From positions 1 to 42,639 of the forward strand of contig CABYIR010000011.1 in the NCBI GenBank assembly GCA_902518955.1: a stretch of 42,639 bases of DNA. Direction: 5' to 3'. Source of the stretch: an uncultured Pelagibacteraceae bacterium. Lineage in GTDB: Bacteria; Pseudomonadota; Alphaproteobacteria; Pelagibacterales; AG-422-B15. Positions 1-42,639 of this stretch are shown piece after piece; position 1 is the first letter of the stretch, and each line of letters starts with the position of its first letter. The position numbers were made by a program, and so were the translations under genes. The notes beneath the pieces are model-generated. The model was given only the letters and a program-made list of their open reading frames with translations. It searched no databases and was not told the DNA's origin.

Positions 1-516
1 AAGGATAAAGTTGTTGAGCCATTAGATCTTAATAGGGACAAAACTGTATTACCTTTGATCGAACATATTTTTTATAAAAAAATTCCTTTGCTTGGAATCT
101 GTAGAGGTTTTCAAGAAGTTAATGTTGCTCTTGGGGGATCATTACATGCAGACATTCATGATGTACCTGGAAGAATGGATCATCGCGCTCCTAAATCTGA
201 AGATCCAGATATTCAATTTGGAAAACAGCATGAAGTTTATCTAACTGAAGATGGAAAACTTCATAAATTAGCTGGAAGAGAATCCATTGAAGTTAATTCA
301 TTGCATACTCAAGGAATTGATAAATTAGCGAACTCACTTGAAATTGAAGGAATTGCAAAGGATGAGACTGTCGAAGCAATTAGTTTAAAAGATTATAAGG
401 GTTATTTTTATGGAGTTCAGTGGCATCCTGAAACTTCTTCTACAACAGATGATTTTTCAAAAAAACTATTTGGTTCTTTTAATGATGCTGTTCAAACCTT
501 TAGTATTGAAAAATAG
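1..516 (+). CDS. Class I glutamine amidotransferase, gamma-glutamyl-GABA hydrolase (PuuD) type, 5'-truncated by window edge
   Basis: The reading frame is open from base 1, so the start lies outside the window and 171 C-terminal residues are visible. The nucleophile elbow G-I-C-R-G has its Cys codon at 100-102. The downstream catalytic His-Glu pair sits in Q-W-H-P-E, with His at 424-426 and Glu at 430-432. The N-V-A-L-G-G-S-L-H and H-R-A-P stretches and the V-N-S-L-H-T-Q-G segment are typical of the peptidase C26 / PuuD family, which hydrolyses gamma-glutamyl amides such as gamma-glutamyl-GABA in polyamine breakdown. The natural substrate cannot be read from the sequence. It converges on pdxA with only 4 nt between the stop codons. 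It could be another C26 hydrolase, so no symbol is given. Confidence 0.85.
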   Translation, partial: KDKVVEPLDLNRDKTVLPLIEHIFYKKIPLLGICRGFQEVNVALGGSLHADIHDVPGRMDHRAPKSEDPDIQFGKQHEVYLTEDGKLHKLAGRESIEVNSLHTQGIDKLANSLEIEGIAKDETVEAISLKDYKGYFYGVQWHPETSSTTDDFSKKLFGSFNDAVQTFSIEK

Positions 517-520
517 AAAA

Positions 521-1495
521 TTAAATCTTTGCAGCATAATTTATAGCTGTAATTAAACTTGTTTCATTAGCAATAAATTTATTAGCAATATCATAGCCTG
601 TTCCATGATCTGGGCTGGTTCTGATAAAAGATAAACCAAGCGTGTAATTTATTGTGTTTTCAAAATCAATTGTCTTGACTGGTATTAAGGCTTGGTCATG
701 ATACATGCAAATAAAAGCATCAAAGAATCTTAGATTTTTTTGTTGAAAAGCTGAATCTGGAGATAAGGGGCCTGATATTGAGATCCCTAATTTTCTAATT
801 TTTTTTATGACTGGTAATATAATTTTTTGTTCTTCATTACCTAAAAGACCTCCATCGCCTGAATGAGGGTTAAGCCCTGTAACAGCAATTTTTGGCTTTT
901 TAACATCAAAATTTTTTTTCAAAGAGTTATTTAAAAGTTTTATTGCATCAAATAATGGTTTTTGCTTTATATACTTGTGTACATTTTTTAACGGAATATG
1001 AGTTGTGAAGGGAACAACTCTGATCTTCTTATTTAATAACATCATTCCAAATTGCTTTTTCTTATCTAATTTCGCTAAGTACTCTGTATGACCTGAAAAG
1101 TTCTTTTTAAATTTAGATAATACTTCTTTAGATATAGGGCTTGTGACAATACCTGAAACTTCTTTTTTTTTGGCTAGCTCAACTGCAAGATCTATTGAAT
1201 TAAAAATATTTTCTGAATTTTTATGATTTGGCTTGCCTAATTTAGTACCTTTATCAATCTTGATTGGCAAAACAGGTAAGAATTTTTTAAAAACTTTATG
1301 AGCTTCTTCTGGTCTTGATATAGTTTTAATATTTACTTTTATTTTGAGCTTATTTGCAACTTTTTTTATATAATCAGGATCATGTATCACGAAAAAAGTA
1401 TTTGTAGTTTTTTTCCATGCCTTAATAATGATCTCAGTTGAAACACCAGAGGGATCGCCCATTGTAACAGCAGTTAATTTTTTGTTAGACTTCAT
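521..1495 (-). CDS. pdxA: 4-hydroxythreonine-4-phosphate dehydrogenase
   Basis: PdxA oxidises 4-phosphohydroxy-L-threonine in the DXP-dependent pyridoxal 5'-phosphate pathway (cytosolic, NAD(P)- and divalent-metal-dependent). The 324-residue length is normal for the family. It shows M-G-D-P-S-G near residue 12, F-S-G-H-T-E-Y around 133-139, L-N-P-H-S-G-D-G-G at 208-216 and M-Y-H-D-Q-A at 264-269. His166, His211 and His266 fall at the same numbers as the three metal ligands of E. coli PdxA. The C-terminal R-T-S-P-D-H-G-T-G signature is present. Its start codon overlaps the stop of the upstream lipoprotein gene by one base (TAATG), so the two are probably translationally coupled. In many bacteria pdxA follows surA and precedes ksgA; that arrangement is absent here. 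Confidence 0.96.
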   Translation of the reverse strand: MKSNKKLTAVTMGDPSGVSTEIIIKAWKKTTNTFFVIHDPDYIKKVANKLKIKVNIKTISRPEEAHKVFKKFLPVLPIKIDKGTKLGKPNHKNSENIFNSIDLAVELAKKKEVSGIVTSPISKEVLSKFKKNFSGHTEYLAKLDKKKQFGMMLLNKKIRVVPFTTHIPLKNVHKYIKQKPLFDAIKLLNNSLKKNFDVKKPKIAVTGLNPHSGDGGLLGNEEQKIILPVIKKIRKLGISISGPLSPDSAFQQKNLRFFDAFICMYHDQALIPVKTIDFENTINYTLGLSFIRTSPDHGTGYDIANKFIANETSLITAINYAAKI

Positions 1496-2097
1496 TAAAA
1501 AATACCCAGAAATTTTTTATTAAAGTTATTTTCACATTCACTTAGTTGAGATTCATATCGATTAGCCCTCATCTTTACTTTACGAGCAACTTCGATTAAC
1601 CATTCTTTACTTTTATAAGTTCCTTTTTTATATCCACCATGTCCTTCATGATAAGCTAAGTACTGATTATAAGTATCACTTTTGCTAATCTTATTAATTG
1701 ATGTTGTTTTATTTATATACCATCCAGTAAAATCAACAGCATCAGCAAAATTAACTCTTGAAGCCAACGGTTTATTATTTTCTTTTTTATACCAATCCCA
1801 AGTACCATCAATTGCTTGAGTATATCCTAACGCGCTAGATTTACGCTTCCATGGAATGACGCCAAAAAGTTTTTCGCGTTCAGGCTTTACTCTATTTTGA
1901 AACGAAGATTCTTGTCTTAGAATTGACATTTGAACATGAATTGGAGCCCCCCATTTTTCTTCTGATTTATTAGCTAAACGGTACCATGATGATTTTTCAC
2001 TAAATATTTTACAAATATTATCCTGGTTATCCGGTGGCTTGCTAGCGCAGCTTGTAAGCATCGATAATAAAGCAACAAAAATGAATACAGTCCTCAT
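1495..2097 (-). CDS. Lytic transglycosylase-like (SLT domain) lipoprotein
   Basis: This 200-residue protein has a short hydrophobic signal ending in a lipobox L-T-S-C (Cys17), so it should be a lipid-anchored envelope protein. The SLT-like core contains S-I-L-R-Q-E-S-S-F around residues 58-66, with Glu63 as the likely catalytic acid. It also has A-L-G-Y-T-Q-A-I-D-G-T-W at 89-100 and Y-L-A-Y-H-E-G-H-G-G-Y at 146-156, the usual order of motifs in family 1 lytic transglycosylases. Such enzymes cleave the MurNAc-GlcNAc bond of peptidoglycan and release anhydro-muropeptides. That fits the presence of murU/amgK recycling genes elsewhere in the window. It lies upstream of pdxA in a two-gene unit with a 1-nt overlap. 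Exact specificity is unknown. Confidence 0.8.
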   Translation of the reverse strand: MRTVFIFVALLSMLTSCASKPPDNQDNICKIFSEKSSWYRLANKSEEKWGAPIHVQMSILRQESSFQNRVKPEREKLFGVIPWKRKSSALGYTQAIDGTWDWYKKENNKPLASRVNFADAVDFTGWYINKTTSINKISKSDTYNQYLAYHEGHGGYKKGTYKSKEWLIEVARKVKMRANRYESQLSECENNFNKKFLGIF

Positions 2098-2149
2098 ATA
2101 TTAATACGTTTACATTCAGGATATACAATAATACTCTCCTCCGACCTAA

Positions 2150-3055
2150 ATGAAACAAATAAATAAAACAAGTTTTATCAGCTGGATATTTCTTCTCTCA
2201 TTAGCAACTATTTGGGGTGTCAATTTTTTATTTATCAAACTAGCGGTTGAAGAAATTGGCCCTGTTACAAATGTTTTTTTAAGACTTCTGATGGCATCAA
2301 TAATTTTATATGTTGTTATGAAACTGCAAAAACAAAAATTAGAACTTAAACCAAAACTAATTCTCTTTTATTTTATTTTAGGAGCTTTTGGACTTGCTAT
2401 ACCTTTTTCATTAATTTCTTCAGCAGAAATATATATAAATGCAGGTTTGGCTGGAGTATTAATGTCTCCAATGCCTTTACTTACATTAGCATTGAGTGCA
2501 ATTATTTTAAAAAATGAAATTATCAATTTTAGAAAAGTACTTAGCTTTATTATTGCATTTTGTGGGTTATTAATACTATTTGGTTTTGATACTCTTACGC
2601 AGATAGGAAAAGGTAATTCAATTGAAGTAATAAGTCAGCTCATTGTTTTATTAGCTGCTGCTTGCTATGGTTTGAATGCTGTTTTAACTAAACTCGTCCC
2701 TGAAATAAATTTTATTTCTCTTGCAACTGGAGTAACAATTGCAAGTGTCATATGGATAATACCATTTGCTATATTTCTTGAGCCGTTTTGGCTTAATGAT
2801 TTTAATTCTAAAGCTATTCTGGCAGTATCAGTGCAAGGAGTGTTTGCGACAGCAATTGCGAATCTTTTGTTTTTTAAAATTATTGAAACAACTGGACCTG
2901 TTTTTTTGTCATTAATAAATTTTATGATTCCTTTAATAGCTTACTTTTCTGGAGCAATTTTCTTAAATGAAGTAATTGAAATAAATGTGCTACTTTCGCT
3001 AAGTCTTATTTTGTTTGCTCTTTATTTAAATCAAACTTCAAATACTAATAAGTAA
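2150..3055 (+). CDS. EamA/DMT-superfamily permease
   Basis: This 301-residue integral membrane protein has two EamA-type halves, each with about five hydrophobic segments. The first half contains the typical W-G-V-N-F-L-F-I-K start (residues 22-30) and the second repeats the pattern around A-A-C-Y-G-L-N-A-V. Drug/metabolite transporters of this class export amino acids or other small metabolites, and some import them. The substrate cannot be deduced. It is divergent from the SLT lipoprotein gene, with 52 nt between starts. Only 36 nt separate it from livG on the same strand, so it may be read together with the liv operon. Confidence 0.88.
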   Translation: MKQINKTSFISWIFLLSLATIWGVNFLFIKLAVEEIGPVTNVFLRLLMASIILYVVMKLQKQKLELKPKLILFYFILGAFGLAIPFSLISSAEIYINAGLAGVLMSPMPLLTLALSAIILKNEIINFRKVLSFIIAFCGLLILFGFDTLTQIGKGNSIEVISQLIVLLAAACYGLNAVLTKLVPEINFISLATGVTIASVIWIIPFAIFLEPFWLNDFNSKAILAVSVQGVFATAIANLLFFKIIETTGPVFLSLINFMIPLIAYFSGAIFLNEVIEINVLLSLSLILFALYLNQTSNTNK

Positions 3056-3091
3056 TTGCTCCATTGTTATCACTAGCGTATTGTTTATAAA

Positions 3092-3856
3092 ATGCTTGAA
3101 ATAAAAAACCTTAGTAAGCAGTTTGGAGGAATTCATGCCGTTGATAATGTATCACTAGAGATTGAACAGGGCTCAATCACTGGACTAATTGGACCAAACG
3201 GCGCAGGTAAAACAACTTTATTTAATGTTATCTGTGGTAGTATTGCACCTTCAAGTGGATCAATATTTTTTAAAGATAAAGATATTACAGGACAACCGTC
3301 ACATCAATTATTCTATGATGGTATACTAAGAACATTTCAAATCGCACATGAATTTTCAAAACTGACTGTGCTTGAAAATCTAATGGTTGTTCCTGGTTTT
3401 CAATCTGGTGAAAAATTAATGAATGCTTGGATCAATCGAAAAAAAATAAAAGATGAAGAAAAAAAAATAAAAGATAAAGCGACTGAAGTTATTGAATTTT
3501 TAAACCTATCACATCTTACCTATGAATTGGCTGGCAACTTATCTGGGGGTCAAAAAAAGTTACTAGAACTTGGAAGAACAATGATGGTTGATGCTAATAT
3601 TGTTTTACTCGATGAAGTTGGAGCAGGTGTTAATAGAACTCTCTTGAATGAAATTGCAGAAGTTATTTTAAAACTTAATAAGGAAAAAGGTTATACATTC
3701 TGTATGATTGAACACGATATAGAGTTTATCAGCAAACTTTGTAGTAAAGTCATTGTCATGTCAGAGGGTAAAATTCTTACAGAGGGTAAAATTGAAGATA
3801 TAAAGAAAAATGAAAAAGTAATCTCAGCTTATTTAGGAAGAAGTGGAGCAGTATGA
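3092..3856 (+). CDS. livG: Branched-chain amino acid/amide ABC transporter ATPase (LivG)
   Basis: First ATPase of a HAAT-type importer. Walker A G-P-N-G-A-G-K-T-T is at residues 34-42, the signature L-S-G-G-Q at 150-154 and Walker B I-V-L-L-D-E at 170-175. The H-loop lies in M-I-E-H-D. The D-loop region reads D-E-V-G-A-G-V-N rather than the D-E-P-x-A-G of many ABC ATPases. The 254-residue length and the L-T-V-L-E-N-L segment match LivG rather than LivF. The stop overlaps livF by 4 nt (ATGA). It is part of livG-livF-livH-livM; the cognate binding protein is the convergent livK downstream. Substrates of this family include leucine/isoleucine/valine, amides and urea. No urease genes are in the window, so urea is not specifically supported. 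Confidence 0.93.
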   Translation: MLEIKNLSKQFGGIHAVDNVSLEIEQGSITGLIGPNGAGKTTLFNVICGSIAPSSGSIFFKDKDITGQPSHQLFYDGILRTFQIAHEFSKLTVLENLMVVPGFQSGEKLMNAWINRKKIKDEEKKIKDKATEVIEFLNLSHLTYELAGNLSGGQKKLLELGRTMMVDANIVLLDEVGAGVNRTLLNEIAEVILKLNKEKGYTFCMIEHDIEFISKLCSKVIVMSEGKILTEGKIEDIKKNEKVISAYLGRSGAV

Positions 3857-4560
3857 GCGATTTCTTTTATTGTGAAAATTTAGTTGGTGGATATGGTGGC
3901 GAAAATATTCTTAATAATTGTAGTGTTTCTGTGAATAAAGGAGAGATATCTGTAATTGTTGGTCCAAATGGTGCTGGTAAATCTACAGCGATGAAGGCCA
4001 TGCTAGGCATGTTAAAACTTGTCCAAGGTAAAGTATTTCTTGATGGAAAAGATATTTCTAATTTTTCTCCTCAAAATCGAGTTGCCTCTGGGATATCATT
4101 TGTGCCACAAACAATGAATATATTTAATGAATTAACGGTCAGAGAAAATTTAGAAATGGGCGCTTATCTGAGAGAAGATAATCTAGATGAAACGTTCGAA
4201 GAAATGTATTCATTATTTCCAATTCTTCATGAAAAAAAAGAACAAATAGCCGGTGAATTATCTGGAGGTCAAAGACAGCAAGTGGCAGTTGGAAGAGCAT
4301 TAATGACAAAACCAAATGTTTTAATGCTTGATGAACCAACGGCAGGGGTTTCTCCAGTAGTTATGGATGAACTTTTTGCTAAGATTATTGATATAAAAAA
4401 AACAGGGGTAGCAGTAATAATTGTTGAGCAAAATGCAAAGCAGGCCCTAAATATTGCTGATTTTGGATATGTCCTAGTTGCTGGGAAAAATAAATTTACA
4501 GGAAAAGGCTTTGAACTACTGAACGATGCAGAAGTCAAAAAGGCTTTTTTAGGCGGATAA
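3853..4560 (+). CDS. livF: Branched-chain amino acid/amide ABC transporter ATPase (LivF)
   Basis: Second ATPase of the importer, 235 residues, the normal length for LivF. Walker A G-P-N-G-A-G-K-S-T is at residues 37-45, signature L-S-G-G-Q-R-Q-Q-V-A at 136-145, and Walker B V-L-M-L-D-E-P at 156-162 followed by T-A-G-V-S-P. The F-V-P-Q Q-loop near residue 85 is intact. It would pair with LivG to power the LivHM membrane channel at the cytoplasmic face. It overlaps livG by 4 nt and is followed by livH after 2 nt, so all are surely co-transcribed. Confidence 0.94.
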   Translation: MSDFFYCENLVGGYGGENILNNCSVSVNKGEISVIVGPNGAGKSTAMKAMLGMLKLVQGKVFLDGKDISNFSPQNRVASGISFVPQTMNIFNELTVRENLEMGAYLREDNLDETFEEMYSLFPILHEKKEQIAGELSGGQRQQVAVGRALMTKPNVLMLDEPTAGVSPVVMDELFAKIIDIKKTGVAVIIVEQNAKQALNIADFGYVLVAGKNKFTGKGFELLNDAEVKKAFLGG

Positions 4561-4562
4561 GT

Positions 4563-5582
4563 ATGGAAAATTACGATTTAATAAATGCTATAATACTCTT
4601 GGCAAACTTTGTAATTGTCCCAGCTTTATCTTATGGCTCACAACTAGCACTTGCGGCTCTAGGTATTACTCTTGTCTATGCAGTTCTGAGATTTTCGAAT
4701 TTCGCTCATGGCGATCTGATGGCATTTGGCACTATGATAGCGATACTCATAACATGGCTTTTTCAGTCTTGGGGATTAACTGCAGGTGTACTACCTACAG
4801 CACTAATCGCACTGCCTTTTGCCATGGCACTGACTGCAGCTTTTTGTCTTATTACTGACAAGGTTATCTATAAATTTTATCGAGAACAAAAAAGTCAACC
4901 AGTTGTATTTATGATCGTATCAGTTGGAGTTATGTTTATCATGAATGCAATAGTGAGATTTATAATAGGTCCAAAAGATAGAACATTTTTTGATGGAGAA
5001 AAATTTATAATTAAAGCAGTTGAGTTTAAATCATACACGGGTCTTCCTGAGGGACTTAGCATTAAGTCGACACAAGTTCTAACAATCGTAATAGCGTTGA
5101 TCACTATGATGGCCTTATTTTATTTTTTACAAAAAACAAAAATGGGGAAATCAATGAGAGCATACTCTAACAATGAAGATCTTGCTCTTTTATCAGGAAT
5201 TAATCCTGACAGAGTAGTTATGATTACATGGATTATTGTTGGTATGCTGGCAACTATTGCTGGAGTTCTATATGGATTAGATAAAAGTTTTAAACCTTTC
5301 ACATATTTTCAATTACTACTGCCCATGTTTGCCGCAGCTATTGTTGGAGGAATAGGTAATCCATTAGGAGCAGTAGCAGGTGGGTACATTATTGCTTTTT
5401 CAGAAGTGATGCTCACATATGCATATAAGAAGTTTTTTATGTACTTACTACCAACTAATCTTGAACCAAGTGGACTGATGCAGTTTTTGTCTACTGACTA
5501 CAAATTTGCAATTTCATTTATAATATTAGTTATAGTTCTAGTAATCCGCCCGACTGGAATTTTTCGAGGTAAAACATTGTGA
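4563..5582 (+). CDS. livH: Branched-chain amino acid/amide ABC transporter permease (LivH)
   Basis: A 339-residue polytopic inner-membrane permease. Family marks include L-G-I-T-L-V-Y-A-V-L-R-F-S-N-F-A-H-G-D near the N terminus and A-A-I-V-G-G-I-G-N-P-L-G-A-V-A-G-G in the second half. The I-R-P-T-G-I-F-R-G ending is also characteristic. It forms the translocation pore with LivM. An extra segment around residues 135-160 (G-P-K-D-R-T-F-F-D-G) is a periplasmic loop of variable length in this family. The stop codon overlaps the GTG start of livM by 3 nt (GTGA). Confidence 0.93.
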   Translation: MENYDLINAIILLANFVIVPALSYGSQLALAALGITLVYAVLRFSNFAHGDLMAFGTMIAILITWLFQSWGLTAGVLPTALIALPFAMALTAAFCLITDKVIYKFYREQKSQPVVFMIVSVGVMFIMNAIVRFIIGPKDRTFFDGEKFIIKAVEFKSYTGLPEGLSIKSTQVLTIVIALITMMALFYFLQKTKMGKSMRAYSNNEDLALLSGINPDRVVMITWIIVGMLATIAGVLYGLDKSFKPFTYFQLLLPMFAAAIVGGIGNPLGAVAGGYIIAFSEVMLTYAYKKFFMYLLPTNLEPSGLMQFLSTDYKFAISFIILVIVLVIRPTGIFRGKTL

Positions 5583-6952
5583 TTGAAAAGTACAGAACGC
5601 AGCTTGCATTTTTGGTGATGGCACTACTTTTGATTATTGTTGGGGTAGCACAATCATGGTCTGTTTCAATCGGTATTTTCAACTTATGCATTGTCTCAGC
5701 TATAATGGCTATGGGCGTTAACCTGCAATGGGGCTATGCTGGATTGTTTAATGCTGGAGTTATGGGTTTCACCGCATTAGGTGGGCTCGTAGCTGTACTA
5801 ATATCTCATCAACCAATTTATGAGGCATGGTCAATTGCAGGAACTGGTATGTTAATCAGCCTTTTCATAGTAATTGTCGCATCAATTTCTATTTTTTATA
5901 TCTCAAAACATGTAAATTCTGTTTTCAAAAAAAGATTTCTAATAGTTTTTGTCATTTTATTAGCAGCTATTGGATTAGGTAATTTTTACGGGCCATCAGT
6001 AAATTTAATTGAGGATATTAATCCAGCAAAAACTGGTTTCCTTGGTGGGCTTGGAATGCCAATTATATTTTCTTGGGTTGCAGCTGCATTTGCAGCTGCA
6101 TTTCTTGCCTGGATTATCGGTACAGTTACCTTAGGACTACGATCAGATTACCTAGCGATTGCTACTCTTGGCATTTCTGAAATTGTCATAGCGGTCCTAA
6201 AGCATGAAGAATGGCTTTCTAGAGGAGTAAAAAATGTAACTGGTTTACCAAGACCTGTACCTTATGAAATTCGATTACAAGAGTCAGAATGGTTTATCAA
6301 CTTTATTGAAAGGCTTAATTCATCAAAACTGTCAGCTATTGAAACTGTATCAAGCAAACAAGACTTATTAAATAAATTGGTAATCGAGGGATCAAGCATC
6401 TATGTAAAACTTTGTTATGCAGGTTTATTTATTATGGTTCTTGCAGTTCTATTTTTTTTGAGTCAGCTTGCACTTAATTCTCCTTGGGGAAGAATGTTAA
6501 GAGCAATAAGAGACAATGAAGTAGCCGCAAGTGCTATGGGCAAAAATATTGTTAGGCAACATTTACAAGTTTTTATATTAGGCTCTGCCATTATTGGAAT
6601 TGCTGGAGCAATGTTAACAACCTTAGATGGGCAATTTACGCCAGGTACTTATCAACCACTAAGATTTACATTTATAATTTGGGTAATGGTAATTGTTGGT
6701 GGAAGTGGAAATAATTTAGGTTCAATATTTGGTGGTTTCTTTATTTGGTTTATGTGGATAGAAGCAGAACCAATTTCAATTGCTTTTATTAGTTTAGTCA
6801 CTAGTGGATTAGATTATGGCAACCCAATTAAAATGCATTTAATTGCTAGCGCTCCTCATATGAGGTTATTTATTATGGGAGCAATTTTATTAATTACTTT
6901 GAGATTTATGCCTAGAGGCGTTATACCTGAAAAGGTTGTAAGGCCTAGGTAA
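5579..6952 (+). CDS. livM: Branched-chain amino acid/amide ABC transporter permease (LivM)
   Basis: Second permease, 457 residues. It starts with GTG inside the livH stop, which sets the start by overlap. Characteristic stretches are A-M-G-V-N-L-Q-W-G-Y-A-G-L-F-N-A-G, T-L-G-L-R-S-D-Y-L-A-I-A-T-L-G-I-S-E and S-P-W-G-R-M-L-R-A-I-R-D-N-E-V-A-A. The R-F-M-P-R-G-V-I-P-E tail is also typical. It is longer than enterobacterial LivM because of a hydrophilic insertion around residues 225-270 between membrane segments, which I infer to be periplasmic or cytoplasmic. The 3' end carries one arm of a perfect hairpin that spans the stop codon. It converges on livK. Confidence 0.93.
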   Translation: MIEKYRTQLAFLVMALLLIIVGVAQSWSVSIGIFNLCIVSAIMAMGVNLQWGYAGLFNAGVMGFTALGGLVAVLISHQPIYEAWSIAGTGMLISLFIVIVASISIFYISKHVNSVFKKRFLIVFVILLAAIGLGNFYGPSVNLIEDINPAKTGFLGGLGMPIIFSWVAAAFAAAFLAWIIGTVTLGLRSDYLAIATLGISEIVIAVLKHEEWLSRGVKNVTGLPRPVPYEIRLQESEWFINFIERLNSSKLSAIETVSSKQDLLNKLVIEGSSIYVKLCYAGLFIMVLAVLFFLSQLALNSPWGRMLRAIRDNEVAASAMGKNIVRQHLQVFILGSAIIGIAGAMLTTLDGQFTPGTYQPLRFTFIIWVMVIVGGSGNNLGSIFGGFFIWFMWIEAEPISIAFISLVTSGLDYGNPIKMHLIASAPHMRLFIMGAILLITLRFMPRGVIPEKVVRPR

Positions 6953-6963
6953 ACTAGGCCTTA
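6939..6963. terminator. Perfect 10-bp hairpin between convergent livM and livK
   Basis: Arms at 6939-6948 (TAAGGCCTAG) and 6954-6963 (CTAGGCCTTA) are perfectly complementary with a 5-nt loop. The hairpin covers the livM stop and ends 9 nt before the livK 3' end. Neither side has a strong T tract, so it may act as a bidirectional 3'-end stabiliser or a weak terminator rather than a classic intrinsic terminator. Confidence 0.65.
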
Positions 6964-6972
6964 CAGTCAAAA

Positions 6973-8166
6973 TTATCTGACTCGAATAGTATTGAACTTA
7001 CCCGAACCTATTTCTAGTTCCTTGTAAGATCCTGATGCTTCACCGACATCAGAAAACTCAACATTTGTCGCACCTTGATAATTTACTTCCTTACCATCTT
7101 TTAGAAGGTTGATTGCTTTAGCCAATTGGCCTGGAAGAATTTCTGTTCCAGGAGCATTTGCTACTCCCATTACATTTTGTGCGATCGTTGCACGATCTGC
7201 TGATCCTCCAGCTTGCATTGCAAGAGCAATCAGAGCTGCAGCATCGTAAGACTCTTGCTCAAACGGACCATCACCAGGAATTCCGTTTGCACTTGCCATC
7301 TTAATAAACATTGCTGCTCCATCTGACTCATTACCAGGTAAAGTACCAAATGTGCCAGTCAAATCTCCATCAATATTATCAATTAAACTTTGCCCAATCA
7401 TACCATCGGCTAGGATAAATCTTGAGAAAGCATCAGTATCAAGCGAGTTTTGAATTATTCCCTTACCACCTTGGTCTACATAACCAAGAACAGCTAGTTC
7501 ATCAGCTCCAGATGCAGATAGAGTACTTACCTCAGCTGAATAATCAGCCTTACCATCTTCATGTGGAACTTCAATCGTAACCTCTCCACCTAAAGCTTTA
7601 AATGCTCCAACAAAACTATCTGACAATCCTTTTCCATAGTCATTATTTGTATAAGTCACTGCTAGTTTTGTTATACCTCTATCCATTACAACTTGAGCAA
7701 GAACCTGTCCTTGACGAGCATCAGACGGGGCTGTTCTGAAGAAGAATCCTTTATCTTCAATTGTTGTTAGTGCTGGAGACGTCGCAGATGGAGAAATAAT
7801 TGTTACACCGTTTGGAACAGCAACATTATTTGTTATTGCGGTTGTCACTCCTGAACAATCAGCACCCATAATTGCTGCAACATTATCTGATGTAACAAGT
7901 CTTTCAGCTCCAGATACTGCAGCTGCTGCATCAATACAAGTTGAGTCAGCTCTAATTGGAGTTAATGTTGCGCCACCCAGAATACCAGCATCGTTTGCTT
8001 CTTTAAAAGCAAGTTCTGCTGAAGAAGCCATTGTTGGCGTCAAAGATTCAATTGGACCTGTGAAACCAAGTATAATCCCTACCTTTACATCTTGAGAGTA
8101 AGCATGAATATTAAGACTCATTAATACTAAGATGCTTGTTAGGAAAGCGAATATTGATTTTTTCAT
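6973..8166 (-). CDS. livK: Branched-chain amino acid/amide ABC transporter periplasmic binding protein (LivK)
   Basis: A 397-residue secreted solute-binding protein. The signal peptide has K-K-S at its start, then a hydrophobic core to about residue 20, with likely cleavage after the A-Y-S region. The mature part begins V-K-V-G-I-I-L-G-F-T-G-P-I, the hallmark of type I periplasmic binding proteins (ANF/Peripla_BP_6). Further marks are A-A-I-M-G-A-D-C-S-G, I-I-S-P-S-A-T-S-P and F-R-T-A-P-S-D-A-R-Q-G. Codon choice is less AT-biased than in its neighbours, as expected for an abundant binding protein. An A-A-G-G stretch lies 9 nt before the ATG. It sits in its own unit facing livGFHM, which lets the binding protein be expressed at a different level from the membrane complex. 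The ligand is not determinable by eye. Confidence 0.92.
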   Translation of the reverse strand: MKKSIFAFLTSILVLMSLNIHAYSQDVKVGIILGFTGPIESLTPTMASSAELAFKEANDAGILGGATLTPIRADSTCIDAAAAVSGAERLVTSDNVAAIMGADCSGVTTAITNNVAVPNGVTIISPSATSPALTTIEDKGFFFRTAPSDARQGQVLAQVVMDRGITKLAVTYTNNDYGKGLSDSFVGAFKALGGEVTIEVPHEDGKADYSAEVSTLSASGADELAVLGYVDQGGKGIIQNSLDTDAFSRFILADGMIGQSLIDNIDGDLTGTFGTLPGNESDGAAMFIKMASANGIPGDGPFEQESYDAAALIALAMQAGGSADRATIAQNVMGVANAPGTEILPGQLAKAINLLKDGKEVNYQGATNVEFSDVGEASGSYKELEIGSGKFNTIRVR

Positions 8167-8262
8167 TATTAATTACCTTTTTTATTTTTTTTATAAGTTA
8201 ATTATGCTAGCAAAATGAATGTTCTTAAGCAACTAACAATTAGGTCTAAATTTTATTGAAAA

Positions 8263-9198
8263 ATGAATATGTTTTACCAACTAACACTTATAGCTGTCTT
8301 ATTTATCACAATTTTAATCTATATTATGTTTCTTTTAATTAATCGTGAAAATGGAAGTCTTTCTGAATATCAAAATTCTTCAAATTATCAATTTGTTAAA
8401 TTAACTAATGGCTTAACTGCTTATAGAGAATTTGGGTCAAAAAATAGTACACCTATTGTCGTAATTCATGGAGGAACACTTCCATCTGAGGGTTATTTAG
8501 AGTTTTGCCAGCGCCTTAGTGAATTAAATTATTGGGTTATATGTTATGACCAGTTTGGTCGAGGTTACTCAGATCGACCTAAAATAAAATATTCTATGGA
8601 TGTTTATCAATTGCAACTTGATGAGCTTCTTAATCATTTAAAAATTGATAAATTTATACTTTATGGAGTTTCAATGGGAGCGCCCATTGCAGTTCAATAT
8701 TCAAATAATCATATTGATCGTTCATTGGCTGTAGGAATACAAGTTCCAGTTGTTCACATTGATAATTATATTTTTAAAATTCTAAATGTTCCTATTATCG
8801 GAGAAATAATGATGCGATTTTTTGGATTACCATTAATAAAAAAAAGAGCTCTTGAGTGGAATAATGAAGAATTTATTAATGAAGACTTTATTGAAAAATA
8901 TATTAATCAATTAAGTCTACCTGGAACTGAATACGCTCTTCTTTCAGCCTCAAGAAATCTTTTTCCCAAAAACTACACATATATCTACGAAGCTTTTTCA
9001 AAAAATAAAATACCATTTCATATTGCCTATGCCGATGATGATACAGAAGTTTCTCCTGACTCAGTACGAGCTATCATTAAAATAAATAATGATGCTGACG
9101 TCTTTATGTTTACCGGTGGGCATGGTGGGAGTGCTAAAATACCAGATAAAATTGTTAATGTGTTTGAGAGTTTTTTATCTAAAAATTTAAATCAATAA
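8263..9198 (+). CDS. Membrane-anchored alpha/beta hydrolase
   Basis: A 311-residue protein with one N-terminal hydrophobic segment (about residues 5-27) followed by an alpha/beta hydrolase fold. The oxyanion strand V-I-H-G-G-T is at 67-72, and the [11 protein letters not shown] loop at 96-106. The nucleophile elbow Y-G-V-S-M-G has Ser137, an acidic residue lies in A-D-D-D-T around 257-261, and the His is probably His287 in G-G-H-G-G. This pattern matches proline iminopeptidase or haloalkane-dehalogenase-like esterases in general, and the substrate is unknown. The uncleaved-looking anchor suggests it works at the periplasmic face of the membrane. Its 3' end overlaps the end of convergent umuC by 12 nt. 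Confidence 0.8.
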
Positions 9199-10446
9199 AA
9201 CGTTATCAAGTTGAGTTGTATAACTCTGAGTACAATTCTTTCTCTTTTGTTTCCATTTGCCTATCTGACATTCTGTTGCTATTTGAATTGTATCACTCCC
9301 ATAACGCTCATTAATTTGGTCAACTGTAGACATCAATTTTGGTGATCTATATCTTGCCTCAGAAAATAAATCTTTTGTTTCAGTACCTTTTTCATAAAAC
9401 CCACTTAACAAAACGCCTGCCTTCTTATACTTATAATTTTCTCGAAAAATTATTTTAGTTAACTGTAAGGCTGTCTTGACTATTTGCATTGTATCATAAG
9501 TTGGGTAACTCAATGTTGTGGTTGAACTATTTGAATAATAACGGTTTCTATCAAAAGGATTTGTTCTTAAGAAAACAGAGACTGTGGAAGCAGTTAAATT
9601 TTCACCTCTAATTCTCTCTGTCGCACGACGAGCAAACGTGGTAACCGCCTGCTCTATATCATCAAGGTTTACCAATGGTTTTCCAAATGATCTTGTAGTA
9701 CAACAGCTTTTTCGAGTAGCAGAAGTTTCCTCCAAATCTAGACAAGATATCTCTCTTAATTCAGATACTGTTTTTAATCCATTAACACTCATCATTTTTC
9801 GCACCCAGGCATCTTCACAATTTTTCAATAGTTTGGCATTAAATATACCATTCGCTATTAACTTCTTAGATAGCTGTCGTCCAACACCCCATACATCTGC
9901 GATGTTGGTATCTTCTAAAACTTGATCTAAATTCTTGTATTGAATTAGTGAGCATACACCCTCTAAAGACTCATCGTCTTTAGCGATATGATTTGCTACT
10001 TTTGTTAAAGTCTTTGTTGAGGCAATACCAATACTAACTGGAATACCTGTGTATTGTAAAATTACTTTTCTCATCTGACGAACATAAGACTCATAGTCTA
10101 CATTCATATTGGTTAGCTCAATAAATGCTTCATCAATTGAATAAACTTCAATACTTGGAGCAAACTCAGATATTATATTCATAACTCGCCGCGACATATC
10201 TGCGTACAAAGTGTAGTTAGATGAAAATACAATTACATTTTCTTTTTCTACAATGTCTTTAACTTTAAAAAGTGGAACTCCCATCTTAATACCGAGAGCT
10301 TTTGCTTCTTTAGATCTAGCGATAATACAACCATCATTATTGGACAGTGCCACCACAGGTTTGTTATTTAACTTTGGATTGAACACTCTTTCGCAAGAAA
10401 CATAAAATGCATTACAGTCTATGAGTGCAAAAATTTTTTTTTTCAT
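9187..10446 (-). CDS. umuC: DNA polymerase V catalytic subunit (Y-family, UmuC)
   Basis: 419 residues, close to the 422 of E. coli UmuC. The catalytic acids are visible: Asp10 in A-L-I-D-C-N-A-F-Y, and Asp105/Glu106 in Y-S-I-D-E-A-F. The steric-gate Tyr region [10 protein letters not shown] is intact, and the V-W-G-V-G helix-hairpin-helix segment and the C-terminal little-finger domain follow. UmuC is the error-prone translesion polymerase, active as UmuD'2C on damaged DNA. Its start overlaps the umuD stop by 4 nt (ATGA). The gene should be controlled by the SOS promoter upstream of umuD. Confidence 0.95.
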
Positions 10447-10850
10447 AAAGAAGAATTAAGTTTTTTCAAATCATGAATTACATATGTACAGACACCCCAA
10501 ATCATAAAATCCATTTCTTCTGAAACGTGAACATCCTCATAGTTTTTATTTGCTGACTTTAATAAAATATCATTTTTACTTTTTATACTAAGAGTCTTAA
10601 TACTGAGTTCTCCATCTAATACTGCAACTATTACTGATCCATGACGTGGCTTTAAACTTCGATCAACAATAATTAAATCACCAGGTGATATGCCTGCATC
10701 AATCATTGAATGACCACGCGCTCTAACGACAAAAGTTGAGTTGGGGCGATGAATCAGCTCTTCATTTAAATCTATAGAGCTCTCGGTAAAATCCCTGGCT
10801 GGAGATGGGAATCCACATTCCACACCCTCTTTATAAAAGGTTAATAACAT
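10443..10850 (-). CDS. umuD: UmuD, self-cleaving SOS mutagenesis protein
   Basis: 135 residues. The RecA-stimulated self-cleavage site is Cys12-Gly13 in V-E-C-G-F-P-S-P-A. The Ser-Lys dyad is Ser48 in G-H-S-M-I-D and Lys85 in E-L-S-I-K. The arm before the cleavage site is only 12 residues, against 24 in E. coli UmuD, so little is removed on activation. A longer start is not available because the promoter and LexA box lie immediately upstream. It forms one operon with umuC (4-nt overlap). No clear Shine-Dalgarno precedes the ATG. Confidence 0.93.
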
Positions 10851-10867
10851 TGATTAAATACTAATTT

Positions 10868-10882
10868 GTTCTTGTTTTGTTC
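10868..10882 (-). promoter_or_regulatory. LexA (SOS) box of the alphaproteobacterial type
   Basis: The + strand reads GTTC at 10868-10871, seven bases, then GTTC at 10879-10882 (on the coding strand GAAC-N7-GAAC). This direct repeat is the established LexA operator of Alphaproteobacteria, unlike the palindromic E. coli box. It lies 18 nt before the umuD ATG and just downstream of the -10 element, so bound LexA would cover the transcription start. Confidence 0.85.
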
Positions 10883-10884
10883 TT

Positions 10885-10913
10885 ATTATTGCACTGCTCG
10901 ATCTTAGAGTCAA
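10885..10913 (-). promoter_or_regulatory. Sigma-70-type promoter of umuDC
   Basis: On the minus strand a -35 element TTGACT (10913-10908) and a -10 element AATAAT (10890-10885) are separated by exactly 17 nt. The LexA box begins 2 nt further downstream. The promoter/operator geometry is consistent with a damage-inducible operon. No experimental start is known. Confidence 0.7.
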
Positions 10914-10933
10914 CACTTTAGAATCTAAATAAA

Positions 10934-11884
10934 TTATGAGTTTAAAAATTGTTTTTTGAAAAAAGAAACAACGTCTTTATGACACTGACGTCGAGCTTCC
11001 CAGTTACAACCTGCATGAGCACCCATTATGCCTGGAACTGCATTAATAAGATTCGTACGACCTTCAGCATCATCACAAGGTATTACAGTTCCATCGTCTA
11101 AGGTGAATGTTAGATTAGTATTTTTATCAATAACCGCAAACTTTTCAGTAAGTCTAATGGCATAAGGAATAAATTCTATTGGATCGATAGAATCGAAAGA
11201 GTGATGAGCATCTGAATAAGTAATAAGATCTATATTTGATTTAGCTGGCTTAATGTATTCAAGAATATTTTTGACAAGACTAGTTGGAGTATAATCATCT
11301 GCATCTCCGCATAAAATTTTCATTGGAGCATCAGTCCATTCATTGATTTCGGGTTTAATATGAGTTCCAGGATAAAGAGGAAGATGAGCTGAAAATTTTT
11401 CATCTCCCAACGTCAAAGCTTTGACTATTGGGGACCAAGCAGAATAAAAAGATGTGCTGCCTCCAAGGCTCCAACCCATAATTCCAATTTTATTTGGATC
11501 TATATCAGGATGTTGAGTTAGCATAGAGAGTGCACGAAATGAGTCCGTAATCATTGTAGCTAAAGTCACTCTCATTTGGTCTTCAATAATCGAAATTAAA
11601 CCTCTTGCTTCAAAGCTATGAATTCTAAAAACAGCAATACCAGCTTCTAACAGATTAACAATATGGTCATGATGATTTCCTCTTAGTCCTGCACTACCAT
11701 GAACAGCGATTACAGCAGGACATGGGAGTTTCACATTTTCAGGAAAAATAAGTGAGCCATAAATTTCCTCTTTAGGCTCTATGTCTATACCATTTAAAAT
11801 GTGATGAAATTCAAATGGACTAGAGGATTTAAAAAAAAATACTCCAGCTTTCTTTTTTTCAAATTTATGTTTGTGATTTTCCAT
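10934..11884 (-). CDS. Dienelactone hydrolase family protein (alpha/beta hydrolase)
   Basis: 316 residues with no signal peptide, so likely cytoplasmic. The fold shows A-V-H-G-S-A-G-L-R-G at 60-69, the nucleophile elbow I-M-G-W-S-L-G-G with Ser139, an acidic loop G-D-A-D-D at 193-197, and the catalytic His at 227 or 228 in D-A-H-H-S-F. The order Ser-Asp-His matches the DLH family. The nucleophile is Ser rather than the Cys of classical dienelactone hydrolases, so an esterase or acyl-hydrolase role is more likely than chlorocatechol breakdown. It is upstream of umuD on the same strand but separated from it by the SOS promoter, so it is not part of that operon. Confidence 0.8.
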   Translation of the reverse strand: MENHKHKFEKKKAGVFFFKSSSPFEFHHILNGIDIEPKEEIYGSLIFPENVKLPCPAVIAVHGSAGLRGNHHDHIVNLLEAGIAVFRIHSFEARGLISIIEDQMRVTLATMITDSFRALSMLTQHPDIDPNKIGIMGWSLGGSTSFYSAWSPIVKALTLGDEKFSAHLPLYPGTHIKPEINEWTDAPMKILCGDADDYTPTSLVKNILEYIKPAKSNIDLITYSDAHHSFDSIDPIEFIPYAIRLTEKFAVIDKNTNLTFTLDDGTVIPCDDAEGRTNLINAVPGIMGAHAGCNWEARRQCHKDVVSFFKKQFLNS

Positions 11885-11920
11885 AAGTTGAAGACTTTAT
11901 TAGGAAAATATAAAAAATCA

Positions 11921-11973
11921 AAATAAAAAACGGTCCTGCAAAAAAATTAAAGGGGAAAATTGCAGGACCGTTT
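11921..11973 (-). terminator. Intrinsic terminator of amt
   Basis: Arms at 11928-11941 and 11960-11973 pair perfectly over 14 bp (core CGGTCCTGCA / TGCAGGACCG), with an 18-nt loop. On the minus strand the stem is followed by a run of T residues (11930 down to about 11900), giving a classic rho-independent terminator 19 nt after the amt stop. The A-rich other side would not work well for + strand transcripts. Confidence 0.88.
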
Positions 11974-11991
11974 GTTTAGGTCAGGAGGAAA

Positions 11992-13260
11992 TTAGTCTCT
12001 GATTGCGTAAGCTGTTACACCAGTTTCCGCTATATCAGTTCCTTCTTTTTCAGCTTCTTCGCTTATTCTTATACCTATAGTTGCTTTCATAATTGACCAA
12101 ACAATGAATGAAACTACGAATACAAAAGCACATATTGAAGCTGTACCAAGTAACTGTGGCCCAAAAGATGTGCCACTATTCGTAAGAGGAACAGCAAGAG
12201 TACCCCAAATTCCAGCAAATAAGTGAACTGGAATAGCTCCTACAACATCATCAATCTGAAGTTTGTTTAGAGCTTGAGTACCAAGTATTACAATTATTCC
12301 ACCAATTGCGCCGATAATAATAGCCATTAATGGAGTTGGAGTAAGTGGCTCAGCTGTAATAGCAACAAGTCCACCAAGTGCTCCATTTAACATCATAATG
12401 ACATCAGTTTTACCATTTACTAATCTTGTAATAACTGCACAAGTCATGACACCAGCACAAGCAGCAAGATTTGTATTGATATAAATGGTAGCTACGGCAG
12501 TGGCATTTTCAAAACCAGCTAGAGCTAATTGAGATCCACCATTAAAGCCAAACCAGCCAAACCATAGAATAAAGGTTCCAAGAGTTGCTAATGGAATAGA
12601 TGAACTAGCAAATGGCACTAATTTACCATTACTAAATCTACCAAGACGAGGACCGAGTACAATCGCACCAGCTAATGCTGCTGCACCACCGGCTGCATGC
12701 ACGAGAGTCGATCCAGCAAAATCTGAGAAGCCAGCAGCGGACAACCAACCGCCTCCCCATTGCCATCCCATTTCAATCGGATATATAACGCCTGTTAGAA
12801 TCGCAGCGAATAAAAAGAAAGGCCAAATTTTGATTCTTTCAGCTAAGGTACCTGATACAATTGATACTGTTGTTGCACAGAAGACCATTTGAAACCACCA
12901 ATCAGAACCATCAGAATAGCCCGTTTCAATCGCAGAGGCGTCACTCCAAGGTGTAAAAGATCCAATATATCCACCTTCAGGGATACCATAAGCAACGTTA
13001 TAACCGATTACCCAGAACATAAGTCCTGCAATCGAGTATAAACCAATATTTTTTGCAGCAATTGTAGATACACTTTTAGATGTAACCATTCCTGATTCAA
13101 GCATACAGAATCCTGCTGCCATCAACATTACTAAAAATCCACTTATTAAAAATAATAGAGTGTTCAGAGCATAAGCAGTTTCATCGTCTGTTCCTGCATA
13201 CGCACTAACACTTAATAAAGAAGTGAATAGTAATGAATATAAAACTATTCTTTTAATCAT
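11992..13260 (-). CDS. amt: Ammonium transporter (Amt/Rh family)
   Basis: 422 residues. An N-terminal signal-like segment ends near A-Y-A (residues 20-22) and is followed by about eleven membrane segments. The two pore histidines are His188 in T-L-V-H-A-A-G-G and His346 in A-I-P-V-H-L-F-A-G. Also present are A-A-G-F-C-M-L-E-S-G at 48-57 and G-W-F-G-F-N-G-G-S at 235-243. It imports ammonium across the inner membrane. A strong Shine-Dalgarno, GGAGAA, lies 6 nt before the ATG. No glnK/glnB gene is next to it, unlike the common glnK-amtB pair, so its PII regulator must be encoded elsewhere. A strong terminator follows. Confidence 0.95.
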   Translation of the reverse strand: MIKRIVLYSLLFTSLLSVSAYAGTDDETAYALNTLLFLISGFLVMLMAAGFCMLESGMVTSKSVSTIAAKNIGLYSIAGLMFWVIGYNVAYGIPEGGYIGSFTPWSDASAIETGYSDGSDWWFQMVFCATTVSIVSGTLAERIKIWPFFLFAAILTGVIYPIEMGWQWGGGWLSAAGFSDFAGSTLVHAAGGAAALAGAIVLGPRLGRFSNGKLVPFASSSIPLATLGTFILWFGWFGFNGGSQLALAGFENATAVATIYINTNLAACAGVMTCAVITRLVNGKTDVIMMLNGALGGLVAITAEPLTPTPLMAIIIGAIGGIIVILGTQALNKLQIDDVVGAIPVHLFAGIWGTLAVPLTNSGTSFGPQLLGTASICAFVFVVSFIVWSIMKATIGIRISEEAEKEGTDIAETGVTAYAIRD

Positions 13261-13340
13261 TCTAATTTCTCCGTTTAAAAAATTTAAGTTAAGATACTAT
13301 CTTTTGGATGACTTAAAGAAACAACTCGACTCTTATGCCA

Positions 13341-13364
13341 TCATGTCAATGAACTTCATGTCAA
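13341..13364 (-). promoter_or_regulatory. Direct repeat upstream of amt, operator or promoter candidate
   Basis: The 163-nt space between DUF3604 and amt holds a 9-bp direct repeat (TTGACATGA on the minus strand) at 13341-13349 and 13356-13364, with a 15-nt period. Each copy includes a perfect -35-like TTGACA. I find no well-spaced -10 and no sigma-54 -24/-12 element. The repeat may be a regulator site or overlapping -35 elements. Confidence 0.35.
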
Positions 13365-13423
13365 ATTGGCATTAAACATGTTAGTTAGTATTAGTGATTA
13401 AATTATTGAACTTATTAAACTTA

Positions 13424-15826
13424 TTATAGTTTATAATGTAAATATATTGGAGATGACCATGCTCTTGGTTCATCAATGCTAGTACATGCTTCAAGGTCTC
13501 GCGGGTTTTTCCAATCTTGAGTACAAATTTTGAACTCTGAACAATTTCCTTCATTATCATAAATACAATGCGCACCTTTCACATTTATAATAGGTGAAGG
13601 TTGTTCAATTGCTCTAGCATAGTAGCTTACATCTGATTGCATATTTTTGAAATCGGGGTCAGTAAATGTAAATTTACAACCGACTTTATCTGTATCACAA
13701 TTGTGAACTAACCATGTATCTTCAATTCTTTCATCAATTGGCTGGTTGATATATTCTTGTGGCCAGACTCTTATAATTTCAATTCTTGTAATCTTTTTTC
13801 GTTCATCTGATGGATTGTAACACTCATTATAGCAAAGCTCGTTTACTCGATCTTCTCCGAGTGCTGCATAGGCATCTTCTGGACATCCACTTTTTTGAAT
13901 ATATGATCCCATGGCTCTGACTTCAAATTCAGGATTCTGATCCATTTCTACAAGAGAACCCATAGGTGATTTTCCATTTATACTATCTTGATTATTCACA
14001 AGATCAAACCAGAGTAGAATTCTTGGACCACTTGTTGCATAAGTTTCACGTCTCTTGAAAGCATCCCAAATTTCTTCTTTTGATCTTCCTTCAGAGTGTA
14101 CTGCCGCTAATCCACCTGTTTGAAAAAATGATCTTTGTCGCTCCCATTCGATTGTATTAAACCCAAGGGTTAGTTTAGTAAGATCAAAATCAATAGGCTT
14201 ATCATCAGATATATATGCATCCCCAACGGGATCCTCATTTTTAGCACCGATAGTATAGGGTTTCATATGTATGAATTTATCAAATAATTCATTTGGTGGT
14301 CCAACACCGTCAACACTTGTATGAAACAGTTCTTTATAACCTGAACCTGGAGCAGCCTGATGATTATCACTAGATGAAATAAATCCATATTTAAATCGAT
14401 GCTTAGATCCATCATCCTTAAATTTTGTAAGAGCCATTCCATACTGAGCACTACCACCAGGCACATAATTCATTGCGGGAGAAAAACAATCACGACACTG
14501 ACCTGAGTCTAGTTTATCCCGTTCAGATAAATTTGAGATAGCATTTACTCCTGTACGACCACGATCTACAACAATTTGTTGTGTCTTAACTTTTCGCTCA
14601 TTACATTCTTTTTCGTTCACACCAGCTTTTATACATCTCTCATATATAATCTCTCCTAACTTCCAACATTGAGGTGTGTAGTTTTCCGACGGCTTCGGGC
14701 ACACTTGAGTGCCGAAATCAAATGATCTTTCTTTTCCATCTACCGTAGCTACTAAAGTACCAGTTTGAAAATCTAATTTATTTACGTCTCTCACGTTAAT
14801 CATGGTATCAACAACAACTTCTGACTCTCTTGTTACATTGCCTGCACGCCAAGATCTATATTCTTCAGCATTTCCATGACCAGAGTGAATCTCAAGTAGA
14901 TCAAATTGATGAGGGTACTGCTTTGAAAGTTCTAGCCCTGCATCCAAGGTATAACCTTTAGGTGTATACAGTCCCCATGTTTGTCCATGTGGAATAATTA
15001 TGTAATCACTGTCGTATTCATTTACTTTATTAGCCAAAACAAGTGGCGTTAATGCATCTTCACTGCAATCTATTGGAAGCTCTTTCGATGGTACTCCTCT
15101 CTCACATATTGGTGTATCTAAAATCTCTGTGACATATTTATTAAAATCAAGGTATCTCTTAAAATTTTTCATATCAATAAATGCAAAAGATACATTTGGC
15201 CAGTCAGGAGCATTTCCAAGTACTTGACGAGCAATACTTTGCGATGCAATAGGTCTTACGGGGACTAGATCTTCTTCCTCTTCAGCTAAAATAACATTAT
15301 GATGTCCCCAATGTGTACCCCGATTAGCCCCAACTTGTGTCCATTCCCAACCTAGAAAAGCTACACAGTCTGGATTTTCTTTATCAATATTAAGTTGATT
15401 ACATTTTCGGATCGTCTCTTTTGTTTCTTTCCATCTCTTAGGGGTTAGACTTTCTGCATGATCATTAATCGACCAAAAATCAAGCGCAGAACAGTGTCGA
15501 GCAAAGTCACATGCATCTGCAACTGGATGAACCCCAACTCCACCAACAATAGGTAAGCTCATTTGATGAGCGTCGAGTGAAAATGTAGAATGAACATGAA
15601 GATCACCAAATAAAATTTGTTTTTCGATATTTGTATTGAGAGACTTTGTGGCATTTTTGTAATTTTCAGTTTTATTTGCTACAAACTCAGAAGTATTTAT
15701 TTTTCCTTGAATTTCACCAGGCCCCAAAGACTCCGAAAAAAAACCTCGATCTAATATAACCACCCCTGTTGAAATAAATAAAAAAACAGCAACAAGAAGA
15801 TATAAAAAATATTTAATTATTGTCAT
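13424..15826 (-). CDS. DUF3604 family membrane-anchored protein (PHP-like metal-dependent enzyme)
   Basis: The chosen start at 15826 gives 800 residues. It has an AGGGAAA ribosome site 5-6 nt upstream and begins directly with a membrane segment (residues 3-24). An in-frame ATG at 15877 would add 17 residues with no benefit. After the anchor the protein should be periplasmic. Metal-site motifs resemble PHP phosphoesterases: F-G-D-L-H-V-H-S (His77, His79), D-A-H at 85-87, S-I-N-D-H at 119-123, G-W-E-W near 160 and G-H-H near 174-176. A later S-S-S-D-N-H adds another possible ligand. I count 21 cysteines in the exported part, many in close pairs, suggesting disulfide bonds. DUF3604 has no settled function. 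It is divergent from the SurA-like/HupE-like pair. Confidence 0.82.
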   Translation of the reverse strand: MTIIKYFLYLLVAVFLFISTGVVILDRGFFSESLGPGEIQGKINTSEFVANKTENYKNATKSLNTNIEKQILFGDLHVHSTFSLDAHQMSLPIVGGVGVHPVADACDFARHCSALDFWSINDHAESLTPKRWKETKETIRKCNQLNIDKENPDCVAFLGWEWTQVGANRGTHWGHHNVILAEEEEDLVPVRPIASQSIARQVLGNAPDWPNVSFAFIDMKNFKRYLDFNKYVTEILDTPICERGVPSKELPIDCSEDALTPLVLANKVNEYDSDYIIIPHGQTWGLYTPKGYTLDAGLELSKQYPHQFDLLEIHSGHGNAEEYRSWRAGNVTRESEVVVDTMINVRDVNKLDFQTGTLVATVDGKERSFDFGTQVCPKPSENYTPQCWKLGEIIYERCIKAGVNEKECNERKVKTQQIVVDRGRTGVNAISNLSERDKLDSGQCRDCFSPAMNYVPGGSAQYGMALTKFKDDGSKHRFKYGFISSSDNHQAAPGSGYKELFHTSVDGVGPPNELFDKFIHMKPYTIGAKNEDPVGDAYISDDKPIDFDLTKLTLGFNTIEWERQRSFFQTGGLAAVHSEGRSKEEIWDAFKRRETYATSGPRILLWFDLVNNQDSINGKSPMGSLVEMDQNPEFEVRAMGSYIQKSGCPEDAYAALGEDRVNELCYNECYNPSDERKKITRIEIIRVWPQEYINQPIDERIEDTWLVHNCDTDKVGCKFTFTDPDFKNMQSDVSYYARAIEQPSPIINVKGAHCIYDNEGNCSEFKICTQDWKNPRDLEACTSIDEPRAWSSPIYLHYKL

Positions 15827-15882
15827 GTATTTTCCCTGAAATACTTGAATAATGGAGAAAAATTGATGATAGTGCAAGAGAT

Positions 15883-16755
15883 ATGTTTCGCGTCATAAAA
15901 AACATTAATTATCTTTTTGTTATTGCATTAATAATTGGAATCTTACTAATTTCACAAGAGTTATTTCAATCTAAGTCTTCAAATCAATATTTAAGACAGC
16001 AAAATGCAGTCGCTTTAGTAAACGATATGACCATATCTGAAGATCAATATATTAAATATATAAGCACACTTGGAATTGATATAATTGATGAAAATGATGA
16101 GGAATTACTTGAGATTGTTCTTGAGAAAATGATAGAGGAAGAACTCCTTTTACAAAAAGGGATTGAACTCGAGCTTCATAAATTTGACATTCAGATTAGA
16201 AAAGAAATTATTCAACAAGTAATTAATTCAGTTCTTTTGCAAAATGAAGAAGAAGTGTCTGAAAAAGAATTACGAGAATATTATGAGAATAATAAAAATA
16301 AGTATCAATTAAGAAAATTAATCCACTTCGATGTAATTTTTTTAAAATCTAAAAGAGAAGAAGATATAAATTTGTTACTTGAAACGATCAGTACTATCGG
16401 ATTTACAGAGTCAAAAAAACAATTTCATCAAGAACTTTTTTTTTCAATTCCTGATCGACTAATTAGTATTAAAGACTGTAATCAATTATTAGGAGGCAAT
16501 ATATGTAAAGATATTTTTGCATTAAATCTAAATGATATTTCTAATCCGATGAAATATGAAAATGGTTTCTTAATAATTCAAATTAGAAATACAAATAGAG
16601 ATATCGTAGATAACGATTTATTTTATAGACTTTATGATAAAATCTTATTTGATTTTAAAAATTCAAAGGATGATAAGTATTTTAAGGATTATATTCAGTA
16701 TCTAAAAGAAAATGCATATATTAAGAGATATGACTTAGATGTTAAAAGTAATTAA
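15883..16755 (+). CDS. SurA/parvulin-like peptidyl-prolyl isomerase-related protein, membrane-anchored
   Basis: 290 residues with an N-terminal membrane segment (about residues 9-26), then A-V-A-L-V-N-D-M-T-I-S-E-D-Q-Y, the usual entry to a SurA N-terminal chaperone domain. A helical part follows with E-K-M-I-E-E-E-L-L-L-Q-K-G and E-K-E-L-R-E-Y-Y-E-N-N-K-N-K-Y. The C-terminal region resembles a parvulin domain in outline (two flanking strands, L-N-D-I-S-N-P-M), but the canonical active-site residues are not clear, so catalysis is doubtful. It may be a dedicated folding factor for its neighbours. Its 3' end overlaps the HupE-like gene by 17 nt, indicating one operon, and it is divergent from DUF3604 with 56 nt between starts. 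Confidence 0.7.
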   Translation: MFRVIKNINYLFVIALIIGILLISQELFQSKSSNQYLRQQNAVALVNDMTISEDQYIKYISTLGIDIIDENDEELLEIVLEKMIEEELLLQKGIELELHKFDIQIRKEIIQQVINSVLLQNEEEVSEKELREYYENNKNKYQLRKLIHFDVIFLKSKREEDINLLLETISTIGFTESKKQFHQELFFSIPDRLISIKDCNQLLGGNICKDIFALNLNDISNPMKYENGFLIIQIRNTNRDIVDNDLFYRLYDKILFDFKNSKDDKYFKDYIQYLKENAYIKRYDLDVKSN

Positions 16756-17971
16756 ATTTTTAACTCTCATATTTTTTGTTTCAATTTTTCCCTCTAATGC
16801 TCATTATTTTAGCGAGTCTTATTCAAAATGGAATGTAAATGGAATTAACGTTGATGGTACATTTAATGTGTTTGAAATAGAAGCTACTCGAGTCTTAAAA
16901 TTACCTGAGATAGAAAAATTTCTTTATGAACAAGGATTGAGTGAAAGTGAAGCATTCATAAAGTATCTTGAAAAAAAAGTTAAAGTTACATCTGAGAATA
17001 ATAAATGTACCCAAATTGAGTCCATGCATTTAATACCTTCAAAAGAAGGTTCAATTAATATTGCAATGAAATTTCAATGTGAACAACCGGAAGCAATTAA
17101 GATAATTAATAATGCATTTTTTGATATTATTCCAAGCCATATTCATATTGCAAGGATATATAAAGAAGACAGTATAATATTAGAAAAAGCTCTTTTCTTT
17201 AATGATCAATCCATCAACATAGTAGAGAATGAAAATATAGAACAAAATAATAATTTTTTATCAAGTATATTTAATTTCATAAAAATTGGTGTTGAACATA
17301 TACTTAATGGATATGACCATCTTTTATTTATTGCTGGACTAGTCTTACTTATTTCAAGTATTAGAAAATTATTGATCTTGATAACAGGTTTTACACTAGG
17401 TCATAGTATTACCCTTATTTTTTCTACTCTAGGTTATGCTACTCCAAATATGATGCTTGTCGAGTCCCTTATTGGATTCACAATTTTATTTCTTGGTCTT
17501 GAATATTTCTTGGAAAGAACAAAAAAGTTTAAGGAGATATTTTTTTTATTAATCACAGCATTAATTTTATTATTATCCCTGGGTCTGATTAATCCAATTT
17601 TAATATCAAAAACCACATTGATTGGGATTATAATATTCTCTATGGGTTATTTTGGTTTATATAAAAATTTAAGAAATAAAAATATACTTATATACATTAT
17701 TACCGTTTTATTTGGTCTAATTCATGGCTATGGATTTGGATCATTCCTTCTGAAAACTGAAATTCAGAATTATAATTTAATCTATGGCTTAGCTGGTTTT
17801 AATATTGGTGTTGAAATTGGGCAAATTATCTTTGTTTCATTAATTTTAATCTTCCTAAAATTAATGTCATTTTTACAGTTAAGAAATTTTGAAATGTTTT
17901 TTAAAAATTTAATTTTTGTTTTAGTAATAAGCTTTGGTATGTTTTGGTTTGTTTCAAGAATAATTAATTAA
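16739..17971 (+). CDS. HupE/UreJ_2-type permease with periplasmic N-terminal domain
   Basis: 410 residues. A signal peptide (cleavage near S-N-A, residue 21) is followed by a soluble domain of about 150 residues containing one Cys pair (Cys90, Cys114). About seven membrane segments then start near residue 175. The membrane part has the family marks G-V-E-H-I-L-N-G-Y-D-H-L-L-F (His187, Asp193, His194), G-F-T-L-G-H-S-I-T-L (His222), E-S-L-I-G-F, and F-G-L-I-H-G-Y-G-F-G-S. Characterised HupE/UreJ relatives are nickel or cobalt permeases, and the conserved His/Asp pairs fit metal binding. The metal transported here is unknown. It overlaps the SurA-like gene by 17 nt, and its stop overlaps that of convergent DUF3429. 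Confidence 0.82.
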   Translation: MLKVIKFLTLIFFVSIFPSNAHYFSESYSKWNVNGINVDGTFNVFEIEATRVLKLPEIEKFLYEQGLSESEAFIKYLEKKVKVTSENNKCTQIESMHLIPSKEGSINIAMKFQCEQPEAIKIINNAFFDIIPSHIHIARIYKEDSIILEKALFFNDQSINIVENENIEQNNNFLSSIFNFIKIGVEHILNGYDHLLFIAGLVLLISSIRKLLILITGFTLGHSITLIFSTLGYATPNMMLVESLIGFTILFLGLEYFLERTKKFKEIFFLLITALILLLSLGLINPILISKTTLIGIIIFSMGYFGLYKNLRNKNILIYIITVLFGLIHGYGFGSFLLKTEIQNYNLIYGLAGFNIGVEIGQIIFVSLILIFLKLMSFLQLRNFEMFFKNLIFVLVISFGMFWFVSRIIN

Positions 17972-18414
17972 TCAATATAAAAAAACATCATAAATGAAAG
18001 TACTATAACTGCGCTCGTCAACGGAACTCTTATATTTAAAAACCAATAAGGAGTAGCTTTAGTATTATGCAAATAATAATCATGAGCCAAAGCAATTAAG
18101 AAAGAAATTACAATTATTATTAACGAATAGAAAAGATTAGTTATAAAGATTAAAGCGGACCACCCCATTAATGCAGGTACTGTAGATATAAGTAATGGCA
18201 AGAGGACGTTATATATTCGGTCAGCAGAAGCAGTGATCAAGCCCCATTGTATACCTCCTAAAAAAGATGAAATGATAGCGGCATAAGAAATAAATAAATA
18301 AATTAAAAGATTATATACCTCTTGATCAGCAGGCAATATTAAACAGCAGAGAAAAATTATTATAAATGGTATTAAGCCTAAAATACCTACAATGAGTGAT
18401 GATCTATAACCCAT
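17968..18414 (-). CDS. DUF3429 family small membrane protein
   Basis: 148 residues with four to five hydrophobic segments and little else. The segment Y-A-A-I-I-S-S-F-L-G-G-I-Q-W-G at about 44-58 is the recognisable DUF3429 mark. Function is unknown. The ATG abuts the stop of the upstream sulfatase gene with no space, so the two are co-transcribed. Its own stop overlaps the stop of convergent HupE (shared TTAA). Confidence 0.78.
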   Translation of the reverse strand: MGYRSSLIVGILGLIPFIIIFLCCLILPADQEVYNLLIYLFISYAAIISSFLGGIQWGLITASADRIYNVLLPLLISTVPALMGWSALIFITNLFYSLIIIVISFLIALAHDYYLHNTKATPYWFLNIRVPLTSAVIVLSFMMFFYID

Positions 18415-20130
18415 TTAGCCTTGAAATAGAGATAAAAACTTTAAAAACTCTATTTTTCCACCTTCAACTTCAATTTCATTTTTAGCTAACATGAGAGAAA
18501 TGCTAGGAACACTTTTTAATCCAGCAAAAATTTCTTTGAGTGACTGTTGATCAGTTTTAATTACTAATTCTTCATCATTTTGAGATCTATAAGTTAATTC
18601 AGCAACGCCTCGTCTGATATGAATTCTATAAACTTGTTCTAAGTCGGTGAATGTAAATAAAACTTTCTTATCTACTTCTAATGAATTCTCTGCATTTAAG
18701 TTTACGGGAATTGAATTAAAAATAGTTTTCATTGGAGTGCCATAAAGCTGAGCTGGAGTTACTTTATTACTATTTGCATAAACATCGATTTCCCCCCGTA
18801 GCTCACCTGCTACAGTTTGATAATAATAATAATCATTCGAAGCTGATTGAGTGTAAGAAAAACTCTCTGCTGCCTGTGCTTTTATTTTCTTTGAACCTTC
18901 ATCCTCAGGATTGAGAGCTAATAGAATATCTGCAAGTTCCATTGCCCACTGAAATTCACCATTTTTAAGTGCACTTTCCGCTGCATCAATTAGAGAAATA
19001 CTTCTCTCAGCAAGCTCTCTTATTTTTTGAGCTTTAACAGTATTATCTAAAGGATGTAACTCCGTTATATTTCCACTAAACCAGCCAATATATCCTGAAA
19101 AAACTGATCGTACATAAGAACTAATAGAACCATAAAATTCTTGAAGGTAGGGTGAACTCGCTAAATGAGGTGGTAATTTTACTATTTTTACAATCTCATC
19201 TGGCAATAGACCTTTGTTAATATGTCTTATTGTTTGATCATGAACAAACTGAATACCGTCTCTATAATCTCGTAAAGCCTGAGCAATATTTTCTTTGCCC
19301 TCAATTGGTCTACTATGACTTGGAATTAAATATTCAGCATCTAACGCTCTTATTTTATCAATACTATGAACCCATTCCATCGGGTTTCTAAATTTTGTTC
19401 CTCTAATTGCATATAGATTTGCAAATGTTCTATAAAAATTATCACCTACCATCACAGTCTTTTTTTCAGGTAGCCATACATACAAATGATCATCAGTTTC
19501 TCCAGGCACATGAGCGAGTTCTATTTCAAGATCATCAACTTTTAAATCTAATTTATCTTCAAAAGTTATCGTTGGCCTTAGTAATCCAATAGTGGCACTT
19601 GCATTAATTTCTAAAAATCCTCCAATGCCCTGATGTACAATTTTATCTTCAGGAAGAGGAATTCCAAACTGTCTAGCGGAACGTTCAAAAATTATTGGTC
19701 TAATTGTTGTTGAGATATTATCTATATTATAGAGAATATTCTCCTGCGCATAAATTTCTGGCTCTCCTTCTTGAGCAAAAATTGTAGTGCCTCCAATATG
19801 GTCTAAATGGTTATGAGTGTAAATTATTGCCTTGATTGGTTTGGATGAAATTTTTCTAAACTCTTCCAACATTTCAGTTGCTCTTTCTTCAGAACCAAGA
19901 GTATCTACAATAACTAATCCATCACTTGTTTCAATCATGATTGAATTAGCTAGACCAAAACCTATACCAGAATAAACCCCATCCGTTACCTCAATAATAT
20001 CACGCCGAAATTCATTTCTATGTTCTTCACTAAGTCCGTCATTTATATCAGTTTTTAAAACACTTATTTCATTCTGCTCTCCACATGAAAAGAAAAATAA
20101 AGTGATAATCAGAACTGATAACAATTTCAT
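18415..20130 (-). CDS. Alkyl sulfatase-like metallo-beta-lactamase-fold lipoprotein
   Basis: 571 residues. The signal ends in the lipobox F-F-S-C (Cys16), so it should be lipid-anchored. The MBL metal site has T-H-N-H-L-D-H (His106, His108, Asp110, His111), V-P-G-E-T-D-D-H with Glu211 and His215, M-V-G-D-N at 227-231 and S-H-S-R-P with His272. The acidic ligand within P-G-E-T and the long helical region after about residue 290 resemble SdsA1/BDS1-type alkyl sulfatases, whose dimerisation domain and C-terminal SCP2-like domain follow the MBL core. It may hydrolyse sulfate esters of surfactant-like or natural organosulfates in the periplasm. The clear ribosome site AGGGGAG is 9 nt before ATG. 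It is slightly shorter than Pseudomonas SdsA1. Confidence 0.8.
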   Translation of the reverse strand: MKLLSVLIITLFFFSCGEQNEISVLKTDINDGLSEEHRNEFRRDIIEVTDGVYSGIGFGLANSIMIETSDGLVIVDTLGSEERATEMLEEFRKISSKPIKAIIYTHNHLDHIGGTTIFAQEGEPEIYAQENILYNIDNISTTIRPIIFERSARQFGIPLPEDKIVHQGIGGFLEINASATIGLLRPTITFEDKLDLKVDDLEIELAHVPGETDDHLYVWLPEKKTVMVGDNFYRTFANLYAIRGTKFRNPMEWVHSIDKIRALDAEYLIPSHSRPIEGKENIAQALRDYRDGIQFVHDQTIRHINKGLLPDEIVKIVKLPPHLASSPYLQEFYGSISSYVRSVFSGYIGWFSGNITELHPLDNTVKAQKIRELAERSISLIDAAESALKNGEFQWAMELADILLALNPEDEGSKKIKAQAAESFSYTQSASNDYYYYQTVAGELRGEIDVYANSNKVTPAQLYGTPMKTIFNSIPVNLNAENSLEVDKKVLFTFTDLEQVYRIHIRRGVAELTYRSQNDEELVIKTDQQSLKEIFAGLKSVPSISLMLAKNEIEVEGGKIEFLKFLSLFQG

Positions 20131-20176
20131 TTGTATTTACTCCCCTAATATCAATCCTATAATGAATTAGAATATT

Positions 20177-21061
20177 ATGAATTACAATAAAGAAAAAATT
20201 GGTGCGCTCTGTCTAATTGGAGCAGGTATATTTTTAAGTTTTGGTGGGACACTAATAAAATATATGGAGTCTGCAACTCCACTTGAAATTACAGTTTTCC
20301 GCTCAATTGGTTTTTCATCAATTATGATGTTTTATATACTTGTCAAATTTAAAAGTAAAACATCAGAAGCTTTTAAAAATATTGGATATAGTGGTTTACT
20401 GATTGCATTTATTGTTGGTATAAGCAACATACTCTATGTGTTTGGAATGAGTAAAACCTCTGTCGCAAATGGAGGATTTTTACTAAGCACTTCTCCTCTT
20501 TTTGCGATGGTTGCCAGTTATTTTTTCCTTAAAAAAACAATTAGTACAAAAACACTAATTGCAATTGGTGGTTCAATGTTTGGAGTATTTATTATGTTCT
20601 CAGGAGGGATAGAGGCTGATCATGCAGTAGGAAATCTAATTATGTTGGGCGTTCCTGTTTGTTTTGCTTTTCAATTAACACTTATAAACAAATCTCCTGA
20701 AATTGATTTTATGCCTGCAACTTTTCTTGCAGGAATAGTTGCATTAGTCATCAGTGTATCAATTATTTCTGAATATAATATTAATACTCACGATTTACTT
20801 CTATCAATATTCATTGGGGCCTTTCAAGTTGGAATAGGTTTTCTACTCATAACTTTAGGTTCTAGATATATTCCTCCACATAGGGCTGCATTATTTATTT
20901 TAACTGAACCTATTCTTACTCCGATTTGGGCTTGGATCGTGTTGGGTGAACAACCTCCAACTTTGGAACTTATTGGTGGTTTAATTGTCTTCATATTTGT
21001 TGCCTATAGAATTATTGATCAGTTTTTTGAAAATGAAAATGAGAAAATAAATGACAACTAA
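20177..21061 (+). CDS. EamA/DMT-superfamily permease
   Basis: 294 residues with about ten hydrophobic segments in two EamA repeats. The first starts A-G-I-F-L-S-F-G-G-T-L-I-K, and the second ends near L-T-E-P-I-L-T-P-I-W-A-W, a typical DMT C-terminal mark. It is divergent from the alkyl-sulfatase-like gene (46 nt between starts) and followed by a TauD-type dioxygenase after 24 nt on the same strand, so transporter and dioxygenase probably act on related compounds. A TATAAT at 20158-20163 could be the -10 element, but I see no convincing -35 and it would leave a very short leader. Confidence 0.87.
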   Translation: MNYNKEKIGALCLIGAGIFLSFGGTLIKYMESATPLEITVFRSIGFSSIMMFYILVKFKSKTSEAFKNIGYSGLLIAFIVGISNILYVFGMSKTSVANGGFLLSTSPLFAMVASYFFLKKTISTKTLIAIGGSMFGVFIMFSGGIEADHAVGNLIMLGVPVCFAFQLTLINKSPEIDFMPATFLAGIVALVISVSIISEYNINTHDLLLSIFIGAFQVGIGFLLITLGSRYIPPHRAALFILTEPILTPIWAWIVLGEQPPTLELIGGLIVFIFVAYRIIDQFFENENEKINDN

Positions 21062-21085
21062 AAAAAAATTAAATAAATTTTTATT

Positions 21086-21916
21086 ATGAATGTAGATTTG
21101 GTTTCAGGAGCTCTTGGTGCAGAAGTAAATAATTTTGACCTTAATTCCCTTAGTAATAAAAATTTTGAAGAAGTTAATAATCTTTTATTAGAACACAAAG
21201 TCGTTTTTTTTCGTAATCAGAGCTTAACTCTAGAAAAATTTATTCAGATTGCATCTATGTTTGGTCCAATAGAAGAACATGCTTATGTCAAAGGTATTGA
21301 AAAATATCCTCAAATAACGAGAATCATTAAGGCAGTGGATGAAAAAAATCAATGGGGAGAAGGCTGGCATAGTGATGTGAGTTATGATCTTACGCCAAGT
21401 AAAGTAATTATGCTTAAATCTTTAAAAATACCTCCAATAGGTGGTGATACAGTTTTTTCAAATATGGAATTAGCATTAGAAACTCTTGATAAAGATATCA
21501 AAAAAATTATTCAAAATAAGAAAGCAATTCATACTTCAAATGGATCAGAATTCTTTGTTAAGAATTATTCTAAAATGGAGAGTAATGGCAAAATTGGAGA
21601 GCAATATTCAAACGAGCATCCTATTATAAGAACTCATCCTGAAACGGGAAAGAAAATTTTGTATGTAAATCCTACTTACACAAAAAAAATAGTCGGCCTT
21701 CCTGATGATGAAAGTTGTGACTTATTAAATAATATCTTTAAACATCAAGAAAGGCTTGATTTATCATGTAGATTTAAGTGGACAGAGAATGCAATTGCAA
21801 TTTTAGATAATCGAAGTACTCAACATTATGCAGTTGCTGACTTCTATCCTGGAAGAGGACTCGGTCATGAAAGAGTAATGGATAGAATTTCTATTGTTGG
21901 CGATAAACCGTTTTAA
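21086..21916 (+). CDS. TauD/TfdA-family Fe(II)/2-oxoglutarate dioxygenase
   Basis: 276 residues, the normal size for TauD. Iron ligands are His95 and Asp97 in G-W-H-S-D, and His247 in S-T-Q-H-Y-A-V-A-D-F. Arg263, in the C-terminal R-G-L-G-H-E-R, probably binds 2-oxoglutarate. The F-F-R-N-Q start, G-G-D-T-V-F-S-N and L-D-N-R-S-T segments are canonical. The family hydroxylates taurine, other sulfonates, sulfate esters, 2,4-D or carnitine-related compounds. The nearby alkyl-sulfatase-like gene makes an organosulfur substrate attractive, but this is inference. It ends 8 nt before convergent yciB. Confidence 0.9.
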   Translation: MNVDLVSGALGAEVNNFDLNSLSNKNFEEVNNLLLEHKVVFFRNQSLTLEKFIQIASMFGPIEEHAYVKGIEKYPQITRIIKAVDEKNQWGEGWHSDVSYDLTPSKVIMLKSLKIPPIGGDTVFSNMELALETLDKDIKKIIQNKKAIHTSNGSEFFVKNYSKMESNGKIGEQYSNEHPIIRTHPETGKKILYVNPTYTKKIVGLPDDESCDLLNNIFKHQERLDLSCRFKWTENAIAILDNRSTQHYAVADFYPGRGLGHERVMDRISIVGDKPF

Positions 21917-21924
21917 AAAAACAA

Positions 21925-22464
21925 TTATTGTTGCATATTTTTTTGAATAAAAAATACTTGAGAAAAAATAAATATAAACGTTAGTCCCATAATACCAAAC
22001 AATTTAAAATTTACCCAAAAAGCATCTGAAAAATTTCTATAAACTATTTCATTGCAAATCGCTAAAAATAAAAAAAATGTAGCCCATCTTTTACTTAGAA
22101 TAAACCAGCCTTCATCATTCATCTTGAGTGATCCGCTCATTAAGTTTTTTAAAAGAGGCTTTTTAAATAAAAGTCCAATGTATAATATACCTGCAAAAAT
22201 TAAGTTAACTATTGTAACTTTAATTTTTATGAAGAATGGATCATTGAAATAAATAGTCAAAGATCCGAACACAAAAATCAAAACTGTACTAAATAGTAAC
22301 ATTTGATTGATCTTTTTTTCAATAAGTAGAGACGCAACAATAGCCACACCAGCTGCAACCATAAGGGGAAGAATAGCAGATTGAATTTCTCCTGTTTTTA
22401 TAAAGAAATAAAAAAAGACTACTACTGGACCAAATTCAATTATTGGCTTGGCTAAATTTTTCAT
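21925..22464 (-). CDS. yciB: Inner-membrane septation protein A (YciB/IspZ)
   Basis: 179 residues, nearly all hydrophobic, with five or more membrane segments. It starts with I-E-F-G-P-V-V-V-F-F and carries the conserved C-terminal block W-F-I-L-S-K-R-W-A-T-F-F followed by N-E-I-V-Y-R-N-F and W-V-N-F-K. This block defines the septation protein A family, which is linked to cell-envelope synthesis and intracellular septation. It lies 5 nt after hspQ on the same strand. Confidence 0.92.
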   Translation of the reverse strand: MKNLAKPIIEFGPVVVFFYFFIKTGEIQSAILPLMVAAGVAIVASLLIEKKINQMLLFSTVLIFVFGSLTIYFNDPFFIKIKVTIVNLIFAGILYIGLLFKKPLLKNLMSGSLKMNDEGWFILSKRWATFFLFLAICNEIVYRNFSDAFWVNFKLFGIMGLTFIFIFSQVFFIQKNMQQ

Positions 22465-22469
22465 AAATA

Positions 22470-22796
22470 TTAATTATGTTTACTTCGAGTGATATATTTG
22501 CCGTCTTTAATGCCATTAAATAATTCATCTATTAAAGGATGTGCTAGCGGTCCAGGTGCGTCATCTCTAAGTAAATTTTGCTGTGAAACATAAGCAACAT
22601 AAGAGGGTTGACCAGGTGCTTCAGCTAATAAATGATAAAATGGTTGTTCTTTTATTGGTCTAACTTGGAGAGGAATAGAATTATACCATTCTTCAGTATT
22701 ATTAAATTCAGGATCCACGTCGAAAATGACTCCTCTAAAATCAAAGTATCTATGTTTTACAATTTCACCAATTTCAAATTTAGCTTTTTGGATCAT
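22470..22796 (-). CDS. hspQ: Heat shock protein HspQ
   Basis: 108 residues. The family pattern is clear: K-F-E-I-G-E-I-V-K-H-R-Y-F-D-F-R-G-V-I-F-D-V-D, then P-F-Y-H-L-L-A-E and Y-V-A-Y-V-S-Q-Q-N-L. HspQ is a hemimethylated-DNA-binding (YccV) domain protein that acts as a specificity factor for Lon protease and affects DnaA stability in enterobacteria. It is probably co-transcribed with yciB (5-nt gap). It lies 67 nt downstream of the DsbA-like gene, in a gap where I see no terminator. Confidence 0.93.
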   Translation of the reverse strand: MIQKAKFEIGEIVKHRYFDFRGVIFDVDPEFNNTEEWYNSIPLQVRPIKEQPFYHLLAEAPGQPSYVAYVSQQNLLRDDAPGPLAHPLIDELFNGIKDGKYITRSKHN

Positions 22797-22863
22797 AGAT
22801 TTAAGATATTTATTTTTTTAATATATTTCAAGTCCAGATATTAAAATTATATTTTTAAAAAGA

Positions 22864-23454
22864 CTATTCTATGAAAGTTATTAAGTTTTCGTATTTTAGA
22901 TAACCAGGACTTAAATTGTCATTAATTATGAGTGCTGGTGTACCTCTTAAATTAAGGCTTTGTGCTAAGGATCTATTTTTCAAAATAATTTTATTATCTA
23001 CATTCTTTTCAGCTTCTGCAAAGATTAAATCACCATTAAGCTTTAATTCAGTAAGAATATCGATAATATCATCCTTTTTCATTCTTGGACCTAAATTCAT
23101 AAATTTATTATGAACATCAAAATATAAATCGGGGTTACTATTCCAAATACTTAATGCAATTCTTGCAACAGTATCGGAAATACCTCCAAAAATAGGAAAT
23201 TCTAAATAAATTATTTTTACATTATTTTTTTCTTCTAAAAGTTTTGCGAGATCATTTGCTTGTTTTGAACAATATCCACAGCGATAATCAAAAAACTCAA
23301 CTATAGTGTATTTAGCATCTGGGTTACCCACAATTGGTAAATCTCCCTTATTGTAATCACGAATTATGAAATTAGCTAAATTATCGTTTGAATAAACAAA
23401 TTCAGGAATAAATAAAAAAAGTACAAAAATAAAAAATTTAATTTTATTCATCAT
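22864..23454 (-). CDS. DsbA-like periplasmic thiol:disulfide oxidoreductase
   Basis: 196 residues with an N-terminal signal peptide (to about V-Y-S, residue 22). The thioredoxin-fold active site F-D-Y-R-C-G-Y-C has Cys59 and Cys62, and the cis-proline loop is R-G-T-P-A-L-I-I-N near residue 168. The spacing and G-N-P-D-A-K-Y-T-I-V-E-F-F entry match the DsbA/Com1-like thioredoxin_4 group, which introduces or isomerises disulfide bonds in exported proteins. A plausible client in this window is the cysteine-rich DUF3604 protein. The start overlaps the murU 3' end by 11 nt. ATG codons at residues 1 and 2 cannot be told apart. Confidence 0.85.
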   Translation of the reverse strand: MMNKIKFFIFVLFLFIPEFVYSNDNLANFIIRDYNKGDLPIVGNPDAKYTIVEFFDYRCGYCSKQANDLAKLLEEKNNVKIIYLEFPIFGGISDTVARIALSIWNSNPDLYFDVHNKFMNLGPRMKKDDIIDILTELKLNGDLIFAEAEKNVDNKIILKNRSLAQSLNLRGTPALIINDNLSPGYLKYENLITFIE

Positions 23455-24139
23455 TTACTTTTTCTACCATTTTAGGAGTTCCTATATGCTTTATTTGATG
23501 TTCAAGTTTGAATCCATATAATGTATTTGATTTAATTGCAATATCCCAAGCTATATTTACAGAGAAGACCGATTCACTTATTGAATTTAATAGATTCTTT
23601 TTAAGTATCTGGACACCACTATATATATAAGGATTTTCATTACCTTGTTTATATCTCTTTATAAGTTGAGAGCCTGTAAAACAAAAATCTCCTGACCCAT
23701 CATATCCTTCAAGCTTATTAATATTAGATAGTCCCAAAAAAGCATCCATGTCTTTTGCGTTAAATTTTTCTGACATATTTTTTAACTGTTCCGCATGTAC
23801 ATCATTCCATAAGATGTCGCTATTGAATACAAATGAATTATCTTCTTCTAATAAATCAAAAGCTTTTTTTATTCCTCCTCCTGTATCTAGAAGCTCATCA
23901 GTTTCATCTGAAATTAAAATTTTTTTGTTTTTAATTGATTGAAGGTAATCTGATAATAATTCAGACTTATAGTGCACATTCACACAAATTTTTTCAATTC
24001 CAATTTGATCCAATAAGTTAATAAGATGTTTAATTATTGGTTTTCCTTTAATCTTTACCATTGGTTTTGGCAATTCATTAGTCAAAGGGAGCATCCTTTT
24101 TCCGAGGCCAGCTGCAAGTATTATTGCGTGCTTAATCAT
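23444..24139 (-). CDS. murU: MurU-like nucleotidyltransferase (MurNAc-1-phosphate uridylyltransferase)
   Basis: 231 residues. The nucleotidyltransferase signature A-I-I-L-A-A-G-L-G-K-R-M-L-P-L-T is at residues 5-20, followed by L-P-K-P-M-V and G-K-P-I-I. The metal-binding region V-F-N-S-D-I-L-W is near residue 95. Alone it could be a mannose- or glucose-1-phosphate nucleotidyltransferase. Its 4-nt overlap with an AmgK-like kinase gene makes MurU the best reading: it forms UDP-MurNAc from MurNAc-1-phosphate in the recycling route that bypasses MurA/MurB and fosfomycin. It is in one operon with amgK and tsaE. Confidence 0.84.
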   Translation of the reverse strand: MIKHAIILAAGLGKRMLPLTNELPKPMVKIKGKPIIKHLINLLDQIGIEKICVNVHYKSELLSDYLQSIKNKKILISDETDELLDTGGGIKKAFDLLEEDNSFVFNSDILWNDVHAEQLKNMSEKFNAKDMDAFLGLSNINKLEGYDGSGDFCFTGSQLIKRYKQGNENPYIYSGVQILKKNLLNSISESVFSVNIAWDIAIKSNTLYGFKLEHQIKHIGTPKMVEKVNDE

Positions 24140-25104
24140 AATGAGTTATTCATAATATGATTCATCCAATTATTTAGATCTTTATATTCATTATTTTTAA
24201 GATGATTTTTAATGAAACCCAATGCCACTTCAATCATTGGGAAATAATTTTTTTTATGATCTCGATATTTTAATCGTGAGAATATACCAACGATTTTTAA
24301 ATTCCTCTGTATTGAATAAAAACTAATTCCTCTTTTCAACTCATTCTGATCTATAGATATTAATTTACTATACGTTTCTACCAATGAATTTTTTAGATCA
24401 TCCTGAATTGGATGCCTAACATCCTCAATCAAAGAGGTAAAATCATATACACTTGAACCAACTAGAGCATCTTGATAGTCAATCAAACCTAGTTGATTAA
24501 TGCCATCTCTATCATCTAAATATATTAAATTGTCTACATGAAAATCTCTTAATACAAGACTGTTCTGTTTTAATGTTAGGGAGTTAAATTGACTTTCAAG
24601 GATATTTTGAAATTCATTTTTTTCAGAGTTAGTTAAATTTAACTTAAGATGCTTTTCTAAGTACCATTCAATAAATAATTTAGACTCATTCAATAAAATT
24701 TCAAAATTATATTTTTTTAAATTTTGAACTTCTAAATCTGAATTATTGTGAATAATGGATAGTAAATTGATGGCTTTTTCATAGAGATCTTTTTCATTAC
24801 TATGATTTAATTTTGTTGAAAAAATATCATTCCCAAAATCTTCTATTAGTAATAAGTCATTTTGATAATCAGCATCGTGGATTTTTGACACACTAAGATT
24901 AATTGAAGATAAAACTTTATTAATCTTTTCAAAATTAACTAGGGACTCACCTTTATCTTTTGGGGCATACATAATTAAAAGATTTTTATCTAAAACTCTG
25001 TAATATTCTCTGAAAGATGCGTCTGATCTGATTTGTTCTAATTTATAGTTAGAAATTTTATTTCTTATTAACAAAGATCTTATGGTATTTTCATCTATAG
25101 CCAT
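24136..25104 (-). CDS. amgK: Aminoglycoside phosphotransferase-fold anomeric sugar kinase (AmgK)
   Basis: 322 residues with an APH-type kinase fold. The catalytic loop L-R-D-F-H-V-D-N has Asp187 and Asn192, the metal-binding aspartate is Asp209 in G-L-I-D-Y-Q-D-A, and the hinge-like segment L-L-L-I-E-D-F-G is near 84-91. AmgK phosphorylates MurNAc and GlcNAc at C1, feeding MurU. It overlaps tsaE by 10 nt and murU by 4 nt. In some Alphaproteobacteria TsaE and this phosphotransferase are fused into one protein; here they are separate frames. Antibiotic resistance is not implied by the fold. Confidence 0.86.
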   Translation of the reverse strand: MAIDENTIRSLLIRNKISNYKLEQIRSDASFREYYRVLDKNLLIMYAPKDKGESLVNFEKINKVLSSINLSVSKIHDADYQNDLLLIEDFGNDIFSTKLNHSNEKDLYEKAINLLSIIHNNSDLEVQNLKKYNFEILLNESKLFIEWYLEKHLKLNLTNSEKNEFQNILESQFNSLTLKQNSLVLRDFHVDNLIYLDDRDGINQLGLIDYQDALVGSSVYDFTSLIEDVRHPIQDDLKNSLVETYSKLISIDQNELKRGISFYSIQRNLKIVGIFSRLKYRDHKKNYFPMIEVALGFIKNHLKNNEYKDLNNWMNHIMNNSL

Positions 25105-25550
25105 TTAAAGATATCTTTTTTAAATTTGCCTAAAAAATTAAATTTAAGCTTGCGAGAATTATTTGAAATTATTTCAAAATCTATTTCTATTCTATTTTCT
25201 GGAAGAGCTTTCTTAAATTTATTTGACCACTCAATTATGCAAATATTATTTCTTAATGACTCTGAGAAATTTAATTCAAAAAGTTCTTCTATTTTATCTA
25301 GGCGGTAAAAGTCATAATGATAGATCTGACCTAACTTATAATCATAAGTCTGAAGAAGGGTAAATGTTGGACTTGGAATCTCATTAGCTAATCTATTGCT
25401 TTGAAGAGATCTAATTAAATATCTTGTAAAGGTTGTTTTACCTGATCCTAAATCACCATTAAGACAAAGAACAAGGTTCGTTCCTTTAATAGTGCCAGAA
25501 ATTTTATTCGCTATATCTCGTGTTTCTTCCTCATTAGAGACGATCATCAT
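25095..25550 (-). CDS. tsaE: tRNA threonylcarbamoyladenosine biosynthesis ATPase TsaE
   Basis: 151 residues. The P-loop L-N-G-D-L-G-S-G-K-T-T-F lies at 30-41, followed by the family motifs S-P-T-F-T-L, H-Y-D-F-Y-R-L and I-I-E-W. TsaE is the ATPase that, with TsaB and TsaD, installs threonylcarbamoyl on A37 of ANN-decoding tRNAs and is normally essential. It is the first gene of the tsaE-amgK-murU unit, with a 10-nt overlap to amgK. The start is 24 nt from the ahcY 3' end. Confidence 0.94.
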   Translation of the reverse strand: MMIVSNEEETRDIANKISGTIKGTNLVLCLNGDLGSGKTTFTRYLIRSLQSNRLANEIPSPTFTLLQTYDYKLGQIYHYDFYRLDKIEELFELNFSESLRNNICIIEWSNKFKKALPENRIEIDFEIISNNSRKLKFNFLGKFKKDIFKWL

Positions 25551-25574
25551 GAAATGATAGCACTAATTTGTAGA

Positions 25575-26870
25575 TTAGTATCTATATGCTTCAGGCTTAT
25601 ATGGACCCTCAGGTGTTACACTAATATAATCGGCCTGATCTTTTGAGAGTTTAGTTAACTTAGCACCAACTTTTTCTAAATGTAGCCTTGCAACTTTTTC
25701 ATCAAGATGTTTTGGAAGAACATACAGTTTTTTCTCATAATTTTCTGAATGATTCCATAGCTCCATTTGAGCTGTAACTTGATTTGTGAATGAAGCACTC
25801 ATTACAAAACTTGGGTGACCAGTCGCGCATCCAAGATTTACTAGGCGACCTTCAGCTAAAAGAATGATTCTTTTTCCATCAGGAAGAGTAATTTCATGAA
25901 CTTGTGGTTTTATTTCGTCCCATTTATAATTTTTTAAAGCGTCAACTTGGATTTCATTATCAAAGTGACCAATATTGCAAAGTATTGCTCTATCTTTCAT
26001 ATCTCTAACATGATCCGCTGTAACTATGTCTTTATTTCCAGTTGCGGTTACAACAATATCAGCCTCTTTAATCATTTCATCCATAAGAACAACTTCATAA
26101 CCTTCCATTGCGGCTTGCAGAGCACAGATAGGGTCAGTTTCAGTAACCAAAACACGAGCTCCACTTTGACGTAATGAAGCAGCGCTTCCTTTACCAACAT
26201 CACCAAAGCCTGCAACGATTGCTACCTTACCTGACATCATAACATCTGTTGCTCTTCTAATACTGTCCACTAGGCTTTCTCTACATCCATAAAGATTATC
26301 AAATTTAGATTTAGTAACAGAATCATTGACGTTAATCGCAGGCACTAGAAGAGTTCCATCGTTCTCCATTTTTTTAAGCGCTAATACTCCTGTAGTTGTC
26401 TCTTCTGATAAACCTTTTACGTCTTGAAGTAATTCTTTATATTCTTTGTGCATTAATGCAGTTAAATCTCCACCATCATCAAGAATCATATTTGGTGTCC
26501 ACCCGTCTTTACCTTCGATAGTTTGTCTTACACACCACCAATATTCTTCTTCTGTTTCACCTTTCCAAGCAAATACTGGTACGCCAGCTTTTGCTACTGC
26601 GGCAGCTGCATGATCTTGAGTGGAAAAAATATTACAAGATGACCATCTTACATCTGCACCTAACTCAACTAAGGTTTCAATAAGGACAGCTGTTTGTATT
26701 GTCATATGAAGACAGCCAACAATTCTTGCACCTTTTAGAGGTTTTTCATTTCCATACTCACTCCTTAAAGCCATTAGGCCAGGCATTTCAGTTTCAGCTA
26801 GTGAAATTTCTTTTCTGCCAAACTCAGCAAGTTCTATGTCGGCAACTTTATAATCATTGGTATCAGTCAT
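25575..26870 (-). CDS. ahcY: S-adenosyl-L-homocysteine hydrolase (adenosylhomocysteinase)
   Basis: 431 residues. It hydrolyses S-adenosylhomocysteine to adenosine and homocysteine in the methyl cycle, with bound NAD. Visible marks are [10 protein letters not shown] at the start, the M-I-L-D-D-G-G-D substrate region, the NAD-binding [10 protein letters not shown], and the [12 protein letters not shown] block. The C-terminal P-Y-K-P-E-A-Y-R-Y tail reaches the partner subunit. The length matches the animal type. It lacks the roughly 35-40-residue insertion near D-D-G-G-D that many proteobacterial enzymes carry. Only 46 nt separate it from chvG, too little for a SAM or SAH riboswitch. Confidence 0.97.
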
Positions 26871-26916
26871 ATATATCTCTTAATTTAAATTGTATATTTT
26901 ATTTAGCAGTTATAGT

Positions 26917-28437
26917 TCATTTGGCAATAGGTAAATTAATGATAAATCTTGCACCTATTATTCCATTATTATCTTCAATATTATTGGCAGAAATATAGCC
27001 TTGATGAGCATCGATAATCTGTTTTGCTATATTTAAACCCAAGCCTGAATGGGTTTTCGTAGCATCTACTTCATCTCTTAAGGAATAAAAACGTTCAAAA
27101 ATTTTCTCAAAAATTGGCTCTTTTATTCCAGGTCCATTATCTGAAATTGATAAACTGGTATAATTGCTGGTTGACGATAAATTTATTGTAATTTTATCTC
27201 CATATTTTGAGAATGAAACTGCATTATCAATAATATTTTGAACAGCTTGTCGTAAAAAAGATACTTGACCCTTTATATTAAACTTATCTTTTGTACTATT
27301 ATCGTTAATAAATATGAATTCTATGTTAGTCTTATTAAGCTTTTCATACTCATGAACTATTTCAATAATTAAATCTTCAATATTAAATACTTTAGCTTCA
27401 GTTATAGATAATCTTGCTTCATCTTTAATCATAGCAGAATAGTCAGTAATAATATTTTCTATTCTCAATATATCTGACTCAATCATTGCGATGAACTTTT
27501 GGTAATCTTTTGGAGTTTTATCAAAAATAACTTCACTGGCCATTTTAATTGATGCTAATGGATTTCTTATTTCATGCATTAAATCTGCTGAATACTTTTC
27601 AGCATCGTTAATTTTCTCATATAAATTTTCTAACATTTCGTTCAGAGTTTTTGATAAGTCTCCTATTTCATCACCTCTTTTTCCTAATTCATCAATTTTT
27701 GGTTTTGATTTTAAATTTTTCTCAATATTGGCCGCAGACAGAGCTAGTATTTTTATGGGTCTTAAAATAACAAAATTTAGGAAAAAGGAGAAAATCATTA
27801 AAGATAAAATAATTGCCAAAAAACTTAAAAAAATATTTAGTCTTATTTGTTTATTTATTTCATTAATTTCAGAATTATCTTCATACGCGACAATAAATAA
27901 ACTCTCATCTAAAGATATAAAAGGAAATATGGAGAATAGTAGTAATTGGTTATTTACATAATTAATAAAAAATTTCTGACTCTCACCATCTAATGATTTT
28001 TTAAAAGAGTTATTGAACTTTGCATTATTAAAAAAGTTTCTTTTAATATTTGAGTTTTCATTTTCTACACTTTTTTGAATAGTGCCTTCTATAGTTTCAA
28101 CCGAAATCAATTCCTCAGATAGAAAAGACTCCATTTCTATGTCATATCCTTTAGTATCAAATAAAATATTTTTATCATTATCTATTATTAAGATTGATAA
28201 GTTTTTTAATTCAAGACTTGCATAAAGCTCTGATAAAGATAAGTCGGATATATTGTATTTAGAAAAATTAGTTGAATTAATATAATTATAAGAAATAAGT
28301 GTTTGAGTTTGAATAAGAGAAAGACGTTTATTTAGTTGATAATTGTTAGATAAAATTATTACAACTATAGATATGATCCCTAGGATTACAAATCCTAATA
28401 CGTTGTAAAATAAAAATTTTCTAAATAAGCTGTTCAA
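26917..28437 (-). CDS. chvG: Sensor histidine kinase, ChvG/ExoS type
   Basis: 506 residues. A membrane segment at about 10-30, a periplasmic sensor domain of roughly 170 residues and a second membrane segment at about 200-225 are followed by HAMP. HisKA carries His288 in L-M-H-E-I-R-N-P-L-A-S. The ATPase has N-I-I-D-N-A-V (N box), I-S-D-N-G-P-G-I (G1) and H-S-G-L-G-L-N-I-A-K (G2). With ChvI it forms the alphaproteobacterial ChvG-ChvI system, which responds to acid and envelope stress and is controlled by the periplasmic ExoR in rhizobia; no exoR is in this window. The order chvI-chvG with pckA divergent is conserved in the class. Confidence 0.88.
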   Translation of the reverse strand: MNSLFRKFLFYNVLGFVILGIISIVVIILSNNYQLNKRLSLIQTQTLISYNYINSTNFSKYNISDLSLSELYASLELKNLSILIIDNDKNILFDTKGYDIEMESFLSEELISVETIEGTIQKSVENENSNIKRNFFNNAKFNNSFKKSLDGESQKFFINYVNNQLLLFSIFPFISLDESLFIVAYEDNSEINEINKQIRLNIFLSFLAIILSLMIFSFFLNFVILRPIKILALSAANIEKNLKSKPKIDELGKRGDEIGDLSKTLNEMLENLYEKINDAEKYSADLMHEIRNPLASIKMASEVIFDKTPKDYQKFIAMIESDILRIENIITDYSAMIKDEARLSITEAKVFNIEDLIIEIVHEYEKLNKTNIEFIFINDNSTKDKFNIKGQVSFLRQAVQNIIDNAVSFSKYGDKITINLSSTSNYTSLSISDNGPGIKEPIFEKIFERFYSLRDEVDATKTHSGLGLNIAKQIIDAHQGYISANNIEDNNGIIGARFIINLPIAK

Positions 28438-28464
28438 GATAAATAATATTAATGAAAATTATAT

Positions 28465-29163
28465 TTATTTCCATTGATATCCTGATCCATATAAAGTGTT
28501 TATAGATTGAAATTCTGAGTCTATCTTCTTAAATTTTTTCCTTATTCTCTTCACATGGCTATCTATAGTTCGATCATCAACATATAAATCATCTTTATAA
28601 GCAATATCCATTAGACGATCTCTAGTTTTAACAATGCCTGGCTTAATAACTAATTCTTTTATTATTTTAAATTCAGTTGTTGTTAATGGATCAAGTAAAG
28701 GTTTATTTTTCCATTCACATTCTTGTTTTGAACAGTCCAGCCTTAAATCATTATAAACAATTATATCATTGCTATTCTGTTGATCAGTTTCAAGCTTGAT
28801 GCGATTTAAAGTATTTTTAATCGTTTCAACCAATATTTGTTTAGAAAAATTTCCTCCTTTGGTGACATAATTATCTGCTCCTTGCATTAAACCTTTCAAG
28901 CGATCTACTTCTTTATCTTTTGAAGTTAAAAAAATTACTGGAATTTTTAATTTTTCTCTTATCTTACGAAAAAGTTCATAACCATCCATTTTTGGCATCT
29001 TAATATCAATCACAGCAATATCTGGCGGCATCCTATACATTCCTCTTAAAGCAGAAATGCCGTCTGAATAGCTCTGAATTGAAAAATCTTCTTTTTTAAG
29101 AATTTCTTCTAAAGATACAAGAATATTTCTATCATCATCAACTAATGCTATTGTAGGCTTCAT
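28465..29163 (-). CDS. chvI: Response regulator, ChvI type (OmpR/PhoB family)
   Basis: 232 residues. The receiver domain has the acidic pocket Asp9-Asp11, phosphoacceptor Asp53 in A-V-I-D-I-K-M-P, Thr/Ser in F-L-T-S-K-D, and the conserved Lys in Y-V-T-K-G-G. The winged-helix output domain (about 130-230) includes T-T-E-F-K-I-I-K and D-D-R-T-I-D-S-H-V-K-R-I-R-K-K-F. The V-T-K-G-G and Y-V-D-D-R-T-I-D-S-H signatures match ChvI closely. It lies 27 nt upstream of chvG in the same operon, and its promoter should lie in the 134-nt space shared with divergent pckA. Confidence 0.91.
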   Translation of the reverse strand: MKPTIALVDDDRNILVSLEEILKKEDFSIQSYSDGISALRGMYRMPPDIAVIDIKMPKMDGYELFRKIREKLKIPVIFLTSKDKEVDRLKGLMQGADNYVTKGGNFSKQILVETIKNTLNRIKLETDQQNSNDIIVYNDLRLDCSKQECEWKNKPLLDPLTTTEFKIIKELVIKPGIVKTRDRLMDIAYKDDLYVDDRTIDSHVKRIRKKFKKIDSEFQSINTLYGSGYQWK

Positions 29164-29183
29164 TTCTCAAATTTAAATATTAT

Positions 29184-29211
29184 TTGTGTCATTATCATGG
29201 CTAGCTATTAT
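29184..29211 (+). promoter_or_regulatory. Possible pckA promoter in the chvI-pckA intergenic region
   Basis: TTGTGT at 29184-29189 and TATTAT at 29206-29211 are separated by 16 nt. The position between divergent chvI and pckA is right for a pckA promoter, but the match is moderate and the region is AT-rich throughout. Confidence 0.3.
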
Positions 29212-29297
29212 GAATATTTATCCCCACTAAGTATTAAATTTTAAACTTAACATAAATCGTGAAATATGTTTAATTGGCAATCACAATTTTTAGGATT

Positions 29298-30878
29298 ATG
29301 GAAAATAGCTTAAATTCGGCATTTATTAATAATGCATCTGAGATCTATAGAAATCTCACATCTAAAAAGCTTTATGATATAGCAATAGAAAATAGTGAGG
29401 GCAAACTGTCAAAACATGGAGCACTAGTAGTTAAGACTGGTAAAAAAACTGGTCGATCAGCTAACGATAAATTTTTTGTTCGAGATAAAGTACATGGAGA
29501 AAATATACACTTTGGAAAGACCAATGTTGAAATTTCTAGTGAAAACTTTGATAAAATTTTAGATAGTTTTATAAAATATTCAAAAAATAAAAAAATTTAT
29601 ATTAATGATCTATTCGGAGGTGCCGATAGGAAAAATTCACTACCAGTCACTATAATGACAGAGTTTGCCTGGCATGGATTATTTGCAAGACACTTATTGG
29701 TAAGACCAACAGAAGCTGAACTACAAAATTATAAGAGTGAATTTACAATTATTAATTTCCCTCATCTAAAGATGGACCCAAAAATTCATGGGACTAATAG
29801 TGAGACAGCAATTGTAGTTAATTTAGAAAAAAAATTAATTTTAATCTGTGGCACTGAGTATGCAGGTGAAACAAAGAAATCTGTTTTCACTCTTTTAAAT
29901 TTTTTTCTACCGGAAAAAAATATTATGCCAATGCACTGCTCAGTAAATACTGGCCCAGATGGAGATTCATCTATTTTTTTTGGTCTTTCAGGAACTGGAA
30001 AAACTACATTAAGTGCTGACCCAAATCGATCACTTTTGGGTGATGACGAACATGGCTGGTCAGACGATGGCCTTTTTAATTTTGAAGGTGGATGTTATGC
30101 CAAACTTATGAGACTTTCGGAGGAAGCTGAGCCAGAAATATATGCTACAACACAAATGAAACAAACTGTAATCGAAAATGCAATTCTCAAATCAGACGGC
30201 ACTCTAGATTTAGATGATAATTCTATTACAGAAAATACTCGTGGGGCATACCCATTAGAATTTATTCCAAATGTAACTCTAAGTGGCAAAACAAATCATC
30301 CAACAAACATAGTTATGTTAACCGCTGATGCATTTGGAGTTTTACCTCCTATATCAAAACTCTCACCTTCTCAAGCTATGTATCACTTTTTATCAGGATA
30401 TACGGCTAAAGTTGCTGGAACTGAGATGGGCTTAGGCAAAGAACCTCAGGCAACTTTCTCGACTTGTTTTGGAAGCCCATTCATGCCTAGAAATCCTATT
30501 GAATATGGGGACCTTCTGAAAAACAAAATCTCGGAGTACAATGTAAACTGTTGGCTAGTTAATACGGGTTGGATCGGTGGAGTCTATGGAGTTGGAAAAA
30601 GAATTAGCATAAAAGATACAAGAACTCTATTGAATGCAGCGTTATCAGGCGAGTTAGCGGATGCTGAAATGAGAAAAGATGAAAACTTTGGTTTTTTAGT
30701 CCCTCTTGATGTAAATAATGTAGATTCTAAAATTCTTGATCCAAAAAATTCTTGGGAAGATCCAAGCGCTTACGATACGCAAGCAAAAAAGTTAGTTTCA
30801 ATGTTTATTGATAACTTTGCCCAATTTGAAAATGATGTTGATGAAAACATTAAATCTTCGGGTCCTGTTAGCATCTAA
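29298..30878 (+). CDS. pckA: Phosphoenolpyruvate carboxykinase (ATP)
   Basis: 526 residues from the chosen ATG at 29298. A TTG 24 nt upstream in frame (29274) is less likely, because family members start close to this position and an AGGA lies just before the ATG. PckA converts oxaloacetate and ATP to phosphoenolpyruvate and CO2, the committed step of gluconeogenesis. Marks are G-R-S-A-N-D-K-F near the N terminus, the kinase P-loop G-L-S-G-T-G-K-T-T-L-S-A-D, and G-D-D-E-H-G-W. Also present are F-N-F-E-G-G-C-Y-A-K and N-T-G-W-I-G-G. Growth on organic and amino acids, as the liv genes suggest, would require it. Its stop overlaps the stop of convergent MFS (CTAA). Confidence 0.96.
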   Translation: MENSLNSAFINNASEIYRNLTSKKLYDIAIENSEGKLSKHGALVVKTGKKTGRSANDKFFVRDKVHGENIHFGKTNVEISSENFDKILDSFIKYSKNKKIYINDLFGGADRKNSLPVTIMTEFAWHGLFARHLLVRPTEAELQNYKSEFTIINFPHLKMDPKIHGTNSETAIVVNLEKKLILICGTEYAGETKKSVFTLLNFFLPEKNIMPMHCSVNTGPDGDSSIFFGLSGTGKTTLSADPNRSLLGDDEHGWSDDGLFNFEGGCYAKLMRLSEEAEPEIYATTQMKQTVIENAILKSDGTLDLDDNSITENTRGAYPLEFIPNVTLSGKTNHPTNIVMLTADAFGVLPPISKLSPSQAMYHFLSGYTAKVAGTEMGLGKEPQATFSTCFGSPFMPRNPIEYGDLLKNKISEYNVNCWLVNTGWIGGVYGVGKRISIKDTRTLLNAALSGELADAEMRKDENFGFLVPLDVNNVDSKILDPKNSWEDPSAYDTQAKKLVSMFIDNFAQFENDVDENIKSSGPVSI

Positions 30879-32143
30879 ATTAATTGAGCTTTTTTTATAT
30901 CTTCATCATAAGTTTTTCTAGAGAGATGATAGCAAATCAATGAAAGAAAGGTAAATGCTGCCATCAAAGAAGTAGACCAAGATAAAGGGTATTCAAAATT
31001 TGAAAAGATTGTGTCTGAGAGATATCCTGTAAAAAAACTTCCAATTCCCATACCTACAATATTTACACCTAGTATCCAAATTGCAATTATTGAAGTTCTA
31101 ACTTTGTATGGAGACAAAGATTGAACTGCTGCAAAAGTTGGACCATAAAATACTGTAACTTGAAACGTTATTAGGAAAAGTGCGATGTAGAAATAAATTC
31201 CGTCAGGAGAGGCAAATCTATAATAAATACTTGCAGGTATTAAAAATGAATAAATAATAATTAACGCTAACATTGCGCCAGCCTTATATCGCTTTGCAAA
31301 GTAATCACCGACAAAGCCTCCAAAAATTGCACCCATTGAGCCCCCAACAACAAAAAAGACCCCAAATATTGCAGTATATTCTTCCTCTTTAAACCCTCTC
31401 TCTTGAACAGCCCAAACTGTATCAAAACCTCCAACGCCAAGGGGTATATGACCTATAACCCCGCCTAACATAATAAGCCAGAGAGATCTAATATTAGTTA
31501 TCGATTTGAAAGCAAGATTTACTATTTCGCTAATTTTTTGTTGTTTTAATCTTTGACTATTCTTTTTATCAAATGAGCCTCTTGTTGGCTCAGTCATAAA
31601 ATAAATCAATACTCCTATTACTATACCAATAACTCCAAGAGAAATAAAAATAGTTCTCCAACCCAGAATAGGGCCAAGCACGCTAGCAATTAGAAAGCCA
31701 AAACCAACTCCTAGAGGTATGCCTAAGTAATATATAGCTGTTGCTAAACCTCTTCTTTCTTGAGGAAATACATCGCTTAGCATAGACAATGCATTCGGAG
31801 ATAATGATGATTCCCCTACTCCGATCAATGCTCTTGAAATAAATAATGTAGATATATTCTTTGCAAGTCCGGTCAATGATGTCATGGCGCTCCAAAAAAT
31901 GATTCCTATACCAATTATCTTAGTACGACTAAATCGATCTCCCAATACACCTATAAAAACTGATGCAACTGAATAAGAAAATAAAAAAACTAATCCAGTG
32001 AGCAATCCCCACTGTGTGTTTGATAGACTGAATTCAGTTTTAATCGTATCACCAAAGGCAAAAAGTATATTCCTGTCTACAAAATTAATGATATTTAAAG
32101 ATAGAAATACAGAAAGATAAAATTTTGAGGATAATACATTCAT
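30875..32143 (-). CDS. Major facilitator superfamily transporter (spinster-like)
   Basis: 422 residues with twelve predicted membrane segments. Motif A, G-V-L-G-D-R-F-S-R-T-K, is at about residues 64-74, and G-V-G-E-S-S-L-S-P-N-A follows in the fourth segment. The N-I-I-N-F-V-D-R-N-I-L start and the G-E-S-S-x-x-P block resemble the spinster-like/anion-cation symporter branch of MFS. The substrate is unknown. It is 3 nt downstream of the cytidylyltransferase-cupin gene, so it lies in the operon with polA. Confidence 0.87.
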   Translation of the reverse strand: MNVLSSKFYLSVFLSLNIINFVDRNILFAFGDTIKTEFSLSNTQWGLLTGLVFLFSYSVASVFIGVLGDRFSRTKIIGIGIIFWSAMTSLTGLAKNISTLFISRALIGVGESSLSPNALSMLSDVFPQERRGLATAIYYLGIPLGVGFGFLIASVLGPILGWRTIFISLGVIGIVIGVLIYFMTEPTRGSFDKKNSQRLKQQKISEIVNLAFKSITNIRSLWLIMLGGVIGHIPLGVGGFDTVWAVQERGFKEEEYTAIFGVFFVVGGSMGAIFGGFVGDYFAKRYKAGAMLALIIIYSFLIPASIYYRFASPDGIYFYIALFLITFQVTVFYGPTFAAVQSLSPYKVRTSIIAIWILGVNIVGMGIGSFFTGYLSDTIFSNFEYPLSWSTSLMAAFTFLSLICYHLSRKTYDEDIKKAQLI

Positions 32144-32146
32144 GAA

Positions 32147-32923
32147 CTATGATCTATTATAGTCATCGTCATACCTTTTAATATCGTCTTCTCCAAAATA
32201 AGTTCCTGTTTGTATTTCAATTATATTGAGAGGTTTATCGGTTTTATTTTCAAGTCGATGCTGAGACTCAACAGGTATGAATATTGACTCATTCAATTTC
32301 AGATTTAATGTTTTATCATTAATTGTAACAAATGCTTCACCATTAATAACCGTCCAGACTTCAGATCTTTTGCTATGTGATTGTAGGCTTAATCTTGATT
32401 TTGGGTTTACCTGTATTTCCTTCACTTTGTGGTCATTAGAGTCATCAATAACTCTATACCAGCCCCATGGTCTAATCTCTCTTGTGCCATTCCAGTTTTT
32501 GAGAATCCAACTTGATGAATTCTTTTTATAATCTCCACCTACTCCAAACTCAAAGCTTACATTATGATGATCATTAAATTTATCCATCTCCGGAATATTT
32601 TTATCATTTCGATCTCCACCATTTGCAAATACTATCTTATGATTAGGATATCTTTGAAGAACTTTGTGAATTGCATCACTTGCAGAATTAAATTCATCAT
32701 CTTCAAATTCGATAGCTTCATCAACTACTGATAAATTTGAAATTATATTCATCCTTTCATCTATAGGCATAAAGGGACTTCCCTTTTTATTAATCAGCCA
32801 TTGATCAGAATTAACTCCTACGATCAATTTATCACCAAGTTTTTTTGCATCTTTCAAATATAAAATATGACCACTATGAATAGGATCAAAACCACCTGTA
32901 ACTAAAACTATTACTTCACTCAT
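32147..32923 (-). CDS. Cytidylyltransferase-cupin fusion protein
   Basis: 258 residues with two domains. Residues 1-140 are a nucleotidyltransferase of the glycerol-3-phosphate cytidylyltransferase/RfaE class, with G-G-F-D-P-I-H-S-G-H at 10-19 and a G-G-D-R-N-D-K-N segment at 102-109. Residues 148-250 are a cupin like the C-terminal part of type II phosphomannose isomerases. It begins R-P-W-G-W-Y-R-V and has the metal-site pattern H-S-K-R-S-E-V-W (His183, Glu188) and P-V-E-S-Q-H-R-L (His222). A pathway for an activated sugar or polyol phosphate for surface glycans is plausible, with the cupin binding or isomerising the sugar. The substrate is unknown. It overlaps the polA stop by 1 nt and precedes an MFS gene. 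Confidence 0.8.
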   Translation of the reverse strand: MSEVIVLVTGGFDPIHSGHILYLKDAKKLGDKLIVGVNSDQWLINKKGSPFMPIDERMNIISNLSVVDEAIEFEDDEFNSASDAIHKVLQRYPNHKIVFANGGDRNDKNIPEMDKFNDHHNVSFEFGVGGDYKKNSSSWILKNWNGTREIRPWGWYRVIDDSNDHKVKEIQVNPKSRLSLQSHSKRSEVWTVINGEAFVTINDKTLNLKLNESIFIPVESQHRLENKTDKPLNIIEIQTGTYFGEDDIKRYDDDYNRS

Positions 32924-35712
32924 TAATGCGCCTCATTCCAATTTTTACCAGAGTTACTATCAACTATCAAAGGTATACTTAATTTAGTATGAGGCTCTAA
33001 GGCATTTTGCATTTCATTTATTATTAATTTAGAAAATTTTTCAATTTTGCTCTTTTGAATTTCAAAAATTAATTCATCGTGTACTTGTAAAATCATTTTA
33101 CAATCTTCATCGTTATTCAACTTTTTATCAATTTTTATCATAGCATATTTAATGATATCTGCTGCAGTTCCTTGAATTGGAGCATTTATTGCAGCTCTTT
33201 CTTGAAAAGATCGTAAAGCAAAATTTTTATCTTTTATTCGTGGAAAAAAACATTTTCGTCCACATAATGTCTCAACATAACCGTTTTGACGGCATAACTC
33301 CTTAGTGTTTTCCATATAATCTTTTATTCCACTAAATTTACTAAAATATTTTTTTATAAAATCTGAAGCCTCAAAATTAGATATACTGAGTTGTTTAGCT
33401 AATCCATATGCAGAAATTCCATAAATAATTCCAAAATTAACCGCTTTAGCCTGTCTCCTCAGATCACTGGTAACATCTTTCATTTTAATATTAAATATTT
33501 CTGAGGCAGTCCTCTTATGAATATCATCATTGTTATTAAAAGCTTCTTTAAGCTGATCAACGTTAGCTATGTGTGCAAGAACTCTTAATTCAATTTGACT
33601 ATAGTCAGCAGAAAATATTGTTTTATTTTTTTCAGCAATAAAGGCTTTACGAATTGATCTACCTTCGTCAGTTCTAATGGGTATATTTTGAAGATTAGGA
33701 TCTGATGAAGCTAGTCTACCGGTATTTGTTGACGCCATTGAAAAAGAAGTATGAATTCTACCAGTTTCTTGAGATATATGGCCTTGAAGAGCTTCAGAAT
33801 AAGTGCTGCGTAACTTTGAAATTTGTCTCCAGTCGATAATATGTTCCGCAATCTTATTTCCTTCATACGCAAGGTCCTCCAAAACTTCGATGCCAGTCGA
33901 TCTTTCACCAGATCTTGTTTTTTTGGGAGGATTTAATTTTAGAAAATCAAATAAAATTTCTGATAACTGTTTAGGTGATCCAATATTAAATTCTTTACCT
34001 GCTAGCTTAAAAATCTTTTTTTCAACATTTTTAATCCTTAACTCAAATTCATTAGACAAATTTTTAAGGTAATTATTATCGACTTTCATTCCATTTGTTT
34101 CCATCTTTAAAATGGAATTTATTAGCGGCCTTTCAATGTCATAATAAACAGACGCGTTTCTCTCATTAAGTATTCTTTTCTTAAATAATTTATATAGTTT
34201 GAATGTAATTTCAGAATCTTCCGCAGCATAATTTATAGCTTCAGAAATTTTAACTTGGTCAAATGTTAGTTGAGATTTACCTGAACCAACTACATCTTTG
34301 AATTTTATTGTTTCACGATTAAGGTGAATCTTGGCCAAATCGTCCATATTATGACGATTTATTCCAGCATCACATGCTAGAGACATTAACATTGTATCAT
34401 CAATACTATTTACTTGAATTTCATACTTTTGAAGAATAGCAATATCAAATTTAATATTATGCCCAACCTTAATGATTGATTCTGAATTAAAAAGTGGGGC
34501 TAATTTTTTTTTAATCTTACTAATTTCTAATTGTTTTGTATCCTCTTGATGACCAATTGGGATATAAAAAGAATTTTCTGAATTAAAACAAATAGAGATT
34601 CCTACTAATTTTGCTTTTTGTATATCCAATGAATCTGTTTCAACATCAAATACAAACATATCTTGTCTAGAAATTTGATTTATAATTTCTTCAAGTTTAT
34701 TTTCATCATTTATAATTGAATAATTTGTTTCTTCATGGATGGTTTGATCAATACTTTTTCTGATAGCTGGTTTTTTTTCAAAATTTGAAATTGATATCTT
34801 ATTTTTATTTTTGCTAGCTGAAAGATCAACGTTAGGATTTTTTTTCTTTATTCTATCAGATAATTTATTTAACTCTAAATCCGATAAAAATGGAATTAGT
34901 TCTTTTATATTTGCTTTAGTACTTTTAAGTTCGTCAATTGTGGGAATATTACTTACATTATTTTTAAGCGTAACTAACTTCTTGCTTATTAAAATTTGTT
35001 CTTGAAAATTCTCTAATGTCTCTCGTCGTTTATTCTGCTTTATTTGATGACAGTTTTTAAGCAAATTTTCTAGATTTCCAAACTCATTAATTAATGTTGC
35101 TGCTGTTTTAACTCCTATACCGGGTGCCCCTGGAACATTATCTGAACTGTCGCCCGCCAAAGCCTGAACATCTATAACTTTTTTTGGGTCAACTCCAAAT
35201 TTTTCTATAACTTCATTTGGTCCAATTGATTTATTTTTCATTGTATCAATAAGTGAAATATTACTACTTACAATCTGCATAAGGTCTTTATCTGAAGAAA
35301 CAATTGAAACTTTCCATCCCTTTTCATTTCCAATACGTGCATATGTAGCAATAATATCATCAGCCTCGAATCCAGGTAATTCAATAGATTGAATACCAAA
35401 AGCTTTTACAGAATCTTTTATTATTTGAAATTGAGGAATTAAATCTTCAGGTGGTTCTCCTCGATTTGCTTTATAATCTTTATAAATATCATTTCTAAAT
35501 GTCTTTCTTGCACTATCAAATATAACAGCTATATGTGATGGCTTAACATCGCGATTTGTATCCTCAACTAATTTATAAATCATATTACAGAAACCATTAA
35601 CTGCTCCAGTTGGAAGTCCATCACTTTTTCGATATAGAGGAGGCAGGGCATAGTAAGCTCTAAAAATATATCCAGAGCCATCAATTAAAAATAGATGGTT
35701 TTTTTTAGTCAT
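32923..35712 (-). CDS. polA: DNA polymerase I
   Basis: 929 residues, full length. The 5'-nuclease domain (about 1-300) has F-L-I-D-G-S-G-Y-I-F-R-A, E-A-D-D-I-I-A and G-D-S-S-D-N-V-P-G. The 3'-5' exonuclease domain (about 345-520) keeps the DxE motif in F-D-V-E-T-D-S. The polymerase domain has motif A F-S-A-D-Y-S-Q-I-E-L-R, motif B R-R-Q-A-K-A-V-N-F-G-I-I-Y-G and motif C L-Q-V-H-D-E-L. It removes RNA primers and fills gaps. Keeping the proofreading motif is notable because some bacteria have lost it. It lies 3 nt downstream of the small zinc protein gene and 1 nt overlaps the next gene. Confidence 0.97.
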   Translation of the reverse strand: MTKKNHLFLIDGSGYIFRAYYALPPLYRKSDGLPTGAVNGFCNMIYKLVEDTNRDVKPSHIAVIFDSARKTFRNDIYKDYKANRGEPPEDLIPQFQIIKDSVKAFGIQSIELPGFEADDIIATYARIGNEKGWKVSIVSSDKDLMQIVSSNISLIDTMKNKSIGPNEVIEKFGVDPKKVIDVQALAGDSSDNVPGAPGIGVKTAATLINEFGNLENLLKNCHQIKQNKRRETLENFQEQILISKKLVTLKNNVSNIPTIDELKSTKANIKELIPFLSDLELNKLSDRIKKKNPNVDLSASKNKNKISISNFEKKPAIRKSIDQTIHEETNYSIINDENKLEEIINQISRQDMFVFDVETDSLDIQKAKLVGISICFNSENSFYIPIGHQEDTKQLEISKIKKKLAPLFNSESIIKVGHNIKFDIAILQKYEIQVNSIDDTMLMSLACDAGINRHNMDDLAKIHLNRETIKFKDVVGSGKSQLTFDQVKISEAINYAAEDSEITFKLYKLFKKRILNERNASVYYDIERPLINSILKMETNGMKVDNNYLKNLSNEFELRIKNVEKKIFKLAGKEFNIGSPKQLSEILFDFLKLNPPKKTRSGERSTGIEVLEDLAYEGNKIAEHIIDWRQISKLRSTYSEALQGHISQETGRIHTSFSMASTNTGRLASSDPNLQNIPIRTDEGRSIRKAFIAEKNKTIFSADYSQIELRVLAHIANVDQLKEAFNNNDDIHKRTASEIFNIKMKDVTSDLRRQAKAVNFGIIYGISAYGLAKQLSISNFEASDFIKKYFSKFSGIKDYMENTKELCRQNGYVETLCGRKCFFPRIKDKNFALRSFQERAAINAPIQGTAADIIKYAMIKIDKKLNNDEDCKMILQVHDELIFEIQKSKIEKFSKLIINEMQNALEPHTKLSIPLIVDSNSGKNWNEAH

Positions 35713-35715
35713 AAA

Positions 35716-35895
35716 CTAAAGTTCTAGAATAAAAATTTTACTACAGTAAGGACAGATAATTTGATTTTCTTTTCCCATATCAAGATATATTTTTGGATGT
35801 CCAAGAACTCCTCCACCGCCATTACAACTGACTTTTTTGCTTTTAACGGTTTCAGAAACTTGAGAATGATAATTTTTTTTATCTGGTGAGCTCAT
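35716..35895 (-). CDS. Small zf-CHCC zinc-finger protein (NDUFS6-like), 59 aa
   Basis: Translating the minus strand from the ATG at 35895 gives 59 residues that are easy to miss. The pattern V-S-C-N-G-G-G-G-V-L-G-H-P-K-I-Y-L (Cys24, His33) and I-I-C-P-Y-C-S-K-I-F (Cys48, Cys51) is the Cys-His-Cys-Cys zinc finger of the zf-CHCC family. This family includes the 13-kDa accessory subunit of mitochondrial complex I (NDUFS6), and alphaproteobacterial members are thought to be its relatives. A role at respiratory complex I is likely by homology only. It ends 3 nt before the polA start on the same strand, so it should be co-transcribed with polA. Confidence 0.85.
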   Translation of the reverse strand: MSSPDKKNYHSQVSETVKSKKVSCNGGGGVLGHPKIYLDMGKENQIICPYCSKIFILEL

Positions 35896-35950
35896 AAGTT
35901 TATATGATACAAGAAATTAAAATAAAAACTATTATTTGTACAAAATAGTT

Positions 35951-36874
35951 ATGAAAGAAAACATTGCAATAAAAATTAATAATTTATCAAAGATTTATAG
36001 AAATCAAAAAAACTACTCTTTAGATAATATTTCTCTCAAAATAAAATCAGGAATAATATTTGGACTATTAGGACCTAATGGAGCTGGTAAATCAACTCTT
36101 ATTAATATTTTAGCTGATCTGGTTTATAAAACTTCAGGTACTATTAAAATTTTTGGAAAAGACTATTCAAAAGAACTTTATGAAATCAAACCCCGTATTG
36201 GAATAGTTCCTCAAGAATTAAATATGGATCCCTTTTTCACTCCTTATGAATTATTAGAGCTTCAAGCAGGGCTCTACGGAGTACCGAAAGAAAAAAGACA
36301 AACAAAAAAAATTCTTAGTCTATTAGCTTTGGAAGATAAATCAGATGCCTATGCTAGAACACTTTCTGGGGGAATGAAAAGACGACTACTCATAGCAAAA
36401 GCAATGGTTCATGATCCAGAAATACTTGTACTTGATGAGCCAACTGCAGGCGTGGACGTAGAGTTGAGGCAGACTTTATGGGAAAATATAAAGTTATTAA
36501 AAGCTCAGGGTAAAACTATAATTATAACAACACACTATTTACACGAAGCTGAAAACTTATGTGATGAAATAGCTATTATAAATAAGGGCAAACTCATAAT
36601 TGTAGATAAAACACAAAATATTAAATCAAAGATGAATTTTAAAAAAATAATTATTGAACATGATAATTCAACAACAATCAAAGATAGTATCTTCGATGAT
36701 TTAGAAATTTCATTCACAAATCATAACGGCCATATAGCCATTGGATATGATCCAAGCATTATTAGTCACCAAGAACTTCTCACAAGATTAGTTAAACTTA
36801 AAATGAACATTAAAGATATCAAAATTGAAGATAATGACTTAGAGGAAATATTTATTAAGCTGGTTAATCAATAA
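35951..36874 (+). CDS. ABC-2-type transporter ATP-binding protein (YadG-like), no permease nearby
   Basis: The ATG at 35951 gives 307 residues. An in-frame TTG at 35936 would add five with no better ribosome site. Walker A G-P-N-G-A-G-K-S-T, signature T-L-S-G-G-M-K-R-R-L and Walker B I-L-V-L-D-E-P-T-A-G-V-D are intact, as is the H-loop T-T-H-Y-L-H-E-A-E. This is the YadG/NodI-like branch of exporters that work with a membrane partner of the YadH/ABC-2 type. That partner is normally adjacent but is absent here: the next gene is on the opposite strand. A second domain from about residue 220 is a short accessory region. The exported substrate is unknown. Confidence 0.88.
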   Translation: MKENIAIKINNLSKIYRNQKNYSLDNISLKIKSGIIFGLLGPNGAGKSTLINILADLVYKTSGTIKIFGKDYSKELYEIKPRIGIVPQELNMDPFFTPYELLELQAGLYGVPKEKRQTKKILSLLALEDKSDAYARTLSGGMKRRLLIAKAMVHDPEILVLDEPTAGVDVELRQTLWENIKLLKAQGKTIIITTHYLHEAENLCDEIAIINKGKLIIVDKTQNIKSKMNFKKIIIEHDNSTTIKDSIFDDLEISFTNHNGHIAIGYDPSIISHQELLTRLVKLKMNIKDIKIEDNDLEEIFIKLVNQ

Positions 36875-39643
36875 TTAAATTAGAAATAAAGCTACAATAA
36901 CTAGGGATATTGTTATCAAATAAGCTACGCCTGTTTGACCACCTATAAACTTAAATATACTATCATTTTTTCTTGGAACAACTTTATCTAATACAACTGC
37001 TAAAGCAGGTAGTGTTGTCATGGCACAAACCATATTAATTAAGAACATAAATGTTAAAAGCATTCCCATATCGGCTTGGAATTTGAGAGCCGAAAAAGAC
37101 CAAGTCGATACACCAATTGCAAGAGTTAAAGCAGTAAATACTACTGCGGCACCAGTATTTGCAAAAGTCTGCTCAAATGCCTGCGATATATCCATACCTT
37201 CTTTTAAATAAGTTTGTAATCTATTATAAATATAGAATGCATAATCTACTCCAATACCTACAGCAAGAACCATTACGGGAAGAGTAGAAACTTTTAAACC
37301 GATTTGCATCACATCCATAAATGCATATCCCAACATTGTAGCAAATGTAAGAGGAACAGTGCAACAGATTGTGGCTCTCCAATCCATATAGGTTCCAAAA
37401 ACTAGAAGAAAGATTACTGCGTATACAATTAACATCATTGGGAGTTCGGATTCTTCAATTATTTCATTTGTTGCATGTTGAATTCCAACTGTGCCACTTG
37501 CTAAACGATAGTTTATTTCATCCATATCGTAGACAATTGCAGGGATGTCTTTATTTTCGTCAAAGAAACTTTTTATGGCCGCATCAGCTTTTCGGATCTC
37601 CCTGACAGTGGGCTCTAATTTTTCATCATATTGGTTTATATCTCTTAAATAATTTAATAATTTATTATTCCATAAGTCTCTAACGTTGAAGTTATTTTCA
37701 TGACCAAAAAGTATCCATTCATCAGTATTAAAATATCTATGCTCATTAATGTCCCAGTCTTCAATTGTTCCTGCGAAAAAAGAACCACTTACTACTCCAG
37801 CATCAGAAATAAAATCAGTACCTTCAGCTGGTCTTTTAAAAAATGATCTCATTGTGAAAGTCGATTCAGATTCTAAAAATTTTTGTTTATATTTTTCTAT
37901 TTCTTCTATTATATGTGAAATCGTTGTTGCTTTATGATCCTTAGTAAAAATATATATGGGCATAATTGAACAATTTTCATTCATTAAACCTGACTCAGGC
38001 CCAACTACACTTGAAGCAAATGATAATGCTCGGTCATTTCTTGGTAAATAACTCCATTTTAGATTGCCCTCGGCATACCCACTCATTCCGCGCTTAGCAA
38101 TACTAGAGAGAGAAATAACTGAAACAACTCCATCAATATTTTCTGCATACCAATGAAAATTATCTTGTGCATTCATCATATCAATAGAGCGACAAGGTGG
38201 AACCCCTTGAGATTGTGCTAAGCTTTCAAAGATAACGACGAGAACATCTGTTGTTACATTATATCTCTTCGTGATTTCTCCAATATCTTGGTTGTATCGA
38301 GCTTCTGGTCTTAGCTCAGGTGCACCTTCATGTAAATCACCTACATGTCTATCTGATGCCATAAATATTGCCCCAGCAAACAAAACGGCGCTAACAGTTA
38401 GAGTTATTGCTGCTGCTCGTGGCTTTGCTAATTTTGCAAAAACTGCAACTCTTTTTCTTCGATATGCAATGGCAGATGATGCAGACTTAACAAAATTATC
38501 ATTATATCTCGCATAAGAGGCTGCAAGAGGGAGCATTATTAAGTTGGTTATAATTTTAAAAGCAACACCAATTGAAGCCGTAATTCCTAACTCTTGAATC
38601 ATTCCAATCGGTAATAAGATGAGTGTTCCAAATCCAACAAGGTCCGTAACTAAAGCCATACTTCCAGGAACAAGAAGTCTTGAGAAACTTGCTCTAGCAG
38701 CATACTCGGAGGATCGTCCATCTATCACTTCTTTAGTAATCTGATTAACTTGTTGAATACCGTGAGAAACACCGATAGCGAAAACTAAGAAAGGAACAAG
38801 TATCGCAAGTGGATCTAATCCAAATCCAAGAACTTTTAACATCCCAAATTGCCATATTAATGAAGTTAAAGAGCAGACCAACGGTAAAAAAGTTAAAGTC
38901 CATGATCTTGAATACCAATAAACAGCTAAGACAGTTAATACAAAAGCTAAAGCAAAAAATATAACAACATTATAAGCTTCACTTGCAATATCAGAGATCA
39001 TTTTTGCAAATCCAGTTATTTCTACCTTATATTTACCAATTTCAAATTTATCTCTAATAGCTTCAATCTCTCGACCTAATTGAAGATAATCCAATTTTTC
39101 ACCTGTACGAGGATCAAATTCAGTAAGCTCAACTCTTACTAAAGATGCTGAGAAATCATTCGCAACTAAGCTTCCAACATGGCCACCCGTTAGAACTCTA
39201 TCTCTAATATTTTTTATTTCACTTTCATTTAATTCTTGAGGAGTAATATTACCAGGTATGACAGTGGTTGCTTCAAATCCTTCTTCGGTCACTCTCATTA
39301 CTCTTGTATTTGAAGTCCATAAAGACTTCATACTCGATTGATTGACTCCTGGTAGATATCTTAACGTTTCAGAAAGCTCATATAGCTTTGATAAATAATC
39401 TTTTTCAAATATTTCTCCATCAGTTGTTCTTAGAGAGATTGTAATATTATTAGTTCCACTAAGTGCATCCTGATACTGAAAGTAAGTATGAATAAATTCA
39501 TGATTTGTTGGCAACTGTTTAATAAAACCAGCATCCATTCTAATTTGAAGAGCAAAATAGCCCATCACAACTGTTAATAAAACAAATATGCCTAGTATCG
39601 ATAGCTTAAATTTAAAAACAAAATCTTCAATTTTTTGCATCAT
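36875..39643 (-). CDS. MMPL/RND-superfamily transporter
   Basis: 922 residues. The first membrane segment at about 13-33 is followed by a periplasmic loop of about 190 residues. A cluster of about five membrane segments (roughly 220-380) comes next, then one at about 410-430. A second large periplasmic loop (about 440-735) precedes the final cluster with V-M-V-L-A-V-G-I-G-V-D-Y-A-F-Y-I-Y and A-L-T-L-A-I-G. The repeat of F-A-I-G-V-S-H-G-I-Q-Q-V and A-V-G-I-G-V-D-Y identifies the RND fold. The overall plan fits MMPL-type exporters of lipids or hydrophobic compounds rather than AcrB drug pumps. No membrane-fusion or outer-membrane partner is next to it. It abuts the 3' end of the ABC ATPase gene with zero spacing. 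Confidence 0.85.
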   Translation of the reverse strand: MMQKIEDFVFKFKLSILGIFVLLTVVMGYFALQIRMDAGFIKQLPTNHEFIHTYFQYQDALSGTNNITISLRTTDGEIFEKDYLSKLYELSETLRYLPGVNQSSMKSLWTSNTRVMRVTEEGFEATTVIPGNITPQELNESEIKNIRDRVLTGGHVGSLVANDFSASLVRVELTEFDPRTGEKLDYLQLGREIEAIRDKFEIGKYKVEITGFAKMISDIASEAYNVVIFFALAFVLTVLAVYWYSRSWTLTFLPLVCSLTSLIWQFGMLKVLGFGLDPLAILVPFLVFAIGVSHGIQQVNQITKEVIDGRSSEYAARASFSRLLVPGSMALVTDLVGFGTLILLPIGMIQELGITASIGVAFKIITNLIMLPLAASYARYNDNFVKSASSAIAYRRKRVAVFAKLAKPRAAAITLTVSAVLFAGAIFMASDRHVGDLHEGAPELRPEARYNQDIGEITKRYNVTTDVLVVIFESLAQSQGVPPCRSIDMMNAQDNFHWYAENIDGVVSVISLSSIAKRGMSGYAEGNLKWSYLPRNDRALSFASSVVGPESGLMNENCSIMPIYIFTKDHKATTISHIIEEIEKYKQKFLESESTFTMRSFFKRPAEGTDFISDAGVVSGSFFAGTIEDWDINEHRYFNTDEWILFGHENNFNVRDLWNNKLLNYLRDINQYDEKLEPTVREIRKADAAIKSFFDENKDIPAIVYDMDEINYRLASGTVGIQHATNEIIEESELPMMLIVYAVIFLLVFGTYMDWRATICCTVPLTFATMLGYAFMDVMQIGLKVSTLPVMVLAVGIGVDYAFYIYNRLQTYLKEGMDISQAFEQTFANTGAAVVFTALTLAIGVSTWSFSALKFQADMGMLLTFMFLINMVCAMTTLPALAVVLDKVVPRKNDSIFKFIGGQTGVAYLITISLVIVALFLI

Positions 39644-39772
39644 AAAATAGATAGTTACCTTAATTGAGAGCCCTTTTCAGATAGGTTGTATAATTATTGG
39701 AAAATCAAAGCAAAGTACACAAAAAATAATATCTTTTTATATTAAAATTCATCCCTAATAATTATTAAGATA

Positions 39773-39850
39773 TTGATAAATATAATATTTTTTTGATATA
39801 TAAATTTGACGGTTTGTCGCATTGATATATATATTTTAATTTGATACATA
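39773..39850 (+). promoter_or_regulatory. AT-rich upstream region of the ferritin-like gene with four TTGATA repeats and a candidate promoter
   Basis: The 245-nt gap 39644-39888 is the largest in the window. It contains TTGATAAATA (39773), TTGATATATA (39793), TTGATATATA (39822) and TTGATACATA (39841), at spacings of 20, 29 and 19 nt. A possible promoter is TTGACG at 39806-39811 with TATATT at 39830-39835 (18-nt spacer). TTGAT also resembles half of an FNR-type site, but no inverted partner is present. Nothing else is recognisable in this gap. Confidence 0.35.
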
Positions 39851-39888
39851 TTATTTACATATTAACACAATTGAATTAAATTCCGTAT

Positions 39889-41088
39889 ATGGTTGAATTA
39901 TCTCAGAAAATACAAATTGCAAAAATAATTGCAAAGGACAAAGTATATAAAGTTCAAGAAAAGTGGCAAACTTCTAACACTGGGAAAAATTCTCTTACCA
40001 AAGATCCTGCATATAATGCAGCTAATCCAAAACACTTTATACCAATGATGGATGAAGATCGTTACAGTGATCGATCAAATGCTTTTGATAAAATTATTAG
40101 TGCTACACATAAACATTTTTGGGATCCAAATGATAAAAAATACATAGATTTTGATATCCCATTCGATGTTGAAAATCAAAATATTGTAGATCCAGATGGA
40201 CCATTTGGTATTGAATTACAAATACCAAGCATAAGAGATAAATTAACTACAAATCAATTGGTCAGACTTAATAATGAAAGTTTTCGATTTGTATTATCTC
40301 AAATACTTCATGGAGAACAAGCGGCCTTATCTTTAAGCGCTAGTCTTTGTCATGTACTTCGAGATCCAGGGGCTCAGGAATATGCAGCTAATCAGACCAG
40401 AGAAGAAGCAAGACATGTTGCTGGCTTTACAAGATATATTCAAGCTAGATGGGGATCGCCTTATAAAGTTGGTCCTACATTAGGCAGGGTTGCTAATGAC
40501 ATAGTTTCATCTGATGTTGTTTATAAAAAGATTATTGGTATGCAGATGATGATTGAAGGATTGGCAATGGGAGCTTTCGCTATGGCCTATGAAAATACTA
40601 ATGATCCAGTACTGAAAACTCTATTAAAGTACACTATGAGTGATGAAGCTTTCCATCATAAGTTTGGAAAGATATGGGCTGATAGAACAATACCTAAGCT
40701 GTCAAAAAAAGAACATATAAAAGTTGAAGATTGGGCTGAAAAAATATTTGTTGAGCTTCTATTTAATTTAGTCAATCCAACAGAAAAAAAGCACGTTTAT
40801 TCATGTGTTGGACTTGATTACAAATGGGTTGATCAAGAGTTTCATAAGTATATTGACCAAGGTGAAGTAATTAAAGATGAAATGAAAAATCAAAATAATA
40901 TATTTAGAGTTTTAGTAAAAACCTTACTAAAAGCACATATTATTACTGATAGAACAAAAGCAACATATGCTGAATTTGTTAATATGGATGAGCTTGATTC
41001 TGAGAGTGATACTGTTGCTGGCCAAGAAATTGCTGACCAAGGAGTTAGTACTTTAAGTGAAATCAACCAATTAAAAAAATCAGCATAA
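39889..41088 (+). CDS. Ferritin-like di-iron protein (R2/oxygenase-like), unknown function
   Basis: 399 residues with no signal peptide. The complete di-iron ligand set of a ferritin-like four-helix bundle is visible: Glu143 in H-G-E-Q-A, Glu173 and His176 in E-A-R-H, Glu223 in M-I-E-G-L, and Glu253 and His256 in D-E-A-F-H. Both Glu-to-ExxH distances are exactly 30 residues. Such sites occur in ribonucleotide reductase R2, acyl-ACP desaturases, N-oxygenases and monooxygenase hydroxylases. I cannot assign one; no radical tyrosine or reductase partner is evident. The C-terminal tail (360-399) is acidic and probably flexible. Its stop is 7 nt from that of convergent regA, a redox-responsive regulator. 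Confidence 0.75.
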   Translation: MVELSQKIQIAKIIAKDKVYKVQEKWQTSNTGKNSLTKDPAYNAANPKHFIPMMDEDRYSDRSNAFDKIISATHKHFWDPNDKKYIDFDIPFDVENQNIVDPDGPFGIELQIPSIRDKLTTNQLVRLNNESFRFVLSQILHGEQAALSLSASLCHVLRDPGAQEYAANQTREEARHVAGFTRYIQARWGSPYKVGPTLGRVANDIVSSDVVYKKIIGMQMMIEGLAMGAFAMAYENTNDPVLKTLLKYTMSDEAFHHKFGKIWADRTIPKLSKKEHIKVEDWAEKIFVELLFNLVNPTEKKHVYSCVGLDYKWVDQEFHKYIDQGEVIKDEMKNQNNIFRVLVKTLLKAHIITDRTKATYAEFVNMDELDSESDTVAGQEIADQGVSTLSEINQLKKSA

Positions 41089-41095
41089 CCTAATC

Positions 41096-41626
41096 TTATC
41101 TGGGAGATTTTTTTTGAAGAATTCTCTGTAAAGTTCTTCTGTGCATTTTGAGCCTTCGAGCAGTCTCTGAAACATTCCGATTGCATTGTTCATACACCCT
41201 AAGAATATGTTCCCATTTTACACGATCTGCAGACATAGGGTTTGCCGGAGGATCAGGAATTCTCTCATATGGTGAACGTAGAGCAGCCTCAATATCATCT
41301 GCATCAGCAGGTTTTGATAAATAATCACAAGCCCCTTCTTTGACTGCTGCGACAGCAGTCGGTATATTCCCATAACCAGTCAATATTATAATTTTGCTAT
41401 CTTTTCTTTGTTTTGAAATAATTGATACAATTTCTAGTCCATTGCCGTCACCCAATCTTAAATCAATCACAGCATATTTTGGGATAGACTCTTTAAGTAA
41501 ATGTTTAGCTTCTCTAATGGAATAAGCACCATAAGAGTTGAAACCTTTACGACTCATTGCCGTCTGAAGTCTCTTACAAAAAATTTCGTCATCATCTAAA
41601 ATTAAAAGTGAATTTTCTTCATTCAT
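41096..41626 (-). CDS. regA: Redox response regulator RegA/PrrA/ActR
   Basis: 176 residues. The receiver domain has an acidic pocket at 11-13, phosphoacceptor Asp55 in A-V-I-D-L-R-L-G-D-G-N-G-L, Thr in I-L-T-G-Y-G-N, and Lys in L-S-K-P-A-D. A proline-rich linker P-D-P-P-A-N-P-M-S leads to a Fis-type helix-turn-helix, R-N-V-S-E-T-A-R-R-L-K-M-H-R-R-T-L-Q-R. The linker and helix-turn-helix are almost invariant among alphaproteobacterial RegA/ActR/PrrA proteins. With RegB it controls respiration, carbon and nitrogen genes according to quinone redox state. The residual regB 3' end lies 4 nt upstream on the same strand. Confidence 0.95.
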   Translation of the reverse strand: MNEENSLLILDDDEIFCKRLQTAMSRKGFNSYGAYSIREAKHLLKESIPKYAVIDLRLGDGNGLEIVSIISKQRKDSKIIILTGYGNIPTAVAAVKEGACDYLSKPADADDIEAALRSPYERIPDPPANPMSADRVKWEHILRVYEQCNRNVSETARRLKMHRRTLQRILQKKSPR

Positions 41627-41630
41627 AAAA

Positions 41631-41765
41631 TTATTTTATATTTAATTCTTTCTTGTTCAAAAAAATTCTTACACATGCTCCATTGGGTTTATAATTTAAA
41701 AACTCAATATCACCATACGATTTACTGAGTAAATGTTTTGAAATAAATAGACCTAATCCTAAACC
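41631..41765 (-). pseudogene. regB: 3' remnant of the RegB/PrrB/ActS sensor histidine kinase gene
   Basis: The last 44 codons encode G-L-G-L-G-L-F-I-S-K-H-L-L (the G2 box of the HATPase domain), then N-G-A-C-V-R-I-F-L-N. The position 4 nt upstream of regA is exactly where RegB would end, so these bases belong to regB. The membrane sensor, quinone-sensing Cys, H box and N/G1 boxes are all missing, replaced by gyrB sequence from 41766. In the real genome regB is probably complete. Confidence 0.75.
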
Positions 41766-42639
41766 TTTATCTTTTGTTTGGGAAGAAAACTTTGGGTCCT
41801 GTACTTTTACTGATAAGACACTTGTGATGCCTTCTCTAATATCGTCACTACTAGTAGAAACTTGATTTTTTTTACTTACTGAATCTTCGTAAAAATTATT
41901 TACCACTCTTGTGATTGCAGATCTAAAACCAGACAGATGAGTGCCTCCATCTTTTTGCCTTATATTATTTGTGAAAGCCAATATTTGTTCATAATAGCTT
42001 TCGTTCCACCATAGAGCGCACGAGAATTCAATATTATTTTTGTTGCCCTCAATAAATACTGGCTCATCTATCAGAGGCTTTTTGGATTTATCCAAAAATT
42101 TTACAAATTCTTTTATGCCTCCTTCATAATGAAATCTGTTTTCCTTAATATCAGCTTCTCTTCTATCAAAGAAATTAATTGAAATTAATGGATTTAAGAA
42201 TGCCATTTCACGAAACCTTTGAGAAAGAATTTTTGAACTAAACTCAACATTAGTAAAAGTATCTTTATCAGGTTGGAATGTTATTTGAGTACCTTTCTTA
42301 TTATCTACTTCACCCATATCTTTGAGTGGTTCTACAGCAGTACCCTTATTAAAATTTATTTCATAGTTATGACCGTCTCTAAAAATTTTAAGATTTAAAG
42401 ATGAGGAAAGAGCATTCACCACTGAAACACCGACTCCATGTAATCCACCTGAAACTTTATAGGAATCTTGGTCAAATTTACCTCCTGCATGTAATTGAGT
42501 CATAATAACCTCAGCAGCAGAAATTTTCTCTTCAGGGTGAATCTCTGTTGGTATACCTCTTCCATTATCTTCAACTGTTACCGAACCATCTGCGTTCAAC
42601 CATACATTGATTTCATCACAATGCCCTGCTAACGCTTCA
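41631..42639 (-). CDS. gyrB: Chimeric frame: DNA gyrase subunit B N-terminal part fused to RegB C-terminal tail; 5' end outside window
   Basis: The frame is open to the window edge, with E-A-L-A-G-H-C-D-E-I-N-V encoded before the first ATG at 42599, so the true start lies outside. About 291 residues match the GyrB ATPase and transducer domains: E-D-N-G-R-G-I-P-T, G-G-L-H-G-V-G-V-S-V-V-N-A-L-S, and A-F-T-N-N-I-R-Q-K-D-G-G-T-H. The GyrB match ends after D-P-K-F-S-S-Q-T-K-D-K, around the family's conserved Q-T-K lysine. From 41765 the frame continues as G-L-G-L-G-L-F-I-S-K, a histidine kinase G2 box. The toprim and C-terminal domains of GyrB are missing. It cannot be a functional gyrase subunit. 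The likely cause is a misjoin or amplification chimera, or less likely a real deletion fusion. Confidence 0.85.
   Translation of the reverse strand, partial: EALAGHCDEINVWLNADGSVTVEDNGRGIPTEIHPEEKISAAEVIMTQLHAGGKFDQDSYKVSGGLHGVGVSVVNALSSSLNLKIFRDGHNYEINFNKGTAVEPLKDMGEVDNKKGTQITFQPDKDTFTNVEFSSKILSQRFREMAFLNPLISINFFDRREADIKENRFHYEGGIKEFVKFLDKSKKPLIDEPVFIEGNKNNIEFSCALWWNESYYEQILAFTNNIRQKDGGTHLSGFRSAITRVVNNFYEDSVSKKNQVSTSSDDIREGITSVLSVKVQDPKFSSQTKDKGLGLGLFISKHLLSKSYGDIEFLNYKPNGACVRIFLNKKELNIK

Follow-up and report, generated by a model that had tools for sequence, protein, structure and literature searches.

The window, a stretch of 42,639 nucleotides, belongs to a SAR11 (Pelagibacterales) genome and contains an open reading frame for a ferritin-like protein, here called FER, which starts with ATG. 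An AT-rich leader separates this gene from a divergent gene for an RND transporter, and a gene for a response regulator of the ActR/PrrA/RegA type faces it from the other side (Table 1).

Table 1 Features at the FER locus, in window coordinates
Feature	Position	Strand	Details
ABC transporter ATPase, 312 aa	35936..36874	+	PF00005; convergent with RND gene
RND transporter, 922 aa, MMPL domains, HAE3-like	36875..39643	-	Divergent partner of FER
AT-rich divergent intergenic region common to FER and RND gene	39644..39888	.	245 bp, 20% GC
FER, ferritin-like diiron protein, 399 aa	39889..41088	+	ORF; ligands E143, E173, H176, E223, E253, H256
regA (ActR/PrrA/RegA response regulator)	41096..41626	-	NF033791, 275.1 bits (cut-off 250)

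An earlier, sequence-only reading had assigned FER a complete di-iron site made up of E143, E173-x-x-H176, E223 and E253-x-x-H256, and the residues and their spacing are as it described, with 30 residues between positions 143 and 173 and again between 223 and 253. All six members of this 2-His/4-Glu set (E, ExxH, E, ExxH) are the same in every one of 58 aligned relatives and are kept in all 8 members of a wider set, which reaches down to 19% identity and includes relatives from Rhodococcus, Streptomyces, Nonomuraea and Burkholderia (19–26% identity). Because the ligands are invariant in both sets, we do not regard the pattern as a product of chance; the loss of ligands in close homologues, which had been named as a refuting outcome, was seen in none of the 58.

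AlphaFold2, given the alignment of 58 sequences, yielded a helical bundle of high confidence (mean pLDDT 84.7, pTM 0.88), in which residues 32–45 fall below a pLDDT of 50. The predicted model has a four-helix-bundle fold of the AurF/R2 type, with VIA Z scores of up to 19.0. The top VIA match was AurF (Z 19.0 over 270 residues at 3.5 Å, 10% identity), followed by CmlI (18.6), a putative class I R2 (18.1), and R2 and R2lox (both 17.9), scores that are mostly ties. A Foldseek search of the model against the PDB returned no match at E ≤ 0.001, and the R2, desaturase, R2lox, phenylacetyl-CoA monooxygenase and aldehyde-deformylating oxygenase (ADO) chains that it listed all had E > 0.005. Searches for solved relatives gave only chance matches with phmmer and no E value below 0.03 with a profile of alignment A3, from which the incomplete L094 copy and a small number of SAR11 copies that were nearly identical had been excluded. 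Given that phmmer, the A3 profile and Foldseek yielded nothing significant, our statements on the fold are based on the VIA comparison together with the ligand pattern. No Pfam or NCBIfam model matched FER above its cut-off, the nearest being those for ADO and AurF, and the earlier view that FER has no known role agrees with these searches, none of which found a characterised close homologue. An N-terminal membrane-binding amphipathic helix was also considered and dropped, as its hydrophobic moment was matched by 999 of 2000 shuffled sequences.

A structure that places FER inside a characterised family was the other refuting outcome named, and the comparison with its nearest structural neighbours speaks for a separate position: the fold lies near those of AurF, R2lox and R2, and the hallmarks of all three are missing. 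The radical tyrosine of R2, which lies four residues after the first ligand histidine and is missing from some R2 classes, corresponds to F180 in FER and to phenylalanine in 58 of 58 relatives, and FER had no match to PF00268 (R2) at E ≤ 10. R2lox resembles FER in its fold (Z 17.9, 16% identity) and its six ligands. R2lox has a crosslink pair, V72 and Y162. With positions taken from PDB titles, this pair falls on A146 and M218 in FER, both of which are invariant, and the NCBIfam R2lox model gave no match to the FER query. ADO gives a weak profile match over FER residues 139–270; FER nevertheless remains well under both curated cut-offs (PF11266, 16.5 bits against 28; TIGR04059, 18.2 bits against 222.65) and is much longer than the ADO models (~220 positions).

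The closest likeness is to AurF and CmlI, which share with FER the fold (Z 19.0 and 18.6), six ligands and an aspartate before the last ligand glutamate (D252 in FER). The statement that FER bears no mark of AurF holds for FER itself, which scored 13.7 bits against a cut-off of 29.6 for Pfam AurF (PF11583), but is too strong for its relatives: at E ≤ 0.01 the model matches 55 of the 58, the FER query not being among the matches, and 3 of 10 scanned relatives (L082, L106 and L107) pass the cut-off, the best with 48 bits. What separates FER from AurF and CmlI, beyond the sub-threshold score and the 10% identity to AurF, is a seventh histidine, four residues before the last ligand glutamate in AurF, which is T249 in FER and T, V or A in 58 of 58 relatives. 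PMC13061610 describes this histidine as characteristic of the N-oxygenases of the ferritin-like diiron oxygenase (FDO) superfamily, whereas a 2-His/4-carboxylate set is, in PMC12101540, that of most diiron hydroxylases; by the histidine, FER would not be an AurF-type N-oxygenase. The CylC-type dimetal halogenases, presented in PMC12101540 and PMC8406957 as having an AurF-like diiron fold acting on fatty-acid-derived carbon, are set apart by their published motifs, having QExxH and HxxDExxH where FER has EExxH (E172 is invariant) and TxxDExxH. The kind of ligands in FER is also that stated for BioE in PMC12915131.

Because AurF heads the VIA ranking, 55 of 58 relatives match its Pfam model and three of ten exceed the cut-off, FER is placed, by sequence and predicted structure, in the FDO superfamily near AurF; because it lacks the additional histidine of AurF, the tyrosine of R2, the pair of R2lox and the motifs of CylC, it is predicted to belong to a divergent, uncharacterised alphaproteobacterial branch of diiron oxygenases there. 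With its complete site, FER is very probably a diiron oxygenase or oxidase, so that this half of the earlier proposal of an oxygen- or redox-linked oxygenase stands.

To place FER taxonomically, we searched 60 genomes (the window's own included) and found it in 33 of 37 from the window's family and in none of 23 from the neighbouring family. Among 144 genomes drawn evenly from the class, 25 had FER at E ≤ 1e-20; 24 of these carry the close subfamily (E < 1e-150), a group from which G095 was omitted, its matches being distant ones throughout (E 5.1e-38). In a phylum-wide sample of 150, close matches were confined to the class (G000, G093 and G114), and two genomes outside it had distant ones (3.4e-35 and 1.0e-32). 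A scan of named genomes gave 437 relatives, the best 80 of which were used. One distant relative lies on a Streptomyces plasmid (L032, 7905-9029, + strand), flanked by genes for AMP-binding enzymes, an acyl carrier protein, DAHP synthase and anthranilate synthase in what resembles an uncharacterised natural-product cluster.

FER had been described as sitting alone behind the largest AT-rich leader of the window. The leader is indeed the largest gap between listed ORFs of at least 100 aa, but it is shared with the RND gene, and the isolation did not survive the comparison of loci. A divergent RND gene stands directly upstream of FER in 40 of 43 SAR11 loci, the remaining three being cut by contig ends, and one of the same family adjoins FER in 14 of 37 alphaproteobacterial loci outside SAR11, where other paralogues stand behind DUF1302, DUF1329 or YCF48 genes. 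The window's RND protein exceeds the cut-off of PF03176 (81.9 bits) and falls short of that of TIGR00921 (HAE3; 178.1 bits against 351.9). Within the window's family, 32 of 37 genomes have a full-length orthologue of this protein (E = 0) and a further one has a fragment at a contig end; none of the 23 neighbouring-family genomes has the orthologue. The ABC ATPase gene is present in 36 of the 43 SAR11 loci; no permease gene was noted beside it in the window. The leader itself is poorly conserved in sequence among 16 aligned SAR11 leaders, a comparison that omitted L055, L065 and L077, whose contigs begin at or just before FER. Repeated TTGATATAT-like words at 39770-39870 of the window, and palindromic TGATATATCA-like words in the leaders of L056–L059, are each possible operators.

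Outside SAR11, a YCF48-repeat gene directly precedes FER in 13 of the 37 loci, nine of which also hold DUF1329 and seven DUF1302. Truncation at the YCF48 gene affects three of the 13 and truncation at DUF1329 two; L091 lacks DUF1329 even though more of its locus is covered. Two tandem FER genes are frequent in these YCF48-linked loci. The complete genome SO-S41 carries loci of both kinds, RND-linked and YCF48-linked (L080 and L115). A gene with a CHASE2 domain adjoins the paralogue in five loci (L087, L096, L097, L106 and L109), two (L081 and L094) have only 2OG-oxygenase or acyl-CoA-dehydrogenase genes, downstream of FER, and three (L078, L095 and L112) have none of the neighbour genes sought. 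Many of the paralogues have genes for an acyl-CoA dehydrogenase, an enoyl-CoA hydratase or a 2OG-oxygenase downstream. These contexts cluster on a tree of 83 proteins, from which identical proteins, those of <340 aa and most of L038–L055 were left out: the label changes 5 times, compared with 38.3 times on average after shuffling.

The genes that recur around FER have been described together elsewhere. The C. defragrans proteins AmeA, AmeB, AmeC and AmeD are, according to PMC6394551, a DUF1302 protein, a DUF1329 protein, a photosystem II assembly factor-like protein and an HAE3 RND transporter, and their deletion lowers monoterpene tolerance. Other reports state that growth of P. putida on Tween 20 requires proteins of the DUF1302 and DUF1329 types together with a periplasmic protein and an efflux transporter (PMC10866462), that a DUF1329/YCF48/MMPL cluster is highly expressed in a benzene-degrading culture (PMC13101534) and that a Delftia DUF1329 deletion impaired growth on phenanthrene (as cited in PMC13101534). 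In our class sample, DUF1329 was present in 17 of the 18 genomes with RND (threshold E ≤ 1e-80), lying within 5 kb of it by coordinates in 10 of the 18; because of this co-occurrence and the published cassettes, we treat the RND and DUF genes as one system. All four AmeABCD-type component genes occur in the SAR11 relative G005, where DUF1302, DUF1329, YCF48 and SDR genes are consecutive (L127). Unlike in AmeABCD, its RND gene (C1:499156-501825) is separated from the other three, by >100 kb, so that they do not form a single cassette, and in SAR11 a ferritin-like oxygenase gene adjoins the RND gene. The window's own genome has a DUF1329–YCF48 pair and a second DUF1329 gene; no DUF1302 gene was seen in it, but because the pair stands at a contig start, an upstream DUF1302 gene would be out of view. 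In the window's family, 34 of 37 genomes have DUF1329; of the 23 neighbouring-family genomes, one has short matches only. In G005, a second MMPL transporter gene (762 aa; L128, 3991-7078, + strand) is followed by a LolA-like gene, perhaps a lipid transport pair.

Across the class sample, FER is associated with this system. Of the 24 FER genomes, 11 have an RND gene, compared with 7 of the 120 remaining genomes (Fisher p 4e-6). DUF1329 likewise occurs in 11 of the 24, and in 12 of the 120 (p 1e-4). Both values are uncorrected for shared ancestry; by coordinates, FER and RND lie within 3 kb of each other in 7 of the 24. Both RND and DUF1329 were missing from 12 of the 24 at the thresholds used, which rules out a constant association of FER with the transport system and means that FER is also used outside it or that partners were overlooked. 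One FER region was inspected in each of 10 of these 12 genomes: one lies behind a YCF48 gene, one beside a CHASE2 gene and eight among other neighbours, including genes for acyl-CoA dehydrogenase, luciferase-like monooxygenase, AMP ligase and FAA hydrolase.

Taken together, these data point, with about equal weight for and against, to FER being an O2-dependent non-haem diiron oxygenase (a hydroxylase, desaturase or related oxidase) for a hydrophobic substrate of a system of DUF1302, DUF1329, YCF48 and HAE3-like RND proteins. A hydrophobic molecule would cross the envelope with the help of the DUF1302 protein in the outer membrane and of the DUF1329 and YCF48 proteins in the periplasm, and the RND pump would handle it at the inner membrane. 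FER, presumably cytoplasmic, would bind O2 at a diferrous site and oxidise a C–H bond of the molecule or of its acyl thioester, a step that would either start its breakdown or detoxify it. That FER performs C–H oxidation of a hydrophobic substrate is an evenly balanced proposition, and its coupling to the envelope system in this lineage is slightly favoured. Several points stand against this reading. Half of the sampled FER genomes lack RND and DUF1329, with other neighbours in eight of the ten regions checked; and AmeD, the best-known member, has been interpreted as an exporter, which counts against coupling because export would need no cytoplasmic oxygenase. The lack of ancestry correction in the co-occurrence values, the absence of a Foldseek match in the PDB at E ≤ 0.001 and the DUF1302 gene not seen in the window's genome weigh on the same side. 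The published cassettes, as far as the accounts consulted extend, function without a FER-like enzyme, one of them in the monoterpene pathway of a denitrifier, and within our open-licence full-text library we found no paper that ties a ferritin-like protein to such a cassette.

A further-reaching version, in which FER is a built-in fifth component of these systems in many alphaproteobacteria, the hydrophobic molecule is imported or intercepted and then oxidised at the inner membrane, and one SAR11 lineage thereby handles open-ocean hydrocarbons or lipids, is tentative and somewhat doubtful. Rather unlikely, too, is the main alternative, that FER is a diiron oxygenase of general acyl-CoA or organic-acid catabolism for which proximity to RND and DUF1329 is one of several settings and not its function. 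The 12 genomes without transport genes, and the catabolic neighbours found there, are what such an enzyme would lead one to expect; against it, the RND gene recurs in the same divergent layout in SAR11 and other loci alike, and other FER paralogues stand behind the remaining parts of the same envelope system.

A second alternative concerns regA, which FER does face, as had been pointed out: the two genes are convergent and 7 bp apart. regA is the next gene after FER in 40 of 43 SAR11 loci and is present within 10 of the 14 RND-linked loci outside SAR11, which argues that the synteny is old; among the other 23 non-SAR11 loci, it appears within flanks of at most 8 kb in L106 only. This synteny and the diiron ferritin-like fold would suit an O2- or peroxide-scavenging or iron-handling protein controlled by RegA. 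However, G003 (98% complete) keeps FER and RND open on a contig (L059) in which regA is a remnant (9205-9540, - strand) that matches only the last two thirds of the gene and contains in-frame stops. No other match in G003 exceeds the regA cut-off, regB was not found in the 17-kb L059 locus, whereas regA is intact in G008, the genome used for comparison. A RegA box in the FER leader, judged against a consensus that we assumed, was also dropped, because, among 41 SAR11 leaders, the GACGGTTTGTCGC patch is confined to those of the window, L036 and L037; a second GTCGC at about -208 is present in seven SAR11 loci without the rest of the GACGGTTTGTCGC patch. Because regA has decayed in G003 beside an open FER and RND and no RegA-like leader site is conserved, the redox half of the earlier proposal is weak, and regA is best described as a neighbour rather than an established partner. 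Scavenging under RegA control, which would also leave the association with transport and acyl-CoA genes unexpected, is very unlikely.

Least probable of all is that FER acts as an AurF-type N-oxygenase on an amine, amide or hydrazone, since the top VIA rank of AurF and the Pfam matches of the relatives are set against the seventh histidine missing from all 58 (a hallmark according to PMC13061610) and the score of FER below the Pfam cut-off.

Systems of DUF1302, DUF1329, YCF48 and RND proteins are found repeatedly in bacteria that tolerate oily compounds or use them for growth, and a genetically linked FER offers a handle on them, in that its substrate would name the cargo. If the preferred reading, an oxygenase serving the envelope system, is true, then SAR11 would include one family with O2-dependent chemistry on hydrophobic compounds that is absent from the 23 neighbouring-family genomes searched.

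At the end of the window, beyond regA, an apparent gyrB–regB gene fusion was rejected as an assembly artefact. The ORF at 41631-42638 (- strand) is chimeric, being mostly gyrB (positions 53-345 of a relative's GyrB) and ending in the tail of regB. Close relatives have both genes intact and a few genes apart. In the window's genome, this fragment is all that was seen of gyrB, apart from a paralogue match at 41% identity, and the tail is all that was seen of regB; the chimera probably arose at the end of the contig during assembly or amplification.
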